Below are positions 1 to 64,000 of a stretch of DNA of 64,000 bases, one piece after another. Under the pieces are notes generated by a model that saw only the letters and a list, made by a program, of their open reading frames with translations, was not told where the DNA came from and ran no database searches. Positions within the stretch are counted from its first letter, which is position 1, and each line of letters starts with the position of its first letter. The position numbers and the translations under genes are program-made. Source of the stretch: a virus. The stretch spans positions 222,585 through 286,584 of the IMG/VR virus record IMGVR_UViG_3300036770_004723; one strand, written 5' to 3'.

Positions 1-344
1 TTAACGGTACTTACGTTAATAAATACCTTAGATCTTTAGGTGTTGATCCAAGTGTTACCCTTCACAAATTCCGCCATGCCCGAGGATCTATTGTTGCTCA
101 AGCTCAATTAGATAAGGCTCCGTCATTCAAAAATGCTTCGGAAGCAGAAGTAAATAAATGGTTTATTGAAGCAATGAAGAAAGTCGGATCTGAGTTAGGT
201 CATGTTAGCGGCGATAAAGTCACTGCCACTACTGCAATCCAAAACTATATTGATCCGCAGTTAATTAAAGATTGGTTTGATAAAGTTGGTGTAAGACCAG
301 GCAGTGTTATTCAAAATGCACTTAATAAGGCAGGTAAGGATTAA
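1..344 (+). CDS. C-terminal part of a tyrosine recombinase / topoisomerase IB-like protein (5' end outside window)
   Basis: Open from the left edge (first full codon at base 3), 113 residues visible, ending in TAA at 342-344. The visible part carries the C-terminal catalytic landmarks of the tyrosine recombinase/topoisomerase IB superfamily: an HKFRHAR segment (H-x-x-R), an ELGH box about 50 residues later, and NYIDP, whose tyrosine would be the nucleophile. The YIDP setting is more like topoisomerase IB than a phage integrase. The enzyme would cut and rejoin one DNA strand through a 3'-phosphotyrosine. The upstream catalytic arginine and the N-terminal domain lie outside the window, so integrase versus topoisomerase is unresolved. 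Confidence 0.6.
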   Translation, partial: NGTYVNKYLRSLGVDPSVTLHKFRHARGSIVAQAQLDKAPSFKNASEAEVNKWFIEAMKKVGSELGHVSGDKVTATTAIQNYIDPQLIKDWFDKVGVRPGSVIQNALNKAGKD

Positions 345-364
345 TCCTTACCTGAGTATAAACT

Positions 365-631
365 ATGAAACTAACCTCTATTTCTTTTACAAAAAAATCC
401 ACTATTTCCTTAGATGCTAAAACATTAATGACGGAAATTGATCGCGCACTAGCACGAGTTGATAAGAATATAGCCGTAGAAAGAAGAAAAATGCAGATAT
501 TGAAATCAAAATCGGAAGTGAGCGATTCAGCTAATTTATCTTTGCATGAATTGCTTGGTAACAAACAAGTTCTTTTAAGTGTTAAACTGGCCATTGAGAA
601 AAATGATTTTAAAGATTTAAAATCTATATAA
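365..631 (+). CDS. Small helical protein of unknown function
   Basis: 88 residues starting at ATG 20 bases after the previous stop. The middle (residues about 20-55) is rich in K, R and E with heptad-like spacing, which suggests a short coiled coil. No family recognised. It sits between the recombinase-like gene and a probable virion protein, so it belongs to the same plus-strand transcript. Confidence 0.7.
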   Translation: MKLTSISFTKKSTISLDAKTLMTEIDRALARVDKNIAVERRKMQILKSKSEVSDSANLSLHELLGNKQVLLSVKLAIEKNDFKDLKSI

Positions 632-651
632 GGATCTTATAAGGTAAATCT

Positions 652-1143
652 ATGCACACTCTTGGAACTAATACTGTATCTTCTGCTGTTTCTATTGCAT
701 TAAGGACATCAAATAACATAACTGTGGCCACTAATAACGCAGTTCCTATAGTTTGGGGAGAGCGTGATGGTAAACCTGATTTAAAAAGATTCACACATTC
801 CTTGGGATCATTTACTGTAAGTGTTAATCGTAAAGGTAAATATAAAATAAGTGTGAAACTTAACGGCAGGCTTACAGGCAGTTCATTGAGTGTGCAGAAC
901 AGAACGGACAATGTTGTTGTTTTCTTAGCAATCAATAATCGGACATACAAACCTTCTTATCTATATGCAAGTCCTTACCAACAAAGTGGTGGATATTTTA
1001 CTGTGAACGGAGTCATTGATGAAATAAGTTTGAATGCCGGTGATTTCGTTGCACTTTATATATACCGTCTTGTAACAACAGGAACAATATCAATTGCAGC
1101 TTCTGAAGCTGTGATGTCAATAGAGCAGACTTCAGAGGAATAA
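652..1143 (+). CDS. Probable virion-associated jelly-roll (C1q/TNF-like) protein
   Basis: 163 residues. The composition is all-beta, with alternating hydrophobic and polar residues. A GKYKISVKL strand is followed by an N-rich loop region and a late ALYIYRL strand near residue 137, a pattern like the C1q/TNF-like jelly-roll domains on phage head or tail decoration proteins. No signal peptide. It lies in the plus-strand block with other probable structural genes. The fold is inferred from strand pattern only. Confidence 0.55.
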   Translation: MHTLGTNTVSSAVSIALRTSNNITVATNNAVPIVWGERDGKPDLKRFTHSLGSFTVSVNRKGKYKISVKLNGRLTGSSLSVQNRTDNVVVFLAINNRTYKPSYLYASPYQQSGGYFTVNGVIDEISLNAGDFVALYIYRLVTTGTISIAASEAVMSIEQTSEE

Positions 1144-1146
1144 GAA

Positions 1147-1839
1147 TTGATTTCAATAAAAAATAGCTTTACGCAAACTGTTAGATCTGTTCCTTTAAAT
1201 GTAGCTGTACCGAAACCTGAGGCAGACATCACAGTAGATGGCAGACCTGACTTACCTAACTACGTTGAAACAATAAATTGGAAATTTCCTAACCTTAATG
1301 TATACAGCACAGGCGATGAATATACTGATATTGTATTTCCACACAGTCAAATCATAAACAAAGCAGTGTTAGATCAGTACCGACTTCACTACGCAAAACT
1401 GCTTTATATTAAACGTAGTTTCGAGCAAGCTAATTTAATGCAGCAAGAAGCAACTGGCTACCATACAATTTCTGACACTACTACATTAATACAAAAAGAT
1501 GTTTACAGGATGAAGTATGATGATGCCATTGAATACGCAATTAGATACGAACAGGCACAAAGTGTAAATGGAGATGTAAGCGAGGTATATGTACCTGAAC
1601 TACTTGCTAACGAAAGTTCACTGGTAAATCAAGATCCTTACGAGTTAGCTATTTCAATTATTTCGAATTACAATGCCAGTGATAGTAGCCTAAGATCTTA
1701 TTTTGGTAAAATTGAGGGCATTAGACGTTTGTTGAAACGTAGAATCTTAGCTGCTGAAACTTTAGATCAGCTAAAAATCATTGAATGGGCGGATTGGCCT
1801 ATCTATGAACCTACAGCACTTGTAGATATGGAAGGTTAA
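1147..1839 (+). CDS. Unknown protein, possible structural gene
   Basis: 230 residues read from a TTG start at 1147. GAGGAATAAGAA just upstream gives a well placed ribosome binding site, and no ATG lies nearby, so TTG is the likely true start. The N-terminal 50 residues are proline-rich and extended; the middle (about 75-150) is helical with many Q, E, Y and R. No family recognised. Confidence 0.75.
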   Translation: MISIKNSFTQTVRSVPLNVAVPKPEADITVDGRPDLPNYVETINWKFPNLNVYSTGDEYTDIVFPHSQIINKAVLDQYRLHYAKLLYIKRSFEQANLMQQEATGYHTISDTTTLIQKDVYRMKYDDAIEYAIRYEQAQSVNGDVSEVYVPELLANESSLVNQDPYELAISIISNYNASDSSLRSYFGKIEGIRRLLKRRILAAETLDQLKIIEWADWPIYEPTALVDMEG

Positions 1840-1840
1840 A

Positions 1841-2188
1841 ATGAAAATCTTTGTTTCTACATCAAATAATGCACATGAACAAGCTGGTAAAAATGTCAAA
1901 GTAGCTGTTGCATTTGCTTATAACAAAACAAATAATAAAGAATTGGATATAGTAGTTAATTTACGTAATGAACTCACTATCTACGTTCAGTTTCTTACAA
2001 CAAACAAAAACATTCAGAGCAATCTTACTAATTACGTTCTTAAGAAAACAGTCGCTGATGAACTTAATGAAAAATTTGGTTCTGATTTTGATGAAGGCTT
2101 TATATCAAGTGGCGGTCCTGAAGGTGTGTCTGTTCAATACACAGCACGTACAACCTTAGGAAAGTTATTGAATAAGCAAGGACAATAG
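1841..2188 (+). CDS. Unknown protein
   Basis: 115 residues starting one base after the preceding stop, which suggests translational coupling. Mixed alpha/beta pattern with a strand-rich first 60 residues. No motif recognised. Part of the plus-strand operon. Confidence 0.75.
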   Translation: MKIFVSTSNNAHEQAGKNVKVAVAFAYNKTNNKELDIVVNLRNELTIYVQFLTTNKNIQSNLTNYVLKKTVADELNEKFGSDFDEGFISSGGPEGVSVQYTARTTLGKLLNKQGQ

Positions 2189-2191
2189 GTT

Positions 2192-2560
2192 ATGTATATT
2201 TGGATGTCTGCTATCTTAGCTTCTTTGTGTGTGCAAATACCGAATGTATTAGCTATATCAAAATACGGTAACGGTATAATATTAAAAGAGGCAATTACAT
2301 TATCTTTATTGTGCCTACCCTTTACTTTCGTAGCCTGTATATGCTACATGTATTTTTATTCGAATATCGCATTGAAGATCAGCTACCCTTCAGCTATTTT
2401 AATTCTGTACGCACTGAATTTATTGATAGCTACTTTAGTGCAAGGCTTTATACTAAAAACAAAATCTATGTATTTGGTGGATTACATATCAGTCAGTTTG
2501 ATTTTAGTGGGATTAGTTTTAACAGTATTAAGAGAGCAGATTAAAGGATACTTTTCATGA
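2192..2560 (+). CDS. Small integral membrane protein, four helices
   Basis: 122 residues with four hydrophobic segments at about 3-22, 32-54, 62-84 and 92-112, joined by very short loops, as in half-size transporters of the small multidrug/EamA type. That likeness is topological only. The last four bases overlap the next start (ATGA), so the two genes are coupled. Confidence 0.75.
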   Translation: MYIWMSAILASLCVQIPNVLAISKYGNGIILKEAITLSLLCLPFTFVACICYMYFYSNIALKISYPSAILILYALNLLIATLVQGFILKTKSMYLVDYISVSLILVGLVLTVLREQIKGYFS

Positions 2561-4341
2561 AACGTATTAGAGTAAATTTGGAGAGTATAAGTGCTTTAAA
2601 GCCTTCTCAGTATAGACAATTTGTACGTGGTTGGAAGCCAAGTCAAGATTTTTTAACCATATTTAGAAGAGAATCCAAAGGCAAGTCTCCATTTCGTGTA
2701 CTAATAAGCCCAGAGCAAAACGCCATTAACTTAAAATCTATTATACCTAAAGAACTAATGGAATACTTGTTAAAAAATAACTATAATATGGACCTTATAG
2801 GTTACGTGACGGGCTATGTAAATGATAAATATGGACGAAAACAAAAGTTAGGTAAAGTAATAGCGGATCATCCGAATCTTTTAAATCCCTTTAACTCCGA
2901 CGAAAGCCGCAAAAAAGATTTGATGGAATTAAATAAAGAAAGTTTTGTCGTTGCCATAAGTCACCACCCCTATGACATAGCAGGTATGAGTACAGATCGC
3001 GGATGGACAAGTTGCACTAATCTATTAGGTGAGTATGAAAAATCTGCACCTATGAAAGTACAACCTGAAATAGATAACAAAAGTATAATAGCCTATTTAG
3101 TACGTAGATCAGATATTAATATAAATAAGCCTGTGGCCAGAGCTATAGCTAAAAAATTTGTAAGTGATGCAGGTTCCGAGAAATATGTAATTGACGCTGT
3201 TTATCCTGATAGAAACCCTTCTCTTATAAATACTTTCCAAAAATGGCTAGATAAAAACATAAATTCAGGTCTGAAAAAAGTCCCGAATGATTTTTCAATG
3301 TACACTTTGCCTTTCGGTATGTATTCTGACGGATTTTCTGACACCGAAATTGTTAACGGGTTTTCTGAAACAGCTGACGAAGAACAACTATTAAATTTGT
3401 TTCAGGGCATAGAATACTTACCTTCATACTCTAATATGTCAGCTTTTGTATCCGCCCATTACAATAATAAAAAAGCTTTGTCCAAGATAAAGAATGATGA
3501 TATGTATAGGTCTCAATTAATAACGTATTGTCTGAGATTTTTAGACTTATTTGACACAAACAAGCTTAACAAATTCATAGTAAATTTGTTAACAGATATG
3601 TACGATAATCGCTATCCATTTGAGGCCGCTGTATTAATAGCTAAATATTTACCTAGACGCAAAATTACAATACTGTCTCTAGATGAATCAAATAAATTAC
3701 TTGATAATATGTTTAAAAGTCGAGAAGCCAAAGATTCTATTAACTACGCAAAGCTGCATGGTGGATCTGCCATTAACCTATTTAAAATAGGACTTTTGGC
3801 CTTTTTATCTTATGAAACGAAGCCTTTGAATTGTTTTTCACGGTTATATGCAAACTGCCTTAACCCAGAAGATATTTTGACGCCAATGTTAGATAAAAGT
3901 TTTGAAATAACAAAAGAGTACGGAAGATTTTTAGCTGCGGCTATAATGGCACAATCTCCTTACGTAGATAAGAAAAAACTATATATTAAACTGTTTCAAG
4001 ATCCTAAAATAAACTTTAACTGGGCCGATGAATATTCAGTTGTTTTGTTACATAGATCACAGCCTAAAGAAAGCAAGCTAGGTGTAGAACTTACTATCAT
4101 GACAAATTTATTGAATGACGTGAATGTTAATGTATTAAATGTATACACGGATGTTTTGATAAAATGTATAAAAGAACTTGAGTCGCTTCTTTCGGATAAA
4201 ACTACAAACGTATTTAAGTACAATCAAAGGTATCTTCAAAATAATCTTAATAGGTTAGAGGTGCTTGGTGATATTGAAGGTTTGGCCTTTCTTAATCTTG
4301 TTATCAATCAATGCCCTAAGGTTGACTATTGGCTAAACTGA
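2557..4341 (+). CDS. Large unknown phage protein with ST..GWTSC motif
   Basis: 594 residues, the largest product in the window. Residues about 130-160 contain SHHPYDIAGMST followed by DRGWTSCTNL. Proteins with this conserved histidine, ST and WTSC cluster recur in large phages, to my recollection without a known function. The remaining 400 residues are helix-rich with repeated leucine/lysine-rich stretches, which may be a helical-repeat scaffold. The invariant-looking cysteine and histidine hint at an active site, but no reaction can be assigned. Confidence 0.85.
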   Translation: MKRIRVNLESISALKPSQYRQFVRGWKPSQDFLTIFRRESKGKSPFRVLISPEQNAINLKSIIPKELMEYLLKNNYNMDLIGYVTGYVNDKYGRKQKLGKVIADHPNLLNPFNSDESRKKDLMELNKESFVVAISHHPYDIAGMSTDRGWTSCTNLLGEYEKSAPMKVQPEIDNKSIIAYLVRRSDININKPVARAIAKKFVSDAGSEKYVIDAVYPDRNPSLINTFQKWLDKNINSGLKKVPNDFSMYTLPFGMYSDGFSDTEIVNGFSETADEEQLLNLFQGIEYLPSYSNMSAFVSAHYNNKKALSKIKNDDMYRSQLITYCLRFLDLFDTNKLNKFIVNLLTDMYDNRYPFEAAVLIAKYLPRRKITILSLDESNKLLDNMFKSREAKDSINYAKLHGGSAINLFKIGLLAFLSYETKPLNCFSRLYANCLNPEDILTPMLDKSFEITKEYGRFLAAAIMAQSPYVDKKKLYIKLFQDPKINFNWADEYSVVLLHRSQPKESKLGVELTIMTNLLNDVNVNVLNVYTDVLIKCIKELESLLSDKTTNVFKYNQRYLQNNLNRLEVLGDIEGLAFLNLVINQCPKVDYWLN

Positions 4342-4357
4342 ATTTATAGGCTAAAAT

Positions 4358-4873
4358 ATGCGAATATTTATATCACTTAGCTCAAGTATTTACTTTCGAG
4401 GTTTGACAGAAAAATTCTCTAAAGCATATCAAGACAAATCTCATATTATTTGGGTAACACCTGACAAAAGCTACGCACAGAACTACACAGAGGCCGAAGG
4501 AAGTTTGTTGACATACGATCTTAAACTAGGCACTGCGTTTAACTTTGGATTTAGATCGTTAGATACTAGCGTTAAAATACAAGAAGTTTTGTCCCGCGTA
4601 CAGCGTGGTATATTGTCTGCTTTCAGAGAAAAGATTATTGATCGTGATTTAGCAATGAAGCTAAATGATGAAGTAATAGATCTAATTGAGAAACATGAGA
4701 AAAGTAATAAATATATGAAGGTATGGGAATGGTACTCTAAGGAGAAGAACATTTCTAGCATTTTGTTACGTGCTAAATTTACTCACATAGATGCAATGGA
4801 AGGTATTGATAACAATATAAAAACTATTGGCATTCTTGATAGAAACATTATTAAGAAAATACAGATGATATAA
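4358..4873 (+). CDS. Possible ADP-ribosyltransferase-like (ART-fold) protein
   Basis: 171 residues, last gene of the plus block. Residues about 25-65 read as a beta strand (HIIWVTPD), an S-YA--Y helix (KSYAQNYTE) and a returning strand (LLTYDL). This arrangement resembles ART/PARP-like folds, where a strand and an A-x-x-Y helix frame the NAD pocket. A late IDAMEGI segment could hold the acidic residue. No R-S-E or H-Y-E triad can be assigned with certainty. If it is an ART, it would modify host proteins with NAD. The stop codon lies inside the terminator stem. Confidence 0.5.
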   Translation: MRIFISLSSSIYFRGLTEKFSKAYQDKSHIIWVTPDKSYAQNYTEAEGSLLTYDLKLGTAFNFGFRSLDTSVKIQEVLSRVQRGILSAFREKIIDRDLAMKLNDEVIDLIEKHEKSNKYMKVWEWYSKEKNISSILLRAKFTHIDAMEGIDNNIKTIGILDRNIIKKIQMI

Positions 4874-4910
4874 TAGAAAAAGCCGCTTAAATTGCGGCTT
4901 TTTCTATTAT
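4870..4910. terminator. Bidirectional rho-independent terminator between convergent blocks
   Basis: Perfect 17-base inverted repeat (arms 4870-4886 and 4894-4910, core GCCGC/GCGGC) around a 7-base loop, with A-tracts on one side and T-tracts on the other. It therefore gives a U-tailed hairpin in either direction. It ends the plus-strand block and also the minus-strand transcript that stops after 4951. The left arm overlaps the TAA of the upstream gene. Confidence 0.95.
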
Positions 4911-4950
4911 ACAACTGAGTAAACTATACTGTAACTTCTTTTAATGAACC

Positions 4951-5286
4951 TTACACTTTCTTACCTATCCACATTGAAGTAAAGCCTGGTAAATCTATTG
5001 AAAACTGTTTAGGTAAAAATTCCTTATTCAAAGAATTTTTAAAGTCTTCTCTTTTTTGTTCTGTATCTGCTTTCACAAAATCACCATAAAACAGAATAAG
5101 TGAAAGATCTTCAATTGACTGCCTATCTGTCACATAGTTCATATATGAATCATCTAGCATACGTTTTAAAACTAACTCAGGGTGATCTGATGAAAAAACA
5201 GTACGGTGGATATCCTTATAAGTTTCCATTAACTTCGGTAGGCGTAAGTGAGGTAGATTCGGCATTCCTACAAAATACATTTTCAT
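4951..5286 (-). CDS. Unknown protein
   Basis: 111 residues, last gene of the minus-strand block, start overlapping the preceding stop by four bases (ATGA). Acidic and helical after a strand-like first 10 residues. No family recognised. The convergent terminator lies about 40 bases downstream. Confidence 0.8.
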   Translation of the reverse strand: MKMYFVGMPNLPHLRLPKLMETYKDIHRTVFSSDHPELVLKRMLDDSYMNYVTDRQSIEDLSLILFYGDFVKADTEQKREDFKNSLNKEFLPKQFSIDLPGFTSMWIGKKV

Positions 5287-5534
5287 TTTCTATCCTTCCA
5301 TTTTGCGAAGTCGTCAATTTGTTTGAATATTTGGTCAGCACTAAAGTCAAATTCTTTGGAAGGTATTATGATAGTTCCCATTGATGTAGCTAAAGGATCT
5401 GCTTCATAGAAAGGTATGAAAAGTCGTGCCTCTTTCTCATACATAACTATCATAAAAACATTAGAACTTAATCTACCTTTAAACCTGCTTTCTATCAGGC
5501 TTTTAAGTTTGTTTAACTCTAATAATATACTCAT
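5283..5534 (-). CDS. Small unknown protein
   Basis: 83 residues, coupled at both ends by ATGA overlaps to its neighbours. Basic N-terminal helix then alternating strands (VFMIVMY, ARLFIPFY). No motif recognised. Confidence 0.8.
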   Translation of the reverse strand: MSILLELNKLKSLIESRFKGRLSSNVFMIVMYEKEARLFIPFYEADPLATSMGTIIIPSKEFDFSADQIFKQIDDFAKWKDRK

Positions 5535-6676
5535 GATTCGCCCTTGTTAATCAAGTCTACTCGATCCATTAGATCTTGGGCTATTTCTTCAGCATCGTTA
5601 TCATTTAACATTGAGTCCAGTGTCGAACAGAAATCATGAATTTCGTACACAAGGTCATCAAATTTATTATTTGTTTCGTCAAAATTAAAACATGAAATGT
5701 GTGCTTCAAATCCGGCAGCTTGTGGGTGGCCACCTCCGCCCATGTCAATTGCAATTGTATTAATTACAACATCATTCTTAGATCGTAAGCTTACTTTACA
5801 CATGCCTTCACTTAGTATGGTAATGGCTGCACCTATATGATTAGTTTCCGTGAATAGAATATTACAGGCTTCGGATCTAAATGATTGAGGTAAATTTACA
5901 CAAGGAATTGTGTAGGTATTTCCCGATGTTTTACCTTTGAATGTAAGTAAAAATTTATTTTCAAGTGCTTCATTTAAAAAGCTTTGACGTATTTCTCTGG
6001 AAATAGTGCCCCTATCGAATAATTTAACAAATTTCTGATCTAAACTATTCATGTTTACTGTGGCAGCAGCTTCTTCTATTGTGAAAATAGTTTCATAGAA
6101 GCCCAACATGATTTCATCTGTACCCAACATCTTTCTATGCCACAAATCTCTGTCTTGTGCGTGACGAATCATTCTAGGTAGGTGATCTAAATAATATTTT
6201 ATATTAAAATATCTTGTTGCTTTTTCTGAATTAGTGTAGGCATTGAAAAAAGCAAAAGCTAATGCACAGCCACTGTATTCGGTATCAAGAATTCCCCAAA
6301 TCTTTTTCTCTTGTATAAGATGATTTAATTCCAGAACTCTAGGTTCATGGTGATCAATCAAACAGATTTTAACACCTGTCTCTAGAAGTGACTCAATTGT
6401 TTGTAGGTCAAAAGAAAAATCAACAAGGATAAGTAAATCACCTTTACCTAATTTCTTAGGTATCATTCCATATTTGTACGCAACATACTCAATTGGAATA
6501 GTTGATATTAGTGTAGTATGCTTCTCAGCAATTAAATCACTTTTTCCTGAATGCCATAGGTAAACACATGCAGCTGAAAGTAAACCATCAGTACAATCGG
6601 CATGATAATAAACACTAATATCAGTAACATCGTTCAACATACCTGATTTAATATTAATATTGTTGTTGGTATTCAT
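5531..6676 (-). CDS. DHH/DHHA1-family phosphoesterase
   Basis: 381 residues. Residues 25-30 HADCTDG give the first metal motif, DFS at 86 the second, DHH at 108-110 the signature, and GGGGHPQAAGF at 313-323 is the DHHA1 nucleic-acid or nucleotide-binding motif. Two-domain DHH proteins are manganese-dependent phosphodiesterases acting on nanoRNA, cyclic dinucleotides, pAp or single-stranded DNA (RecJ). All key residues seem present, so it should be active. The substrate cannot be told from sequence. In a phage, plausible roles are turning host RNA fragments into nucleotides or removing signalling cyclic dinucleotides. It heads a coupled three-gene run. Confidence 0.9.
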   Translation of the reverse strand: MNTNNNINIKSGMLNDVTDISVYYHADCTDGLLSAACVYLWHSGKSDLIAEKHTTLISTIPIEYVAYKYGMIPKKLGKGDLLILVDFSFDLQTIESLLETGVKICLIDHHEPRVLELNHLIQEKKIWGILDTEYSGCALAFAFFNAYTNSEKATRYFNIKYYLDHLPRMIRHAQDRDLWHRKMLGTDEIMLGFYETIFTIEEAAATVNMNSLDQKFVKLFDRGTISREIRQSFLNEALENKFLLTFKGKTSGNTYTIPCVNLPQSFRSEACNILFTETNHIGAAITILSEGMCKVSLRSKNDVVINTIAIDMGGGGHPQAAGFEAHISCFNFDETNNKFDDLVYEIHDFCSTLDSMLNDNDAEEIAQDLMDRVDLINKGES

Positions 6677-6677
6677 T

Positions 6678-7181
6678 CTATTTTCCTTTTCTCCGATTAT
6701 CCCTCAAACGATATAAATCATTTTCCAGACTTTTCTTTCTAGTTCTTAGGATCTTAATTTCAGATCTTAGTTCTTTCAAAGTTTTTTCATTAGCACTATT
6801 AAACAAATTGACTGTATCCTTCAACTTATTTAATTGTGCTAATGTACAAGCTCGATGATAAGAATCTGCATTATCATGAGCAAAAAGATCTAATGTGCAT
6901 AGTGCTGATCCTGATTCTTCTTTAATCAAAGAACAGTCTATAATAGACTTTAGTTGTTTATAAGATCCTCCTCTCCTTGCCTCAACTGAAAGCACATTAA
7001 GGTCCCCAAAATTGGAAAAGAATCTGTGGTATATATCATAAGCCGCCTTTATATTTTCGGTATCTAATTTGGCTTCATTAGAGACAACAGAATAACCTAA
7101 AAGGTTTAGAAATTTAGATATTAAACTTACAATAACTGCTTTCATTTTTATCCTCAAAGCATTTTTATTTAGGGTTTTCAT
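6678..7181 (-). CDS. Unknown protein with C-terminal coiled coil
   Basis: 167 residues. The N-terminus is basic with a hydrophobic helix (about 13-30) that could touch the membrane; residues about 125-165 are a K/E/R/L-rich coiled coil. The start could also be the second ATG at codon 12. No family recognised. It overlaps the possible small gene upstream. Confidence 0.75.
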   Translation of the reverse strand: MKTLNKNALRIKMKAVIVSLISKFLNLLGYSVVSNEAKLDTENIKAAYDIYHRFFSNFGDLNVLSVEARRGGSYKQLKSIIDCSLIKEESGSALCTLDLFAHDNADSYHRACTLAQLNKLKDTVNLFNSANEKTLKELRSEIKILRTRKKSLENDLYRLRDNRRKGK

Positions 7182-7317
7182 TTGTTGCTTGCCTAATGCG
7201 ATCTTGCATCTGCATTTGTATCTGAAAATCGAAACATGTCTTCAGTTCTTTGATCAGGCTATCTATAAGTTTCTGCCTGTAGTCTTTAAACTTATAAATG
7301 GTATGTGAATTCACCAT
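7165..7317 (-). CDS. Possible 50-residue gene overlapping both neighbours
   Basis: An ATG frame fills the 110-base gap between the genes at 7181 and 7292 and overlaps both. The product is basic and glutamine-rich (repeated QMQ) and looks helical. The ribosome binding site is weak, so the gene is uncertain, but without it this would be one of few unexplained gaps in a tightly packed region. Confidence 0.4.
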   Translation of the reverse strand: MVNSHTIYKFKDYRQKLIDSLIKELKTCFDFQIQMQMQDRIRQATNENPK

Positions 7318-7903
7318 TTAGAAAAGAATCAAAATCTTTCTGCACTTTTAACGCATTTAAACCATTTGCGAATGATGTATTTATTACTCCCAATATTTGG
7401 AAGATTTTTTCAAAGTCACAGTTACCTATTCCATACCGTCCATGCACATGGACAAAATTTAACTGAACATCATAGTAAGGCTTGTTCTTAAAGAATTTAT
7501 GATCTAAGTGATGTTGGCTATTATAGTAATCTCCGTCGTCAACTACACACCAATAAACTGGATTATGTTCGACAACATAATCTAGTATGGCTTTACATCG
7601 CCCTTTCCATCCTCCGGTATCGGTCACTACATCTTCGATCTTTAATCCTGTTTCCTTGAATATGCGATCAAATAGAACTGAGTTCTTTTCATGTCTGTGT
7701 GAACTGAACCAACTGCTACAGCCAACAACTTTAATAGGTGCGCCTTTATTATGTGCATTGCGTAGTGATCTAGCCAAGTATTTAACTACATCGACATCGA
7801 CAACATCACCAGGAATAATTCCAACATTAACATTAGTGGCCATTCCATATTGCTTATTAAATACACCATCTATGTCAATAAACAATAATCTTAAGTTTTT
7901 CAT
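7292..7903 (-). CDS. HAD-superfamily phosphatase-like protein
   Basis: 203 residues. The HAD nucleophile motif is DIDGV at residues 10-14. Motif II appears as VVGCSSW near 61 and a late acidic motif as VVDDGDYY near 125. The layout (IDIDGV, SSW, R, then DD) matches the HAD group found in phage RNA-repair and polynucleotide kinase-phosphatase-like proteins. It would remove a phosphate from a nucleic-acid end or small molecule. Coupled to the gene upstream by a four-base overlap. Confidence 0.8.
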   Translation of the reverse strand: MKNLRLLFIDIDGVFNKQYGMATNVNVGIIPGDVVDVDVVKYLARSLRNAHNKGAPIKVVGCSSWFSSHRHEKNSVLFDRIFKETGLKIEDVVTDTGGWKGRCKAILDYVVEHNPVYWCVVDDGDYYNSQHHLDHKFFKNKPYYDVQLNFVHVHGRYGIGNCDFEKIFQILGVINTSFANGLNALKVQKDFDSFLNGEFTYHL

Positions 7904-8157
7904 TCAACTATCTCGGCTTTAATTGAAATATTATCTCCGAGTATAACGGTTTTGCCGTTATGGTGATGCGCTTCAACAGCCCTAGCACCATCAATATCAA
8001 AAACAATTTGAAGCCTATGTTTTCCAGTCATAAACTTTTCTATTTGTTCAGGCTTTAATATGGTACTCATTTCAATTTTTGTACGTACTCGGTTAATTAT
8101 TAAATGTCTAAATTCTTCTTCTACTTCTGTAATATAGTGAAAAGATTGCAATTCCAT
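7900..8157 (-). CDS. Small unknown protein
   Basis: 85 residues. Helical N-terminal half and a strand-rich C-terminal half with AVEAHHHNGKTV; the three adjacent histidines could bind a metal, but this is speculative. ATG overlap with the HAD gene downstream. Confidence 0.75.
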   Translation of the reverse strand: MELQSFHYITEVEEEFRHLIINRVRTKIEMSTILKPEQIEKFMTGKHRLQIVFDIDGARAVEAHHHNGKTVILGDNISIKAEIVE

Positions 8158-8166
8158 AATAATCTC

Positions 8167-8502
8167 CTAAGTCATTTGAGCAAGACCTGATATATTAGGT
8201 TGTACTTCTTTTTTCTGCTCTGCAATAACGTGCTGATTTCGTGCTTGAGTTTCTGTATATATTAAAGGTCTTTCTTGATTTTCATTGTAACGTGTAGCCA
8301 GTTCACGTAAGTCAAGACCGTAGTAATCTGCTACCAGCAAAGCATCCAGCTTTTCATTACCTACCAGTGCAATAAACTTATCACCGCCCGACCAAGCTAT
8401 ACGCACGGCAACTTTTTCAATTTGCGTCATACGAAAAAGCTGGTCTGTACGACGTTCAACTACTGTTGAGAAAACAATTTTTGGATCTAAGAAACTAAAC
8501 AT
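8167..8502 (-). CDS. Unknown protein
   Basis: 111 residues from the ATG at 8502; a GTG four codons earlier is a weaker start because the AGTGAGA sequence best serves the ATG. Sequence is mixed alpha/beta with an AWSGGDKFIALVG segment. No family recognised. Confidence 0.75.
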   Translation of the reverse strand: MFSFLDPKIVFSTVVERRTDQLFRMTQIEKVAVRIAWSGGDKFIALVGNEKLDALLVADYYGLDLRELATRYNENQERPLIYTETQARNQHVIAEQKKEVQPNISGLAQMT

Positions 8503-8546
8503 TTTGATTCTCACTTATATTAGGTTATAGCATTCAAGTATAAACG

Positions 8547-9647
8547 CTATCTTTTAATCCAGTGCCAAACAGGTTCTACGAATATTCCGCTTTTATCACT
8601 TGCACTACCTACTCGTTTCGCCATTCTGTATCCAAAATGGTGGCCTTGCTTTGCACCTAATTTAATTAGGTATTCATTCATAGGATCGCACAATTTATTT
8701 ACGGTGTGTCCAGAATAAACGTCACTTATATTAACACATAAATGACCACCTACTTTAAGACTAGCATACGATTTTTCCACCAAAGGAATTAAAAACTTTT
8801 TTACCCAAGTACTGCAATCTTTATAGCGCAAATAACTTTGGTCCTCGTCTTTACTATAACGTTCAATATTGAAATACGGAGGACTAGTAAAGGCGATATC
8901 AAAATGATTGGAAGGAAGATCTGCTTTTTCAAAACCACTAAAATAAATATTAGCTTTTTGATCCTGCCGTATATATCTACGTATTTGTTTTCTGTAGTTT
9001 TCGTGTAGATGAATGTTAGGATCGAAACCTACGTATTCAACTGCACTACTCGCTAAAAATCCTTCAAGCCTGTCACCCCAACCACTACACATGTCTAAAA
9101 CAGAGCCTTCACGGGCATAGCGATCATATAGTGCTTTAGCCGCACTTGGCCTGAATTGACTAGCTATGTATTTACGCATGGCGATACAACTGGATAATAC
9201 TTTACTATCAACATGGCTGTTCTTAAGACTAAATATTGCTTTTAACATACTGGCACGAAATTTAGGTGTGTGCCAAACTCTCATAGGGCTTGGACTATTT
9301 ACACTATCACAAAACATTCGTGCCTGATGGTGGAAGTGGTTTGAAGCTGCATTGCCAACATTAGAGCTTTCTATATATCTGTCTGATAGTATAAACTTTT
9401 CACTTGGGTAGCGTGTAACAACTTGACCTAGTTTTAGAAGTTTTTTGGTATTCAAGTCCACTAATTGTTGGTGTGCATCATCTGCATCTTGAAGTGAGGG
9501 AGCTTTTAAAGGAAGTGCCAGATTATAACTATCAATTAAATCACTTATAAAAGTAATAGATCCTTCGACTCCGTACTTATCAACTAATCTAATTAAATTT
9601 TTGTGATCTATATTAAGTTCGCCGTCATTTATTTGATAATGCTTCAT
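8547..9647 (-). CDS. DNA methyltransferase, SPPY type (N4-cytosine or N6-adenine)
   Basis: 366 residues. The SAM-binding core starts near residue 182 (SVLDMCSGWGDR, motif I), followed by VGFDP (motif II) and the catalytic SPPY at 255-258 (motif IV). Motif I therefore precedes motif IV, with an unusual 180-residue N-terminal region that may recognise the target. SPPY is typical of N4-cytosine and some N6-adenine enzymes. A phage enzyme like this protects its DNA from host restriction. No restriction partner is seen nearby. Confidence 0.88.
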   Translation of the reverse strand: MKHYQINDGELNIDHKNLIRLVDKYGVEGSITFISDLIDSYNLALPLKAPSLQDADDAHQQLVDLNTKKLLKLGQVVTRYPSEKFILSDRYIESSNVGNAASNHFHHQARMFCDSVNSPSPMRVWHTPKFRASMLKAIFSLKNSHVDSKVLSSCIAMRKYIASQFRPSAAKALYDRYAREGSVLDMCSGWGDRLEGFLASSAVEYVGFDPNIHLHENYRKQIRRYIRQDQKANIYFSGFEKADLPSNHFDIAFTSPPYFNIERYSKDEDQSYLRYKDCSTWVKKFLIPLVEKSYASLKVGGHLCVNISDVYSGHTVNKLCDPMNEYLIKLGAKQGHHFGYRMAKRVGSASDKSGIFVEPVWHWIKR

Positions 9648-9678
9648 TATATTTTCTTATAGGATTCTCTTAACCTTA

Positions 9679-9686
9679 ATTTACAG
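9679..9686 (-). promoter_or_regulatory. CTGTAAAT intergenic motif, copy 1
   Basis: Minus-strand ATTAAACTGTAAATTAAGG in the 65-base gap ahead of the methyltransferase gene, 32 bases upstream of its ATG. One of six intergenic copies in the window. It could be a phage-specific promoter element; no standard -35/-10 pair is seen around it. Confidence 0.4.
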
Positions 9687-9712
9687 TTTAATCTGCTTTA
9701 CCAATGGAAAAG

Positions 9713-10303
9713 CTACCTGCCTTTAAATAGGTTAGAACTGACTTTATTTGAAATTTCTTCTACATCGATCTTTATGTAACCCATTACAAGGTCTTCTTGG
9801 TAGTCGTTTGCGAATTTACCTCCTATAACACTGATATTTTTTGCTAAGTATCCAGATACAGGCTTCAAAATATATTTCTCTCCCCAAAGATCTGGTATAA
9901 AAAACAAATAATGGCCTCTATCTAATTCAGACAAGTGTTTTCTGTTTAACCACTTTACTTCTGTACCTAATTCTTTAATACTAGGTAATGTTTCAATGAT
10001 TACATCTATTTCTTTTATTTTACTGTACTGAATACATACTTTAACCGAATATAATGTATTTAGATTTTTATTTTTATGTATTACACTAACAAACTCACTT
10101 AATTCTGTGAACAGTGTTTTATTAAATTCATAAGTGGAGACAGATTCGTATATTTCAAGTACACGACTCTTTATTTTTTCTATTAAATCTGTTTCAGGCA
10201 TTTCTGAATAAATTTTACACAGTTGGCCGTTTTCTAAAATCTTACCTTCACCGGTTAAACACTTAGGGACTATATTCATTTTAAAGGATTCTACTCGATA
10301 CAT
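9713..10303 (-). CDS. Unknown protein
   Basis: 196 residues. A later ATG (codon 9) is possible; neither start has a strong ribosome binding site. Mixed alpha/beta with conserved-looking GHYLFFIPDLWGEKY near 130-145. The start overlaps the end of the gene upstream. No family recognised. Confidence 0.75.
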   Translation of the reverse strand: MYRVESFKMNIVPKCLTGEGKILENGQLCKIYSEMPETDLIEKIKSRVLEIYESVSTYEFNKTLFTELSEFVSVIHKNKNLNTLYSVKVCIQYSKIKEIDVIIETLPSIKELGTEVKWLNRKHLSELDRGHYLFFIPDLWGEKYILKPVSGYLAKNISVIGGKFANDYQEDLVMGYIKIDVEEISNKVSSNLFKGR

Positions 10304-10479
10304 TTTTCAAGATCCTTGATTGGTGTTGTGTGTCCGTAACATTTACGATAATTCTCTATTAAAAGAGCATCTAATTCTTTTCCCTTCTTTTCTTTTAGAA
10401 GAGTCGCGGCCTTACTCTCTGCCTGTAAAAAGATCTCACCTACTACACTATGGACATAACGGACAGTATTTTTATTCAT
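10291..10479 (-). CDS. Small helical protein
   Basis: 62 residues, alanine/lysine/glutamate-rich helix (residues 15-45). Starts immediately after the stop of the transglutaminase-like gene. No family recognised. Confidence 0.65.
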   Translation of the reverse strand: MNKNTVRYVHSVVGEIFLQAESKAATLLKEKKGKELDALLIENYRKCYGHTTPIKDLEKCIE

Positions 10480-10896
10480 TTAAAGTACCTCGAACCATTT
10501 ACATTGATCATAAGAAGTATCAGACATCTTGACCCATGAATAACCTAAATCAGTTAATTCTGACTTGGTTTTAATACTATTGAATCTATTGTCAAGTATA
10601 TATGTACCTTTGTCCGTTTCTGTTGCTACCACACAATGCAATTCTTTTTCTTCGGTATGACAAATGATTAATCTAGAGGAATGTCCTTGATCGTGTATTA
10701 ATTTGCGTAAAGCAAGTGCAAAGTCTTCACAGTCTCCGCTGAAAGATTGAGTTCCATCATAATCATCATCTGGCAGTACCCACTTTTCTAATATTCCATA
10801 TTTTTCTACATCACATACATAAGTAAAGCCTTGTTTAACCTTACCGAACAGTTGAATTAACTCATGTTTAGCAATTGGCCTTTTTGTTTGTTCCAT
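10480..10896 (-). CDS. Transglutaminase-like cysteine peptidase
   Basis: 138 residues. GDCEDFALALRKL around Cys56, ELHCVVA with His87 and YILDNRF with Asp102 give the Cys-His-Asp triad of the bacterial transglutaminase-like cysteine proteinase group (papain fold). Members cleave peptides or isopeptide bonds. No signal peptide, so it acts in the cytoplasm unless exported by the lysis genes. The start lies inside the end of the lipoprotein gene. A lysis role or a role against host proteins both fit. Confidence 0.75.
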   Translation of the reverse strand: MEQTKRPIAKHELIQLFGKVKQGFTYVCDVEKYGILEKWVLPDDDYDGTQSFSGDCEDFALALRKLIHDQGHSSRLIICHTEEKELHCVVATETDKGTYILDNRFNSIKTKSELTDLGYSWVKMSDTSYDQCKWFEVL

Positions 10897-11047
10897 TTTT
10901 CTTGTTCTCTATCTCTATTTGTTTTTTAAGTAAAGTACATCCAGCAGGTGAAACTACTTCTTTACCTGTTTTAAATTCATTATCGGGTGATGTACCTGAG
11001 GTTGTTGCACACCCACATAATAGTATACTAAATACAAATGTCTTCAT
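10868..11047 (-). CDS. Small lipoprotein, possible outer-membrane spanin
   Basis: 59 residues from the ATG at 11047 (a TTG one codon earlier is ignored). Short hydrophobic signal FVFSILLCGC with a cysteine as lipidation candidate at about residue 11-13, then a polar, lysine-rich tail. Size, lipobox and overlap with a small membrane-protein gene match Rz1-type outer spanins, which fuse inner and outer membranes in the last step of lysis. It overlaps the peptidase gene downstream by 29 bases. Confidence 0.6.
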   Translation of the reverse strand: MKTFVFSILLCGCATTSGTSPDNEFKTGKEVVSPAGCTLLKKQIEIENKKNGTNKKANC

Positions 11048-11177
11048 CAATTAGATTCCAATTTTTACGGATTTCAGTGAAAAAAGTTTTTAGTATCTTT
11101 AGCAAGACAAAGAACACTACAACACTTATTAAGATAATCACTATCTTACCTGTTGTTAATTCATTTAAATGGATCAT
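11028..11177 (-). CDS. 49-residue single-helix membrane protein, possible spanin or holin partner
   Basis: ATG at 11177, stop at 11028-11030. One strongly hydrophobic helix at about residues 11-27 (IVIILISVVVFFVLL) with a short N-terminus and a basic tail. The reading frame overlaps the gene before it by four bases (ATGA) and the lipoprotein gene after it by 20 bases, so all three are probably co-translated. It could be the inner-membrane partner of the lipoprotein, although inner spanins are normally longer. Confidence 0.6.
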   Translation of the reverse strand: MIHLNELTTGKIVIILISVVVFFVLLKILKTFFTEIRKNWNLIDEDICI

Positions 11178-11428
11178 GTTAATTCTACCACTACATTATT
11201 TATATCAACGTTCAGTGCTTTGGCTATAGTTTCAACCATCAAAGTTTTTGCTGCCTCATAGACATAAGGATTTAAATCTAGTTCATTGTTTTCCTGAACT
11301 TTTTCACGATATCCATTATCGATCATTATGGATTTTACTCGTGATTTTTCAAAGCACACTTTTATTTTATGAGGTTCTGCTTCAATTTCTTCTGTTAAAA
11401 GAAGTTTTATACTAGCGTTATCTAACAT
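11174..11428 (-). CDS. Small unknown protein
   Basis: 84 residues, good ribosome binding site (TAAGG) before the ATG. Acidic, with a central strand pair and a C-terminal helix-strand (ALNVDINNVVVEL). No family recognised. Confidence 0.75.
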   Translation of the reverse strand: MLDNASIKLLLTEEIEAEPHKIKVCFEKSRVKSIMIDNGYREKVQENNELDLNPYVYEAAKTLMVETIAKALNVDINNVVVELT

Positions 11429-11436
11429 ATTTTACC

Positions 11437-11646
11437 TTAAACTTTATTTAATACTGTTATATTGCTAAGGGCTAAGACTATTCCATTATCGAAGTCGTTA
11501 AACTCGCCAAAATCTTTAGCTTCACTTATTTTAGCTTGCAAAGATTCTATTGTTTCAGTTTTATCGTATAAAAGAGAAGTCATTGCGAAAGCAAAGCCAT
11601 TACGTTCGTGCCTTTTCTTTCTTTTCTCTCGCCATTTACCGAACAT
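11437..11646 (-). CDS. Small unknown protein with very basic N-terminus
   Basis: 69 residues. Residues 3-14 are almost all K, R and E; the rest is neutral and helical. It might touch nucleic acid, but no motif supports that. Start overlaps the C39-like gene by 11 bases. Confidence 0.7.
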   Translation of the reverse strand: MFGKWREKRKKRHERNGFAFAMTSLLYDKTETIESLQAKISEAKDFGEFNDFDNGIVLALSNITVLNKV

Positions 11647-12112
11647 TAATTTTCTCCTGATCTACATAAGATTGTTTAACATCTGACATTTTTACTCTTA
11701 GAGTTGGAGCATAACCTTTTATAAGTTCAGACATTTCATCTTCGCAATCTGGATCTAGTGTATACCAAAACTTATCGGCGCGTCCTTTGTTAGGATCTAG
11801 AACAACAAGCTTATCGTCTTTATCCAAATACATTATTACGCTGTGATTTCCTGCTACAGTATTTAATGAAGGCACTGTACATAAGTAAAAATATCCATCG
11901 TCAATATAATCAACTATTGGATTAAGTAGCTCATGCTCGATACCTAAAGATTTTAAAAAAGTATGCTCATTTACCTTATAGCAATTCTTTTTAAAATCTT
12001 GATGAAAGACTTCAGTTATTTTATCAATGTGAATGCCTGTAAGCATGGATAAACTGGCAGACACACAGTTATCACTTAAAGTTTGAATAACGTGTTTTAT
12101 ACGGAAGTCCAT
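11636..12112 (-). CDS. C39-like (papain-fold) cysteine peptidase homologue
   Basis: 158 residues. DNCVSASLSMLTG places a cysteine (Cys16) at the start of a helix; GNHSVIMY gives His90; VVLDPNKG gives Asp106. This is the order and spacing of the C39/papain-like families (Cys, His, Asp-Pro). There is no signal peptide and no transporter nearby, so it is not a bacteriocin exporter. It is followed by the lysis-type genes and preceded by the Ntn hydrolase, in a small cluster of peptidase-fold proteins. Confidence 0.7.
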   Translation of the reverse strand: MDFRIKHVIQTLSDNCVSASLSMLTGIHIDKITEVFHQDFKKNCYKVNEHTFLKSLGIEHELLNPIVDYIDDGYFYLCTVPSLNTVAGNHSVIMYLDKDDKLVVLDPNKGRADKFWYTLDPDCEDEMSELIKGYAPTLRVKMSDVKQSYVDQEKINVR

Positions 12113-12116
12113 AAAA

Positions 12117-12563
12117 TTAAATCCATTTTTCTTCTGTTATAGAATAGGCGAGTACATTACTGCCTGTACAGATGTCTCGGGTTGCCGTATATTTTATGGC
12201 CTCAATGGCGTTCTTGCCGTGATCTAATGCAGCTAGTGCAAAATGTTCTCCTGAACCTAAAGTTACACTGCAAGCTAACTTACAGCCATACGGCTGATTT
12301 TTGTCTGATGTTCTATGGTAGACTTCTTTGGTTTTCTTATCAAAGTATAATGCAGCACATTCAATAGAGGATTCAACTTGTTCACCATTAAAAATCTGCA
12401 CCAACTTATTATAGTCAGCTAATTTACCACAAAAGAACCATATACCGTCTTGTGTTTCCACAAATTTGTCCACAGACTCGTCTGTTAGAATTACAGTTTC
12501 TAATAGTACTCTTTGATCCACTGCTAATATTTTTGATTTATGATCATACACAACAGTTGTCAT
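12117..12563 (-). CDS. Proteasome beta / HslV-like Ntn hydrolase
   Basis: 148 residues, close to the size of HslV. After Met1 comes TTVVYD, so methionine removal would expose an N-terminal threonine, the nucleophile of this family. Asp16 (AVDQR) and Lys33 (VDKF) sit where the catalytic Asp17/Lys33 of proteasome subunits are expected. The C-terminal half has SGEHFALAALDHG, then EAIKYTATRDICTG, matching the family pattern GSG..FALGAL..G.SA.EA...A..D..TG. The family forms rings that degrade proteins fed by an ATPase. No HslU or other AAA+ gene lies in this window, so it may act alone or with a host unfoldase. Confidence 0.82.
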   Translation of the reverse strand: MTTVVYDHKSKILAVDQRVLLETVILTDESVDKFVETQDGIWFFCGKLADYNKLVQIFNGEQVESSIECAALYFDKKTKEVYHRTSDKNQPYGCKLACSVTLGSGEHFALAALDHGKNAIEAIKYTATRDICTGSNVLAYSITEEKWI

Positions 12564-12575
12564 CTTATTTACCTT

Positions 12576-13448
12576 TTAGTAGTTCTTTACAATTACTTCA
12601 ACAGTGTTATTGAGTTTGTTGTCTACAGCACGGTTAAGAGTGTAGGCTTCACCTTTTGTTCTGAATTCTGGATAAATAACTTTATATTGCTTCATCCACT
12701 TAGCCAGTTCTTTATTTTTGTGCCCACGGTGTTGAACACAATTACTTAGGATCCATCGAATACCTAAACCGTCTAGATAATCCAACATACTAAACAACTT
12801 TAGATCGTTATCTTTATTCCAATTGCCTTCATAGACATTATCGCCGCTAGCAGAATACGGAGGATCGAAATAAAAAACGTGATTTTTGTCAATTTTCTTA
12901 ATTGCCTTCTTAACATACTGAAGGTAACAAAGATTATGTAATTTTATATTCTGCAAACGATTCCATATCTCTGTAATATGGGCATCACGCGAATTAGATG
13001 GATTTGACGTCCTGAATCCGAAAGGTAAATTAAACTCACCTTCTGCATTAAATCTGATTAAACTGCTAAAGCTATGTTTACTTAATACCCAAAGTCGATC
13101 AGGTGTCATGTTTTTGTTACATCGTTGGCGGTAACGATAATAAGCATCTTCATCTTGTGCTTCACGACCTAGCTTGTTTCTCTTTATCTCTGTATTTAAA
13201 AGCTTAATAAGCTTGTCTGATTCAGATGTAGTTTTAATGAATTCCATTATACTAAATACATTTTTATCGTATTCATTGTAATGTACTTTCTTACCTTGAC
13301 CTAAAGCATTAAGTGCTATTACTCCAGAACCTCCAAACACATCATGCAAAACTTTATATTCACCTAATAGACTTTTAATCTGATCAACTAGCTTAAACTT
13401 GCTTCCTTGATATGCTATAGGTCCACGAATTATTTTAAAAGCGTCCAT
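12576..13448 (-). CDS. Dam-like DNA adenine methyltransferase (D12 class)
   Basis: 290 residues. YQGSKFKLVDQI at 13-24 resembles motif X of Dam-type enzymes, HDVFGGSGVIA (35-45) is the SAM-binding motif I, and YFDPPYS (DPPY at 195-198) is catalytic motif IV. The order X-I-IV is that of D12-class N6-adenine methyltransferases such as Dam and T4 Dam. GATC specificity is likely but not proven; GATC is frequent in this DNA. It would protect phage DNA and could mark regulatory GATC sites. Confidence 0.88.
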   Translation of the reverse strand: MDAFKIIRGPIAYQGSKFKLVDQIKSLLGEYKVLHDVFGGSGVIALNALGQGKKVHYNEYDKNVFSIMEFIKTTSESDKLIKLLNTEIKRNKLGREAQDEDAYYRYRQRCNKNMTPDRLWVLSKHSFSSLIRFNAEGEFNLPFGFRTSNPSNSRDAHITEIWNRLQNIKLHNLCYLQYVKKAIKKIDKNHVFYFDPPYSASGDNVYEGNWNKDNDLKLFSMLDYLDGLGIRWILSNCVQHRGHKNKELAKWMKQYKVIYPEFRTKGEAYTLNRAVDNKLNNTVEVIVKNY

Positions 13449-13549
13449 CGGTTAAAACCTTAAACAGTTATTTTATGTTCTTTTAAATTAGGTTTATTAG
13501 AACCTTACGGTACAATGTTTACTATTTAGTTTCTAATAAATTAAAATAT

Positions 13550-13639
13550 CTACACGGTCAAACCTAATACAATAAACATAATTCCTACAATTAGAATAGC
13601 TAAAACTTTAATATACGGATATTTAGATTGATTATCCAC
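13550..13639 (-). CDS. Possible 29-residue membrane peptide
   Basis: GTG start preceded by GAGGTTCCA. The product has a short polar N-terminus (residues 1-10) and one hydrophobic helix (about 11-29, VLAILIVGIMFIVLGL). It lies in a 265-base gap with no other credible frame. The rest of the gap (13449-13549 and 13640-13714) shows no gene, hairpin or promoter I can support. Confidence 0.45.
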   Translation of the reverse strand: MDNQSKYPYIKVLAILIVGIMFIVLGLTV

Positions 13640-13714
13640 TGGAACCTCATATTGCTTTATATGAAAATTTAAGCATCTGGAGAACTGATACCTATTAATT
13701 TATTTTACTTCAGA

Positions 13715-14203
13715 TTATTTATTTCCAGACCAATCATCTAAGCCTACAGTAATTGTATTGCCTTTTAAGGAAAGGTGACTGTCGCTCAATGGTTGAAATT
13801 CAATTTCGTATTCTAGCAGGTCTGATTTTGTAACCTCATACTTTGCACCAATAGAAAAAGTTTTAAATTTACCGTGAACAATACTGTCCAATAAGGCAGA
13901 AGCTTGCAAAACATTTACACTAGGTAGCCAGAAAACTTGAATACGGTTTTTATCGACCTTACCAATCTTTACGAATACGCGACGCCAATATTGATCCATG
14001 TAACTTGATCTGTCTTTTCTCCATTTAGATTTACGTACAGAAATGCCGAATGTTCTGTAAACAAGAATTACAACCCTATCGTTAGTATCAAGTGCTTTCT
14101 TTAAAGCACTTGGATCAGGCAAACCACAAAATGATACGGTCTTTGGCATTGGTACAGAATCTAATTGATTCTTCCAATTGCGGATAGCAGTATTAATCGA
14201 CAT
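13715..14203 (-). CDS. Unknown protein, paralogue of the gene at 16773-17159
   Basis: 162 residues. Residues about 20-100 match the product of 16773-17159 closely, including FGL or CGLPDP, RKSKWRK, RSS, and an identical WRRVFVKIGKVDKNRI stretch. The last 60 residues are private to this copy. The strongly basic RKSKWRK patch suggests nucleic-acid contact. No named family recognised. Confidence 0.85.
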   Translation of the reverse strand: MSINTAIRNWKNQLDSVPMPKTVSFCGLPDPSALKKALDTNDRVVILVYRTFGISVRKSKWRKDRSSYMDQYWRRVFVKIGKVDKNRIQVFWLPSVNVLQASALLDSIVHGKFKTFSIGAKYEVTKSDLLEYEIEFQPLSDSHLSLKGNTITVGLDDWSGNK

Positions 14204-14617
14204 TTAGTTCTCCAAATAAAGTTTAACATTAAGGAGGTAGTGCATTTTATGTTTGATAGTTACCTGTGTAAATCGAACAGTTTTACGATTTAATTTGACT
14301 TGAAGTTTTAATTGTTTAGCTAGCTGTTTGCTTGCATGATCCAAACTTAAATGTTCAGCACTGGCCGTATAAACTTTTTTACCTTTAGGTGCTTTTACAT
14401 CTAACCCGCCATTTTTACAACCAAGCAAAATACACAGTGCATTAGTTAAATGTTGCACTGTCTTTTCTGAACTATGTACCAAGTTACTTGCGTTAAAAGT
14501 GCGTAGAGGATCTGCAAAGTTATTGAATACACTCTCAAATTCGTTTTCGTTTTTAACTTCAATAATGGCCTGAGACTCATTATCAATGGTTACAGGAATT
14601 TTATTAGATTTCTTCAT
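14204..14617 (-). CDS. Unknown protein
   Basis: 137 residues, ATG overlapping the previous stop by four bases. C-terminal 70 residues are basic with strand pattern (LQVKLNRKTVRFTQVTI). No family recognised. Confidence 0.8.
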   Translation of the reverse strand: MKKSNKIPVTIDNESQAIIEVKNENEFESVFNNFADPLRTFNASNLVHSSEKTVQHLTNALCILLGCKNGGLDVKAPKGKKVYTASAEHLSLDHASKQLAKQLKLQVKLNRKTVRFTQVTIKHKMHYLLNVKLYLEN

Positions 14618-15333
14618 TTAATTTTGATTCCATTCGATTTCCTACGTGACAATATGTTGTAAGCTGCTTGCGCGGCCTGTTCAATTTCTTTTGCTACAGT
14701 GTGTCCACCTACCGCAGTAGCATAAACATTTTGACCTGCATATACCAGTACGTCCAATACTTCTATAGGAACTAATTCGTATCCTTTTGGAATTAAACCA
14801 CTGGCACGTAAGGCTGAAGGACTGTAACCTATACTTCGCAGTGGATGATTGACGCTCTTGTAATCTGCACGTTCAACACGAGTAAACTTGTACTGTTTAC
14901 GTAAACGTTCTTCTTCATCTGCAATTCGTTTGCGTTGTGCCTGATCAGTAAGCTTTGCGTAAATTGATTCAAACTCAGCGGCCCTTCCATACACAAGACC
15001 TAGTACATCGCGTAAAGCACCTTCAGTAACATTCAAGTAAATTGAATCTTGAATTTGATCTATGTGACTGCAATTGAAATCCATAAATGGCATACGTAGT
15101 AAAGGAAATTCGTATGCGGCTTGCCTAAGTACATCAAACCAAATTTCTTCTATCTGCGCTTTTAGACTTACAGTTATAGCTTCGTGCATTAAAGAAGCAG
15201 TACGTTTGGTTATATTTGATGATACAAACATTACGATTGCCGATTGTTCTTTATACGCATTAATAACAACAAGATCGTCTTCGGTAGCCAGTTCAATATC
15301 TGAATTACATATTAACTTCGGTTTACTGAACAT
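14614..15333 (-). CDS. Unknown protein
   Basis: 239 residues. Beta-strand N-terminus, a charged helix at about 120-150 with E/R/K-rich sequence, then a region with LRSIGYSPSALRASGLIPKGY. No family recognised. Coupled to the gene downstream. Confidence 0.82.
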   Translation of the reverse strand: MFSKPKLICNSDIELATEDDLVVINAYKEQSAIVMFVSSNITKRTASLMHEAITVSLKAQIEEIWFDVLRQAAYEFPLLRMPFMDFNCSHIDQIQDSIYLNVTEGALRDVLGLVYGRAAEFESIYAKLTDQAQRKRIADEEERLRKQYKFTRVERADYKSVNHPLRSIGYSPSALRASGLIPKGYELVPIEVLDVLVYAGQNVYATAVGGHTVAKEIEQAAQAAYNILSRRKSNGIKIK

Positions 15334-15335
15334 AC

Positions 15336-15644
15336 TTATTCTCCGCTAGTACAGTTACCTACTACAACTGTATAAGTTTCACTATATCCAGCTTGTGTTA
15401 TATGGAACTCTATATTTTCAATTTTTTGTAGTACATTGAATACAGCTACAAGTTTACCCTTTACACAAACTTCCGTTATTAACTCAGCACGATCTTTTAA
15501 AGAGGATTCTTTAATAGGTGGCTCAGGAAAACCAAGTAGATCCATAGTGAAATACGAAGCAGTAGCAATACCTAGTACGAAAAGAAGCATATAGAAAAAG
15601 CCACTAAACATACTCTTTATATCTTTAGTCGTGATTTGTGACAT
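15336..15644 (-). CDS. Membrane-anchored small protein
   Basis: 102 residues. A hydrophobic helix at about 14-33 (FFYMLLFVLGIATASYF) anchors it; the remaining 65 residues, with two cysteines, would lie outside the membrane or in the periplasm. No family recognised. Start overlaps the end of the gene upstream. Confidence 0.8.
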   Translation of the reverse strand: MSQITTKDIKSMFSGFFYMLLFVLGIATASYFTMDLLGFPEPPIKESSLKDRAELITEVCVKGKLVAVFNVLQKIENIEFHITQAGYSETYTVVVGNCTSGE

Positions 15645-16155
15645 CTAAGCTTCTCCAATTACGTGACATTGGAATTAATTCATGTTCAATAATACTTTTA
15701 ATATTTGACAGAATTGCACCTAGACTATCAATGCCACCAACTTCGTGCGAGTGTAATCGAATCTTTTGCTTGCAAGATGCAAATTCGAAAACACAGATAG
15801 GTACTTTTGAAGGCGTTTCACCAATTTTATAATAAACACTACCTGAAAATGGTGTATCTTCATCATTTATCATTACGTATTTAGTTATAAAGCTTTCTGC
15901 TTTTACGCACGAGAAAAAATGCTCTATTGCGTTAACTACTCGCAGGCATTTTTCTTCAAACTTAGCTTGACCTGTTTCTCCATGTTCCCCATAACTATGA
16001 ATACCTATAACACAGCTACCCCAAGCAATTGTAAATTTTCCATAGAAATGGTGAGGTATTAAAAAGTGAGGATTGAATCTGTGTTCTACTTGCCAGCTAA
16101 TTGCATTGAGTGAAGGACTAGCCTGCAAAAAACTTCTATTTGAATATTGATTCAT
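15625..16155 (-). CDS. Unknown protein with duplicated 5' end
   Basis: 176 residues from the ATG at 16155, chosen because AGAGGT stands before it. An upstream ATG (16197) overlaps the previous stop but lacks a ribosome binding site and would add 14 residues repeating QYSNR. The body is mixed alpha/beta. No family recognised. Confidence 0.75.
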   Translation of the reverse strand: MNQYSNRSFLQASPSLNAISWQVEHRFNPHFLIPHHFYGKFTIAWGSCVIGIHSYGEHGETGQAKFEEKCLRVVNAIEHFFSCVKAESFITKYVMINDEDTPFSGSVYYKIGETPSKVPICVFEFASCKQKIRLHSHEVGGIDSLGAILSNIKSIIEHELIPMSRNWRSLDVTNHD

Positions 16156-16180
16156 TTTGAAACCTCTATTTGAATATTGA
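16131..16180. repeat. Short direct repeat, 20 bases twice, 30-base period
   Basis: Copies at 16131-16150 and 16161-16180 differ by one base. They span the start region of the gene ending at 15625 and encode the peptide QYSNR twice. The repeat looks like a recent slippage duplication that placed a second start codon. Confidence 0.75.
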
Positions 16181-16189
16181 TAAATTTCG

Positions 16190-16795
16190 TTACTCATAAG
16201 GTGTTGTTTCCTTGTGTGGAGGCATTTTACGAATTCGTTCCGTTACTTTTTCACAGTGCCTACGTGCCGCTAAAAATCCTTTAGTGTAGTGCATTCCGTT
16301 ATTATAGCAAACATTGTCAATAAAGAATGTTCTACCTGGTCTCATAACTATGTTGTACAATAGATGTGAGTAGATGTGATCACGATGTACGTAATTGCTT
16401 TTCCACATACCTTGTGGAGTGTATCCAGATCTTCGTGTGTATAAATTTGGATAGACACCTACAGAAACATAGAAGTTTTGATCTGGTAAACGGAAACCAA
16501 ACTCTTCGTATAGCCGTTTTGCCATACGATCATTTAGTTCTTTGGCATTTGCTTTATTGTCAGCACAAACATCTTTGTAGATCTCAAGACAATTATCTCT
16601 AAATTCTTTTGACCAAGCAGGAACTATTGGCGTGGCCCATTTAACAAATAGAGTATGACGTTCATGTAATTTGCCTTTACTGTCTTTCCAGTCAACTAGG
16701 GTTACATAGCTAATGTTGTACGCTTTGTCTTCTTGTCGTTCAACGTATTTACGTACAACAGTATTCCCTGATCTAAATGGGATTGGTTGATACAT
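16190..16795 (-). CDS. Unknown protein
   Basis: 201 residues from the ATG at 16795, which has AAGGAAATATTG before it; the longer frame to 16846 lies inside the upstream gene. Rich in aromatic and basic residues. HRDHIYSHLLYNIVMRPGRTFFIDN near 145-170 is a distinctive histidine-bearing stretch, but no family is recognised. Confidence 0.8.
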   Translation of the reverse strand: MYQPIPFRSGNTVVRKYVERQEDKAYNISYVTLVDWKDSKGKLHERHTLFVKWATPIVPAWSKEFRDNCLEIYKDVCADNKANAKELNDRMAKRLYEEFGFRLPDQNFYVSVGVYPNLYTRRSGYTPQGMWKSNYVHRDHIYSHLLYNIVMRPGRTFFIDNVCYNNGMHYTKGFLAARRHCEKVTERIRKMPPHKETTPYE

Positions 16796-17159
16796 CAATA
16801 TTTCCTTTATCAAAACCTGCTGTAGGACACCAAACATCTGGTACAAAAGACCTAGTGCCGTTATACTTTTGTTTATCTAGTTTCTGGACAGGTAAATAAA
16901 ATACTTTGATTCGATTTTTATCTACTTTACCGATCTTTACGAATACGCGACGCCAATACTGAACAAGATGGCTGCTTCGATTTTTTCTCCATTTGCTTTT
17001 GCGTCCGCTGGTGCCGAAATTACGATAAACCAAAATAAGTGCAGTACCGTTGTTTTCAAGTGCTTGACCTAGTTTGATTGGATCAGGCAAACCAAAGAAT
17101 GAAGTCACTTTAGGTACATTCTCTTTTTTACAATCCTCAATATATTTTTCAAAATTCAT
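16773..17159 (-). CDS. Unknown protein, paralogue of the gene at 13715-14203
   Basis: 128 residues. Shares FGLPDP, RKSKWRK and WRRVFVKIGKVDKNRI with the 13.7 kb gene but ends differently after about residue 100. Three kilobases separate the copies, so the duplication is local. Function unknown. Confidence 0.85.
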   Translation of the reverse strand: MNFEKYIEDCKKENVPKVTSFFGLPDPIKLGQALENNGTALILVYRNFGTSGRKSKWRKNRSSHLVQYWRRVFVKIGKVDKNRIKVFYLPVQKLDKQKYNGTRSFVPDVWCPTAGFDKGNIDVSTNPI

Positions 17160-17181
17160 TTTTGTCTCCAGAATTAAAGTC

Positions 17182-17820
17182 TTATCTGATTATAAGATGT
17201 TTTTGGCACAAAGTATGGTCCTGTAGATATGGATGGTGCTTATCTATTGTAATGGCTGTGTTGTCACAAGCAGAACACTTTATTCCTTTATCTTTAGCAT
17301 GTTCTTTATAAATAATTTTGTAAGGCACATATTCATTTTCTAACATAACACAGTTAGATAAAATTCTAGTATAGCCGGATGTTTTAATAGAAAAAGGCTT
17401 TAATCTATCTTCTGATATATCAATACGTTTCATGAAATTTCGAAATTTATTTAAAGCCAGTTCGTCTTGCCTTGAACTGTATGAACCTACAAAAAGAGCT
17501 ACCACAGTATTTTTGTTTGTGGTGTAGTGTGCTATATGGTCATTAAGACATATAACATCCCCCTTAATTATGTTTACTGAACTATCCTCTGATATAAGTA
17601 ACCCATCAGAATGTAACGGTAGCACATATACAAAACCAGTATTATCTATGTGTTTACCTACATTAGGTTTCCAGCCATAGATTTCAACTATTTTACTGTT
17701 CTCTGTGCCTACTACAGGGCCTTTAACTCTGTTTAGTCTTTGACACATATAATGATATCTTAGGCTGGAATAAATTTTATCTGATACTTTAATGTTTCCG
17801 ACAATTTCCAAACTTAACAT
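17182..17820 (-). CDS. Double-stranded beta-helix protein (2OG-oxygenase/cupin-like) with cysteine/histidine tail
   Basis: 212 residues from the ATG at 17820 (AGGTG upstream); a longer TTG frame would run into the terminator hairpin. GWKPNVGKHIDNTG puts an H-x-D metal motif at His57/Asp59, and KGDVICLNDHIAHYT gives a second histidine at 95 or 98, the HxD...H layout of iron/2-oxoglutarate oxygenases and cupins. The arginine that would bind 2-oxoglutarate is not obvious. The C-terminus has a CSAC pair followed by several histidines and a cysteine, possibly a zinc knuckle. It may oxidise a base or a protein side chain. Confidence 0.6.
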   Translation of the reverse strand: MLSLEIVGNIKVSDKIYSSLRYHYMCQRLNRVKGPVVGTENSKIVEIYGWKPNVGKHIDNTGFVYVLPLHSDGLLISEDSSVNIIKGDVICLNDHIAHYTTNKNTVVALFVGSYSSRQDELALNKFRNFMKRIDISEDRLKPFSIKTSGYTRILSNCVMLENEYVPYKIIYKEHAKDKGIKCSACDNTAITIDKHHPYLQDHTLCQKHLIIR

Positions 17821-17830
17821 AGAGACACCT

Positions 17831-17860
17831 AAAGAAAAAGGCAAGAGAATCTCTTGCCTT
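17831..17860 (-). terminator. Hairpin with T-tract between 17885 and 17820 genes
   Basis: Ten-base stem (17838-17847 with 17851-17860), three-base loop, then CTTTTTCTTT in transcript direction. It looks like a rho-independent terminator but stands only about 10 bases before the next ribosome binding site, so it may also work as a 5' leader hairpin. Confidence 0.8.
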
Positions 17861-17862
17861 AT

Positions 17863-17870
17863 ATTTACAG
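17863..17870 (-). promoter_or_regulatory. CTGTAAAT intergenic motif, copy 2
   Basis: ATTAAACTGTAAATAT in minus orientation, 15 bases after the stop of the 17885 gene and directly before the hairpin. Extends the match with copy 1 to 14 bases. Confidence 0.4.
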
Positions 17871-17884
17871 TTTAATCAAGTACA

Positions 17885-19015
17885 CTAAATTGAATAGTCT
17901 TTGATTAATTCTTCAAGTTTTTTATCAAACATTTTTAAGCAGTTTCGAATCTTTTTGGCTTTTGCCTTAGGTTCGTCTTTAGATGCGAGAATTTGACAAA
18001 CTCTTCGTTTCTTGGCCAAAAGTTTCTCAAGTTCTTCCATCTTGTATAAACTATTCAAAGCATTGAAATGACCTACAGTAGTGTTTTTTGGATCTAGTTC
18101 TCTATATCTGTAGGTTAACCTTAGGTCTTGCGTGTATCTGTTTACAGACATTTTATGTATTTTTACGCAATCGACTTTTAAATCCAATGAATTTGCGCGT
18201 ATTTGCATTGATTGTACAATAGAATTCAATAAACTTAAAAAGTATTTATCTGTGTGTAATTTGCTAAAATCAAACTCTGAATTCTCTAGACCTGAAGCGT
18301 AAACTTCTAGAACTATTTCTTTCGCCGTATTTATGGATGTACGGATAACATGACCTAAAATTGTTAGAATGTTAACCATATCCGTAACAGTATTTGTTGC
18401 GAATAGAGTTTGCGCAGGATCCCAATCTTTCCAATCCGATTTTTGAAGAAACCAGTTAATCACACCTAAATCTTTTACAGATAAAAGCCAACTATTTTCT
18501 ACGACTACCTTACATATTTCCAGTAAAACCTTATAAAATTTTCTAGCTCTGTCAATGAATGCTGCTGTAATAGGCTGTCCTTCATCAATTTTTAAAAAAA
18601 TTGCCATTTCAGCAATTGCCTTTTGTGTATGGCTATTAACGTCGATCAAGCGTTCAAGATCATGAACAAAAAGATTTAATGTGTATAATGCTGACCATGT
18701 TTGTTTTTGTTGTACGCTCGATAATTGCGTCACCAAAAGATTTTTGGACATTCCTTTGAAAAAGGAAACGTTGCTTCCTTCTAAGGTACTAACGACATTA
18801 TTATATAAATTTCCACGTAAACGATAAATACCTACATTCAAGTAATCATCATTTATTAGTGGAAAGCTTAAATCAGTATTTTTCACAGCATCTTCAGTCA
18901 AGTATTTACTATCATACTTGTTAGACATCTCTATAAACAATTTTGAGAAAGATTTAGTTTCGCCTGCACACTTAGCTTTATATGTTTCTTCAAAAACTTT
19001 CAGGAAGATATCCAT
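17885..19015 (-). CDS. Unknown helical protein
   Basis: 376 residues, almost entirely helical, with a lysine-rich C-terminal coiled coil (about 325-370, LEKLLAKKRRVC onward). Residues around 110-140 (ALYTLNLFVHDLERL) resemble a short stretch in the 6678-7181 product. No family recognised. Confidence 0.85.
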   Translation of the reverse strand: MDIFLKVFEETYKAKCAGETKSFSKLFIEMSNKYDSKYLTEDAVKNTDLSFPLINDDYLNVGIYRLRGNLYNNVVSTLEGSNVSFFKGMSKNLLVTQLSSVQQKQTWSALYTLNLFVHDLERLIDVNSHTQKAIAEMAIFLKIDEGQPITAAFIDRARKFYKVLLEICKVVVENSWLLSVKDLGVINWFLQKSDWKDWDPAQTLFATNTVTDMVNILTILGHVIRTSINTAKEIVLEVYASGLENSEFDFSKLHTDKYFLSLLNSIVQSMQIRANSLDLKVDCVKIHKMSVNRYTQDLRLTYRYRELDPKNTTVGHFNALNSLYKMEELEKLLAKKRRVCQILASKDEPKAKAKKIRNCLKMFDKKLEELIKDYSI

Positions 19016-19554
19016 TATTGGTCTCCGTTTGAACTATCTAAAGGATCTATATAATCTACACCATTAACATGATAAATCTCTTGATTACCAGAAAACCTAG
19101 ATCTATGTTCTGTCCAGCTGTTTATAAGATGTTGGTAATCTGCTCTTGTTCTTAAACGTTTAAATCGTGCCTGATCAATTCTTTGTAAAGCACATGATTT
19201 GTCAGGGAAAATCAAAAATCTTTCTTTAGAGTCTGTATGTTCAATTAAATATACTTTGTCAGTACCGCAAAAACGCTCACTAATTAAATTGAATCCATTA
19301 GGTTTGGCAAGAACATATTCTAATCTATGCGAAACCATATTAGACATTTTAGAATAATCTACGTTGCCGTCTGGTAAATTTAAAAATACATCTAAGGAGT
19401 GAGACTCGACGACGGCTAAGCGATACACAAAGTATGGTATATTATCACTTGTAAACTTCAGATCAAGTTTTGCATAGCCTGAAAATTCTGTTTGAAGAAA
19501 TTCGTAAATGTCTTCCTGTTCATTAAGTAAGGTAGATCTAAAATTAATTAACAT
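19015..19554 (-). CDS. Unknown protein related to the 20135-20785 product
   Basis: 179 residues. A C-terminal segment (KPNGFNL, then a strand pair with ERFLIFPDKSCAL) parallels QPKGFEG and EQFIIIPSKSYAI in the 20.1 kb product, so both may share one small beta domain. Function unknown. Confidence 0.82.
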   Translation of the reverse strand: MLINFRSTLLNEQEDIYEFLQTEFSGYAKLDLKFTSDNIPYFVYRLAVVESHSLDVFLNLPDGNVDYSKMSNMVSHRLEYVLAKPNGFNLISERFCGTDKVYLIEHTDSKERFLIFPDKSCALQRIDQARFKRLRTRADYQHLINSWTEHRSRFSGNQEIYHVNGVDYIDPLDSSNGDQ

Positions 19555-19555
19555 A

Positions 19556-20029
19556 CTACATTCCTTGTGGTGGAATACGGATTCGGATTTTCAAAGGACC
19601 TTGCATTAAATTGTGTTCATTACTACCAACTTCTTCTGCAAGAAATCCTCTACGTTTTATTTCTTCGATAGTTTGGCGAGGTAATAGAGCTTTACCTTTT
19701 ACTTTTATCACAGGGAAATTTAGCTCCACCCCTTTTTTAAGATCATGAATAAAAGCTTTTTCACGTAACCAAATATCTATTTCAGTCGGCTCAATTTTAA
19801 CTTTAACTTTACTATCTAAATAACTAGATACATCTGATAAAATTGGATCACCTTCATTTTCTTGGTATTCAGCTTTGGAAATCTTATCACCTACTGATTC
19901 AAGTGCCAAAACTATTTTATTGAAAAAGTCGCATTCTTTGCCTGAGATAATATCAGCGTACTCACGGCGATCAATGACGCCGTTTTCATGTAACGCAGAT
20001 GCCATGATTGATCTGTCGTATATTTTCAT
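19556..20029 (-). CDS. Unknown protein
   Basis: 157 residues, acidic, ending in a strand-rich segment with KIRIRIPPQGM. ATG with a good upstream site. No family recognised. Confidence 0.8.
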   Translation of the reverse strand: MKIYDRSIMASALHENGVIDRREYADIISGKECDFFNKIVLALESVGDKISKAEYQENEGDPILSDVSSYLDSKVKVKIEPTEIDIWLREKAFIHDLKKGVELNFPVIKVKGKALLPRQTIEEIKRRGFLAEEVGSNEHNLMQGPLKIRIRIPPQGM

Positions 20030-20066
20030 ATTCTCACCTATTACATTAGTTAATGTTCACCAATAA

Positions 20067-20084
20067 GCTGGCATTTATGCCAGC
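20067..20084 (-). terminator. Intercistronic hairpin
   Basis: GCTGGCAT/ATGCCAGC inverted repeat in the 105-base gap between 20135 and 20029. Only a weak T-run (TTATT) follows it in transcript direction, so termination is possible but not certain. Confidence 0.55.
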
Positions 20085-20134
20085 CTATGCTGTCAAAAAT
20101 CGAAGCAACACTGATCTATTTAAATGTTATTCCA

Positions 20135-20785
20135 TTAATCTTTAGAATATTCAGGCTCTACGAGATCTAATTGACCTTCACTAGTAAAGCTTGCTAGTTG
20201 TTCAACAGTTGCCAAGGAAATAGCGTATGATTTACTTGGAATAATAATGAATTGTTCGCCATTACTTTTACGTGCCCAAAGATCAATGTAGTTACCTACT
20301 ACATTCTTATAATCTAAGCCTTCAAAACCTTTTGGTTGTTCAATAGTTAGAACACGCTTAAACTTTACTTTGTCACCGTATTTAGCTAACAGTTGTCTGT
20401 ACTCCAATGATTCGTCATCTAAATCATATTGGTGCTGTACTTCACTATCGATCTCTAACACAAGTTTGTGTGCGCCGCGTTCATTGACAATTGTTTCCAG
20501 TTTTACGATAGGATGTTCAACAATTACAACAGCTAAACTCCAAACGTAAAGTGGTGATTTTGTACCGCGACCTAAGAAAAAAGAAGATAATATACTTGAA
20601 GGATCTTGCTGGTCCCAACCGACACCACTCTTGATCTCGCTTGCTTCAACACTGTCTACATGCAGCATGAAGTTATATAAAGCTTGGCGGTATTGTTGTT
20701 CGGTTTCGTCTTTTAAAGGTTGACGAAAATTACGGCCTGTTGCGCAATTACGCAAACTTTCAAATGTTGGAAAACTCATTGGCAT
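20135..20785 (-). CDS. Unknown protein with beta domain shared with 19015-19554
   Basis: 216 residues from the ATG at 20785 (GAGGGAATT upstream); the longer frame to 20866 lies in the HAD gene. C-terminal domain has the PKGF...IIIPSKSYA pattern also present in the 19.0 kb product. No family recognised. Confidence 0.82.
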   Translation of the reverse strand: MPMSFPTFESLRNCATGRNFRQPLKDETEQQYRQALYNFMLHVDSVEASEIKSGVGWDQQDPSSILSSFFLGRGTKSPLYVWSLAVVIVEHPIVKLETIVNERGAHKLVLEIDSEVQHQYDLDDESLEYRQLLAKYGDKVKFKRVLTIEQPKGFEGLDYKNVVGNYIDLWARKSNGEQFIIIPSKSYAISLATVEQLASFTSEGQLDLVEPEYSKD

Positions 20786-20795
20786 AATAATTCCC

Positions 20796-21086
20796 TCAGA
20801 TAATTGATTCTGGACTGTCATCAATCCAGATATTAAAATTGTAATCAAGTGATTGGCAGAAAGCACGTTTTTGTTTCATGCCACAATAGATTACACTAAT
20901 GTTTTTACGATCACATAGATCAGTAATATCACTGTTATCATCCGACCCTAAACAATCTTGACGATCATGACGGGCAGTAACTATTACAATGCTATGTCCT
21001 GCCAGTTTCACACTATCAATGAAATTGTCCCATACTTCAGGCATTGCAGTATATGTTTCATCGAAATCTAATGCGATCATTACCAT
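20796..21086 (-). CDS. Small HAD-like phosphatase domain
   Basis: 96 residues. IALDFDETYTAMP (D7, D9) is HAD motif I, IVIVTARH motif II, and FNIWIDDSPESII near the end motif IV; KQKR may supply the motif III lysine. It is a minimal HAD core with no cap, typical of phage-encoded HAD proteins. It overlaps the next gene's start by 12 bases. Confidence 0.85.
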   Translation of the reverse strand: MVMIALDFDETYTAMPEVWDNFIDSVKLAGHSIVIVTARHDRQDCLGSDDNSDITDLCDRKNISVIYCGMKQKRAFCQSLDYNFNIWIDDSPESII

Positions 21087-21097
21087 AAACTTTTTCC

Positions 21098-21823
21098 TTA
21101 ATTTCTTTTCATTCTACCAAATTGTTGTTGATAGTCACCCATTCTGCATTCGGTTGTATATTCTGTAGTTACACCTTGAACTTTTGGTTGTCCTGATTCA
21201 CCACACTCCACAGAATAATCTACTTCAGTTCTGAGCATTCTTAAATCTGTATTCTTGACTAATGGAACCTCTACACTTATATGCGCAGGAACGGAATTAA
21301 TTCGGTGCCAAGAAGCTAAAATTATTTCATCTTTTGCACAAACTGTTTCAGCTTCTATCCAAAATAACGTATCAATCTTACCCATTAAATAGGCAACTAG
21401 ATCGCATGTAAAAGACTTTTTGTTTTTAGTGTTCCAACCAACAGACATGAACGTAACACGCGACCAATTAATTGTTGTCTTGGATTCAACATACTTGCGT
21501 AATTGCTTCAAACTATTTGGTTTAGATGCTGAATATTTAGGAACTAATATAATCAGATCTTTAGTTCCATATAGTTTGTTAATGTCTAAGCGGTTGAGTA
21601 CACGCACTTCTTTGTTTTCAAAAGCAATAACTGAATCGAAATCAATAAAGTCTGCAATGTCGTCAGCTTGATCATTTTGAAGAGCAGTCCACTGACGTTG
21701 TAATTCATCGGCCATAGCACTAGAAAATGCCTTAGTCGATCTGTTCAGTTTAAGATTATTGGTAAATGTTTGATCAACTAGCCGTTTAATCTGGTTTAAT
21801 ATAAGGGTTTCAAGTTTGTTCAT
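21098..21823 (-). CDS. Unknown protein
   Basis: 241 residues from the ATG at 21823 (GGAGTAGG before it); the TTG frame to 21841 is less likely. Mixed alpha/beta; a WSRVTFMSVGWN stretch near 120 and several cysteines late. No family recognised. Confidence 0.82.
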   Translation of the reverse strand: MNKLETLILNQIKRLVDQTFTNNLKLNRSTKAFSSAMADELQRQWTALQNDQADDIADFIDFDSVIAFENKEVRVLNRLDINKLYGTKDLIILVPKYSASKPNSLKQLRKYVESKTTINWSRVTFMSVGWNTKNKKSFTCDLVAYLMGKIDTLFWIEAETVCAKDEIILASWHRINSVPAHISVEVPLVKNTDLRMLRTEVDYSVECGESGQPKVQGVTTEYTTECRMGDYQQQFGRMKRN

Positions 21824-21827
21824 TAAC

Positions 21828-22037
21828 CTACTCCAAGTCAATACGGTTTGTTTTTTGATCTACAGGCAACGAATATTCAAAATAACCACTTTCATCACAA
21901 CGACCATAACCCGCAGTAGTTAGTTCGCAGATACCTTGACTAAAAGTTGGTTTTTTACCTTGCTTGTACCATTCAATTGCCTGTAATTTATTTTGTTGCC
22001 AAACCTCTTCAGGAATATCGCAGATTGAAAATGTCAT
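21828..22037 (-). CDS. Small unknown protein
   Basis: 69 residues with IPEEVWQQNKLQAIEWYKQGKKP, a tryptophan-rich helix, then a GRCDESGYFEY strand. No family recognised. Confidence 0.75.
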   Translation of the reverse strand: MTFSICDIPEEVWQQNKLQAIEWYKQGKKPTFSQGICELTTAGYGRCDESGYFEYSLPVDQKTNRIDLE

Positions 22038-22044
22038 ACATGCC

Positions 22045-23280
22045 TCACAAATCTTTTACAGCCGACCTTGAAATATAAATCAATGCAACTGACGCAATGG
22101 CCTTAATTCTTTTCCATGTTTTAGATAACATCTGAAAAGTTAAAAAGTTTAGAACGTAAAAGGGCCAAGAAATAAAGAAGTTGCAGATAAACCATTTATT
22201 ATCTTTAGGCTTTAATGCCAATGAAGTTCTTAGATTTTCAACCAACGAATTAATTGCTTCTTCATCTGTAGATCTCTCTTTGTACGGAGTCAAGTAATCA
22301 ATACTTTCCCCCAACACAATGCAATAAATATTTAGCTTAAGTAGTTGCCGCCTTAAGTTATCGGCGGCTTCTAGGCCAAGAAATGTTTTCGTTCCAACAG
22401 CTTCAGGACTATAAAGAAGTTTAGACAGATCTATATTTGACTGCGAAAATACAATCATAGGAATTATAACTTCTGTTATATCATTTTCCATCTGACCTGC
22501 TCTGTCTTTAATGAACAGTACGTCAAAATTTAAATTTCTTGTAGAGTGTTCAGGCCATAAGCCAACAAACTTTTCATTTAGAAAGCAGCGAATTCTATAT
22601 TTATTGCCTGAGATAAAGTTTGCTATGTCCAATTCAAGACCATTATGTAGACCTAGATAATCGACGTATTTGTTTTTGTCACTATCTAAAACTTCTCTCA
22701 ATTGTAACTGCATTGCATTTTCTGAATCAAGATACGGATGGCAAGAACAAAACTTAGCAAATTCTGGCGTTAGTTTAGAATACAATTCGTTTAACATAAA
22801 GCGTATGGCAGTGACTAGCTTGACATCTACTTTTGTACGGGACTTAAAGAAACTATTTAATAGGTCAGAATAGCTTTTAGCGTAGTCCATATTTAAACGG
22901 AACCAATTAATTAAAGTGCTGGCAATCGCTACGCCAATACAAACAGATAAGACTGTAAAATCTGTTGCATTATACTTATGTAGTAGGGAGTAGACAAGTA
23001 AGTAGAATAAAGTGGCCCAAATTACAATAATTGGATGTACCCCCTCATTCAATGTCACACGAATCATAGGATATTTTAATTTTATTTTACCATAAAATAA
23101 CTTATCCTCTTCACTTACATTAATGATTTTATTTATGTGATCGCTAATATTACCTACAGTAAAGCAACCAAATAAAGTAATAATTCCAAGCAGTATCCAA
23201 GTTACTGAAAGTGACATTAGATCTGAGAAGGCTACAAGTAAGCCAATAAATGTTGTGTACGCTAAATTAAAAATTTCCAT
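22045..23280 (-). CDS. Large membrane protein of unknown function
   Basis: 411 residues. Hydrophobic segments at about 5-23, 26-46, 82-104 and 106-122, and a membrane-associated stretch near 365-400, frame a soluble middle part of about 230 residues. Topology suggests an inner-membrane protein with a large cytoplasmic domain. No family recognised. It could alter host membrane function or block superinfection, but nothing in the sequence decides this. Confidence 0.82.
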   Translation of the reverse strand: MEIFNLAYTTFIGLLVAFSDLMSLSVTWILLGIITLFGCFTVGNISDHINKIINVSEEDKLFYGKIKLKYPMIRVTLNEGVHPIIVIWATLFYLLVYSLLHKYNATDFTVLSVCIGVAIASTLINWFRLNMDYAKSYSDLLNSFFKSRTKVDVKLVTAIRFMLNELYSKLTPEFAKFCSCHPYLDSENAMQLQLREVLDSDKNKYVDYLGLHNGLELDIANFISGNKYRIRCFLNEKFVGLWPEHSTRNLNFDVLFIKDRAGQMENDITEVIIPMIVFSQSNIDLSKLLYSPEAVGTKTFLGLEAADNLRRQLLKLNIYCIVLGESIDYLTPYKERSTDEEAINSLVENLRTSLALKPKDNKWFICNFFISWPFYVLNFLTFQMLSKTWKRIKAIASVALIYISRSAVKDL

Positions 23281-23282
23281 AT

Positions 23283-23573
23283 TTACTCCATTGATTTATG
23301 GTGTTCTATACACTGTTTTTCTGTATCAAAGATTAGATCACGGCCTTGCAGTTGCAAATCTACTTCTAAGCAACTTGCTAATCTTACATAAGCATTGTCC
23401 TTACCTTTAAGAAGCATGTGGCCTGCGCATTGTTTCTTATTCTTTCGGTGTTTATGGCAAACGAAAGAATCTTGTTCAAGAATCAAATCTATCGAGTTAT
23501 CTAGCCAACCACCTAAAGAATCTTTTCTAAAGGGGCAATTCGCACAAGGCGCTTTACAGTGAGTTGCTTTCAT
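23283..23573 (-). CDS. Cysteine-rich protein, DUF6283-like
   Basis: 96 residues with CKAPCANCPFRKDSLGGWL at 6-24, then SFVCHKH and QCAGHM. The CxxCPFR, CHK and CAG series matches the phage/bacterial family I know as DUF6283, in which the cysteines and histidines probably bind zinc or an iron-sulfur cluster. Function unknown. Confidence 0.7.
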   Translation of the reverse strand: MKATHCKAPCANCPFRKDSLGGWLDNSIDLILEQDSFVCHKHRKNKKQCAGHMLLKGKDNAYVRLASCLEVDLQLQGRDLIFDTEKQCIEHHKSME

Positions 23574-23578
23574 TGTAA

Positions 23579-23932
23579 TTACTCCAGCAAAGATTTACAT
23601 ACAATCTCTTTTTGTTCCCACGTTATTTTAAATTTTTGATTGTATTCAGTATAGTCCATAGGATTTTCTACTTTAGTAGATCCGTCCCATAGCTGCCTAT
23701 TGAATTGATTGTGCCATCCTTGTGTTCTAGGTTTATTGTCACGATAAATGTGACGATATTTACCATCAACAAACTTATCTGGAGCACAAGCAGAACAAAG
23801 CGCCATTCCATTAGGAAATGGTTTGTTAGTAACTGGATTAACAGCTAGTCTATTATTTGTGTCACGTACCCACCAATTACCAAGTGCTGTATTTTCTACG
23901 CAACCACAATTTTCGCAAATATACATAGCCAT
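23579..23932 (-). CDS. Zinc-binding protein of unknown function
   Basis: 117 residues. ICENCGCVENT at 4-14 and ALCSACAP at 44-51 form a likely four-cysteine zinc site. The rest is aromatic and polar. Adjacent to the cysteine-rich gene downstream, to which it may be related in role. Confidence 0.75.
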   Translation of the reverse strand: MAMYICENCGCVENTALGNWWVRDTNNRLAVNPVTNKPFPNGMALCSACAPDKFVDGKYRHIYRDNKPRTQGWHNQFNRQLWDGSTKVENPMDYTEYNQKFKITWEQKEIVCKSLLE

Positions 23933-24723
23933 CAGTAGTTATCCTGCAAACGTTGACGTTCAAAAGGTTCATAGTAGTCCGTAATAAACGTGCTAATATA
24001 ACGACTACGTGCCGCTTTAAGATCATTTACGTAATTGGCAGGACGTAGCTCTAACGCACTTACGTAAAATTCAGTATTGTATTTTCCTTCCGTTGTTTTT
24101 ATTTGTGTTATATCAAACTTTTTGAAAACACGTTGAAAGAATGTAGCAGTTTGCGTACTGTAACAATCGTTTGCAAAAGGAGTCAACTTTGTGTGATTTG
24201 TAATGGTATCAGATTTAGAGCCATGCGATCTAACACATTTAAAATAAAGAATTGGCCAACCGGTTATACGGTATGTAAGATCCAAGCAATAAGCTTCACG
24301 TAGTGCAGCAACAGTAACGTGTACGTCAATATCACCCAACACATACATCATCAATACAATACTTACGGCCGGACCGCAAACTGTATCAACACAATTAATT
24401 AAAAAAGTCTCATGCAGGTCTAGTTCGGCTTCACTTGATTTTGTATCAAGGAACTCGAAGATTTTAAACTCACGTTTCTTTCCAGTGCCATTTTGGCCAT
24501 AAGATTCTTTTAGACAAGGCTGAAGAACTTTAATGTTATCCAGCGTATAAAGAATAAGTGCGTTAATCTTAACAAGCAAAATGAATGAATCAATTTCATC
24601 AACTTTACTATCGCCGTATGATACTTGTACCTGTACATTACGAAGAGTATTTAATTCAGTTAAACACACATTTAATAAAGATTGTTTAGCGATTTCCAAC
24701 TTATTAACTGAGACTAACTTCAT
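23932..24723 (-). CDS. Unknown protein, paralogue of 25489-26235
   Basis: 263 residues. Shares with the 25.5 kb product a leucine-rich N-terminal helix region, the central ETFLINCVDT (HLINCVDT in the other), a LGDI-V-V-AL-EAY segment, and a FFQ--FK-FD segment. The C-terminal ends also align (YY-P--R). Family unknown, all-helical. Confidence 0.85.
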   Translation of the reverse strand: MKLVSVNKLEIAKQSLLNVCLTELNTLRNVQVQVSYGDSKVDEIDSFILLVKINALILYTLDNIKVLQPCLKESYGQNGTGKKREFKIFEFLDTKSSEAELDLHETFLINCVDTVCGPAVSIVLMMYVLGDIDVHVTVAALREAYCLDLTYRITGWPILYFKCVRSHGSKSDTITNHTKLTPFANDCYSTQTATFFQRVFKKFDITQIKTTEGKYNTEFYVSALELRPANYVNDLKAARSRYISTFITDYYEPFERQRLQDNY

Positions 24724-24929
24724 GGCTGCTCCTGTATTGTTCTGCCTGTGTAACGTTCAAAATGACCTTGGTTCATTATTAAAATAACATGCTGATTATA
24801 TTTACGTATTAGCGGTAAGCTTTTGGTAAGCACCTCAAGTATCTGAATTACATCAAAATATGATTCAATTCCATGAACAGAATTCAACTGAAAGACATTC
24901 GGCCTTAGTTCTAATGATTTTACAAACAT
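24720..24929 (-). CDS. Small unknown protein
   Basis: 69 residues; starts inside the end of the HU-like gene (65-base overlap) and ends in the start of the next gene. The ribosome binding site is weak. It may be translated by coupling. No family recognised. Confidence 0.6.
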   Translation of the reverse strand: MFVKSLELRPNVFQLNSVHGIESYFDVIQILEVLTKSLPLIRKYNQHVILIMNQGHFERYTGRTIQEQP

Positions 24930-25293
24930 TAGTCAGACGGACTTCCTGATTGTCGATAAGACCTTGTATTGTTAAACGACAAAACAACATAAATACATCA
25001 ATAGCCATTTTTTCATCGTGGCCTTTTGCTAAAAGATGTAAGAATATTTTCTGATCCATTTTCAAGATACCTACACGTCTTTTTCTTAAAGACGTTAGTA
25101 AGATTCCGCCAGAGTTTAAATACGATACATAACCTGACCGATAAGGCTTGTGTATGAATTCACCTAAATTCTCTACATATAAATCATCTTTGTTATCTTT
25201 TAGGTAATCCAATAAATCAGTAACTGCCTTAACTATTAAAGGTTTTGAATGTTTTGATTCACGTACAAGTGTTGAAATTAATTGCTTTTTCAT
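24865..25293 (-). CDS. Possible tandem HU/IHF-like DNA-binding protein
   Basis: 142 residues. Residues 1-50 follow the HU pattern: a first helix (QLISTLVRES), SK at the turn, a second helix (AVTDLLDYLKDN), then DLYVENLGEFI in place of the GFGTF strand. Residues 78-130 repeat it: DQKIFLHLLAKG, EKMAIDVFMLFCRL, then NQEVRLTNVCKI. The DNA-binding beta arms are missing or very short. If real, this is a single-chain HU-type dimer that bends or covers DNA. Judged by pattern only. Confidence 0.45.
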   Translation of the reverse strand: MKKQLISTLVRESKHSKPLIVKAVTDLLDYLKDNKDDLYVENLGEFIHKPYRSGYVSYLNSGGILLTSLRKRRVGILKMDQKIFLHLLAKGHDEKMAIDVFMLFCRLTIQGLIDNQEVRLTNVCKIIRTKAECLSVEFCSWN

Positions 25294-25487
25294 TTTTCAC
25301 CTTCTTTAATCTTAGGTAAAGATCCGTCAGCTGCAAGTAAGGCATGTAGATCCAGATAAAGTTTTTGCAGTAACGGCCTTAATGTAGGTGTCAAATTATT
25401 TTGAAAGGTTGCACTGTTCGTCTTTAATGCGTTGGATGTTTTTGCTTTGGTCAGCAAAAAAGTTTTCAACAAGTTATCTATAGCCAT
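25290..25487 (-). CDS. Small unknown protein
   Basis: 65 residues, helical, rich in L, T and K; four-base overlap with the HU-like gene. No family recognised. Confidence 0.7.
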   Translation of the reverse strand: MAIDNLLKTFLLTKAKTSNALKTNSATFQNNLTPTLRPLLQKLYLDLHALLAADGSLPKIKEGEK

Positions 25488-25488
25488 T

Positions 25489-26235
25489 TTAATCAGACCT
25501 TTTGGTTAATCGACTTAATGGGATATAATACTCGGATTCGAAGTTTTCCAAATATTCTTGTTTGCATTTTTTAAGCTTATGTTCATATACATAGCTATTC
25601 TCACTTTCCAAAACGCTTCTTAGATAGCTTTCGTAAGGTACACCTTGAAAAGCACCTGTACCCAGTAAATCAAGAAAGTCATTTGAAGGCGTCATGCAGT
25701 CAAATTCTTTAAAGCACTTTTGAAAAAACAAGGAAGTGATTATAGAGAACGTATCTGTTTCGAAACTTTTCAAAATGAATGGCTGCTTAGTATACTGAAT
25801 ATCAAAACCTTGTTCTCGGTAAATATTGTCGTAGAAGTAGGCTTCCGCCAGTGCATCTACTGCCACATCACTTTCTATGTCACCCAAAACAAATAAGATT
25901 ATTACAATACTTGCCATAGGGCTGTGCAAGGTATCAACACAATTTATCAAATGTATCTCAGCCAAATTAAGATCAGGCAAAGAGGCTTTTGATTTTGAGG
26001 CCAAAAGATTGCAGATTTTAGGTAAAGATTTGTTTGATATGAGATGATGTAACTCAGTTACCTTTTCCAGCGTATGAAATATAAGGCATTGTACTTTCAG
26101 TAATATTAACAGGTCTGAACCCGATATTGCCGGACTTTGATTATATTCTTTACGTGCTTGGTTGAACAGCATTTGAATATCCACAGATTTTAATTCATTT
26201 TTAAAATCTGCAAATACATTATTGATTACTTTCAT
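25489..26235 (-). CDS. Unknown protein, paralogue of 23932-24723
   Basis: 248 residues, aligned with the 23.9 kb product along most of its length (HLINCVDT, FVLGDI, AL-EAY, FFQKCFKEFD). Two intervening small genes show that the copies are not a fresh tandem duplication. Function unknown. Confidence 0.85.
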   Translation of the reverse strand: MKVINNVFADFKNELKSVDIQMLFNQARKEYNQSPAISGSDLLILLKVQCLIFHTLEKVTELHHLISNKSLPKICNLLASKSKASLPDLNLAEIHLINCVDTLHSPMASIVIILFVLGDIESDVAVDALAEAYFYDNIYREQGFDIQYTKQPFILKSFETDTFSIITSLFFQKCFKEFDCMTPSNDFLDLLGTGAFQGVPYESYLRSVLESENSYVYEHKLKKCKQEYLENFESEYYIPLSRLTKRSD

Positions 26236-26831
26236 GGTCTACCTCTTTTTGATCTGTCTTTGAATCCAGTGTAATCGTGACACTGTAACCTGAGAAAATT
26301 GATAACTTTTAATCTTAGCCTGTTGTGGGTAAACTCTTTACCTACTTTACTGTAGAAATATCCGTGAAACCAACTTACCTTTGCATCAACGTTAAAGAAA
26401 ATTTCAGCAAAGGTTCTTTTTTCGAAGAATAGTACTTTGTCGCGTTTTTCAAAAGTGTCTTCAATTTGAGTAGTACGGCTAAAACAATTTATTAGATTTA
26501 TTTGGTAGCTATTACTATCTGTCTGAAAGAAATCAATGCCTTCACAAATGAATTCAATAAAAGGCAAAACTATACCACTAGAGCTTAGATGTAAACAAGT
26601 TCTTTTCCAGACATCGAAAAATTCCACAACACCCAGTTCAGTTTGAATTGAAGCAAACTCTAACCTTTTTTCGCTTTTCAAACCACAAAAATATTTACTA
26701 TGGTTTTTACTTTCAATGTGTCCATCCACATTGAATTCGAAATCATTTATGGCAACAACACCTATAAATGAATCGCCGTCAAAAAGTTTGATTGAATAAC
26801 CTAGATCGGTTTTTTCTATGTTAACGTGCAT
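26232..26831 (-). CDS. Unknown protein
   Basis: 199 residues, beta-rich first 90 residues and basic last 40. Contains INLINCFS, a faint echo of the LINCVD motif in the two paralogues nearby; this may be chance. ATGA overlap with the gene downstream. Confidence 0.78.
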   Translation of the reverse strand: MHVNIEKTDLGYSIKLFDGDSFIGVVAINDFEFNVDGHIESKNHSKYFCGLKSEKRLEFASIQTELGVVEFFDVWKRTCLHLSSSGIVLPFIEFICEGIDFFQTDSNSYQINLINCFSRTTQIEDTFEKRDKVLFFEKRTFAEIFFNVDAKVSWFHGYFYSKVGKEFTHNRLRLKVINFLRLQCHDYTGFKDRSKRGRP

Positions 26832-26838
26832 ACTTACC

Positions 26839-27489
26839 TCAAAAACTTACCTTGAATCCAGCTAAATACCTTGATAGGTATTTTTCAGAAAGAAACATAC
26901 CAATATCCTCTTTTATCATGTTATGTATATCGAATATAGGGATAGTTAATTCAGATTTTCGCAAAGAATCTGAATTTAAACATTCATTAATATGAATCCA
27001 TTCACCTGGGATAATACAGTCTAAATGTATTGCCAGTAAGTTTACTTCTTCCAAGTTATTACAGTTGTCTACCATAGTAGCAAAAGTTTTACGTGCTACA
27101 TAAAGTTCATCTTCATATAGGACAGACAAACTGTTAGCTAAAGCAGGTAAGAACGTTTTATTATTGATGATTGAATCGATCAATTCAGCCAATGAAAGCA
27201 CTCGCATAAATAACTCAGCAGCAAGCACTAAAACTTTTTTGGCTATTTTTAGATCGGTTTCAGGAGAAAACAGCTCTAAATTTTTTGGTTCATCTAAATT
27301 TTTTGGGTGATTTTTTTGGTCTACAGGTGAAGAAGCTTCACCTGTAATTGCATCTACTGGGACTTTACAATAGAAGCCGCTGACCAAGTAAGGCGGGTAT
27401 TCTGAAGAAAATGTGATATCAACTTCAGAAAGATCGATTGATTTAATGTGATCGGCGATGCCGCCGTCAAAGACGTGATTTGTATTCAT
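26839..27489 (-). CDS. Unknown helical protein
   Basis: 216 residues. Helical from about 75, with EEVNLLAIHLDCIIPGEW near 155 in a position comparable to the LINCVD stretch of its neighbours. Relationship uncertain. No family recognised. Confidence 0.78.
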   Translation of the reverse strand: MNTNHVFDGGIADHIKSIDLSEVDITFSSEYPPYLVSGFYCKVPVDAITGEASSPVDQKNHPKNLDEPKNLELFSPETDLKIAKKVLVLAAELFMRVLSLAELIDSIINNKTFLPALANSLSVLYEDELYVARKTFATMVDNCNNLEEVNLLAIHLDCIIPGEWIHINECLNSDSLRKSELTIPIFDIHNMIKEDIGMFLSEKYLSRYLAGFKVSF

Positions 27490-27531
27490 AGAATCCTCTG
27501 CTTTATATGCAATGTCTTGGTGTCAAGCACC

Positions 27532-28107
27532 TTAATTTAATACACTAACAGTTTCTATAGGAATCAATTCAAGTGTCTGACTGATACCTACTTCTTTATC
27601 TAATTTTGATTTACCTTTCTGGCTTATCAAAATTTCTCTGCCTAACACCCCAGCAAAAGTTGTTCTTACCTTTAAACCGTTTTCCTCTAACTCCACCAAT
27701 TCATAGGCTTCGAAAACTTTAACGATTAAAATCTGCCTTACTTCACTACTTGAGTCATTGACTAAAGCTTGTCTTCCTTCAGCAGGCTTTAGATCAGTTA
27801 AACATCCTAACACCCCAATTGAGTGTGTTGTTGTTTCGTGGTCTGAAAGTGCGTAATTATAAAAACTTTTTAAATCGCAGGCTTTAACATTAAAGTTCTT
27901 GCAAATTTCATTTATTGTTTTCGCAATTTTTAGAATGTCTTCTGCAAATGAAGACTCTTCTTCATTCATAGACCTATCATCTAGACCTATATCAATTTGC
28001 GTAGGTAAATTCAGTTTCTTTAGCTTTTCTAAAATTTCCGCTTTTTTGATTTCGGCGGCGTCCATGCTTAATGGAACAATACTTTTTAATTTATACAGGC
28101 TTTTCAT
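27532..28107 (-). CDS. Unknown protein
   Basis: 191 residues. First 65 residues highly charged helix; C-terminal half strand-rich (ILIVKVFEAYELVELEENG). ATG with AAGGA upstream. No family recognised. Confidence 0.8.
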   Translation of the reverse strand: MKSLYKLKSIVPLSMDAAEIKKAEILEKLKKLNLPTQIDIGLDDRSMNEEESSFAEDILKIAKTINEICKNFNVKACDLKSFYNYALSDHETTTHSIGVLGCLTDLKPAEGRQALVNDSSSEVRQILIVKVFEAYELVELEENGLKVRTTFAGVLGREILISQKGKSKLDKEVGISQTLELIPIETVSVLN

Positions 28108-28151
28108 AGTAATATCCTTAATTTGAGAAAGTAACGTATTCGATTGTTAAT

Positions 28152-28159
28152 ATTTACAG
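28152..28159 (-). promoter_or_regulatory. CTGTAAAT intergenic motif, copy 3
   Basis: The motif begins at the stop codon of the 28161 gene (TCTAAACTGTAAATATT in minus orientation), about 45 bases before the next ATG. No hairpin follows here. Confidence 0.4.
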
Positions 28160-28160
28160 T

Positions 28161-28487
28161 TTAGATTTCAATAGCTTGACCTAACTCAATTAAACTAGTC
28201 CAAGCTGTCATTGGTTCACCTACATACGCTTCACCTGTGTTATCATCGTTGGCAGGTGCGCCCATGATACAAATCGTTTCATCGGCTAAGGATAAAAACA
28301 AATTGCCTTCAAAGTTTGTGTTAAAACAGTTGTTAGCACGATCAAAGCGCAGTGTACAGATCCAAGATCCTTGATCAAAAGGTAGGACAAAGTAAAGATC
28401 TTTTTTCGGCACTTCACCTGAAATACGGATGATGTAGTTATTACCTGTGGAGGACGAAGTTAATTTAAACTGTTTGAATTTTGCCAT
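28161..28487 (-). CDS. Unknown beta-rich protein
   Basis: 108 residues, almost all strands, with aromatic-charged repeats (YFVLPFDQGSWICTLRFDRANN). No family recognised. Confidence 0.8.
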   Translation of the reverse strand: MAKFKQFKLTSSSTGNNYIIRISGEVPKKDLYFVLPFDQGSWICTLRFDRANNCFNTNFEGNLFLSLADETICIMGAPANDDNTGEAYVGEPMTAWTSLIELGQAIEI

Positions 28488-28500
28488 TTTAATTTACCTA

Positions 28501-28734
28501 TTAAAAGTATGAAATATGTTCAGGTGCAATAAAACCTAATACGAACACTATGATTAAAACGTACACACCGAATTTATTTAAAAAATAATCAGCTGCCTTA
28601 TAACGCTTAGCTAAGTTTGATAACACACAAATGGTTAAAACGAGTAAAGCAAAGCCGCAAACTAAATTTGGCAGTGCTTGCCATACAGCATAACCTACAG
28701 GACTTGTTACTACTACAATATTAGGATCTTGCAT
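28501..28734 (-). CDS. Two-helix small membrane protein
   Basis: 77 residues, hydrophobic segments at about 18-41 and 54-72 with a short basic loop (AKRYKAADYF) between. The size and topology would suit a class II holin, but it is far from the lytic genes and nothing else supports that. Confidence 0.75.
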   Translation of the reverse strand: MQDPNIVVVTSPVGYAVWQALPNLVCGFALLVLTICVLSNLAKRYKAADYFLNKFGVYVLIIVFVLGFIAPEHISYF

Positions 28735-28756
28735 AATAAAACCTACCTTAAAAAGT

Positions 28757-28960
28757 TTAACCTACTAATTGCCAACGTTGATGAATAACACAACGTTCCC
28801 AGTTACCGTAAATTCCTATTTTACGTGCTGCCTGTATTACTTCTTCGTAATCAATTTCTTGATTAATACCATTAGAAATACGCTCTGCGTAAACATTGTT
28901 TTTGCACTGAACAAACTCTATACCGTTTTGCTCATAAATTACTTTACGTTGTGTCTGCAT
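28757..28960 (-). CDS. Small unknown protein
   Basis: 67 residues, good start. IGIYGNWERCVIHQRWQLV at the C-terminus is aromatic and basic. No family recognised. Confidence 0.75.
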   Translation of the reverse strand: MQTQRKVIYEQNGIEFVQCKNNVYAERISNGINQEIDYEEVIQAARKIGIYGNWERCVIHQRWQLVG

Positions 28961-28968
28961 GTCTTCCC

Positions 28969-29190
28969 TTACTTTCTTAGTTTCTTACGTGCTTGCTTTT
29001 GACATAAGCGTTTTTTACGGATAGCATTCAATTTTTTCTTTGACTTTGTTAAACGTGTCCGTTCTGCTTGGTCTGAATAATCTGAATCCTTGTCCTGACA
29101 GACATCTGAGGAATAATGGTCGGAAGACCTGCTCTTGTAATCCAGATAATCTGATTTAATATCGTCACAAGTTGAACTATTTCGCATCAT
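28969..29190 (-). CDS. Small highly charged protein
   Basis: 73 residues. An S/D/Y-rich acidic first half and a K/R-rich second half (31 basic residues or so in the last 40 positions being mostly K, R, Q and A). Likely disordered, with a nucleic-acid-binding tail. Overlaps the GNAT gene by four bases. Confidence 0.7.
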   Translation of the reverse strand: MMRNSSTCDDIKSDYLDYKSRSSDHYSSDVCQDKDSDYSDQAERTRLTKSKKKLNAIRKKRLCQKQARKKLRK

Positions 29191-29651
29191 TCACCTACAC
29201 AATTGCTGAAAAATTTTTCACTACCTTTACTTCCTGTAGTCCATGAAATTTTCGTTCCAAATTCTTTTTTAACTTCATTAATTAAAATTCTACCGTAACC
29301 CTTTCTCCTGTAGTCAGGCTTAATAAAAATTGATACATCGCAGCAAACAGGATCTGTTTTTCTATTCCTAAACTGCGAGCGAAATTTACGAACAAAAATA
29401 ATTCCAATCGGAGTCGTATCACGGAACATAATGTGAAGAGTTAAAAGTTTTGATACTCGGTTTTCCAGAATATCTTTCATGAATTTACTAAGCATCCAAC
29501 CGCGCACATAAAGATGGTACTTTAAACAAAGGGCGGCACCTTCTTTTAATGTGCTTCCTTTTTCCGCAGACCCTGTAAACTTTTTGATGGTGTAAACAGA
29601 TTCCTTAGGCCATATAATTGGCATACGTGTGTATTTTGTATCATAACCCAT
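29187..29651 (-). CDS. GNAT-family N-acetyltransferase
   Basis: 154 residues. SIFIKPDYRRKGYGRILINEVKKE is GNAT motif A with the R/Q-x-x-G-x-G/A acetyl-CoA loop (RRKGYG). Preceding strands (GIIFVRKF) fit motif D. Acetyl-CoA-dependent acylation of an amine is expected; the target is unknown. It is the first gene downstream of conserved promoter P1, so it may act early on a host protein. Confidence 0.8.
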   Translation of the reverse strand: MGYDTKYTRMPIIWPKESVYTIKKFTGSAEKGSTLKEGAALCLKYHLYVRGWMLSKFMKDILENRVSKLLTLHIMFRDTTPIGIIFVRKFRSQFRNRKTDPVCCDVSIFIKPDYRRKGYGRILINEVKKEFGTKISWTTGSKGSEKFFSNCVGE

Positions 29652-29679
29652 AACACAATTCCCTTAACTAATTAAACGT

Positions 29680-29737
29680 ATTATACCAAATTTTGGTAAG
29701 CCAGTAAACACCTAATATTGACACACCTCGTTTAGTT
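29680..29737 (-). promoter_or_regulatory. Conserved boxed promoter P1
   Basis: Minus strand: -10 TATAAT at 29680-29685, 17-base spacer, -35-like TTTACT at 29703-29708, 9 bases, then box AACTAAACGAGGTGTGTCAA at 29718-29737. This is the most divergent of six copies: the GATC core is replaced. The start lies about 30 bases upstream of the GNAT gene. Confidence 0.85.
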
Positions 29738-29741
29738 GGCT

Positions 29742-30281
29742 TTAGTTAAGAGGAAAATTTATCTCTATTTGAGGTATGATCTTCAACGAATTTTTATCAA
29801 TACGGATTGTAATAGGTGTATTGTTTGATAATAAAGTAGCAATAGCATTATCCTTATAAAATTCTATCCGATCAGAACAATCAAGATCTAATGTTGCATC
29901 ATTCCAATGTGCAGCACCACATACTTTTAAATGACTAATAGAAGTTTCAGATTCTTCAATTTTTGAAGGGATTAAAAGTAAATTCTCGCCTTTCATAACA
30001 GCAATAGTTACCAAATGCAGAATCTTGTCGTAATCATTGTATTCGTGTATGAACAAAGATGTAATTGCTTTAGCTATTTTGGGTTCGATTGGATCTTTCG
30101 TGGCCTGTACAATAACTTTTTCAACTACTGTAACTTTGTTAGGTGTATCTATGTTGTTTTTATGTGCGTAAATGTTTAAAAGTGAGTCACCATATTTATC
30201 TAGCAAACTATAAATTGAGGCACCTAAAATAACACATATCAAAGCGACAGTTGAAATAATTTTAACTATTCTATTAACCAT
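29742..30281 (-). CDS. Membrane-anchored unknown protein
   Basis: 179 residues. One N-terminal helix (about 6-26, IISTVALICVILGASIYSLL) then a soluble, probably periplasmic domain with two cysteines (SHLKVCGAAH, LDLDCSD) that could form a disulphide. Last gene before promoter P1. Confidence 0.8.
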   Translation of the reverse strand: MVNRIVKIISTVALICVILGASIYSLLDKYGDSLLNIYAHKNNIDTPNKVTVVEKVIVQATKDPIEPKIAKAITSLFIHEYNDYDKILHLVTIAVMKGENLLLIPSKIEESETSISHLKVCGAAHWNDATLDLDCSDRIEFYKDNAIATLLSNNTPITIRIDKNSLKIIPQIEINFPLN

Positions 30282-30339
30282 AAGTTTCCTAAATCTTTAG
30301 CAAGTTAATAATAAGTAAGTCAAGTTTGATTTATTGACT

Positions 30340-31377
30340 TTATTTAAAATCTCTTTTAAGAACCAATAAAATATTAGGATCTAATTTAAGTCCTTGAGGC
30401 ACTAAAATATTTTTATAGCAAATCCCTACATGTAGTCTGCAATCGTTGGTTTCGATGTTAAAAATATTATCAAGCAAAAGTGCTGTGTGATCAGGTGCCA
30501 TACTCAACGCAATCTGGTTGAGTAAAATTTCGCGATCTAAATTTTTTAGGTTATGGATTTTGTACGATTTTCCAAGAACACCTGCAATACTTAACAGCAT
30601 ATAACGGAAAGCAGCAATAAAGTCCACATCCAATGTAATGCAGTGACTATTAAACAACTTCTTAAAATCGTAAACTATTAAATTTTCTTCTTTAGCATAA
30701 GAATCTAGCTTTAGATTAAAGCTGTCTTGTATACGTTCAATGTTAGCTACGCTATAAATTTGACTGTAAAATTCTTCACGTCTATACGCATAGAATGGAT
30801 TTTCGTCATCATCAGGTAAATGAGCCTCAGCAATCAAAACTTTAGTGAGTTCTTTTTGTAAGTAACTTGAAATCAAACTTCCTTTGACGCTGTTAATGTT
30901 TCGTATTAAATCAAAACACTGTCTTTCATTTACTTGATCTACTCCGATGCCGTTCTGCCTTAAATAATCCAAAGCAGATTGATCGCGGTAATCATCGACA
31001 TAAATTACATCCGTGATACTTCCAAAATTTACAATTCGTTTAGCACAGTTAGGGCAGGGACTACTCATTACAAAGATAACGAGTTTTTTATAAACACTTA
31101 AATCAAGTGCCTTAAGTTCTGTAAGATTCTTTAACTTATTTAAAGCGTTTTCTTCGGCATGAATAACTGTAGATAATGTTTCACCATTTTTTTCAAATAC
31201 GTGATCTTCCCCACTGGCAACTCCATTACATCCGTCACTTAATATTTGCCAAACTCTCCCTTTTAAATGGCCTACTATAATACTGCCCATTTTCTTTCTT
31301 GTTACTCTAGATCTTTGAGCAGCTGCATACATATCCGGTAAATACGTCAACAACTCTTTATGTTTCTTTAATATCAT
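30340..31377 (-). CDS. Cytidine/deoxycytidylate deaminase-like domain fused to an unknown domain
   Basis: 345 residues. Residues 1-150 carry the zinc deaminase signature: HAEENAL with His73 and Glu75, and SSPCPNCAKRI with Cys108 and Cys111. Family members remove the amino group from cytosine in nucleotides or nucleic acid. About 200 extra C-terminal residues, helical and including a DVDFIAAFRYMLLSIAGVLG stretch, match no family I know and are absent from ordinary dCMP deaminases. The zinc site appears intact. No thymidylate synthase is seen nearby, so a role in dUMP supply is possible but unproven. Confidence 0.82.
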   Translation of the reverse strand: MILKKHKELLTYLPDMYAAAQRSRVTRKKMGSIIVGHLKGRVWQILSDGCNGVASGEDHVFEKNGETLSTVIHAEENALNKLKNLTELKALDLSVYKKLVIFVMSSPCPNCAKRIVNFGSITDVIYVDDYRDQSALDYLRQNGIGVDQVNERQCFDLIRNINSVKGSLISSYLQKELTKVLIAEAHLPDDDENPFYAYRREEFYSQIYSVANIERIQDSFNLKLDSYAKEENLIVYDFKKLFNSHCITLDVDFIAAFRYMLLSIAGVLGKSYKIHNLKNLDREILLNQIALSMAPDHTALLLDNIFNIETNDCRLHVGICYKNILVPQGLKLDPNILLVLKRDFK

Positions 31378-31400
31378 TGATAGTTCTCCAGTTAATATCT

Positions 31401-31751
31401 TTAGGCTATGATTTTAAAATACAAAGGCTTTGTATAGGTTAAAAACCTGAACTTGAAGTAGAGTTCAGTATTTACAGGTAAAGCCTCCGGTTTTTTGGAT
31501 CTAGCTAATTGGGAAATTTCATTTGAGATGGTTAAGGTATCTTTACCTAATAAATCTAATAATGACAACTTAGTGGCCACGTCAAAAGGACTTTTAGTTG
31601 GAGATCCTACAATTCTGTGGAACTCTTGATCTAGGTAATGGTTGTGTAGGGTTTCAACAAGTTTCCCGTGCTGATCTAAAAAACGCAATCTAGCGTCGGA
31701 GTCACCTAAAGTAGGTAGGTCAAATGATAGTTTAAAATTTAACTTTTCCAT
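31401..31751 (-). CDS. Unknown protein
   Basis: 116 residues with GAGGAAT ahead of the ATG. Strand-rich ends and a helical centre. No family recognised. Confidence 0.8.
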   Translation of the reverse strand: MEKLNFKLSFDLPTLGDSDARLRFLDQHGKLVETLHNHYLDQEFHRIVGSPTKSPFDVATKLSLLDLLGKDTLTISNEISQLARSKKPEALPVNTELYFKFRFLTYTKPLYFKIIA

Positions 31752-31762
31752 TTAATATTCCT

Positions 31763-32479
31763 CTATATGAAGGATCTTGATCTATCATGCAACCACTTTT
31801 TATGTACTGCCTTACCTAGTTCAGTATTAAATTCTACATTTAAAAAGAAATCATACTGAGACTTTCTTGCCGCATCACAGTCCTGTGACGTTACAATTTT
31901 TCTTCCCGTAAATTCAAAATTAAGTCGATTTAAAATTTTATTAGAGACTTCAGAATTTGAATGCAGTGCGTAAAGTAAATCTGCTTCACGTAAACAAATT
32001 TTTTCTAGTGTATCCGGCACTTTATGTGAATAAGGATATTGAGTTACCTTGATTAATTCTTTAATTTTTTCACAGAAAGCTTTTTCTGATTTTTTAATAA
32101 AAAATTCATCCACTACAGAGCAAGCTGCTTGAATATTTTTGTCATCAGTTTCTGCCCCTAAGCTGTGCAAGGCATCGTGACAAATAGCCGCACAAATAAG
32201 TTCATAAGAACGTTTGCCTTCGAAATAGAGGTTATACAATCTATCAGCTAAGATCATTACCATGATGGAATGTTGATGATTGTGATAGTGATCAATTGAA
32301 TTTCTCAATTTACTTGTCACAACATGCTTGATAAATCTTAAGGATTTCTTATCACCAAATTTTAGACTTTGGTAAAACTTTTCGTATTCTTTATACTCAC
32401 CATTAAAATAAATTTCACACTCACGCCATTCGTTAAATAATCTAATTAGATTTCTTTCGGTTTCAGTTAACGTTAACAC
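31763..32479 (-). CDS. HD-domain phosphohydrolase
   Basis: 238 residues from a GTG at 32479 (AAGGAAAACATT upstream). DHYHNHQHS at 63-71 supplies the first metal histidine, AAICHDALHS with His101-Asp102 is the HD pair, and the LREADLLYAL segment near 170 supplies the distal aspartate. HD enzymes hydrolyse nucleotides, (p)ppGpp or cyclic nucleotides. The full set of metal ligands appears present, so it should be active. Its neighbour two genes downstream is a degenerate copy. Confidence 0.82.
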   Translation of the reverse strand: MLTLTETERNLIRLFNEWRECEIYFNGEYKEYEKFYQSLKFGDKKSLRFIKHVVTSKLRNSIDHYHNHQHSIMVMILADRLYNLYFEGKRSYELICAAICHDALHSLGAETDDKNIQAACSVVDEFFIKKSEKAFCEKIKELIKVTQYPYSHKVPDTLEKICLREADLLYALHSNSEVSNKILNRLNFEFTGRKIVTSQDCDAARKSQYDFFLNVEFNTELGKAVHKKWLHDRSRSFI

Positions 32480-32489
32480 AATGTTTTCC

Positions 32490-32819
32490 TTACTTAAATT
32501 TTAGAGCTAATGATCCGAAGTTCTTATAATTAAGTTCGCTAGTATCTTTCGACTTAATGGCACTAGCTAACTGTTTAATGTTTTGAACAGCTGCATCACA
32601 CGATGCAATTTTTACAAGAACATGATCACGTAATTTTGCAACTGCTTCCACAAACTCTATGTTTTCAGTTGCTCTAGCCGTGCAAGGCAAATCTGTCATA
32701 GTATTTGACAGAGCATATATAAATCTCAAATGTTTCAGTTTTTTCAATTCTATCTTTCGTACAGCAAAAAACAACTTTAAATAAGCTTGAGTTTCTTGTT
32801 TATTATGAAAATGATTCAT
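32490..32819 (-). CDS. Unknown helical protein
   Basis: 109 residues between the active and decayed HD genes; basic first 30 residues and helical throughout. No family recognised. Confidence 0.75.
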   Translation of the reverse strand: MNHFHNKQETQAYLKLFFAVRKIELKKLKHLRFIYALSNTMTDLPCTARATENIEFVEAVAKLRDHVLVKIASCDAAVQNIKQLASAIKSKDTSELNYKNFGSLALKFK

Positions 32820-32820
32820 A

Positions 32821-33411
32821 CTACACCTGTTGGTCTAAACATGAAATATAGCCGTGCTTTATTTCAGCACCTAAGTCAGTGAACATAGTTAAGTTACGTA
32901 TATCAATGTCAGTAAAGTATGTTTTATCTGAACCTATCCGCATATCGTATACGGCCAAAGCGTCGGCCAAACATTTCTTTTCTAAAGTATCTACGTTCTC
33001 TCTAGATAGAACACAGTTTATGCAATCGAGAATTTCCTTGATAAAAGATCTCTTAACACTATGCAGAGCAACTTTAGTATAATAATGAAACAGCCTACTA
33101 TTAATATCAGATAAATCAAAATTTTTAGTTGGCACACAAGAAGATACGATAGTAGCTGAAATTATTAGGCAAGTACTTGCTTTATAAGAAGGGGAATACT
33201 CGTCATATAGTCTATCTGCTATCATTAAAACTTCTTTCATTCGCATTTCAGTAAACGTCAGGTCGAAAACACTTTTACTCTTAAGGTACTCGACGCAATC
33301 CGTTGTATACCTATTAGATCGGCTACTTAGGTTCTGCAAAAAGATTTCGAATCGTTCTGGATTAGCTAAGGTCTTGCGCCAATTCAGATACATTTTGATT
33401 GTGTCCGTCAT
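32821..33411 (-). CDS. Degenerate HD-domain paralogue
   Basis: 196 residues that align with the HD protein at 31763-32479: MIADRLYDEY parallels MILADRLYNLY, and DTLEKKCLADALAVY parallels DTLEKICLREADLLY. The HD pair is replaced (SATIVSSC where AAICHDAL would be) and the histidine cluster is gone, so metal-dependent hydrolysis is unlikely. It could be a regulator or partner of the active copy. Confidence 0.75.
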   Translation of the reverse strand: MTDTIKMYLNWRKTLANPERFEIFLQNLSSRSNRYTTDCVEYLKSKSVFDLTFTEMRMKEVLMIADRLYDEYSPSYKASTCLIISATIVSSCVPTKNFDLSDINSRLFHYYTKVALHSVKRSFIKEILDCINCVLSRENVDTLEKKCLADALAVYDMRIGSDKTYFTDIDIRNLTMFTDLGAEIKHGYISCLDQQV

Positions 33412-33622
33412 TTATTTTCCTTAAGATCAGGGTAAAGCCTGTTAAAGATTTGAATAGATTCTCTTCTTTTTTCTTAAACCAGAATCTTCGCATCAAACCA
33501 TGCCTGTCAAGATCTTTGTAAATCTTTTTAATTATTTGCCGTTGTTCATCGACCACTGTACTGATCGTAGAAGATACTATTACACTGCCTTTTGGATCTT
33601 TTAGTGTGTATTCGTAAATCAT
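33362..33622 (-). CDS. Small unknown protein
   Basis: 86 residues, strand-helix-strand, with RRFWFKKKEE. Its end overlaps the degenerate HD gene by 50 bases, and its start overlaps the zinc-ribbon gene by four. Confidence 0.72.
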   Translation of the reverse strand: MIYEYTLKDPKGSVIVSSTISTVVDEQRQIIKKIYKDLDRHGLMRRFWFKKKEENLFKSLTGFTLILRKINDGHNQNVSELAQDLS

Positions 33623-34041
33623 TTAGGATTGCCTTCAAATAGAAGTTTTCTAGCCTTTTGATCAAGGCCATCATTATCAATATGTAATAAGATACCAGGT
33701 CCAGGAATCCAACGCGAATAATGATCACAAACAGGACAGTTACAAATAGAGGAACCGTCGTCGAGATTTTTGAATTTCCAACCTTCTGTTTGCCAATCCT
33801 CTATATTGCAGTTAGGGCACCGTGTCCAACTAATTTGTTTATTTATTTCAGCATGGAGACACTTGTATAGATGTACCAACTTTTGTTCTTTTCTACTAAC
33901 AAAACTTTTTGGTGCAGGTAAGGTTTTCTTATAATTACGTAGAAACTTAAGAATATGGTAAAATTTGCTTTGACGAAATAAGCTAAAGGCAAAGATACAG
34001 ATTGTAACAGCTAACAATAGATTAAAAAAATCGTTCATCAT
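33619..34041 (-). CDS. Membrane-anchored zinc-ribbon protein
   Basis: 140 residues. N-terminal hydrophobic helix (about 4-20) then CPNCNIEDW and CNCPVCDHY, a four-cysteine zinc ribbon at about 78-105. Likely peripheral to the inner membrane. No family recognised. Confidence 0.75.
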   Translation of the reverse strand: MMNDFFNLLLAVTICIFAFSLFRQSKFYHILKFLRNYKKTLPAPKSFVSRKEQKLVHLYKCLHAEINKQISWTRCPNCNIEDWQTEGWKFKNLDDGSSICNCPVCDHYSRWIPGPGILLHIDNDGLDQKARKLLFEGNPK

Positions 34042-34571
34042 TCACCTCCAATAACAAAAGTCAGATATTCACCTTCATGTTCAACAACTTCAACAGATCT
34101 ATTAGAATATCTTTCTTTTTCTTCTTCAGTCAGCAATCTGTTAAATGTTAGAGTTTCTGGAGAATTAACACGAAGTGCTTGATTTACCATAATACCTACA
34201 AGCTCAAGATCGTGACCAAAACGCAACATTTGACTTTCATGTACGATCAAAGTTTTGACCTGTATTTCAGTATAAGGTAAATCCACCTCACCATCCAGAA
34301 CCAAATCATATCTAGCTAATTCATTGCCGTAATAAGAAATATTAAAATCCGAGTAACGTTCCAGACAGTTTTCAGGGGCTTCATGTTGCCCTTCAATGTC
34401 GTACAACTTGTTATCAAGGAACAATGAACAGTGACCGTGTATTTCTACCACGGTGCCTCCGTACATCTTTCTCAATAAATCTGCTAGTTTAAAGCAGCTT
34501 CCATTTTTATATACATGAACTGATCCATAAAAACTCTCACGTAAATCTTTAATGAAATCTAAGATTTCCAT
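34038..34571 (-). CDS. Possible papain/NlpC-fold protein
   Basis: 177 residues from the ATG at 34571 (GAGGTGAGT just upstream); an earlier ATG at 34601 is inside the previous gene's end. NGSCFKLADLLRKMYGG places a cysteine at the head of a helix, and HGHCSLFLDNKLYDIEGQ gives a histidine and a strand with D/E, in the order of papain-like folds. This arrangement occurs in many phage proteins. Enzyme activity is not established. Confidence 0.6.
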   Translation of the reverse strand: MEILDFIKDLRESFYGSVHVYKNGSCFKLADLLRKMYGGTVVEIHGHCSLFLDNKLYDIEGQHEAPENCLERYSDFNISYYGNELARYDLVLDGEVDLPYTEIQVKTLIVHESQMLRFGHDLELVGIMVNQALRVNSPETLTFNRLLTEEEKERYSNRSVEVVEHEGEYLTFVIGGE

Positions 34572-34578
34572 ACTCACC

Positions 34579-34890
34579 TCAGTTAATTGGTACATCTTCA
34601 AAAAGAATTGTTACTTGTTTGGAAAAATAATCTACTAATTGCTTGTAGTTGTGAAACTTTTCAAGTGAAATAACTTGCAGTCGGTACATTAAATAATTCC
34701 TAAAATCAAGTAACGTACCGTTCTCTGCATAGCAATCGTTTGTGCTGCTGTTCCAAACTTCTGTATCAAAACATTTTACTGAATAATCGTGTATTGACTT
34801 TAAAGTCAATTCGAAGGGTGTTTGTTCTGTTTTAGCACAAACACTGCTATTCAATTCATCTACTATATGCTGGGCTTTCTCTAAATTCAT
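34579..34890 (-). CDS. Unknown protein
   Basis: 103 residues, mixed helix and strand, three cysteines. Start overlaps the upstream gene by 35 bases. No family recognised. Confidence 0.75.
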   Translation of the reverse strand: MNLEKAQHIVDELNSSVCAKTEQTPFELTLKSIHDYSVKCFDTEVWNSSTNDCYAENGTLLDFRNYLMYRLQVISLEKFHNYKQLVDYFSKQVTILFEDVPIN

Positions 34891-35206
34891 TTATATTCCT
34901 TAACCAAAATCTTAAAATATCCAGAGCAGACAACAATTCAACAAAATCACCAGCATAAAGATCCAAATTTTCTACTACTTCGACAATCTTTAGTTCTTGG
35001 TGTTGTTTTTGTATAGGATACAGACATGCTCTTAATCTTTCTTGCATTAAACTAATCTCTTCGGCATTTCGAAAAAAACTAGAGAGACTAGCTATCTCAG
35101 CATCTAAACATTTTAATGCCGTATTTAAATAAGAAAGTTCATCAAGTTTAGTGTACTGATCTTTTACATAGACCAAAGATAATAAAACTAGTAACAGTAT
35201 TTCCAT
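34856..35206 (-). CDS. Membrane-anchored helical protein
   Basis: 116 residues. Residues 1-14 form a short hydrophobic helix (EILLLVLLSLVYV), the rest is amphipathic helix with coiled-coil character. No family recognised. Confidence 0.75.
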   Translation of the reverse strand: MEILLLVLLSLVYVKDQYTKLDELSYLNTALKCLDAEIASLSSFFRNAEEISLMQERLRACLYPIQKQHQELKIVEVVENLDLYAGDFVELLSALDILRFWLRNINEFRESPAYSR

Positions 35207-35210
35207 AAGA

Positions 35211-35960
35211 TCATCCTTGAGAAAAGTATTTCTTATCCATTAAATTTGATTCTACTAGCAGACGGTAAGTTTTACCTAAAGAAGGATCGTTTCTTTTTCC
35301 GCCTGAATTCCAATGCTTATTTATGTCCAGTACAAGTTCTTGATTATCTAATTTCTTGAGAAAAGAATTCAAGTCCATTAATTCTAGTTTCGGGTTCAGA
35401 CTACGATTAAGATTTTGTATCCTATAAGAGTCTGCTTCACTTAATTTAAAAGTACCTAGTCTAAGAAAATGCCATACTTGAGAATTTTTCGGAAAATTAA
35501 CGCTTTCACTTATACAGTAGTAAGCAACAGGCATTCCAACAGAAGGATCTGGATTTGCATTTGCTTTATTCAGCATACTAAGTCCATGACAGGTACAAAA
35601 ATCTTTTACATCAGATTTTGCTTTTGGTGCGTCAAAGAAAGTGTCAGGTATGGACTTAAAAGCGTTTTCAAAGTTTTTTGCGGATTCACCTGAAAAATAA
35701 ATCGACTCACCTAAAGAAACTAATTCAGTTTTATCCAGTAAGGATCTTTCTGTGGATCTAAACTTAGGATCGTCATTTAGTACAAAAACTTTTTGGCATA
35801 TAACAGTACTCAAAGGCAGTACATCTGGAATTTTTACACGTAAGCTAGATCCATCCTTTAGGTGAAAGAAAGCAGTGTTGTAGGACAGTGAAGCAAAAGG
35901 TATGATAACACTTTTGTTGAGATATGCAGGTGTGCTTCTATAAGACATGTTACGATACAT
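35211..35960 (-). CDS. Unknown protein
   Basis: 249 residues. GGAG eight bases before the first ATG supports it over the ATG four codons later. Contains DFCTCHGLSML near 118 and a C-terminal lysine- and leucine-rich domain. No family recognised. Confidence 0.82.
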   Translation of the reverse strand: MYRNMSYRSTPAYLNKSVIIPFASLSYNTAFFHLKDGSSLRVKIPDVLPLSTVICQKVFVLNDDPKFRSTERSLLDKTELVSLGESIYFSGESAKNFENAFKSIPDTFFDAPKAKSDVKDFCTCHGLSMLNKANANPDPSVGMPVAYYCISESVNFPKNSQVWHFLRLGTFKLSEADSYRIQNLNRSLNPKLELMDLNSFLKKLDNQELVLDINKHWNSGGKRNDPSLGKTYRLLVESNLMDKKYFSQG

Positions 35961-35974
35961 GATACGTACTCCGA

Positions 35975-36020
35975 AAACAAGAAAAGGCTAGGAGAAGATA
36001 CTTCTTCTTACTCTAGCCTT
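35975..36020 (-). terminator. Terminator-like hairpin
   Basis: Stem AAGGCTAG/CTAGCCTT (35984-35991 with 36013-36020) with an inner GAAG/CTTC pairing, followed on the minus strand by CCTTTTCTTGTTTT. It stands between the small gene at 36032 and the 35960 start. Confidence 0.8.
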
Positions 36021-36021
36021 G

Positions 36022-36029
36022 ATTTACAG
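36022..36029 (-). promoter_or_regulatory. CTGTAAAT intergenic motif, copy 4
   Basis: ACTGTAAATC starts two bases after the stop of the 59-residue gene and lies directly before the hairpin, as in copies 2 and 6. Confidence 0.4.
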
Positions 36030-36031
36030 TA

Positions 36032-36211
36032 TTAAATGTCATAAGTTTCCACGATCAGATTACCAATTTTCTTAACAACTGAGTAGAAACTTTTCTTCTT
36101 TTTACCTCGACGCAAGGCTTTAGTTCGTGCATCGTTTATACTATTTACTTCGCATATTTCCACAGACTTATGGTTGTGTACTGAAATTAATACTAAGGTA
36201 TGCTGTTTCAT
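36032..36211 (-). CDS. 59-residue basic protein
   Basis: ATG at 36211 with GAGAAA upstream, stop at 36032-36034. Strand-like start (TLVLISVHNHKSV), a basic centre RRGKKKK and a strand-like end. It fills a 220-base gap. The layout (short, basic, two strands around a lysine patch) suggests a small nucleic-acid-binding protein; no family recognised. Confidence 0.65.
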   Translation of the reverse strand: MKQHTLVLISVHNHKSVEICEVNSINDARTKALRRGKKKKSFYSVVKKIGNLIVETYDI

Positions 36212-36239
36212 AAAATTTCTCGATGCCTTTAAATAATGT

Positions 36240-36521
36240 TTAGCGTCTTTCTTTTCTTTTTCCTTTTTCCTTTGGTGGAGGCAGGCCGTTTGCTATCCGT
36301 AAAAAATTTTGAATAGCTTCATACCTTTGTTCAGTTGTACAGCGTAACATCATTACGGCTGTTTCTTTTGCCTTAAGTCCAAAATCTGAAGACCTCAGTA
36401 TATTATTTGAGATATCTATCACAGTTTTATCGAAATTCTCACCGTACTTAATGCCGATTAAATAACCAAGTGCATAGGTAAATGGTAATTCTTTTCTGTC
36501 GTCATACTTTAACATAGCCAA
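36240..36521 (-). CDS. Small basic-tailed protein
   Basis: 93 residues, helical with a K/R/E-rich tail (KEKGKRKERR). Starts inside the end of the zinc-ribbon gene upstream. No family recognised. Confidence 0.75.
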   Translation of the reverse strand: MAMLKYDDRKELPFTYALGYLIGIKYGENFDKTVIDISNNILRSSDFGLKAKETAVMMLRCTTEQRYEAIQNFLRIANGLPPPKEKGKRKERR

Positions 36522-37146
36522 TATCTTTGTATGAAGTGCATTGCTTTGTTTTGCGATCTATACGCACGATTGCTTTAGCTGAAAAACGCTTAAGCTTGTT
36601 CTCGAACATTACACCTAAATCAAACTTTGATTTATCACTGAACTCAAAAATATTGACAGGTAAATAAATTTGATAGTCGTATGCTGACGGACTATCAAAT
36701 TTAACTTGCAGTATCCTGTAGCAAATTTCATCTGTAGGCTGTGAAGGCAATAGATCTCCAAGATACAGCATTGATCCATCAGGTAAATCGAACATGTTTT
36801 CGACTTCTTGTACTGACAATACTTGGTATTGAATACCTGTAACAACATGTTCAAACCAACGCATTTCACTGAACGGTTGTTTCTCCACGTATTCATTTAA
36901 GGCGGGTAATTCAAAAGTTTTACAATATTTTACTGCATGTGTCTTGGACTGCAAAACATTCAATAAATTACGGATACCTGTTTCAGTTTTCAGAAAAAAC
37001 TTTAACATTTTTTCTTGATGTTTCATAGAAAGAGTCATTGCCTCTTGACTCCATTCACTTGTGCCACAACCGCAACTAGCAAATGGCTCAAAAATTTCAT
37101 GGACAATAAGTTGGTTGCATTTAGGGCAATCGCTTGGAATACTCAT
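36502..37146 (-). CDS. Zinc-ribbon protein of unknown function
   Basis: 214 residues. CPKCNQLI at 7-14 and SCGCGT near 29-34 form a likely N-terminal zinc ribbon. The rest is mixed with a LPDGSMLYLGDLLPSQP segment. No family recognised. Confidence 0.8.
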   Translation of the reverse strand: MSIPSDCPKCNQLIVHEIFEPFASCGCGTSEWSQEAMTLSMKHQEKMLKFFLKTETGIRNLLNVLQSKTHAVKYCKTFELPALNEYVEKQPFSEMRWFEHVVTGIQYQVLSVQEVENMFDLPDGSMLYLGDLLPSQPTDEICYRILQVKFDSPSAYDYQIYLPVNIFEFSDKSKFDLGVMFENKLKRFSAKAIVRIDRKTKQCTSYKDIGYVKV

Positions 37147-37526
37147 TTTATTTCCTTATAATAAATTTTCAACAAGCCATCTAAGACTTCATTGGTTACA
37201 GTATAGCTGTTACGTAAAAGCAATTCACCTAATCTAGGTGCAATAACATTTTCAAACAAAATACCTTCAACTTCTGGAAGTTTGGCCACAATTGACTCTA
37301 ACTCTTGCATAAGAGATCTAAAGTGGCCTTGACTAACCGCGTCTGGATTTTCTGAATTAGTTACGTTTGAAACAGTAACCACTAATTTTATTTCTTTATC
37401 TACACGTTGTTTACCTATTCTAAGATAAACATCTATACCTGTAGGATAGAACCATTGACTACGTGGCAACAAACTGTTTTTGTTGTCGATAATAAACTTT
37501 TCTATAGCGTTATACATTTTGTCCAT
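37143..37526 (-). CDS. Unknown protein
   Basis: 127 residues, alpha/beta (YLRIGKQRVDKEIKLVVTVS), coupled by ATGA overlap. No family recognised. Confidence 0.8.
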   Translation of the reverse strand: MDKMYNAIEKFIIDNKNSLLPRSQWFYPTGIDVYLRIGKQRVDKEIKLVVTVSNVTNSENPDAVSQGHFRSLMQELESIVAKLPEVEGILFENVIAPRLGELLLRNSYTVTNEVLDGLLKIYYKEIK

Positions 37527-37533
37527 AACTACC

Positions 37534-38232
37534 TCAATTTCTGACAGTTTTTAAATCTGATTCGAATTCTTTTATAAGATCCTTATTTTTCTCAGTATCA
37601 TCTTTTAGGTAGGCAATAAACTTTTTCAACATACTTTCTTTTTTATTTTTAAGTAAGTCAGATAAATCTAAATGATCTAAAAAATTCATGAGAATGATTT
37701 TTCTGGCATCTAAATTCTTCATGTACACAAAAACTCTTACTTTTTCCGAAGAAAGATCGTTTAGGTGATCTTTATATTGAAGTAATTCAACATGTTCTGC
37801 CAATTCTGTATGTTTCTCGCAAACAGCCACAACAGAATACCACTCAACTGAGTCAAAGTTTAATATGATACCAGTACTGGGTTCCTTAAACCCAAATAAC
37901 TGCGGATACGTTTGCAGTATGTAACTTACATACCCACTTTCACTCATTTTTAATGTATCTAGTTCTATATCCGGCGATTTAGACTTGCCAGGTTTAAATT
38001 GAACGACAGTTGTTTTGATGCTTCTATTAATTAAATAGTTAGATTGTGCCTGATCTTGACTTGCCTTGATTTGCAAAATACGCTTGTGTACCTTACGCAA
38101 GGTTTTAATGTATTTGTCGTGCGCTTCTTTTGCAGACTGCACTAGATCGTCCACTTCACCAGTAGGCTTTAGTGCAACGGCATCTATAACTGCCTTTAAT
38201 TCAGGCCATGAACTAATTTTGAATTCTGACAT
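37534..38232 (-). CDS. Unknown helical protein
   Basis: 232 residues, long charged helices at about 25-60 and 185-230, coiled-coil-like. No family recognised. Confidence 0.82.
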   Translation of the reverse strand: MSEFKISSWPELKAVIDAVALKPTGEVDDLVQSAKEAHDKYIKTLRKVHKRILQIKASQDQAQSNYLINRSIKTTVVQFKPGKSKSPDIELDTLKMSESGYVSYILQTYPQLFGFKEPSTGIILNFDSVEWYSVVAVCEKHTELAEHVELLQYKDHLNDLSSEKVRVFVYMKNLDARKIILMNFLDHLDLSDLLKNKKESMLKKFIAYLKDDTEKNKDLIKEFESDLKTVRN

Positions 38233-38239
38233 AAATACC

Positions 38240-38926
38240 TCAAGTGTTAGTTGGTTCTGGTAAACCTAATGCAATACGGTGAATGTTACTGCGGCGAAAT
38301 GCAGTTAAGATTTCTGCTACTTCTTGGGCGTATTCACGATTACCTTTATGTCCGCCGTTGTAACTGGCAACAACTTTACGCCAAACACCTTTATGTCGTT
38401 TTTCCCAAAATTCAATTTCTAAAATAGCGTGTTTAATAGAAAAATCAAGTTCATGGATCAAACGCGCACACACTAGATTGCGATTAAATTTTGAGTCCTC
38501 AATTTTTTCACGCTGCATAACATTCACAATTTTATTATGAAAAGGGCCGCAGCTAGGATCGTTTAAATTAACTGGCCAACTACTTGCACGGCTTTCTTTC
38601 CATGCAATTGCAGTTAGTGTAAGCTGGTGTCCTGTGTGTGCAGTTGCATCATAGATCTCAAGAATTTTATCCATTTTTTCTTCCGATAAATCATTAAGAC
38701 CATATTTCTTTGCATAAGCAGTGTCACGGAAAACAAGTTCTTGCCTTACCGTATCATTAAGTTCCCCTACGTCAACCATGATTTCTGTACTATTATCCCG
38801 GATGGTTGTTAAAGTTTCGGCCATTTCAGTTACCGTATTTTGAATTGTCCAGTATTGGTAACTCATAACCATCAATAGCAAAGTTGATACAGTGGCCCAA
38901 ACTTTAACGATCATAAATTTCTTCAT
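38240..38926 (-). CDS. Signal-anchored lytic transglycosylase (endolysin-like)
   Basis: 228 residues. N-terminal helix at about 5-22 looks like an uncleaved signal anchor, typical of SAR endolysins. The SLT-type core follows: AIAWKESRASSW with catalytic Glu111, a DPSCGPF segment and VVASYNGG near the C-terminus, the tyrosine-bearing motif of soluble lytic transglycosylases. It would cut the glycan strand of peptidoglycan, either at lysis or on entry. It lies just upstream (in transcription) of unknown genes rather than of a holin. Confidence 0.82.
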   Translation of the reverse strand: MKKFMIVKVWATVSTLLLMVMSYQYWTIQNTVTEMAETLTTIRDNSTEIMVDVGELNDTVRQELVFRDTAYAKKYGLNDLSEEKMDKILEIYDATAHTGHQLTLTAIAWKESRASSWPVNLNDPSCGPFHNKIVNVMQREKIEDSKFNRNLVCARLIHELDFSIKHAILEIEFWEKRHKGVWRKVVASYNGGHKGNREYAQEVAEILTAFRRSNIHRIALGLPEPTNT

Positions 38927-38944
38927 AAGATTCTCACATATTAT

Positions 38945-39424
38945 CTAAACAAATGGAAAGGCTTTACGTAAATCTTCTGCGTTCCAAGATACTTCACGTA
39001 AAGCAAATTCAGGTACACATAAACCTGAATCATGATAAACATAATTACCTACACACCTGAGATTTTTATTATGGTGTTTTTGCCAATACCAAATCTCTCC
39101 AACTTCTTTAAACTTCTCAATAGCTAACAATGCTACTTCTTTACTGCAAATACAATAACGATCATCATATCCATAGTCGCGTGTTGGATTCACATAAATT
39201 GCTACACGGTAAGCTAATCGCTTTACGATCAAACGTGTGTCACCAACAGTAACATCAAACAGTAGATCACCAAATGCTTTTGTAAGATCTTCTTTTTCGC
39301 TGTCAGCATTAAGTAAGGTAACTGTTTGATCAATTAAAGTTTGAGGTACAGTTAAAATAACTTCACTGCCTTTTCTTTCAAAAGGACAAGAAATTAAATC
39401 ACCTAGCAGTTTAATGTGCGTCAT
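38945..39424 (-). CDS. Unknown protein next to the SspB-like gene
   Basis: 159 residues, mixed alpha/beta with several cysteines (LISCPF, YCICSKE, LRCVGN). Probably translated together with the SspB-like gene before it (10-base gap). No family recognised. Confidence 0.8.
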   Translation of the reverse strand: MTHIKLLGDLISCPFERKGSEVILTVPQTLIDQTVTLLNADSEKEDLTKAFGDLLFDVTVGDTRLIVKRLAYRVAIYVNPTRDYGYDDRYCICSKEVALLAIEKFKEVGEIWYWQKHHNKNLRCVGNYVYHDSGLCVPEFALREVSWNAEDLRKAFPFV

Positions 39425-39433
39425 AGCTTATAC

Positions 39434-39874
39434 TCACTTTACAAGAGTTAGATTAGGTCTTTTAACTTCAGGCTGTGTTTCAGTTTCTTCGGTAGCTACC
39501 ATAATGAAAGGATTAAAAATTTCAGAATTCTGGTCAGTTAGATCTTTAATTGCTAGAATAGCTCCGATTGGTATACTAAAGTTACACTGCATTTGATCCA
39601 CACTGACAGATCCGGAGATAGATCCATCTTTAATAACGAAAACCGGACAAGCTTTTTGGCTGACATTCAACGTTAGCCTTCCTGAATCAGGATCTATTCT
39701 TGAAGCTAAAGGTCCTGAAATATTTAGGCCGTGTACATCTGCTTTTTTCGCCTGACCTTCATTCTCTATCATTACATGACAAAGAACGTCAATAAATACA
39801 CGATGTTTTGCCTTACGCAGTTCATTTAGGATATGAGTTACTGCAATGTACCTAGCTTCTTTAAAGATGTCCAT
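39434..39874 (-). CDS. SspB-like ClpXP adaptor homologue
   Basis: 146 residues. The body parallels SspB: an N-terminal helix (residues about 6-22), a strand FIDVL, then LTLNVSQKA, and the segment CNFSIPIGAILAIKD, which corresponds to SVPLAAVLAIYA in bacterial SspB. A variable acidic linker (EETETQPE) leads to a C-terminal RPNLTLVK, matching the ClpX-binding tail RPALRVVK of SspB. SspB delivers ssrA-tagged and other proteins to ClpXP; a phage copy could redirect host proteolysis or compete with host SspB. Body and tail both match, which makes chance unlikely, though loops differ. Confidence 0.8.
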   Translation of the reverse strand: MDIFKEARYIAVTHILNELRKAKHRVFIDVLCHVMIENEGQAKKADVHGLNISGPLASRIDPDSGRLTLNVSQKACPVFVIKDGSISGSVSVDQMQCNFSIPIGAILAIKDLTDQNSEIFNPFIMVATEETETQPEVKRPNLTLVK

Positions 39875-39890
39875 GAATTACTCCAAATTA

Positions 39891-39913
39891 AAAGCCGGAA
39901 ACTAACCGGCGTC
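39891..39913 (-). terminator. Terminator after the 39954 gene
   Basis: GCCGG/CCGGC stem (39894-39898 with 39906-39910) with a 7-base loop and TTTTAATT after it in transcript direction. Confidence 0.75.
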
Positions 39914-39953
39914 TTTATTAAATGATTTCAACTTATTGATTTGAGTCAAAAAC

Positions 39954-40589
39954 TTACTCTACCTGAAGTAAGAAATATTTTGAGCTAGGTAAAAAGTTGA
40001 ACCGATATACATCTGATTCTTTTTCTTTTGAGACATAGCAGCCAAGTAAAGTACTTACATAAGTATAAATACTTTTTAGGTCCAGCCCTGTTTCAGCACA
40101 AAAATCTAACCAGTCTTGAATTAAAGGTAGTGCGTACTTACCTAAGAAGTGAAGATTGTCAACGCTTTTTACAAAAATTTCTTCACGGATTGACCTGTTA
40201 ACGCTGTACAAAATATTTTCTTTTAGAGCCTTGTGTTGTTCATTAAAATCAATCAACAAAAACACGTTACCTATATCCAGCACATACATACCGCTATGTG
40301 CTTTGTTATTAGAGTAAAAGAATTTAACGCCGTAACGTTCACGGATTATGTCAGATATTTGCACATGGTCAACAACGCCGTTAACAGAACAATAGCCTAA
40401 AAGGCGATGTACAAAGTTTGTAATTGCTTGTGTAGATTCAACGTATTGTTCTGGATATGATAAACACTGCAAAATATTGTGTTTTGTTTTCCAGCCACTT
40501 ACCATTGTGTTAAGTTGTGTTAGGTCATTGCGTAATGGTTTCGGATTCGTTAAATCCAATAACTGTTTTAATGATAAACGTGTGTCCAT
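39954..40589 (-). CDS. Unknown protein
   Basis: 211 residues, alpha/beta with a central strand pair (MYVLDIGNVFLLIDF). No family recognised. Confidence 0.82.
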   Translation of the reverse strand: MDTRLSLKQLLDLTNPKPLRNDLTQLNTMVSGWKTKHNILQCLSYPEQYVESTQAITNFVHRLLGYCSVNGVVDHVQISDIIRERYGVKFFYSNNKAHSGMYVLDIGNVFLLIDFNEQHKALKENILYSVNRSIREEIFVKSVDNLHFLGKYALPLIQDWLDFCAETGLDLKSIYTYVSTLLGCYVSKEKESDVYRFNFLPSSKYFLLQVE

Positions 40590-40592
40590 ATC

Positions 40593-40907
40593 TTACTCCT
40601 TATTAAATTCTTTGGTAATAATTTCTTGTAGTTTGTACGATAAATCTAAAGCTGTTGGAAAACTTTGCTCGTTACGTTCTGCTTCCAGTTCTTCCATAAG
40701 CTTGTAGTAACTAACTTGATTATCGTATTGCTTAAGCGTTTTATCCAAAACGTTTTTAATTTCTTCGATAAAACGTTTGTTACAGGTTGATTCATATAAA
40801 ATTTCACGTTCTCTTTCACGGAATTTTCGTTCAATCTTTTCAAGACGTAAGTTAAAGTACAAATTTGATAATACAAAACAAATTAAGGCTACGGCAATAT
40901 AAATCAT
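40593..40907 (-). CDS. Membrane-anchored coiled-coil protein
   Basis: 104 residues. Hydrophobic N-terminal helix (about 2-18), then a long charged helix rich in R and E. Topology resembles an inner spanin (Rz), but it is far from the lysis-type genes and no lipoprotein gene follows. Confidence 0.72.
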   Translation of the reverse strand: MIYIAVALICFVLSNLYFNLRLEKIERKFREREREILYESTCNKRFIEEIKNVLDKTLKQYDNQVSYYKLMEELEAERNEQSFPTALDLSYKLQEIITKEFNKE

Positions 40908-40923
40908 GAGATTCTCCTTAAGT

Positions 40924-40931
40924 ATTTACAG
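40924..40931 (-). promoter_or_regulatory. CTGTAAAT intergenic motif, copy 5
   Basis: GTAACTGTAAATACTTAAGG, 17 bases before the ATG of the 40907 gene. A hairpin lies 33 bases upstream of it rather than downstream. Confidence 0.4.
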
Positions 40932-40963
40932 TTACCTAGATTATTTAAACAATTACCTGTATT

Positions 40964-40987
40964 GTGTATGCTACAAAGAACATACAC
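40964..40987 (-). terminator. Intercistronic hairpin
   Basis: Seven-base stem GTGTATG/CATACAC with a 10-base loop, 10 bases after the stop of the 40998 gene. No strong T-run follows, so termination is uncertain. Confidence 0.5.
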
Positions 40988-40997
40988 TAACAAATAA

Positions 40998-42026
40998 CTA
41001 CTCTTGATAAATGCCATTTACAAATACAGCACTATCAAGCTTTTCGATTACACTGCGACGGTACTCAGTGGTCAAAACATTAAGATCCGTAAAACCGTAG
41101 GACTTAAATGTATTAGCAGAATCGAATAGTGCGATCATAACCTCTATGCTTGCACTCAAGTTAGTTTCAACTTCCGTTTTATCCTCTGCTGTAATTCGGA
41201 ATATAATACGACTATTTTTTTCAACAGAGCCGTAAAGTGCCACGTTTTTATTTTTAACGTGTTCCATGTTTTTAGCATTGGTAAAAGAGTATGAATTACG
41301 CAACTTCGACTCAATCATCCGGAGATCAAATAAGTCAAGTACGGTATCTTCAAACTTTTTACCGTTGAATTCCATTAATGTTAAACCTTTTAACTTCAAA
41401 CAGGTTTCCAGTAATGTGCAAAGTGTATCGAATTCGCTTTCGTTCAAAGTGTTATATGTGATCACATTACTTTTGGTTTCAATAGAGGCCAAAGTAGATA
41501 CATCTGACATATTTTCAAACAGCAAATTGATAAATCCAGAAGCATCAGTTAAAATATTACTATTTCTATGACTTCCATCTAAAGCGTTTGTTATGGATTC
41601 CAAAACTTCGTTACGTTGGATATTAATGCTTGCGTACAAGCTGTCTTGCATTTCATAAAGTAATGCAGCCCAAACTTCTAATACAGGATCATCGGCACCT
41701 ACCGCCAAAAATTCAGAAAAAGAATTGTCATTTTGGTCTAGCTCAGGAATTCGACCTGAGTGTAGTAAGTGTTGAGATCTTGAACAACATTCTTCAATAA
41801 AGAAGTAGGCTAAGGCTTTACATCTCCGATAAAGCAGTGGAGTATTTGCAACTACCATTGCATCATATCCAACTTCAGTTGAAAGAAGCTGCGCCATAAC
41901 ATACGCAAGATCGTTCTCTAGTTTACGAAAGTCGTCTTTAGCCAAAAGATTTTCTTCTGAGGCAGAAACAACTGGAACAAACATATTCCAAGCACGTTGC
42001 ATAATATTACTTGCTGTTAATCGCAT
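40998..42026 (-). CDS. Unknown protein
   Basis: 342 residues, helix-rich, with a C-terminal third of mixed structure (SRIIFRITAEDKTEV). No family recognised. Confidence 0.85.
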   Translation of the reverse strand: MRLTASNIMQRAWNMFVPVVSASEENLLAKDDFRKLENDLAYVMAQLLSTEVGYDAMVVANTPLLYRRCKALAYFFIEECCSRSQHLLHSGRIPELDQNDNSFSEFLAVGADDPVLEVWAALLYEMQDSLYASINIQRNEVLESITNALDGSHRNSNILTDASGFINLLFENMSDVSTLASIETKSNVITYNTLNESEFDTLCTLLETCLKLKGLTLMEFNGKKFEDTVLDLFDLRMIESKLRNSYSFTNAKNMEHVKNKNVALYGSVEKNSRIIFRITAEDKTEVETNLSASIEVMIALFDSANTFKSYGFTDLNVLTTEYRRSVIEKLDSAVFVNGIYQE

Positions 42027-42057
42027 AAAAGCTGTCCTTAAAGTTTATCGGATAAAT

Positions 42058-42855
42058 TTATTCTATTTTATTCAATAGAACACAGATTTCATTAAACTGA
42101 TCTGATTGATCTCGGCGAATCTGCATGTCCACCAATAGCTGTCTAATCTGATCGACGTTTTCTTTATTCTTATTAATGGATTCACTGCTTTTGCTTTTGG
42201 TAATAGGTGTCTTATGAACAGCATCTTTAAACAGTATATCAATTTCAGGCTGCTTGAGTTTCTGGATAAGCATAATTCTACTACTATCAATACCTAAATC
42301 AAGTAACTGTTGTTTTGTATAGATTTTTGTTTTAGCCTCGACAGTAAAATCGTCAATAGCATAATCCAATCCAAGATCCACACTTCTAACAAAAGAAAGT
42401 TTGTGTGCCCACATAACTGTACGTTCCTTTAGATCTATATAAAGATCTTTAGTGAAAGTACTCATGTATGAACCTAATCTAGTTTCATTCACACAGTATA
42501 GTGTGGAGTTAAAGCAAAAGTAAAGACTTTCTTCAGGCATGGGTTTGCCGTTTTTAAACGCAATAAAAGTTCCGGCATCCGTTTTCACAGCAAATTCATT
42601 CACTAAAAATAAATCCGTACTTTTTGCTACAGAATCACAATATTCTGTGCCTTCAGCGAAATAAGGTTTGGCTATACGAAAACGATTTAACTCAGGTGAC
42701 TTCAAACGTTTACGTTCATAAAGACTTGCATTAAGATGCGTAGAATCTTTGACTTCACTTACTACCGCGATAAAGTTCTTATCGCGTGTAACAATAAGAT
42801 ACTTATTTGACAAAGCTTTTTCGCGATCAAATTCCATAAGATGTGTAATAAACAT
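42058..42855 (-). CDS. Unknown protein
   Basis: 265 residues from the ATG at 42855 (AAGGAAATTAAA upstream); the longer frame to 42918 lies in the previous gene. Beta-rich front two thirds and a helical, charged tail. No family recognised. Confidence 0.83.
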   Translation of the reverse strand: MFITHLMEFDREKALSNKYLIVTRDKNFIAVVSEVKDSTHLNASLYERKRLKSPELNRFRIAKPYFAEGTEYCDSVAKSTDLFLVNEFAVKTDAGTFIAFKNGKPMPEESLYFCFNSTLYCVNETRLGSYMSTFTKDLYIDLKERTVMWAHKLSFVRSVDLGLDYAIDDFTVEAKTKIYTKQQLLDLGIDSSRIMLIQKLKQPEIDILFKDAVHKTPITKSKSSESINKNKENVDQIRQLLVDMQIRRDQSDQFNEICVLLNKIE

Positions 42856-42856
42856 T

Positions 42857-43198
42857 TTAATTTCCTTTGCAGATAAAGGCAGGAACAGAATAAATTTGAC
42901 CATCAACCCGTACAACATCTTTGTGTCCAGATGCAGGCGCTACCAAATCTTTTCTATCAGGTAATGCGTCCAATACAATTGCACTTACAATCAAAAGCGT
43001 TTCAGGTTCTGGATCAGGCAAACCAGTTACAGTACCATACTTGATTGTATGCAATGGAATACCTAAAACCTCGCCGTGGTATAAATGGTCAGAAGTAACA
43101 CGGGCAATTCCAGAAGATTTAAATTCCAAGATCTGGATTTGACCGGCATTAAGTAATTGAATACGTACAGTATGCGGAGTAAAATTCAGGATTTTCAT
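42857..43198 (-). CDS. Conserved phage protein of the NLTPH type
   Basis: 113 residues. Starts with a strand ILNFTPHTVRI and has SSGIARV, GLPDPEPETLLIVSAIV and RKDLVAPASGHKDVVR in order. I recognise this pattern from many phage and bacterial hypothetical proteins, without a known function. All-beta. Confidence 0.8.
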   Translation of the reverse strand: MKILNFTPHTVRIQLLNAGQIQILEFKSSGIARVTSDHLYHGEVLGIPLHTIKYGTVTGLPDPEPETLLIVSAIVLDALPDRKDLVAPASGHKDVVRVDGQIYSVPAFICKGN

Positions 43199-44094
43199 AG
43201 GTGTTCCTTTGAATGTTTCTGTTCTTGATCTTTGTAATAAGGCACTACAACTTCCAACAACTTTTTATAGTTTACTGTACTGTTGATGACTAACGGGTTG
43301 ATAAATTTTGTTAAAGCATTTGGATTTTTCAGACCTTGAATTTGTCGGATCAACTCGTGATAATTTGCTTCCTCTACCGTATGACTTATAAGTGTCCAAC
43401 TTCGGATAAGTCCCTCAAGGTAGTCAAGTTCACGATAATTATGAACTTTAATTACTTCTTTTTCGTAATCTTCAAAACCTTCTAAAGTCCATTTATCTAT
43501 CAATGCGCAGAATTGCGTTTTTACTAAAGATTCTTCAAACTTTTGATCCGCGTACCTGCCTTCAAAAGCCTTAAAGTCTTTGGAAAAGACTGACGTTGCT
43601 TGTAACACAAATTCATGAGCATGTTGGTAATATGAGCGCATGATCTCACCCGGTGTTGCAATAGCTGTTACTATAGCATTGGCAGCGTGAAAAGGTGCAA
43701 GATAATAGCACATTAAAGGACTTTTTTCTTCTTCCAGTTTTTTAATCTCAAGTCTTGCTATACTGGCTTTAAGAATAAGATCGCGATCTTTTTTGCCTGA
43801 TCTGTAATTGGCAATCAATTCACGAAAAATACTAAACTGCGGGTAATAATGTTCTACTATAGGTAAAACACGCTCGGCTAAATTCACAGATAACTCACGC
43901 AACTGATCTTCCATGAATGAAGGAAAACAATCTTGTGAAGTTATGTAATACAACGGAATTGCAATTCTGTCATACGACTTACACCACACAGCTAAAGGCA
44001 CGTTAGCACTCGCACCAAACAAGTGTATAAAATGTTGCTGTTCTTTATTATCCAGTTTTGCATTTAAAATACTTTTAAGAGTAACTGTTTTCAT
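43195..44094 (-). CDS. Unknown helical protein
   Basis: 299 residues from the ATG at 44094. The longer frame to 44190 reads through a terminator hairpin and is rejected. Nearly all helical; several tyrosine-rich stretches in the middle. No family recognised. Confidence 0.83.
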   Translation of the reverse strand: MKTVTLKSILNAKLDNKEQQHFIHLFGASANVPLAVWCKSYDRIAIPLYYITSQDCFPSFMEDQLRELSVNLAERVLPIVEHYYPQFSIFRELIANYRSGKKDRDLILKASIARLEIKKLEEEKSPLMCYYLAPFHAANAIVTAIATPGEIMRSYYQHAHEFVLQATSVFSKDFKAFEGRYADQKFEESLVKTQFCALIDKWTLEGFEDYEKEVIKVHNYRELDYLEGLIRSWTLISHTVEEANYHELIRQIQGLKNPNALTKFINPLVINSTVNYKKLLEVVVPYYKDQEQKHSKEHL

Positions 44095-44103
44095 AAGATT
44101 TTC

Positions 44104-44137
44104 CTTTAAAAAGAAGGTACGTAAATACGTACCTTCT
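44104..44137 (-). terminator. Terminator after the 39-residue membrane peptide gene
   Basis: Eleven-base stem (44112-44122 with 44127-44137), four-base loop, followed by TTTTTAAAGG in transcript direction. Confidence 0.88.
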
Positions 44138-44143
44138 ACCAAT

Positions 44144-44263
44144 TTATTTTTTACCTTTAGATTTTTCACGTTCAACTTGCTTACGGCCATCGCGTATTGT
44201 CAGTGCTATACCTACCACACATACCATAGCAAGAACTATAACCACTATTTCAAATGTACTCAT
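44144..44263 (-). CDS. 39-residue single-helix membrane peptide
   Basis: ATG at 44263 with a perfect AAAGGAGATTGTT upstream; stop at 44144. One helix (about 4-24) and a very basic tail (RDGRKQVEREKSKGKK). It stands alone between conserved promoter P2 (about 25 bases upstream) and a strong terminator, so it may be made in high amounts. Confidence 0.82.
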   Translation of the reverse strand: MSTFEIVVIVLAMVCVVGIALTIRDGRKQVEREKSKGKK

Positions 44264-44287
44264 AACAATCTCCTTTAAATTGAGATC

Positions 44288-44345
44288 ATTATACTAAAAA
44301 TTTAGGTAGCTGTAAATGGATGTTCTTGACACACCTAGATCAGTT
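44288..44345 (-). promoter_or_regulatory. Conserved boxed promoter P2
   Basis: -10 TATAAT 44288-44293, 17 bases, TTTACA 44311-44316, 9 bases, box AACTGATCTAGGTGTGTCAA 44326-44345. Drives the 39-residue membrane peptide. Confidence 0.88.
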
Positions 44346-44398
44346 CGTTTAATGGTAATAATTATAGGTACTGATTATAAGTACCTATAATTAAATCA

Positions 44399-44503
44399 CT
44401 AATTCTTTTCTTTAACAGGCTTTACTTGTTTTTTAACAACAAACACTGCGGATAAAGGGATTACTTTTTTAGATAACTGCAAAACAATATTTCCTGATCT
44501 CAA
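44399..44503 (-). CDS. Possible 34-residue peptide with TTG start
   Basis: TTG at 44503 overlaps the TGA of the previous gene (TTGA). Product is amphipathic with a lysine-rich end (KKQVKPVKEKN). No ribosome binding site, so translation would depend on coupling. A hairpin (TTATAGGTACTT/AGTACCTATAA type) lies just downstream at 44361-44392. Confidence 0.35.
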   Translation of the reverse strand: MRSGNIVLQLSKKVIPLSAVFVVKKQVKPVKEKN

Positions 44504-45060
44504 AATTGTCTGGATTTTAAACTGGTTATAAACTTATCGAATAGAGCATAAAGGCTGTTATCATGATCCGGCTTTTTTCTATTTGTAACAAAGCGCAGTT
44601 CAATAGATTCTGTACCTTCTTCGATTTCTTCTTTCAGTTCGAAATTGGATACAAAGGTAGGCACTTCATTATCAATTTTTTGAGATACGCAGTAATCACC
44701 TAATACATTAGCCAAAAAGATTGTATTGTAGTTGGCGTAGTGTATTTTATTCAAAACAAACTCTTTTAAATCTGGCTTATCTGTCAGTATTTCCAAAGTA
44801 CGGACAAAACAACCAAAATAATAAAGGGCTTCAGACCTGTTATATGTATCGAACTCAATGGAAATTTCTTTTTCTTTTCTAAAAGCAAGGTCCCCATTAA
44901 GTTCGATCTTCAATAAGTCTTTTACTTGATGTACATCTAATCGCGTAAATGCAGATCCATCAGGCGTCATTGAGTATGACGCCACCACTACCTGCTGCAT
45001 CATTAATAAAATATTAATGTATTGTTGTCTTTCATTCGAAATAACTTTCAGATCTAACAT
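44500..45060 (-). CDS. Unknown protein
   Basis: 186 residues from the ATG at 45060 (GAGGATTATAGT upstream) rather than the frame starting at 45132. Mixed alpha/beta. No family recognised. Confidence 0.8.
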   Translation of the reverse strand: MLDLKVISNERQQYINILLMMQQVVVASYSMTPDGSAFTRLDVHQVKDLLKIELNGDLAFRKEKEISIEFDTYNRSEALYYFGCFVRTLEILTDKPDLKEFVLNKIHYANYNTIFLANVLGDYCVSQKIDNEVPTFVSNFELKEEIEEGTESIELRFVTNRKKPDHDNSLYALFDKFITSLKSRQF

Positions 45061-45073
45061 ACTATAATCCTCG

Positions 45074-45727
45074 TTAAAAGTTTTCCACAAATTTAAGTTC
45101 TTTTCGTTCTTTTCTTTTAGGTTTGGTATCAAATACGTAGAACATTACCCAAGTACAGACAAACGGTACACTACCGTAAACCGAAATATCTAGTGACATC
45201 ATAATGAAAGTTATGGCTACCAGAAAAGCTAATGGGATACGTGATTCAGATTTCAAATGAATTGTTTGCATCAAAAAATTTATAGCATTATCCACACTAC
45301 AATTGTTTACATTAGTCAGTATAGCTGAAACCGCAAACGTGGCAGTAAATACAAAACTTAAAGCAATATTTAACAGATTACTCATTGAATCAACGGCTAG
45401 CACCGCATAAGGTGATATATTATATTCTCTATCAGGTAAATAAAGTGATATACCATAAACGATTAATAATATAACCATCAGTAACACAATTACAGGGCCA
45501 ATTAAGCCTAATGTATAGAATAATAATGTCTTAAAGCTCTCTTTATCAAACGAGTTAAAAAACATTAATTGAAAGCAAAGGCATGGCACTAAATAGTAAA
45601 ATATTAAAGTCAGATCTTCATGGCCTGCCACTATTAAAAGCAATATTAATAGTGACCGCTTAAAACTTTTAAAAACGTTCTTGAAGGTACATCGAATAAG
45701 ATCCCAAATTTCTCGTAGGTTTTCCAT
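45074..45727 (-). CDS. Multi-spanning membrane protein
   Basis: 217 residues with about five hydrophobic segments (near 23-38, 42-58, 67-93, 110-135 and 165-200) and a basic C-terminus (DTKPKRKERKE). Inner-membrane location expected. No family recognised. Confidence 0.82.
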   Translation of the reverse strand: MENLREIWDLIRCTFKNVFKSFKRSLLILLLIVAGHEDLTLIFYYLVPCLCFQLMFFNSFDKESFKTLLFYTLGLIGPVIVLLMVILLIVYGISLYLPDREYNISPYAVLAVDSMSNLLNIALSFVFTATFAVSAILTNVNNCSVDNAINFLMQTIHLKSESRIPLAFLVAITFIMMSLDISVYGSVPFVCTWVMFYVFDTKPKRKERKELKFVENF

Positions 45728-45741
45728 TTTTCATTTTTCCC

Positions 45742-45960
45742 TCAAACAGGTCTCAGGTAAGTAAACGTTGGATGTTCTCCGGCTCTGTCACCAACGGCTT
45801 TAGTTGGCTCAAGATTACTTAACTTACTTAAAGTTTTAAGGTACTCACGATCATTATATTCACAATGCACAAGCAAGTCACCTTGAATTAAGGTCTCAGT
45901 ACTTTCTACAAAACGTACCTTCTTTTTAAGGCCGTTGATTTTCATTTTAAATTCTGACAT
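45742..45960 (-). CDS. Small unknown protein
   Basis: 72 residues, basic front and a PTFTYLRPV end. One of a run of short coupled genes from 45.7 to 47.0 kb. No family recognised. Confidence 0.75.
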   Translation of the reverse strand: MSEFKMKINGLKKKVRFVESTETLIQGDLLVHCEYNDREYLKTLSKLSNLEPTKAVGDRAGEHPTFTYLRPV

Positions 45961-45963
45961 AGC

Positions 45964-46152
45964 TTAATCCTCTACTTTAGTCAAAAACATTATTTTTGTT
46001 TGCCCTACTGTCAAGGATTTACCTTGCTGTAATTTAGATAGTTCTCGTTTCGCTGCATCACTTAATCGAAACTTTTTAATCACTTCGCTGCGCGTCATTG
46101 TTGTTGAAGTGTAAGGAGTACAGATTTTAAACACATCGTTAAGTACTGTCAT
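45964..46152 (-). CDS. Small protein, possible helix-turn-helix
   Basis: 62 residues. MTRSEVIKKFRLSDAAKRELSKL could form two helices around a turn, as in small DNA-binding regulators; the evidence is weak. ATGA overlap with the upstream gene. Confidence 0.65.
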   Translation of the reverse strand: MTVLNDVFKICTPYTSTTMTRSEVIKKFRLSDAAKRELSKLQQGKSLTVGQTKIMFLTKVED

Positions 46153-46433
46153 TTACGGTATTCCTTTGCCAGATCTGCAATAAGTTTTTCAATTTGGGCA
46201 TTTAACGCATTTATCTTTGTTGTGGTTGAGGCCAGAGAATTTGAAATCGAGTCAATACGTTTTGAATCAAGATCCAGATCTAATTGATCTGAACGGGCTT
46301 TGATTCTTTGATTTAATTGCTTTTTCAATTCTCGGGCACTTATTCCTTTAGCGCCCTTTTCTGTACTGACTAAGTTATTAACAAAGTAAATATCTTCCAG
46401 TGCAAGTACGTGAGTGTAATCTTTTGCTTTCAT
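46149..46433 (-). CDS. Coiled-coil protein
   Basis: 94 residues, long amphipathic helix from about 35 to 93 with leucine/isoleucine spacing of a coiled coil. No family recognised. Confidence 0.75.
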   Translation of the reverse strand: MKAKDYTHVLALEDIYFVNNLVSTEKGAKGISARELKKQLNQRIKARSDQLDLDLDSKRIDSISNSLASTTTKINALNAQIEKLIADLAKEYRK

Positions 46434-46642
46434 TGCGGTTTTCCTTGATCTTTTAATCGACGTTTTGCGACATTGATCTCAATCATAATCTTTTCGTTTA
46501 CAGGACGTTTAGGGTAATCCATTATAAAAATACCTTGATCTGAGATCGTCGCGTGCTGAGATTTAGTACCTAGTGAAACTGTTACCGGAAATTTTTTACA
46601 GTGTTCACGTATTTCAGTATAAAGTTTATCGATCTTACTCAT
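46430..46642 (-). CDS. Small unknown protein
   Basis: 70 residues, basic with a strand-rich middle (FPVTVSLGTKSQHATIS) and a C-terminal helix. ATGA overlaps at both ends. Confidence 0.72.
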   Translation of the reverse strand: MSKIDKLYTEIREHCKKFPVTVSLGTKSQHATISDQGIFIMDYPKRPVNEKIMIEINVAKRRLKDQGKPQ

Positions 46643-46971
46643 TTGGTTTCTTCCTCTGCGTTTTCAACCAATTTCAAACAACTAGGTTCATACTCAAACA
46701 GCATACCTAATGCAGAATGTTCTGTACGTGTATCTACTGTGATACGTACCTTGTAAGGATAACGGCCTCCATTATAGATACCGCGATCTGCTTCATTTAA
46801 TTTTTCAAGAACTCCGTACATATTCGTTCCGGCAATTTGAACTGTTTTTCCTTTGTTTTGCTCAAACCAGTTTCGATGTTCGTCTGTTGGCCCACCTTCA
46901 TACCGGATAAATTGTTCTTGTACTGCACGAGGCATACCAAGGATCAAACTGGCTGTAGTAGAATCAATCAT
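46639..46971 (-). CDS. Unknown protein
   Basis: 110 residues; strand-rich middle with KTVQIAGTNMYGVLEKL and YPYKVRITVDTRT, which resembles a small beta barrel. No family recognised. Confidence 0.77.
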   Translation of the reverse strand: MIDSTTASLILGMPRAVQEQFIRYEGGPTDEHRNWFEQNKGKTVQIAGTNMYGVLEKLNEADRGIYNGGRYPYKVRITVDTRTEHSALGMLFEYEPSCLKLVENAEEETK

Positions 46972-47462
46972 TTGTTTATTCCTTCTATTGCGGTCAAAAG
47001 TTCACGGATTTGACTTAATTCGGTAGATTGGTCTGTTGGTACTTGCAAAATTTGAAGTTTATTTTCGATTTGGTCTGTTAGTTCTGCTGTTACCTCAGAC
47101 CGTTCTTTGCCGTAACTTTCCAGTAATTCAAGGCCGTAGTATTTACCTACTGTAAAAAATAGTTCTTCTTCTTTAATGTCCCGTACAACATTTTTACGTA
47201 CATCTTTTAAGATCTTGTACGTACACTGTTCTTCTATATGTGAAAGTACAAGATCTGCCTGATACATAAGTTTTGGATTTTCAAAACTTTTTACATCTGA
47301 ACATTTAGTGGTTACTATTACTACTTCAATGTCGGTTGATACAGTACTAAAGTCAGAACGTTCCAAAAATCTAACAGAATAAATCTTTGCAAGTTTTTGA
47401 CTTAAAGCCGCAATATTATCATTTGCTGCTGGCGATTCGGGAAAAATTAAAAGAATTTTCAT
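46968..47462 (-). CDS. Unknown Rossmann-like protein
   Basis: 164 residues from the ATG at 47462 (AGGAGTAAGCAA upstream). ILLIFPESPAANDNIAALSQKL and a VVIVTTKC strand resemble a flavodoxin- or Rossmann-like start, but no cofactor motif is clear. Confidence 0.78.
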   Translation of the reverse strand: MKILLIFPESPAANDNIAALSQKLAKIYSVRFLERSDFSTVSTDIEVVIVTTKCSDVKSFENPKLMYQADLVLSHIEEQCTYKILKDVRKNVVRDIKEEELFFTVGKYYGLELLESYGKERSEVTAELTDQIENKLQILQVPTDQSTELSQIRELLTAIEGINK

Positions 47463-47472
47463 TTGCTTACTC

Positions 47473-47955
47473 CTAGTCTTCGAATACCCAATTTTCAGAA
47501 CATAAATCACATAAGAGCATAAATCTAGGTAAGCTGTGAATACTTGGATCATCAGGTAACTGGTTCCATAAAGTTTCCATTAATTTTGCAGCTTGCTGGC
47601 CAGCTTTCATGGATCTTTCTGTGAACGGCACTGTTGAAATGTTTTTATTAAAATTTTCAATTTCTTCGATTATTTCACTTAAGTAACTGTGTTTATTTTG
47701 GTATTCAGGTAAGTTTGAGGATACCACAATCAAGGCATACCACCAACTTAATGGATTTTGAATTTTGATTGTACCACGTACCATGTCACGGATTAATTTT
47801 CTACCTGCATAAGCAAAAACAATTTCAGTCATTGGAAGAAAAGTTTCTTCTCCCGCTTTATCTACACTGTACCCAGTTACACCGTTATAAGTGATTGGTT
47901 CATTGCCTAAAGCACGGAAAAATTTGTTACCTTTGGCAAAAATATAAAGTGACAT
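47473..47955 (-). CDS. Unknown protein
   Basis: 160 residues. Strand-rich first 50 residues, then helices; ends in a short cysteine-bearing tail (LCDLCSENWVFED). No family recognised. Confidence 0.8.
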   Translation of the reverse strand: MSLYIFAKGNKFFRALGNEPITYNGVTGYSVDKAGEETFLPMTEIVFAYAGRKLIRDMVRGTIKIQNPLSWWYALIVVSSNLPEYQNKHSYLSEIIEEIENFNKNISTVPFTERSMKAGQQAAKLMETLWNQLPDDPSIHSLPRFMLLCDLCSENWVFED

Positions 47956-47970
47956 ATTAAAATCCTTTAA

Positions 47971-48432
47971 TTAGTTTGGTAATACGTAAACATAAACTTT
48001 TTTAACAGAGTCTTCCATAAATTCTTTATAAAATGTATTTATGTACCCACAAGCATTTAGTGTGGCAAGAAAGCTATTTAGATAAGTAACATTGTGTGTT
48101 TGGTCAAAAACATCTGTTTGCTTAAGGTAGATATAATTGCCATCCTCTAGCATTAATCCGGCTAAACACTTAATGTAATTAGATACGACCAGAATAAAGC
48201 AATCTTCATCCTGATTATTTAAATCAGATGCCAATTGCGTATAACCTGAAGGCTCACGTACATAAAGATTTAAAATTTCTCTACCATTATCCACAGATCT
48301 CGATATTGCAAACTTAATAGAAAAGTATTGCAGATTAATTTTTATCTCCATGAGATAATTTTCAGTAGCTAAAAGGTAGTTTACGCTATCACAGTTTAAA
48401 TAGCGGAGGCAAATATGCTCAATAAGAGACAT
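47971..48432 (-). CDS. Unknown protein, paralogue of 58588-59040
   Basis: 153 residues from the ATG at 48432 (AAGGAGATTAAA upstream). Shares with the 58.6 kb product the segment V-NYIK-LAG or L-KYIT-LAK, a TYLNSFLATLNACGYI stretch (LYYDDFLDMLHAASYI in the other), and a final KVYVYVL (TTVYVI). Function unknown. Confidence 0.82.
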   Translation of the reverse strand: MSLIEHICLRYLNCDSVNYLLATENYLMEIKINLQYFSIKFAISRSVDNGREILNLYVREPSGYTQLASDLNNQDEDCFILVVSNYIKCLAGLMLEDGNYIYLKQTDVFDQTHNVTYLNSFLATLNACGYINTFYKEFMEDSVKKVYVYVLPN

Positions 48433-48433
48433 T

Positions 48434-48952
48434 TTAATCTCCTTGGCTTTCAGCAAATTTCAACAGTGCTAACTTAGCCAGTTCTTCTGGAAATCTCAAA
48501 CTAATTTTTACGATCTCACCTTCGATAATAGTTGTATCTTCATCTAATTTTAAAGCAAGTGCTAGTGTGAACTTACCGAAAAATTCTACTATGGCACGAT
48601 AAGACCAGTTTGGTTTTTTACGGGCTTCGATAATACACTGCATAACTATTTCATTTAGAAAAGTATAGCAGTTTGGAGTTTCACCTATAATAGTTTTATA
48701 GATAAAATCTTTTTCGGCCGTTGACCCAGTAGATTCTTTACAATAAAGAACACGGACATGTTTAGCAAACACATTTTTTATCTGATTTGTTGAACTGTCC
48801 TTTTTGCAGCTTTTAAACAGATCGTTTGCTATCTCACTGCAAAGTTTGTCGTCAAGTTTTCCGTCCTTACTGTACAACGATAAAAATACACTGTTAGCAA
48901 ATAAGGTAAATGTTTTTTGTGCGCAAGCAAAAGCCTTAGATTGATGTTGCAT
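48434..48952 (-). CDS. Unknown helical protein
   Basis: 172 residues, helix-rich, ATG start close to the previous stop. No family recognised. Confidence 0.82.
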   Translation of the reverse strand: MQHQSKAFACAQKTFTLFANSVFLSLYSKDGKLDDKLCSEIANDLFKSCKKDSSTNQIKNVFAKHVRVLYCKESTGSTAEKDFIYKTIIGETPNCYTFLNEIVMQCIIEARKKPNWSYRAIVEFFGKFTLALALKLDEDTTIIEGEIVKISLRFPEELAKLALLKFAESQGD

Positions 48953-48953
48953 G

Positions 48954-49403
48954 TTAATCTCCTAATTTTTTAATTAAACTGTTTAACGTTTGCTTACAAG
49001 AAGATAAACCTTGATATGTAGGCAAACCTTGATCGTAACAAAAGCTATCAAGTTCTTTATCACTTAAAGAGTTAAAGTCTTTTGCTGTTTCTGAGTAAGG
49101 CTGCAACAAGAATCTTACGGCACTATTGACATCGCTGTTAGTTACAGCCATAGTTTTCTTGATCTGTTGTTCCAGATTTTTCAAAGCAAAGTAAATGCCC
49201 AAATCAACTTCAGGGACACCTAACGTAACTGGCTTACACAGGCTTTGGAAAGTATGGCCTGTAGGATAAAGTTCTTGAAAGTACTGATGAAATTGTTCAG
49301 CATTATCACAGAACACACTTTCAACTTCATGCAAACTTTCATCCATAAAGCCGAGACTGTTTTGAAAGTCATGAATTTTGTAAATCATAAAAAATATTTT
49401 CAT
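48954..49403 (-). CDS. Unknown protein
   Basis: 149 residues, acidic, ATG start with GGAAACACACT upstream; overlaps the upstream gene by one base. No family recognised. Confidence 0.8.
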   Translation of the reverse strand: MKIFFMIYKIHDFQNSLGFMDESLHEVESVFCDNAEQFHQYFQELYPTGHTFQSLCKPVTLGVPEVDLGIYFALKNLEQQIKKTMAVTNSDVNSAVRFLLQPYSETAKDFNSLSDKELDSFCYDQGLPTYQGLSSCKQTLNSLIKKLGD

Positions 49404-49603
49404 TAGTGTGTTTCCTTATTAGCTTGAGCTACAGCCGCAGAAAGTTTGTCAGTAAACACTAGCCAATCTAACCAATCGTTGAATGGCATCATACGGCCGT
49501 AGTCACTGAATTCGAAATTTAACCGATCATACATTTCTCTAAGTGTTTCACCTTGAGCATTTTTGAAGATTTTGTTTGAGTTACTTTCTGTAGACGTATT
49601 CAT
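49403..49603 (-). CDS. Small unknown protein, first gene after promoter P3
   Basis: 66 residues; N-terminal N/S/E-rich, central helix with tryptophans (FNDWLDWLVFTDKL). About 30 bases after the TATAAT of P3. Confidence 0.75.
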   Translation of the reverse strand: MNTSTESNSNKIFKNAQGETLREMYDRLNFEFSDYGRMMPFNDWLDWLVFTDKLSAAVAQANKETH

Positions 49604-49632
49604 GATATTTACCTCTTTGTTAAGATGTGTAT

Positions 49633-49690
49633 ATTATAACAAAAATCTGTAGGTCAGTAAATCACTGTTTTTGACACACCTAGATCAGTT
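49633..49690 (-). promoter_or_regulatory. Conserved boxed promoter P3
   Basis: -10 TATAAT 49633-49638, 17 bases, TTTACT 49656-49661, 9 bases, box identical to P2 at 49671-49690. The box begins inside the stop codon (AACTGA) of the 49685 gene. Confidence 0.88.
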
Positions 49691-49900
49691 ATAGGTAAAA
49701 CAAGTAACGAACTTCTCAATGGTTCCGTACCCAAATTCTCTATAAAGATCTTGCACAGTATAGCCAAACTTTTCTATTTTTATTTGTTTAATTTGCTTAC
49801 TGTTTTCCAACATATATAGAAGTGAAGACAAACACTTTAAATCATCTATAAGGCAGTGGTTAATTTCATCACCATTTGTAAGCCATAGTACCTTTAACAT
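49685..49900 (-). CDS. Small unknown protein
   Basis: 71 residues, helical with strands at both ends. Its stop TGA lies within the promoter P3 box. No family recognised. Confidence 0.75.
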   Translation of the reverse strand: MLKVLWLTNGDEINHCLIDDLKCLSSLLYMLENSKQIKQIKIEKFGYTVQDLYREFGYGTIEKFVTCFTYN

Positions 49901-49925
49901 ATTGACCTCAAAAACTTTTCAGCTG

Positions 49926-50147
49926 TTATAATGTTGTACTACATTCGTGACACACAATTTGTTTATTGTGTTGTATACTAAGTTGATTCAATTGATCTTC
50001 AGTGTAAGGAATTGATGACACCTCTACTACGTTAAAAACTTCTTTTTCTTTTCCTTCCGTGTTAACGTATTCATCTAAATAGCCTGCTCTATATTCAATG
50101 GTTAATTCAGGCAGTAGGTTAATATTTTTAATTTTTGTGTTTGTCAT
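49926..50147 (-). CDS. Small unknown protein
   Basis: 73 residues from the ATG at 50147 (GGAAACATACT upstream). C-terminal CHEC could bind metal. Follows a terminator-like palindrome. Confidence 0.75.
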   Translation of the reverse strand: MTNTKIKNINLLPELTIEYRAGYLDEYVNTEGKEKEVFNVVEVSSIPYTEDQLNQLSIQHNKQIVCHECSTTL

Positions 50148-50165
50148 AGTATGTTTCCAAAACAA

Positions 50166-50187
50166 AAAGGCGGAATATTCCGCCTTT
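50166..50187 (-). terminator. Perfect 22-base palindrome terminator
   Basis: AAAGGCGGAAT/ATTCCGCCTTT with a T-rich run after it in transcript direction (TTTTTGTTTT). It lies between the 50203 gene and the 49926 gene and right after a CTGTAAAT motif. Confidence 0.88.
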
Positions 50188-50192
50188 AATGT

Positions 50193-50200
50193 ATTTACAG
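50193..50200 (-). promoter_or_regulatory. CTGTAAAT intergenic motif, copy 6
   Basis: AAATCTGTAAATAC in minus orientation starts three bases after the stop of the 50203 gene and precedes the palindrome by five bases. Confidence 0.4.
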
Positions 50201-50202
50201 AT

Positions 50203-51153
50203 TTAACTAGACTTAGTTAAATTAATTCCTACGGCACCGCTACGCTCACCATCTTCTTCGCTTGTGCTAATAGTTGCTTTTGCCCAACCTGCCGTCAAAA
50301 ACTTTTGTTCAAGTTCTTTACGGTAAACAAGAATACCTTCATAAATTGCTTCATCATCAGCACGAAGGAATGTAGTATAAATTCTATCCTTATGCCATTG
50401 TGTATACCAACCGTTTTCAACTAACTTGTCGAAAGCATCATTTAAGCGATTTAAAACTTCTTCAAATGATAAATGAGATTTGGCGGGCTTCAGATTTTTA
50501 GGTGCAAAAACTTTCATAGTATTTCCTTCTGTTATAGACCAAGAACGTATTTTAACGTTCGGACATTTTGGCAGCGAATGTGTGTAAGGTTCAAGACTCT
50601 TACCTGTTTGCTTGTAGAATTCTGATAAAATTTTGTTTTGTATTTCCATCTTTAGATGCCACAGAGGATCGTCTGCCTTATTGACGTTATTAAGTGAATC
50701 TAATAGACCTCCAGACCAATCGTTCATAAAATGAATTAAATCTTGTTGAACTGGCACTATATTATAGTGATCGATAAATTTTTGTTTCCACTCCTCGTCA
50801 CTAAGATGTATTTTGTTACTTATCCCTTGACCTATTATGTGACACATAAGAGGCGTGACAAATATACTATCAGAATCCTCACCACTAATGTATTTTGCTT
50901 TTGGGTATTGATTATGCCAAACAATATTTTTACAATCTTTTAGTATAAATCCGTCATACTCCTTTTCTCCTCTAGTCCATTCACCAGGAACTCTATGATG
51001 CTCTACCACAGTTAATTCATTGAAGAAAATGTTTGTGATATCAAAAAGTTCAGGTAAAGGTCTTAAAAAATATGAGGATGTGGCAACTTTATTTTCTTTA
51101 TCTACCAGTGTTAAACCTAGTGTCCAAACTTTTTGACCGATTTCATATCTCAC
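50203..51153 (-). CDS. Unknown protein, paralogue of 51165-51797 with extra C-terminal domain
   Basis: 316 residues. Residues 1-190 align along their length with the 51.2 kb product (FDITNIFFNELTV, GEW, YDGFILKD, WHNQYP). About 100 extra residues follow (PKNLKPAKSHLSFEEVL onward). Phage family of unknown function. Confidence 0.85.
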   Translation of the reverse strand: MRYEIGQKVWTLGLTLVDKENKVATSSYFLRPLPELFDITNIFFNELTVVEHHRVPGEWTRGEKEYDGFILKDCKNIVWHNQYPKAKYISGEDSDSIFVTPLMCHIIGQGISNKIHLSDEEWKQKFIDHYNIVPVQQDLIHFMNDWSGGLLDSLNNVNKADDPLWHLKMEIQNKILSEFYKQTGKSLEPYTHSLPKCPNVKIRSWSITEGNTMKVFAPKNLKPAKSHLSFEEVLNRLNDAFDKLVENGWYTQWHKDRIYTTFLRADDEAIYEGILVYRKELEQKFLTAGWAKATISTSEEDGERSGAVGINLTKSS

Positions 51154-51164
51154 GTCAGGTTTCC

Positions 51165-51797
51165 TTATTCAACTACACGCCAACGACGGAAACGAATTGT
51201 GTCGCCTTCTACACCAAAATGTTCAATATAATGTTCGAGGGTTTTACCTGTTGTTTCTTTAAAAGTTTGTATAACACGTTTTTGAATCTCTTCAATTTTC
51301 GGCCAGATTTCGTGACATTCAACTTTAGTTGTATCGTCATCTACTATGCCACCATTTAAATCTTCCATAAATCGTGTCAGTGAAAACTGGTTAATTGTTG
51401 ATTTATATTGATCCATGAATTTAGTGCAAGCAGTATTCCAATCTAAATCATTATCCAGTGCCTTTGTCTCTTCAAAAAGTTTTTCAAACAAAGGTGTTGT
51501 AAATAAGCCGTCATTAGAATCTGAAAGCTGGCCGTAGCTTGCGCGTGGGTATTGATTGTGCCAAACACGATCTTGTGTATCCTTAAGTATGAAACCGTCA
51601 TATTGTTTTTCGTCGCTCCACTCACCAGAAACTTTGTGGTGTTCGGTAACAGTCAATTCATTGAAGAAAATGTTTGTGATATCAAACTGATTTGGATAAG
51701 GACGTAAGAAACCGTAAGGGTAAACTGGTTTATTACTTTCTTTGTTTACCAGTGTTAAGCCGATTGTCCAAATTTTTTGATTCAGTTTATAACGCAT
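51165..51797 (-). CDS. Unknown protein, paralogue of 50203-51153
   Basis: 210 residues from the ATG at 51797. Tandem duplicate of the front part of the following gene, with a 12-base gap. Amino-acid identity looks moderate, so the duplication is old. Confidence 0.85.
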   Translation of the reverse strand: MRYKLNQKIWTIGLTLVNKESNKPVYPYGFLRPYPNQFDITNIFFNELTVTEHHKVSGEWSDEKQYDGFILKDTQDRVWHNQYPRASYGQLSDSNDGLFTTPLFEKLFEETKALDNDLDWNTACTKFMDQYKSTINQFSLTRFMEDLNGGIVDDDTTKVECHEIWPKIEEIQKRVIQTFKETTGKTLEHYIEHFGVEGDTIRFRRWRVVE

Positions 51798-51828
51798 AAT
51801 GATTCTCACTTATCAGTTAGTTTAATTG

Positions 51829-52317
51829 TTAGTTGCCGTTTTTAATGAATTCAAGATCTTCTTTCGCAACTGCCACAGGATTTTCTACACGGTCATAATA
51901 ACCGGCTAAAATATTGTTAATGATGTTTCGTTCTTTACGGCACTCGACTTTGTTTAGTAAAGTACGTAAACGAAAAGCTTCTTCAATGGTTAATACTTCT
52001 GTTTGATTAATAATTTGCGTATTCTTTGATGCCGTTAGATAAGTATCTAACGGCAGAGATAAAAATAAAGCGGTATCAACTTGGTTACGTGAAGTCAATT
52101 TTAACGTTAAACTTTCACCATAACAACTGCCATCTTGTGAAATAAAACCTGCCGCAATTGGCGTTCTGTGTACTCGATGCCAATCACCATGCGTTTTATT
52201 TTTAATACGCATCAACGATTCTGCCATGCAATCGTGATTGACTGCATTAGGAAATACAAAAATCTCTTCAATACTTCCTTCGCTCAAAGTAACAATATAT
52301 TTTAAATGATTACTCAT
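51829..52317 (-). CDS. Conserved phage protein of unknown function
   Basis: 162 residues. IFVFPNAVNHDCMAESL, RTPIAAGFI and CYGESLTLKLTSR are in the order seen in a family common in large phages, with a conserved histidine, cysteine and serine. Function unknown. A GCCGTTAGATA/TATCTAACGGC inverted repeat lies in the coding sequence near 52033-52056. Confidence 0.8.
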   Translation of the reverse strand: MSNHLKYIVTLSEGSIEEIFVFPNAVNHDCMAESLMRIKNKTHGDWHRVHRTPIAAGFISQDGSCYGESLTLKLTSRNQVDTALFLSLPLDTYLTASKNTQIINQTEVLTIEEAFRLRTLLNKVECRKERNIINNILAGYYDRVENPVAVAKEDLEFIKNGN

Positions 52318-52498
52318 TTTTCTTCTCTGTAAAACAAGTCAAAGGTTTATCTAAATTTGATTCAACACAGCTTTTTAGATTTGTGTGTTGATCGTGTGTT
52401 TCTTTTTTAACATAACCAACCGCCGCTACGGAAATCCAAATGATCTGAATGACAGCAGTAATAGTTAGGGCCAAACTTTTGTCAATTGGTTTAGACAT
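52310..52498 (-). CDS. Small single-helix membrane protein
   Basis: 62 residues from the ATG at 52498 (GGAGTATCACTTG upstream). Helix at about 9-27, then a polar tail with two cysteines that could form a disulphide in the periplasm. Confidence 0.75.
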   Translation of the reverse strand: MSKPIDKSLALTITAVIQIIWISVAAVGYVKKETHDQHTNLKSCVESNLDKPLTCFTEKKNE

Positions 52499-52853
52499 CA
52501 AGTGATACTCCAATGTTTGATGCAATGCGACGCATTATATCGTGATCAATAGGCCAATCTCTTACCAGACGGAAATGGTGCCTATAAAATAAATAAATGA
52601 TAAAGAGTATAATGCCTTGATCGTAGAATGGTAAATTTTTTCTGTTTTCTTTAATCGTGTACACAAATTCTGGAATTTTCTCCAACATTTTCCTGATTTT
52701 CATTTCAAGATTTTCGTCGCAAACAGAAATAAACTCAGATAGTAAACAAGTACCAAGTTTATCTAAAGGTTCTGGCGTACAGCCAATAAATTCAACGTAA
52801 AGACGGTTGAACATATTTAGTTCTTTTGAATTATCTAATAAAGATACCACCAT
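52491..52853 (-). CDS. Unknown helical protein with duplicated ribosome binding site
   Basis: 120 residues. Starts after a 17-base sequence present twice that contains GAGGAATTTG; only the nearer copy is at proper spacing to the ATG. A hydrophobic helix near 80-95 (GIILFIIYLFYRHHF). No family recognised. Confidence 0.8.
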   Translation of the reverse strand: MVVSLLDNSKELNMFNRLYVEFIGCTPEPLDKLGTCLLSEFISVCDENLEMKIRKMLEKIPEFVYTIKENRKNLPFYDQGIILFIIYLFYRHHFRLVRDWPIDHDIMRRIASNIGVSLDV

Positions 52854-52887
52854 GTCAAATTCCTCAGCAAGTCAAATTCCTCAGCAA
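52854..52887. repeat. Tandem 17-base duplication of a ribosome binding site
   Basis: Copies at 52854-52870 and 52871-52887 are identical and each contains GAGGAATTTG on the minus strand. The far copy sits 24 or more bases from the start codon. Confidence 0.92.
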
Positions 52888-52943
52888 GTCAAAATCGTAA
52901 TCAAGTAACATCGGTTTATGATCAAGGCATTAGAAATATTACG

Positions 52944-52989
52944 AAACAAACGGAAGCCTTAATCTGTGAATAAGTTTTTCCGTTTGTTT
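52944..52989 (-). terminator. Long-loop hairpin in the 52854-53018 gap
   Basis: Twelve-base stem AAACAAACGGAA/TTCCGTTTGTTT (52944-52955 with 52978-52989) and a 22-base loop. Weak T-run after it. GAAACAAACGGAA occurs again at 53821-53833 without its partner. Confidence 0.6.
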
Positions 52990-53018
52990 ACTATTTGTAT
53001 TTTCAATCAGTTACATAT

Positions 53019-53741
53019 TTATTCGAACAAGAATAAATAACTCACCTTAATATTAACTGGTATACATTGTGATATCTGAAAAGCAAGAGCTTGTTTGAAC
53101 TTATCAAAGTTTTCAATTAACTCTTGCTTTTCTTGTTCTGTTTTTACATCAAAGAAATCGATCATAGGTTTGCTAAAAATATCTTCAGCTGTCCCTTCAT
53201 TCGACATAATTCGTTCACCGTAATAAATCTCAGTAAATGATTTTACTGTTTCTGCTTTATTGAGATTCCTTAGTTCTACAGCATAAAGTGACTCGAATTC
53301 TTCATAGCCATCCGTACCACGCAAATAAGCATAAACACAAAGCAAGTTTACTTTTTTCTTAAAAACAGGTAAATGTTTAAAGCTGGCGAGTTCTGGATCG
53401 TTAATCGTATCACCTGATTGATTTTCAAAATACAGAATTCCCAAAAGACTGTCGCCAAATATTTCTACAAGTGATCTGAAAGTTAGATGATTTAAAGCAC
53501 CATCCGACAAATTCATGCAGTTACGTGGTATACAGAGATTAAGTGTTGTAGCACTGATATGTTCATCTGTCAGTTTAAGTAATACTTTAAATCTTACAGC
53601 CGTGACGTCACCTGTGATCAAATGATCGAAGTGATACATACTAGGTAAATCTTCAACCCACTGATCTTTTACTTTTTCAGCATTTTCACCTGTATAAAAC
53701 AGAGCATCTTTACGGATCGATTCTAAATTAAATGTTTTCAT
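53019..53741 (-). CDS. Unknown protein
   Basis: 240 residues, alpha/beta, ending in strands (VNIKVSYLFLFE). No family recognised. Flanked on the upstream side by a 39-base hairpin repeat. Confidence 0.83.
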   Translation of the reverse strand: MKTFNLESIRKDALFYTGENAEKVKDQWVEDLPSMYHFDHLITGDVTAVRFKVLLKLTDEHISATTLNLCIPRNCMNLSDGALNHLTFRSLVEIFGDSLLGILYFENQSGDTINDPELASFKHLPVFKKKVNLLCVYAYLRGTDGYEEFESLYAVELRNLNKAETVKSFTEIYYGERIMSNEGTAEDIFSKPMIDFFDVKTEQEKQELIENFDKFKQALAFQISQCIPVNIKVSYLFLFE

Positions 53742-53776
53742 ATTACATCACCTTTTTATTACAATGTTTTTATCCC

Positions 53777-53815
53777 AATCGACAATAGACACTTACCAAA
53801 ATGTCTATTAGCAAT
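53777..53815. repeat. 39-base direct repeat with inner hairpin, copy 1
   Basis: Identical to 54199-54237. Contains AATAGACA/TGTCTATT around a 10-base loop. Sits between the 53864 gene and the 53741 gene, followed in transcript direction by a poly-T-free leader to the next ATG. Confidence 0.93.
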
Positions 53816-53863
53816 ATCAAGAAACAAACGGAAAAGCTTTTGGTCAATATGCCTTATCAAGGT

Positions 53864-54178
53864 TTAACGCTTTAAATCGTATTCAGCAAAGCGGTCATAC
53901 CACGCAGAACTTGCATTTTGTTGACTGCCCATACATTCATCGAATACTAACCTTGTAATTTCTTCTTCTAAGTTGTTGCATTTTTCCAAATCTAATTCAC
54001 CAGTTTTATCATAACGCGCTTCCCATTTCAATTTGTTATTTACAGGATAAGCGTGAATGTACAAATGACTTTTTGCCATTGTTTCCATGTCATAAACAAC
54101 TGTCCCATTAAAGCTTCGGATAGTAATTGTATGACCTTTAGCCGCTAATTCATTCATTGCTTTTACAATACGTAACAT
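53864..54178 (-). CDS. Unknown protein
   Basis: 104 residues, strands in the middle (TVVYDMETM, LYIHAYPVN). ATG preceded by GAGGAATTTT. Both its ends are flanked by the 39-base repeats. No family recognised. Confidence 0.8.
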   Translation of the reverse strand: MLRIVKAMNELAAKGHTITIRSFNGTVVYDMETMAKSHLYIHAYPVNNKLKWEARYDKTGELDLEKCNNLEEEITRLVFDECMGSQQNASSAWYDRFAEYDLKR

Positions 54179-54198
54179 AAAAAATTCCTCGTCGGTTT

Positions 54199-54237
54199 AA
54201 TCGACAATAGACACTTACCAAAATGTCTATTAGCAAT
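54199..54237. repeat. 39-base direct repeat with inner hairpin, copy 2
   Basis: Identical to copy 1 at 53777-53815. Both copies flank the 104-residue gene at 53864-54178. Confidence 0.93.
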
Positions 54238-54246
54238 TTTAAAGTT

Positions 54247-54642
54247 TTACTTGGATCTAGTGCGTTTAGTTTTAGGTAACGTCTGACCTACATCAAGCAA
54301 CACAGTATTGTCAATTACGTCATGGAAAAATTCACGTATAACCGATACTTTATCTAAGGTCAAAGAATCGTGTAGCAAATGGTAAGCTAAAGAAGATTCT
54401 GTATCTTCGTTAGGGTTATATCTTACATTTTTAAGATATTGATTTACAATATCTAAGGGTATTGTGGGTGTCCTGACATCTGAATTTAAAACTTTTTCTA
54501 CGGTATTTGCATTTATTAGTTCGCTATTCCCAGTAGTTTCATTTAATACATGGAAGTAGGTTGTATCTGAAGCCAACAGAACAACAAAAGTTTCTTTACG
54601 GCCAGCGACAGTAACACGCATCATAGCTTTTAATTCTTTCAT
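54247..54642 (-). CDS. Unknown protein
   Basis: 131 residues, strand-rich first 50 then helical, ending in a basic tail (KTKRTRSK). No family recognised. Confidence 0.8.
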   Translation of the reverse strand: MKELKAMMRVTVAGRKETFVVLLASDTTYFHVLNETTGNSELINANTVEKVLNSDVRTPTIPLDIVNQYLKNVRYNPNEDTESSLAYHLLHDSLTLDKVSVIREFFHDVIDNTVLLDVGQTLPKTKRTRSK

Positions 54643-54671
54643 GACGTTTTCCTAAATAAGATTAAACTTTA

Positions 54672-55184
54672 TTACAAAAATAAGTTGGGGTATTTTGACG
54701 TTATACCTAAATTTTTAGCCAGCTCAGCCAAAGCAGAAAACATATCTTCAACGTTTTCTGAGTCAACGTACTCTCTTGTGCACAGTTTTGTAAATTCTAT
54801 AGCAGCTTGTTCACTGCTGGCTACACCAAGCATAATATTTAAAGTATGCCGTAGTTCCTTCGTGCTAGCCGAAAGCTGCATTGATTTATGTTTTATGCAG
54901 TTATTGACAACTTTTTCAGTCAAACCTGCTGTAACAGCCCTTTTATATTTTTCGATATTTACCTTCATCTGTGCCTGAGTCTCAATTAAAGCATTTTGTA
55001 AGGTAACAGCAGCAGACATTTGAAAAATTCTTAGACCTAACGGATAAGGCGCGTTCTGCTCCTCCATGAGTTTGTTATCTTTTAACCGATGGTTGTAAAA
55101 AGATGCCAGACTTTCATGAAGCTCACTTACACTTTGTAAGTCAGGTGTCAAACGAAAATCTTTATCAGGAAACATTACAAACAT
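54672..55184 (-). CDS. Unknown helical protein
   Basis: 170 residues, helical with several cysteines. ATG with GAGGTGAATT upstream. It is the next gene after the radical SAM gene, but a 140-base gap separates them. Confidence 0.82.
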   Translation of the reverse strand: MFVMFPDKDFRLTPDLQSVSELHESLASFYNHRLKDNKLMEEQNAPYPLGLRIFQMSAAVTLQNALIETQAQMKVNIEKYKRAVTAGLTEKVVNNCIKHKSMQLSASTKELRHTLNIMLGVASSEQAAIEFTKLCTREYVDSENVEDMFSALAELAKNLGITSKYPNLFL

Positions 55185-55325
55185 AATTCACCTCGTTAAA
55201 TTAATTTATTGTGTTAAGAAATACATGTCAAGACACACTGATCTGATCAAATTTACTTTTACCGATTACAGTGAACAAAATAAACATAAGCAAATCAGGC
55301 GCTCTAGTAATATACATCAATGTTT

Positions 55326-56354
55326 TTAATAACCACACGAAGATCCGCCAACGTAGCCACATCTAACACCGTGAACTTTTTTAACAGATAATCTTTCCGT
55401 ACTGTCACGCATTCTGTTAGCAGGCACTTTATACTGTTTGGTGTAGTCAGTGAAATTGAATAACTCTTTTCGTGACCAATCAGAATAAGCGATTCCATCT
55501 TGGTGGAAAACAACTTCTGTTATTTTCTTTAAAATTGCATTTGGCTCGTAAGCACTTGCCTTTAAGTAAGCTCTGTTTTTATTAGAAAGTTTGACACTCT
55601 TTGTAAAGCATGAAGGACAATAATCCATTTCAGGCGCTTTACTATCTACGTCTCCCTGTTGCGCAAATACCTTATCAAACATCTTTAAAAGTTGCGGCTT
55701 CGCCACTTTACCTTTTTTACTTGAAGCATACGCATGTAATGACTTAAAGATTTTCTTTTGATTATAGTCTACACGAAATACAACATTGATATGCGGATTA
55801 GATAACATTAATTCAAGCGCTTGTCCCATTTCCCATTCGATGTTATGAATATTCTGCTCACAAACAACAAAGTTTATGTGGAACGATCTTACACCCAAAA
55901 TCTTACGGAACTGAGTAAGCTTGTTTATGTCGTACATTGAACTGATACCCATGATTTTCATATTTGTATCCGCATCAAAAGAATGCAGTGATACATTCAT
56001 AAAATCCAACTTGCACTTCAATGTAGTTGGATCAATTAACGTATTTAAAACTGCCATAGTTTTATTTGCTGATTCTAAAAACTGGCCATTGGTTGTAATG
56101 CCTACACGCTTAATCGGCGTAAGTTTCAGAATGTTATCGACCGTGGAATGTAAAAGCTTAAGGTTTAGGGTAGGTTCACCTCCTGACAATGAAACGTGGT
56201 CAATTACATGCGAAACCTTTTTAATTGAAGTAACTAAGTTAGATAACCAACTTTGCTTACTCGCTTTCTTTTCCATTTCTTTTTCAGGACAAAAGACACA
56301 ATTTGCGTTACACGTAACAGGCAGTATTGCCGTAAAGTTTCTTAACTGCTCCAT
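55326..56354 (-). CDS. Radical SAM enzyme
   Basis: 342 residues. Cys15-Cys19-Cys22 (CNANCVFC) is the CxxxCxxC site for the 4Fe-4S cluster and SAM. LSGGEP (57-61) and ITTNG (near 87) are the expected SAM-binding motifs. DYCPSC near 245 and a C-terminal CGYVGGSSCGY add cysteines that may hold an auxiliary cluster. It is MoaA-like in length. Substrate unknown; candidates are a nucleoside (QueE-like), a tRNA base or a peptide. The domain is complete. No obvious substrate peptide gene lies beside it. Confidence 0.88.
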   Translation of the reverse strand: MEQLRNFTAILPVTCNANCVFCPEKEMEKKASKQSWLSNLVTSIKKVSHVIDHVSLSGGEPTLNLKLLHSTVDNILKLTPIKRVGITTNGQFLESANKTMAVLNTLIDPTTLKCKLDFMNVSLHSFDADTNMKIMGISSMYDINKLTQFRKILGVRSFHINFVVCEQNIHNIEWEMGQALELMLSNPHINVVFRVDYNQKKIFKSLHAYASSKKGKVAKPQLLKMFDKVFAQQGDVDSKAPEMDYCPSCFTKSVKLSNKNRAYLKASAYEPNAILKKITEVVFHQDGIAYSDWSRKELFNFTDYTKQYKVPANRMRDSTERLSVKKVHGVRCGYVGGSSCGY

Positions 56355-56384
56355 AATTCACCTTAGCCATATTAATTTATTGTA

Positions 56385-56603
56385 TTAAGAAATACGTGTA
56401 ACAGTCAAGAAACCTTTATCCAGAGATAAAGTTTGACCTACCTGTAGATCACTGATCTGGTCAAACTCTTGGTCTTCCCAGTCAGTGACTTCTGCTAAAC
56501 CAAGCAATGTAAAATTACCTTTAGTATATACCATATCCCTTTCAGCTTCTATATTTACGTAAAGACTGAAAAGTTTTTTAATCTTTTTCTTAGATTGTTT
56601 CAT
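56385..56603 (-). CDS. Small unknown protein
   Basis: 72 residues, basic first 12 residues and a beta-rich remainder (LDKGFLTVTRIS). Directly before the radical SAM gene in transcription. Its stop lies in an AATAAATTAAT-type motif region. Confidence 0.75.
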   Translation of the reverse strand: MKQSKKKIKKLFSLYVNIEAERDMVYTKGNFTLLGLAEVTDWEDQEFDQISDLQVGQTLSLDKGFLTVTRIS

Positions 56604-56621
56604 CGAATCACCTTCAATAGG

Positions 56622-56951
56622 TTAACTTAAAAAAGTACCAAAGACTCTAGGCCAGTAAAGTGTTTCACCATCGACATCTTCACCACTAGCTAAAAGTTCT
56701 AGTATTTTAGCGTTGTCGTCCTCCACTACAAAAAATAATGGAATCCACTCTTCTGTTTCACGTAAATATTTGAAACGAAGTTCTGACCATTCAGCAAAGT
56801 TACTCAGATCTTCATTGCTATGGGAAGTTTGAACAACTTTTTTCTCACCATCTGAGTTAAAGAAGTAGAGAAAAGGCGAATCACGCAAAGCAAGTTCAGT
56901 ATCAATTTGTTTCAGCGTGTAAACTTTACCGCTGACTGGAGACAGATTCAT
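56622..56951 (-). CDS. Unknown protein
   Basis: 109 residues, acidic and aromatic, strand-rich (EEWIPLFFVVEDDNAKILE). No family recognised. Confidence 0.78.
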   Translation of the reverse strand: MNLSPVSGKVYTLKQIDTELALRDSPFLYFFNSDGEKKVVQTSHSNEDLSNFAEWSELRFKYLRETEEWIPLFFVVEDDNAKILELLASGEDVDGETLYWPRVFGTFLS

Positions 56952-56991
56952 AAATAATTCCTTTATTACTATAATTAAAGATTAATTTATT

Positions 56992-57015
56992 GCGTACACT
57001 ATTAAGAATGTACGC
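56992..57015 (-). terminator. Intercistronic hairpin
   Basis: GCGTACA/TGTACGC stem with a 10-base loop, followed by AATAAATTAATC. Shares loop TTCTTAATA with repeats near 55.2 and 56.4 kb. No strong T-run. Confidence 0.55.
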
Positions 57016-57029
57016 TAATATTAAACTCG

Positions 57030-57485
57030 TTACGCTACACGCTTAACTACCCAATCTTCTTCATGGTCTAAAGAAAATTCTTCCCCTAAATACATAAATT
57101 TCAAACGTGCTTTGTCACTGTCTTTGTAGCACAGGCCATCTGTATCTTCAATAGCATCCGCGAAAGTCAAAGGATCTGAACTTTCATTGTTGTGGATAAA
57201 TACCCAACGCATTGATTCGGATTTTGCTTGATCAATAACGCTATAAAAATCCGGTACAACAGGGGCAATAAAAGTTATTGCCGCCGTGTCAATTAAAACA
57301 CATTTATGACTGTCTGCATGTGCATCGCCAACATTGAACAAAACATTCAGATTAAATGAACGTTTCATGTTACGCGAAAATGCGTGTTGCCCTGCGAAGT
57401 CTAATTCAATTACAATACCGCACAAAACGGTATCTTCTAAAGTTGCTTCAACAATAGAGCCAATTTTTAAAGTAGAATAATCCAT
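57030..57485 (-). CDS. Unknown protein, paralogue of 63550-63855
   Basis: 151 residues. Front half (KIGSIVEATLED, CGIVIELDFAG, F-LNVLFNV) matches the 63.6 kb product (KVGVIVEIKFND, FGVVTEIDYLS, FTLSVLVQI); probably a small beta barrel. C-terminal half unique. Confidence 0.8.
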   Translation of the reverse strand: MDYSTLKIGSIVEATLEDTVLCGIVIELDFAGQHAFSRNMKRSFNLNVLFNVGDAHADSHKCVLIDTAAITFIAPVVPDFYSVIDQAKSESMRWVFIHNNESSDPLTFADAIEDTDGLCYKDSDKARLKFMYLGEEFSLDHEEDWVVKRVA

Positions 57486-57496
57486 ACTTATCTCCG

Positions 57497-57790
57497 TTAT
57501 TTAAGCATAAAACGATTTGCGGCCTTTACCAACTCTTCTGCATACTCAGTAGAGTGGCATTCTGCAAGTGTAACGTTGTTGGCATCTACCAAGATCCACT
57601 GCTTGTTGTATAGAGGCAATGCCAATTCAGCAGGGTCATTGAATAAATGATCGCACATTTTTTGAAGTTCTTGATTTTGTTGAACAGCAATCTTTAATTG
57701 TTCTGTTCGTGACTTAAGACAAAACATTAACCAAATTAAAGTGATGACCACTAAAATGTTTAACAACGAATTAAGTGTATTAATATCCAT
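57497..57790 (-). CDS. Membrane-anchored protein
   Basis: 97 residues. N-terminal helix at about 8-24 (LLNILVVITLIWLMF), a short coiled coil, then a soluble domain. No family recognised. Confidence 0.78.
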   Translation of the reverse strand: MDINTLNSLLNILVVITLIWLMFCLKSRTEQLKIAVQQNQELQKMCDHLFNDPAELALPLYNKQWILVDANNVTLAECHSTEYAEELVKAANRFMLK

Positions 57791-57800
57791 AAGTTTATCC

Positions 57801-58121
57801 TTAGTATAATTGAACTTTTTTATTGCGATTATATGAACGATATTCGTAATGCTGAATTTCGCCGTTAGTAAAGTGGGATGGAACTAATTGGCGTTTTGTT
57901 TGCCACCCACTATACGCATTTACATCAAACAACAGATCTTCAAGTTGCGTATACAAACCGTCAAGTAAACCAAGGTAGTAATCCACAGACTTTAGTTGAT
58001 ATGAGTCTGGTAAACAAGTACATTGATTTTCTAGTCTCCAGATGATTAATGCAAGTTCTGGAATTTTTTCATCGGTAATTAATGAAATACGTTTTTTATT
58101 TGTTTCCGATACTTTCGACAT
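57801..58121 (-). CDS. Unknown protein, first gene after promoter P4
   Basis: 106 residues, helical with a tyrosine-rich C-terminus (HYEYRSYNRNKKVQLY). No family recognised. Confidence 0.78.
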   Translation of the reverse strand: MSKVSETNKKRISLITDEKIPELALIIWRLENQCTCLPDSYQLKSVDYYLGLLDGLYTQLEDLLFDVNAYSGWQTKRQLVPSHFTNGEIQHYEYRSYNRNKKVQLY

Positions 58122-58182
58122 TTTCTGACTCTCGCTGTTAACAGCAAACTTTTAACAGGCTGTTTGCCTTACCTATGAGATC

Positions 58183-58240
58183 ATTATATCAAAATAAACC
58201 ATATAGGTATATGCTTATTATTGACACACTTAGATCAGTT
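58183..58240 (-). promoter_or_regulatory. Conserved boxed promoter P4
   Basis: -10 TATAAT 58183-58188, 17 bases, weak -35 TATACC 58206-58211, 9 bases, box AACTGATCTAAGTGTGTCAA 58221-58240. The weak -35 suggests dependence on a box-binding activator. The box begins in the stop codon of the 58235 gene. Confidence 0.87.
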
Positions 58241-58564
58241 AGAGTTAAATACCTTACGTAAATAAATCTTTGTCCGGATTTCATCGCGCTCTAGCTTATT
58301 AAAATCCTTGTTAATAAATTTGAGCAATTCAAGTGTTACATGTGTACCTGCTTTAGTCAGGCAGTCGAAAACAAAAATGTTATCTAGCCGGTAAACGGCA
58401 CTGTTCTTGAGCGTATATACTGTAAAGCCTACTCGTATGTTATAATCAGGATAAATATCACAAGCAACTGCTTTGATCGACACCGTAAAATAAGTGTATA
58501 TTAAAATCAATACAATTGCAGCAATCACGCCAGTTAATATAAAGGCAAGAGTTTCATTTTGCAT
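58235..58564 (-). CDS. Membrane-anchored unknown protein
   Basis: 109 residues from the ATG at 58564 (GAGGTACTT upstream). N-terminal helix at about 5-25 (LAFILTGVIAAIVLILIYTYF), then a strand-rich domain. Ends in promoter P4. Confidence 0.8.
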   Translation of the reverse strand: MQNETLAFILTGVIAAIVLILIYTYFTVSIKAVACDIYPDYNIRVGFTVYTLKNSAVYRLDNIFVFDCLTKAGTHVTLELLKFINKDFNKLERDEIRTKIYLRKVFNSN

Positions 58565-58587
58565 AAGTACCTCAAACAAGAAAAATT

Positions 58588-59040
58588 TTAAATAACGTAG
58601 ACAGTAGTTATTGTTGTGGTTCCAACCATGTGGTCTACATGGTTTATTTCTATATAACTAGCTGCATGTAACATATCTAAAAAGTCGTCATAATAAAGTG
58701 TTTTATACGTATTATGAACATCTTTTGAAGTTTGTCTAAGAGTCACTACATCATACATTATCAACTTATTTTTGGCTAAGCGCGTAATATATTTTGATAA
58801 GACCGCAATTATGAACTGATCACTACTGACCGAGAAGTTTACTCGGCCTTGACCTAAATTGTTAAACTTATTTTTCGCGTACAGCATGAATTCCGTGTCT
58901 ACGAAAAAATCAAGTGTCTGGCCTTGTAAACAAATTTGAATAGATATCAATATATGCTCAGCCGGAAAAAGTTTGTAGCTAACGTTCGATGCGTTTAAAT
59001 ATGTTGCAACATCCTTTAAATCTTCAAGATTTAATTCCAT
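58588..59040 (-). CDS. Unknown protein, paralogue of 47971-48432
   Basis: 150 residues, shares the SKYIT-LAK, L-FLDML-AASYI and TTTVYVI segments with the 48 kb product. The genes are 10 kb apart and on different boxed-promoter transcripts. Confidence 0.82.
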   Translation of the reverse strand: MELNLEDLKDVATYLNASNVSYKLFPAEHILISIQICLQGQTLDFFVDTEFMLYAKNKFNNLGQGRVNFSVSSDQFIIAVLSKYITRLAKNKLIMYDVVTLRQTSKDVHNTYKTLYYDDFLDMLHAASYIEINHVDHMVGTTTITTVYVI

Positions 59041-59057
59041 ATTTACCTCAAAGAGAA

Positions 59058-59077
59058 AAGGCCAAATTAATGGCCTT
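59058..59077 (-). terminator. Terminator after the 59086 gene
   Basis: AAGGCCA/TGGCCTT stem with a 6-base loop and TTTTCTCTTT in transcript direction. Confidence 0.8.
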
Positions 59078-59085
59078 GATCTTAA

Positions 59086-59283
59086 TTAAGCTCGAACTTC
59101 AAGACGGCCATAGGCATAAATAGCCTCTTTACGTTCTTGAGTAAAATCACCTGACACCATTTTCAAATGCGGCGGCGAAGTTTCATAAACTTCTTTGACT
59201 ACAACAGATGAACCATCGTTAAAACTGTAACGCCATTCATTTGGTTCACCAGTTAAAATATCGTCAACAACTCTTAGTAGCAT
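59086..59283 (-). CDS. Small beta-rich protein
   Basis: 65 residues, with WRYSFNDGSSVVVKEVY near 17-33; a similar Y-F-DGS segment occurs in the 60004-60249 product. Function unknown. Confidence 0.75.
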   Translation of the reverse strand: MLLRVVDDILTGEPNEWRYSFNDGSSVVVKEVYETSPPHLKMVSGDFTQERKEAIYAYGRLEVRA

Positions 59284-59295
59284 GTGTAGCTCCTT

Positions 59296-59628
59296 TTATT
59301 TAGTTAGTAAAATTTCAACAGTTAAATTAAATTCAGGTGAATCATCAATGAAAGAATTATTACCTTTGATAGTATCATCGAAGAAGTCTTTTTCTTCTTG
59401 AATAAGAGTCAGCATGTAAGAAGATTTTGTGCCTGGAAACGCTTTTGCGTATTCTCTCAAGGCTTTTAAGATGATCTGCCAATGGCGTCGGCCAGTTAAG
59501 TGCAATCTTCTTTGATCTTCGCCTTCATTAAGAGTCAGACCAAAAAAGTTTGCCAGTTGGCTACTGCCCGTGAAATACTCATAAACTACATTAGATGTTT
59601 TGATTTTGATTTCTGTAGATTGTGCCAT
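59296..59628 (-). CDS. Unknown protein, first gene after promoter P5
   Basis: 110 residues, alpha/beta (VVYEYFTGSSQLANFFGLTL). A hairpin lies in its leader. No family recognised. Confidence 0.78.
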   Translation of the reverse strand: MAQSTEIKIKTSNVVYEYFTGSSQLANFFGLTLNEGEDQRRLHLTGRRHWQIILKALREYAKAFPGTKSSYMLTLIQEEKDFFDDTIKGNNSFIDDSPEFNLTVEILLTK

Positions 59629-59666
59629 GTTTATTTTCCTATATAAATACTTAAGTAGTTTCCATG

Positions 59667-59688
59667 GAGTACACTAAAAAATGTACTC
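59667..59688 (-). other. Leader hairpin between P5 and the 59628 gene
   Basis: GAGTACA/TGTACTC stem with an A-rich 8-base loop, inside the transcript that P5 would start. No T-run downstream, so a stabilising or regulatory leader hairpin is more likely than a terminator. Confidence 0.55.
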
Positions 59689-59721
59689 TAGTAAACAACT
59701 TTTTGATTTAAACTGTGTACA

Positions 59722-59778
59722 TTATACCAAAATAAGCTATATATGTATATGCGTATTTTTGACACACTTCGATCAGTT
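59722..59778 (-). promoter_or_regulatory. Conserved boxed promoter P5
   Basis: -10 TATAAT 59722-59727, 17 bases, TATACA 59745-59750, 8 bases, box AACTGATCGAAGTGTGTCAA 59759-59778. Spacer closely resembles that of P4, which suggests one copied from the other. Confidence 0.87.
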
Positions 59779-59780
59779 GG

Positions 59781-59993
59781 CTATTTAACGTCAATGCGTT
59801 TTTGATGTAGTGCCAACTGTATACTTAAATACTGTAGATCTTCGGCAGTTAAAAACATTGTGCCGTCAATACCAAGGTAAGCCTTACCTGCATTTTCTGT
59901 AAGATTCACTACAGCTTCATCAGTTTGTGTATCGTCATCACCTTCGAAAAAACCAACTGTCACATTAAACTTTACTGTATTTGTTAAACACAT
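59781..59993 (-). CDS. Small unknown protein
   Basis: 70 residues from the ATG at 59993 (AAGGAATCTAAA upstream). GKAYLGIDGTMFLTAEDLQ resembles GEKAYAKVGKYFLREKILE in the 60264-60779 product, so they may be paralogues. Followed by P5. Confidence 0.75.
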   Translation of the reverse strand: MCLTNTVKFNVTVGFFEGDDDTQTDEAVVNLTENAGKAYLGIDGTMFLTAEDLQYLSIQLALHQKRIDVK

Positions 59994-60003
59994 TTTAGAT
60001 TCC

Positions 60004-60249
60004 TTAATCTGAAGCACGAATGCCCAAAGTTAAATTTACATAGTTCAGCGACGAATGCTCAACGTTTTTATGTGTAGAGATCATTAAATCTGAACCGTCT
60101 TTAAACGTATATTGAATAGTGTTACCGTCAAAATGTTGGTCTGCACTAATAGATTCGGCAAGACTGGTCTTTAATAAAGCAAGTAAATCATTATGTGATT
60201 CGTGTTGCGGATTTTGATAAGCCGCCAAAAGAGTTTGAGCTGTGTTCAT
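60004..60249 (-). CDS. Small unknown protein
   Basis: 81 residues, helical front and strand-rich back (IQYTFKDGSDLMIS). Start overlaps nothing; good ATG. No family recognised. Confidence 0.77.
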   Translation of the reverse strand: MNTAQTLLAAYQNPQHESHNDLLALLKTSLAESISADQHFDGNTIQYTFKDGSDLMISTHKNVEHSSLNYVNLTLGIRASD

Positions 60250-60263
60250 TCAAAGTTTTTCCT

Positions 60264-60779
60264 CTAATCAAAAAGATTGTTATGCAGGTGCAACATTTCA
60301 TCGAAAAATTGCTTAGATAAATTTAAATCTACAGAACCATTCTCTGCTACAGTAGAAAAACACGTTGCGAACTTAGCTATAAGCGTTTGAGCTAATCTTG
60401 CTTTTAACTCAGCATAAGTCATATAGTAAATACCTTCACCTACTTTTCCAGTTTTATCAACTAGCTTAAACTCAACTCCATATTCAAAAATTTCTGTTAT
60501 GATACCAGAAAATTGCTCAGACATAAAAAATTTAAAGTCTACACTAACATTTAACTTTAAAGAAGGTTGAGCAACATCAGGCTTTTCTTGACGTTCAACA
60601 ATTTGAATTCGTCTTTTTAAGGACTCCAAGATTTTCTCTCTTAAGAAATACTTACCTACTTTAGCATAAGCCTTCTCTCCAACTTTTACCAAAGTAATTT
60701 CAACCCCTTTATTTAAAGGTTCTTGGTTTTCGTCGAAACCTATAATTAAACATGTAGTAGATTTAACCAAAATTTGCAT
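60264..60779 (-). CDS. Unknown protein
   Basis: 171 residues from the ATG at 60779 (AAGGAATATAAA upstream). N-terminal 65 residues resemble the 59781 product; the rest is mixed. No family recognised. Confidence 0.8.
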   Translation of the reverse strand: MQILVKSTTCLIIGFDENQEPLNKGVEITLVKVGEKAYAKVGKYFLREKILESLKRRIQIVERQEKPDVAQPSLKLNVSVDFKFFMSEQFSGIITEIFEYGVEFKLVDKTGKVGEGIYYMTYAELKARLAQTLIAKFATCFSTVAENGSVDLNLSKQFFDEMLHLHNNLFD

Positions 60780-60789
60780 TTTATATTCC

Positions 60790-61149
60790 TTAGTGAATAA
60801 CAAAACAGACAACTAAGGTAAATGTGGACATACGATCAAGATTTTGAATTGCTTGATGTCCACGTACTGCTGTCCTATCAATATCGTCAGATAAGGAATT
60901 CAACACTGTATGAAATTCCGCGATTTCAACATCAACTTTACTTTGACCTACATCAAAGTAATCTGGAACAAGGGCTTCAAGTTGTACTTGAAGCCATCCC
61001 TTACCTTTCAGTGGAAAAGTAAGTGGTATAGTTACAGCCGCGATGTTTGAAGTAACGTCCATCATGTTGTTATCAAGACGGAACTTAATTTGAGTCAGAA
61101 TATTTAATGGATACTCTTCATCATCCACGATAATGATCTTCTTATTCAT
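60790..61149 (-). CDS. Unknown protein
   Basis: 119 residues, CGGAGAGTAGT before the ATG; strand-rich first half, helix later, short hydrophobic end (FTLVVCFVIH). No family recognised. Confidence 0.78.
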   Translation of the reverse strand: MNKKIIIVDDEEYPLNILTQIKFRLDNNMMDVTSNIAAVTIPLTFPLKGKGWLQVQLEALVPDYFDVGQSKVDVEIAEFHTVLNSLSDDIDRTAVRGHQAIQNLDRMSTFTLVVCFVIH

Positions 61150-61162
61150 ACTACTCTCCGAT

Positions 61163-61798
61163 TTAGTTGTTTTTAGCTAAATAATTTAATCTACTTAAAT
61201 CCGATATTACTTCAGATGAAGATAAAGATTTAAGTTCTTTTCTGACGATATTAGTTATGTTACGTAACGCAAGTTTATCTCGTTTGGTCTTGATTTTCTC
61301 AACTTCTTCCCAATCTTCTTTAGACAAGCATGAACGTTTAGATAAGTATGGAGTTAAGGATTCTGTGAGTTTTACCACATCAGGAAATGCAATTTCAGCA
61401 CCTTCAAGATCAAACAATTTATGTTTCTCTACACTCAGAAAATAATCTAAGCAAGTTATTTGATTAAAATGCTTCAACAGTATAAACTGTTTGGCACATA
61501 CACGACATTCAAGAATCATACGGCTTAAAGCATTTTCTTTAGTGTCGTCACTTGTTAAAGTAGTGAAACCAAAATCAACTTGTTCCAATCTGAAGGCTTT
61601 ACCCATTGATATAAAATCAACAGCATGTGCAATATCATGAAACAGATCAAATACATTTAATCCTGTAGTGCCTTCTTGCTTATACTGAAACCTATAATGG
61701 CCGAAGTAAGATGTTTTATATCCACCACGGAACCATAAATTTCGGATATTCTTTTCCGCAAATTTTTTAGCTATGTTTAGCCGATTTATTTTTGACAT
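61163..61798 (-). CDS. Phage protein with HDxAH motif
   Basis: 211 residues. LNVFDLFHDIAHAVDFI places His54-Asp55 and His58 in a helix like a metal-binding HExxH/HDxxH site, followed by a RLEQVDFGF segment, a combination seen in other phage proteins. A role in metal-dependent hydrolysis is possible but unproven; C-terminal half is basic and helical. Confidence 0.68.
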   Translation of the reverse strand: MSKINRLNIAKKFAEKNIRNLWFRGGYKTSYFGHYRFQYKQEGTTGLNVFDLFHDIAHAVDFISMGKAFRLEQVDFGFTTLTSDDTKENALSRMILECRVCAKQFILLKHFNQITCLDYFLSVEKHKLFDLEGAEIAFPDVVKLTESLTPYLSKRSCLSKEDWEEVEKIKTKRDKLALRNITNIVRKELKSLSSSEVISDLSRLNYLAKNN

Positions 61799-61825
61799 AA
61801 ACTACCTTTTAACGAAGATTGCTTG

Positions 61826-62029
61826 TCATTGCATTTCGACAATTTGAACACTGAACATTTCTGTTTTAAATTCAGGAAACTGACGGCAGAAGTTTCTGAT
61901 ATGTGACTCTGCTTCAGACCTCAAGTAATGATCCATGTTATCAATAGCTTTATCTTTCGATTCTTGGATAACAGCAGACACAAAAGTCTCTGTAGTCAAC
62001 TTACGTAGTACGACCGCACACTTAGCCAT
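61826..62029 (-). CDS. Small unknown protein
   Basis: 67 residues from the ATG at 62029 (GGAGAATCAAG upstream). Starts inside the end of the membrane-protein gene upstream. Alpha/beta. No family recognised. Confidence 0.75.
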   Translation of the reverse strand: MAKCAVVLRKLTTETFVSAVIQESKDKAIDNMDHYLRSEAESHIRNFCRQFPEFKTEMFSVQIVEMQ

Positions 62030-62483
62030 CTTGATTCTCCACGGGAATATCCCAACCGTTTTCAATAAACTTTTTCAAGTTTTCTGTGCGATAGATCTTA
62101 AATGTGAATAAATAAAAGCGAACATCAAGCTTGCCGATTAGGTCTAAATGATCCCAATTAAACATGCTGAGCGGTTTCTTTGCAAAACTCCAGAACAAAA
62201 CAAACGGCCATGTTTTAGGATGTCTTTGTCTGAAACTTAATTTAACAAACTCTTCTTGAGTGCCATCAAACTTTTTATCCATGTGCGCTTGATGGTAAAC
62301 AATGATTCCCCAATAAACGAAGACCTTAACAAAATACTGAAAGAAAATTGACCACACTATGGCAATCAAAGGCCAGCCAATTACAAATCCGATTAAAATC
62401 TTGCCAAACGTATGATTAACGTATTCACCAAGATAAAACACAAAATGCCAAACAGCATTAACTACGCTGATAAAAGTTTCCAT
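62022..62483 (-). CDS. Membrane protein
   Basis: 153 residues with two or three hydrophobic segments (near 6-22, 28-50 and 52-62) in the first half, and a basic, aromatic cytoplasmic tail. No family recognised. Confidence 0.8.
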   Translation of the reverse strand: METFISVVNAVWHFVFYLGEYVNHTFGKILIGFVIGWPLIAIVWSIFFQYFVKVFVYWGIIVYHQAHMDKKFDGTQEEFVKLSFRQRHPKTWPFVLFWSFAKKPLSMFNWDHLDLIGKLDVRFYLFTFKIYRTENLKKFIENGWDIPVENQDG

Positions 62484-62554
62484 TTAGTATTACCTCATAG
62501 GTTTTAACCATTAAACTGTTTCGCACTCACCGCCTTCATATCCTTGAATTAAGT

Positions 62555-63229
62555 TCAAGGCCAATTAACGAGATGAATTTTACCTTCCTTCAATTTTTTC
62601 TCGAATTCAGTAAAGCTAATGCGGTTACGTAGCCGAACATTTTCTTCTTCGACCAAATCAAAGATTTTCTCGATTAAATAATCAAGTTCTCGGTAATCTT
62701 TAAAGTTCACAGAACCTACAAAGTTTAAATCCAAGGCACCATTCATAACAGCACTTCGTTTAAAATCTTCATCACTTAAATCAACAGCGGATAAAATGAT
62801 ATCAAACGCATCAGGATCTTGTAATTCATTATTTTGGTCAGTTTGATCAGGTGGCGTTAATTTGACTTCTATGTCGGACAGCGCAACCTGCAATCTATCC
62901 TGTAGACACGCAGTAAGTACATCGTCCAACTTTTTCACAGAATGTTTAATAGACATAGCTGAAAGTTTTACTATTTCAGTCTTATCCACTTCAATTTTTA
63001 AATCAGGCATATTCAAATTCAAAAGCTTTATGAAAAATGAATAACCTGTTTTAGATTGACGTACTTCACCTAGACTATTTGTAGACAGTGAAAACTGCGC
63101 TTTAATATAATCTTCAGGTTCTTCTATTGAAACAGGAAGCCAAATTTTGTTAGGATCATCACCTAATTTTACTTGTACAAAAAGAGCATCCTGCAAGCAA
63201 GAAGAATCGACATATAAATAAACGTACAT
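62555..63229 (-). CDS. Unknown protein
   Basis: 224 residues from the ATG at 63229 (GGGGGACTT upstream), chosen over the earlier ATG at 63289. Beta-rich first 90 residues, helical end. The 71-base gap downstream holds no gene. Confidence 0.8.
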   Translation of the reverse strand: MYVYLYVDSSCLQDALFVQVKLGDDPNKIWLPVSIEEPEDYIKAQFSLSTNSLGEVRQSKTGYSFFIKLLNLNMPDLKIEVDKTEIVKLSAMSIKHSVKKLDDVLTACLQDRLQVALSDIEVKLTPPDQTDQNNELQDPDAFDIILSAVDLSDEDFKRSAVMNGALDLNFVGSVNFKDYRELDYLIEKIFDLVEEENVRLRNRISFTEFEKKLKEGKIHLVNWP

Positions 63230-63264
63230 AAGTCCCCCGATTAAATCTCGTTTTGTTCCACAAG

Positions 63265-63495
63265 TTAAAACATAGAGTTTAACTTGCATTCATACTCATT
63301 ACTTCTTATACGGTGAAACGCATAAAGTTTAAACTGGACAACTTGATCTTCGCTTAAGCCAACTTTTGAATTAAGTAGATCACGAATTTGTTTTGTAAGA
63401 CCTTCATTACGTATAAGGTCTACGTCTGTAGCGCCAGAATTGTTGCCTGTCATAAAAGGCTGTACTAATTTAACTACCTGATTTAAAAATGTCAC
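63265..63495 (-). CDS. Small unknown protein, GTG start
   Basis: 76 residues from a GTG at 63495 with GGTGGG upstream; an ATG at 63540 lies inside a hairpin and is unlikely. Hydrophobic first 14 residues, remainder mixed. No family recognised. Confidence 0.68.
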   Translation of the reverse strand: MTFLNQVVKLVQPFMTGNNSGATDVDLIRNEGLTKQIRDLLNSKVGLSEDQVVQFKLYAFHRIRSNEYECKLNSMF

Positions 63496-63517
63496 GATAC
63501 CCACCAATTGATTAAGT

Positions 63518-63542
63518 AGGTGCAGACAAAAAATCTGCACCT
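63518..63542 (-). other. Intercistronic hairpin
   Basis: Nine-base stem AGGTGCAGA/TCTGCACCT with a T-rich loop in transcript sense, 8 bases after the stop of the 63550 gene. Either a terminator without a T-run or a leader hairpin for the next gene. Confidence 0.65.
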
Positions 63543-63549
63543 GACATGT

Positions 63550-63855
63550 TTACATTAAGCAACTGAAGTCCACGTTATTAGTGGACACAGATACAATCTG
63601 GTCAAAGTTAATTGTATCCATCTTATAAGATGAATCGGTTAAAGAATCATCCAACTGCTTGCTAAGTAAAGTCTTTTTGATTTGAACTAATACTGATAAC
63701 GTGAATCCACCTAAGCCTGATTCTACAAACTTTTTACGTGACAGATAATCGATCTCAGTGACTACACCGAATAAATGTTCAGGAATATCGTTGAATTTGA
63801 TTTCTACGATAACACCAACTTTAATTTGATTAGGTTTAACTGTTGCTTGGTTCAT
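63550..63855 (-). CDS. Unknown protein, paralogue of 57030-57485
   Basis: 101 residues, shares the KVGVIVE, FGVVTEIDY and FTLSVLVQI segments with the 57 kb product. It is the first gene after boxed promoter P6. Confidence 0.82.
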   Translation of the reverse strand: MNQATVKPNQIKVGVIVEIKFNDIPEHLFGVVTEIDYLSRKKFVESGLGGFTLSVLVQIKKTLLSKQLDDSLTDSSYKMDTINFDQIVSVSTNNVDFSCLM

Positions 63856-63897
63856 AGCTTACCTCTCTTTGTTTAATCTTCTACTTAAGAAGTGACT

Positions 63898-63955
63898 ATT
63901 ATATCAAAAAATAGCAGGCTAGTAAACCATTGTTTTTGACACAGCTCGATCAGTT
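63898..63955 (-). promoter_or_regulatory. Conserved boxed promoter P6
   Basis: -10 TATAAT 63898-63903, 17 bases, TTTACT 63921-63926, 9 bases, box AACTGATCGAGCTGTGTCAA 63936-63955. Confidence 0.88.
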
Positions 63956-64000
63956 GGCTTTAATCGCAAGTTTAAATGAAAAAAGGCTGGTCAATCTTTT
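63956..64000 (-). other. Edge fragment: end of an upstream gene or terminator arm
   Basis: One minus frame is open to the window edge and would end at the TGA inside the P6 box; another ends at TAA in ATTTAA. The sequence GACCAGCCTTTTTTC also looks like the distal arm and T-run of a terminator whose other arm is outside the window. Not decidable here. Confidence 0.35.

Follow-up and report, generated by a model that had tools for sequence, protein, structure and literature searches.

The gene at positions 12117..12563 of the window (the whole 64,000-nucleotide stretch analysed here, which is the final 64 kb of a 286,584 bp record classed as linear in IMG/VR and possibly incomplete) encodes a proteasome-type Ntn hydrolase of a short phage branch, not HslV proper. 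The protein is a further member of the phage proteasome-like family (PPH) already described in 2021, the published members of which are ~140 aa long, lack helix H2, occur in phages and have no AAA+ partner (Fuchs, Alva and Lupas, 2021; PMC8665760).

Gene context and family assignment

The PPH gene and its neighbours in this part of the window are the following:

12117..12563, minus strand: PPH-family proteasome-like Ntn hydrolase gene (148 aa, ATG start)
12564..12578, minus strand: leader, with a Shine-Dalgarno-like AAAAGGT just 5' of the ATG, read from the sequence
12576..13448, minus strand: D12-class N6-adenine DNA methyltransferase, co-directional, upstream (Pfam PF02086, 9.6e-30)
11636..12112, minus strand: co-directional downstream gene, PHROG_4049 (4.4e-27)
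10480..10896, minus strand: bacterial transglutaminase-like cysteine proteinase, Peptidase_C93/BTLCP (Pfam PF06035, 1.4e-16)

The leader, AAAAGGTAAATAAG-ATG, contains the Shine-Dalgarno-like element and overlaps the stop codon of the methylase gene (12576-12578). Because the gaps to the co-directional neighbours are short, 12 nt from the end of the methyltransferase gene to the PPH start and 4 nt from the PPH stop to the PHROG_4049 gene, the PPH gene looks like part of an operon.

Single-sequence searches of Pfam and NCBIfam gave weak matches to the 148-aa protein, with Pfam Proteasome (E = 4e-4, 20.4 bits) falling slightly below its 22.4-bit cut-off. PHROG_1040 (‘peptidase HslV family’) matched residues 1-147 at 8.9e-22, and tblastn recovered 45 INPHARED records of phages of Vibrio, Pseudomonas, Rhizobium, Klebsiella, Shewanella and Aeromonas, in many of which the matching protein is annotated as proteasome subunit beta, HslV family or nucleophile aminohydrolase. 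Because 16 sequences aligned together proved too diverse for searching by pattern, three sub-alignments were used, adding more than 100 IMG/VR loci. The resulting family profile, which includes this sequence, finds PPH once in its own 286.6-kb record (8.8e-48); the record holds this single family copy and no other Pfam Proteasome match. These three lines of evidence, the PHROG_1040 match, the INPHARED relatives and the profile match, confirm that the reading frame of the initial annotation, placed here on the minus strand, is a real gene. The nearest relatives found were all phage PPHs, at 25-40% identity. A scan of genome contigs returned two distant bacterial relatives only, and we therefore infer no host.

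The protein agrees with published PPH/PHROG_1040 members in its length (148 against ~140 residues), its catalytic set, its lack of H2 and propeptide, its occurrence in a phage and the lack of an AAA+ partner. T2, D16, K33 and G46 align with the equivalents of Thr1, Asp17, Lys33 and the oxyanion Gly47 and are conserved. It belongs with PPH rather than RPC, as there is no C-terminal extension and the chain stops 14 residues after G134. The same record carries terminase, portal and tail sheath genes, as tailed phages do. Its terminase (42% identity) suggests a distant relationship to the Y3/Alexandra/JA11 type of Erwinia/Dickeya jumbo phages. This copy differs from other PPHs in its sequence (~40% identity at best to any relative found), in residing in a 286.6 kb phage, and in three unusual residues, Q17, L20 and S135.

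Predicted structure, catalytic residues and distance from HslV

The AlphaFold2 model (69-row alignment; mean pLDDT 96.7, pTM 0.90) consists of two strand sets flanked by one helix (48-58) and a helix pair (106-114, 119-126). The first helix precedes the central strands and is followed by H3 (106-114) and H4 (119-126), with H2 missing. T2 is positioned just ahead of the first strand, D16 closes the second strand, K33 lies just ahead of strand 34-36, and G46 ends the strand preceding H1. The best Foldseek matches in the PDB were 20S beta chains (E ~1e-9, probability 1.00, TM by query 0.67-0.75), and matches in the viral library include annotated phage proteasome/HslV-like proteins. The Ntn fold proposed in the initial annotation is thus upheld by both the model and its structural matches. 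Its placement of a threonine nucleophile also agrees with the prediction, in which Thr2 is modelled where the first strand begins, while D16 and K33 hold canonical positions in the alignment. Since the fold is present and Thr2 stands at the first strand, neither a departure from the Ntn architecture nor a displaced nucleophile was found in the model or the alignment.

All catalytic positions are present: T2, D16, K33, G46 (oxyanion), S104, D130 and T133. The MTT start, D16, K33 and the C-terminal block G..FALAALDHG...A...A..D..TG can be read exactly as first annotated. Among 71 dereplicated members, conservation was nearly complete for T2 (71), D16 (70), K33 (71), G46 (70), G103 (71), S104 (67), G105 (71), D130 (69), T/S133 (71) and G134 (71); the search patterns held the MTT start and some also D16 or GSG stretches, so that these counts are partly selected for, while K33, G46, D130 and T/S133 were in none of the patterns. 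The threonine directly follows Met1, leaving no propeptide. Three positions depart from the family: Q17 is S or G in 68 of the 71 members, L20 is T or S in 65, and S135 is G in 69. In the profile-PDB alignment the 20S counterparts of Q17 and L20 are Ser18 and Thr21 of the DSRAT motif, residues that border the substrate groove. Because of this location, the substrate specificity of this copy may differ from that of other PPHs.

The first reading of this protein as an HslV-like peptidase holds at the level of the proteasome/Ntn family. Its filing under HslV is less accurate, given the lack of an HslV model match, the missing H2 and a profile nearest to the 20S proteasome. Like the PPH protein, HslV (ClpQ) has an N-terminal MTT, a Thr/Asp/Lys active site and a GSG motif, and the remote homology of the PPH profile to E. 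coli HslV is clear from the alignment (hhalign probability 93.9, 23% identity). However, the PPH protein lacks H2, has 148 instead of 176 residues, comes from a record in which no HslU was found, and shares its C-terminal D..TG(G) motif with 20S beta subunits. Searched against the family profile, PDB sequences gave a full-length match to 20S beta8 at 6.4e-13, and the closest solved chains were 20S beta5/beta8. These subunits are thus the best PDB matches by both profile and fold, and an RDxYTGG motif occurs in the PPH family; compared with them, the PPH protein is ~50 residues shorter and is without alpha subunits, propeptide and H5.

Capture of a true HslV from a bacterium would account for the shared MTT start and GSG motif, and NCBIfam HslV models do match 2 of 16 relatives, weakly. 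Against such an origin, HslV models including the equivalog TIGR03692 gave no match to the protein at E<=0.01, H2 and 18 residues are missing, and the nearest relatives found are phage PPHs. We regard a host-captured HslV as extremely improbable and rejected it on the lack of a model match, the lack of H2 and the shorter spacing between G46 and S104 (58 residues versus 76 in E. coli HslV). A comparable case is the jumbo phage pSal-SNUABM-04, published in 2020, in which ORFs 1 and 116 were described as ‘HslV’ without HslU (PMC7823757). As described, it is like the present phage a jumbo phage that has HslV-like genes but no HslU.

Unfoldase partners and proposed activity

The absence of a visible AAA+ gene, noted at first from the window, was borne out for the whole record. 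AAA and AAA_2 models gave one locus (129015-130169, AAA_2 score below cut-off), which is a DnaX-type DNA polymerase clamp loader outside the window and the sole AAA+ gene found. A Walker A scan of ORFs >=100 aa across the record otherwise gave only helicase, kinase and unrelated candidates. ClpB_D2-small was absent from the 286.6-kb record, and HslU (AAA_2 + ClpB_D2-small) was not found in it, the record being linear and possibly incomplete. The published PPH survey discusses the same partner question and likewise saw no co-occurring AAA+ for PPH homologs (PMC8665760).

The protein might instead borrow a host unfoldase (HslU, ClpX or ClpA) and degrade proteins of the host or the phage in an ATP-dependent manner. 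The homology to HslV is real, and the phage record brings no unfoldase of its own; however, with H2 missing, the outer surface that meets HslU in HslV is probably altered, judging from known HslUV structures, and the published survey offers no co-occurring AAA+. We consider borrowing of a host unfoldase to be quite unlikely. A repurposed Ntn enzyme, either a specific peptide ligase/amidase like connectase or an inactive scaffold, is very unlikely in our estimate. The proteasome-like family does include the monomeric ligase connectase (PMC8665760), and Q17, L20 and S135 are unusual residues near the active site of this copy, but the catalytic positions are all intact and strongly conserved, and the 148-aa protein lacks the insertion between S3 and S4 that is the signature of connectase.

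The reading that we favor, with moderate confidence, is that the protein would be an active, self-assembling threonine peptidase, independent of ATP and of an unfoldase, where both activity and oligomerization are inferred. Host methionine aminopeptidase would remove Met1, freeing the threonine as nucleophile. Because proteasome subunits need assembly to be active, we propose that PPH subunits would form a ring-like or other oligomer. With no dedicated ATP-driven unfoldase, such a particle could cleave proteins that are unstructured or presented in a specific way, and its substrate could be phage virion precursors or host proteins. In the literature searched, no activity or assembly was reported for any PPH.

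A possible role in virion maturation, and the wider neighborhood

One possible substrate is suggested by the genomic setting of the relatives. A gene for the portal, terminase, head, head closure or adaptor lies no more than 5 kb away in 46 of the 70 dereplicated relatives; in Vibrio phage 1.147.O the PPH gene is located between head completion and head closure genes, and in BUCT006 it is beside head morphogenesis. In addition, Peptidase_S78 (HK97-type) was found in 0 of 46 PPH records compared with 4 of 25 arbitrary viral contigs (Fisher p = 0.013, a significance inflated by related, non-independent rows), and the record analysed here gave no S77 or S78 family match. A role as a virion-maturation or assembly protease, serving head morphogenesis in many relatives and replacing the prohead protease, would fit these observations. 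However, the neighborhood enrichment is modest, as head and packaging genes occupy a large part of a small, 40-kb phage genome. In KPP10 and Shewanella phage 3/49 the PPH gene is found among DNA-metabolism genes, and in the present phage it lies in an accessory region, far from terminase and portal. Furthermore, jumbo phages without a recognizable S77 or S78 can have other prohead peptidases, and the absence of S78 from PPH carriers may be a matter of lineage or may mean that PPH takes its place. The head neighbors and the S78 absence therefore weakly suggest virion maturation, as a lead and not a result, and we consider the role on the whole unlikely. Since it concerns the substrate, it is partly compatible with the threonine peptidase proposed above.

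A more speculative combination, which we hold to be improbable, would have PPH as a viral proteasome that stands alone, needs no unfoldase, acts on virion or host proteins and replaces the prohead protease in some lineages, here possibly within a proteolysis cassette with the two neighboring cysteine peptidases. This copy represents another intact, divergent PPH, and in our survey AAA_2 was present in 0 of 46 other PPH-carrying phage records, while control genomes all gave signal. The PPH data, together with the weak S78 anti-association, make the role of PPH a simple testable question in culturable carriers.

There was no Erwinia or Dickeya phage among the PPH tblastn matches, so that PPH seems to be accessory in this phage lineage. 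The first 25 kb of the window had no megablast match among phages, and PADLOC models gave essentially methyltransferase matches only. A search for a partner gene conserved across 70 loci found none in common with the window except for one distant C39-like co-occurrence (locus L124).

The PPH gene has two cysteine-peptidase-like genes, BTLCP and C39-like, at most 1.7 kb away, and PPH and BTLCP genes also occur together in Shewanella phage 3/49. The C39-like gene is the PHROG_4049 neighbor, a family listed in PHROGs as of unknown function. Its product reads as a C39/papain-like cysteine peptidase, with Q10, C16, H90 and D106 invariant in the alignment; it had no Pfam match and no significant PDB match, and a search of viral contigs gave no relatives. 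The same accessory region holds a DHH/DHHA1 phosphoesterase (PHROG_4771, window 5531-6676, minus strand). Two further minus-strand ORFs of the window, 13715-14203 and 16773-17159, have a closely similar segment in common (GLPDP, RKSKWRKxRSS, then YWRRVFVKIGKVDKNRI) and are likely a local duplication of a gene without assigned function.

Elsewhere in the record the tail sheath family phrog_23 is represented by two different genes (162625-164283 and 198978-200597). The two subunits of DNA topoisomerase II (78133-81780 and 84636-87812, minus strand) are both unusually long and have internal HNH endonuclease matches, which suggests that they hold inteins or inserted homing endonucleases.
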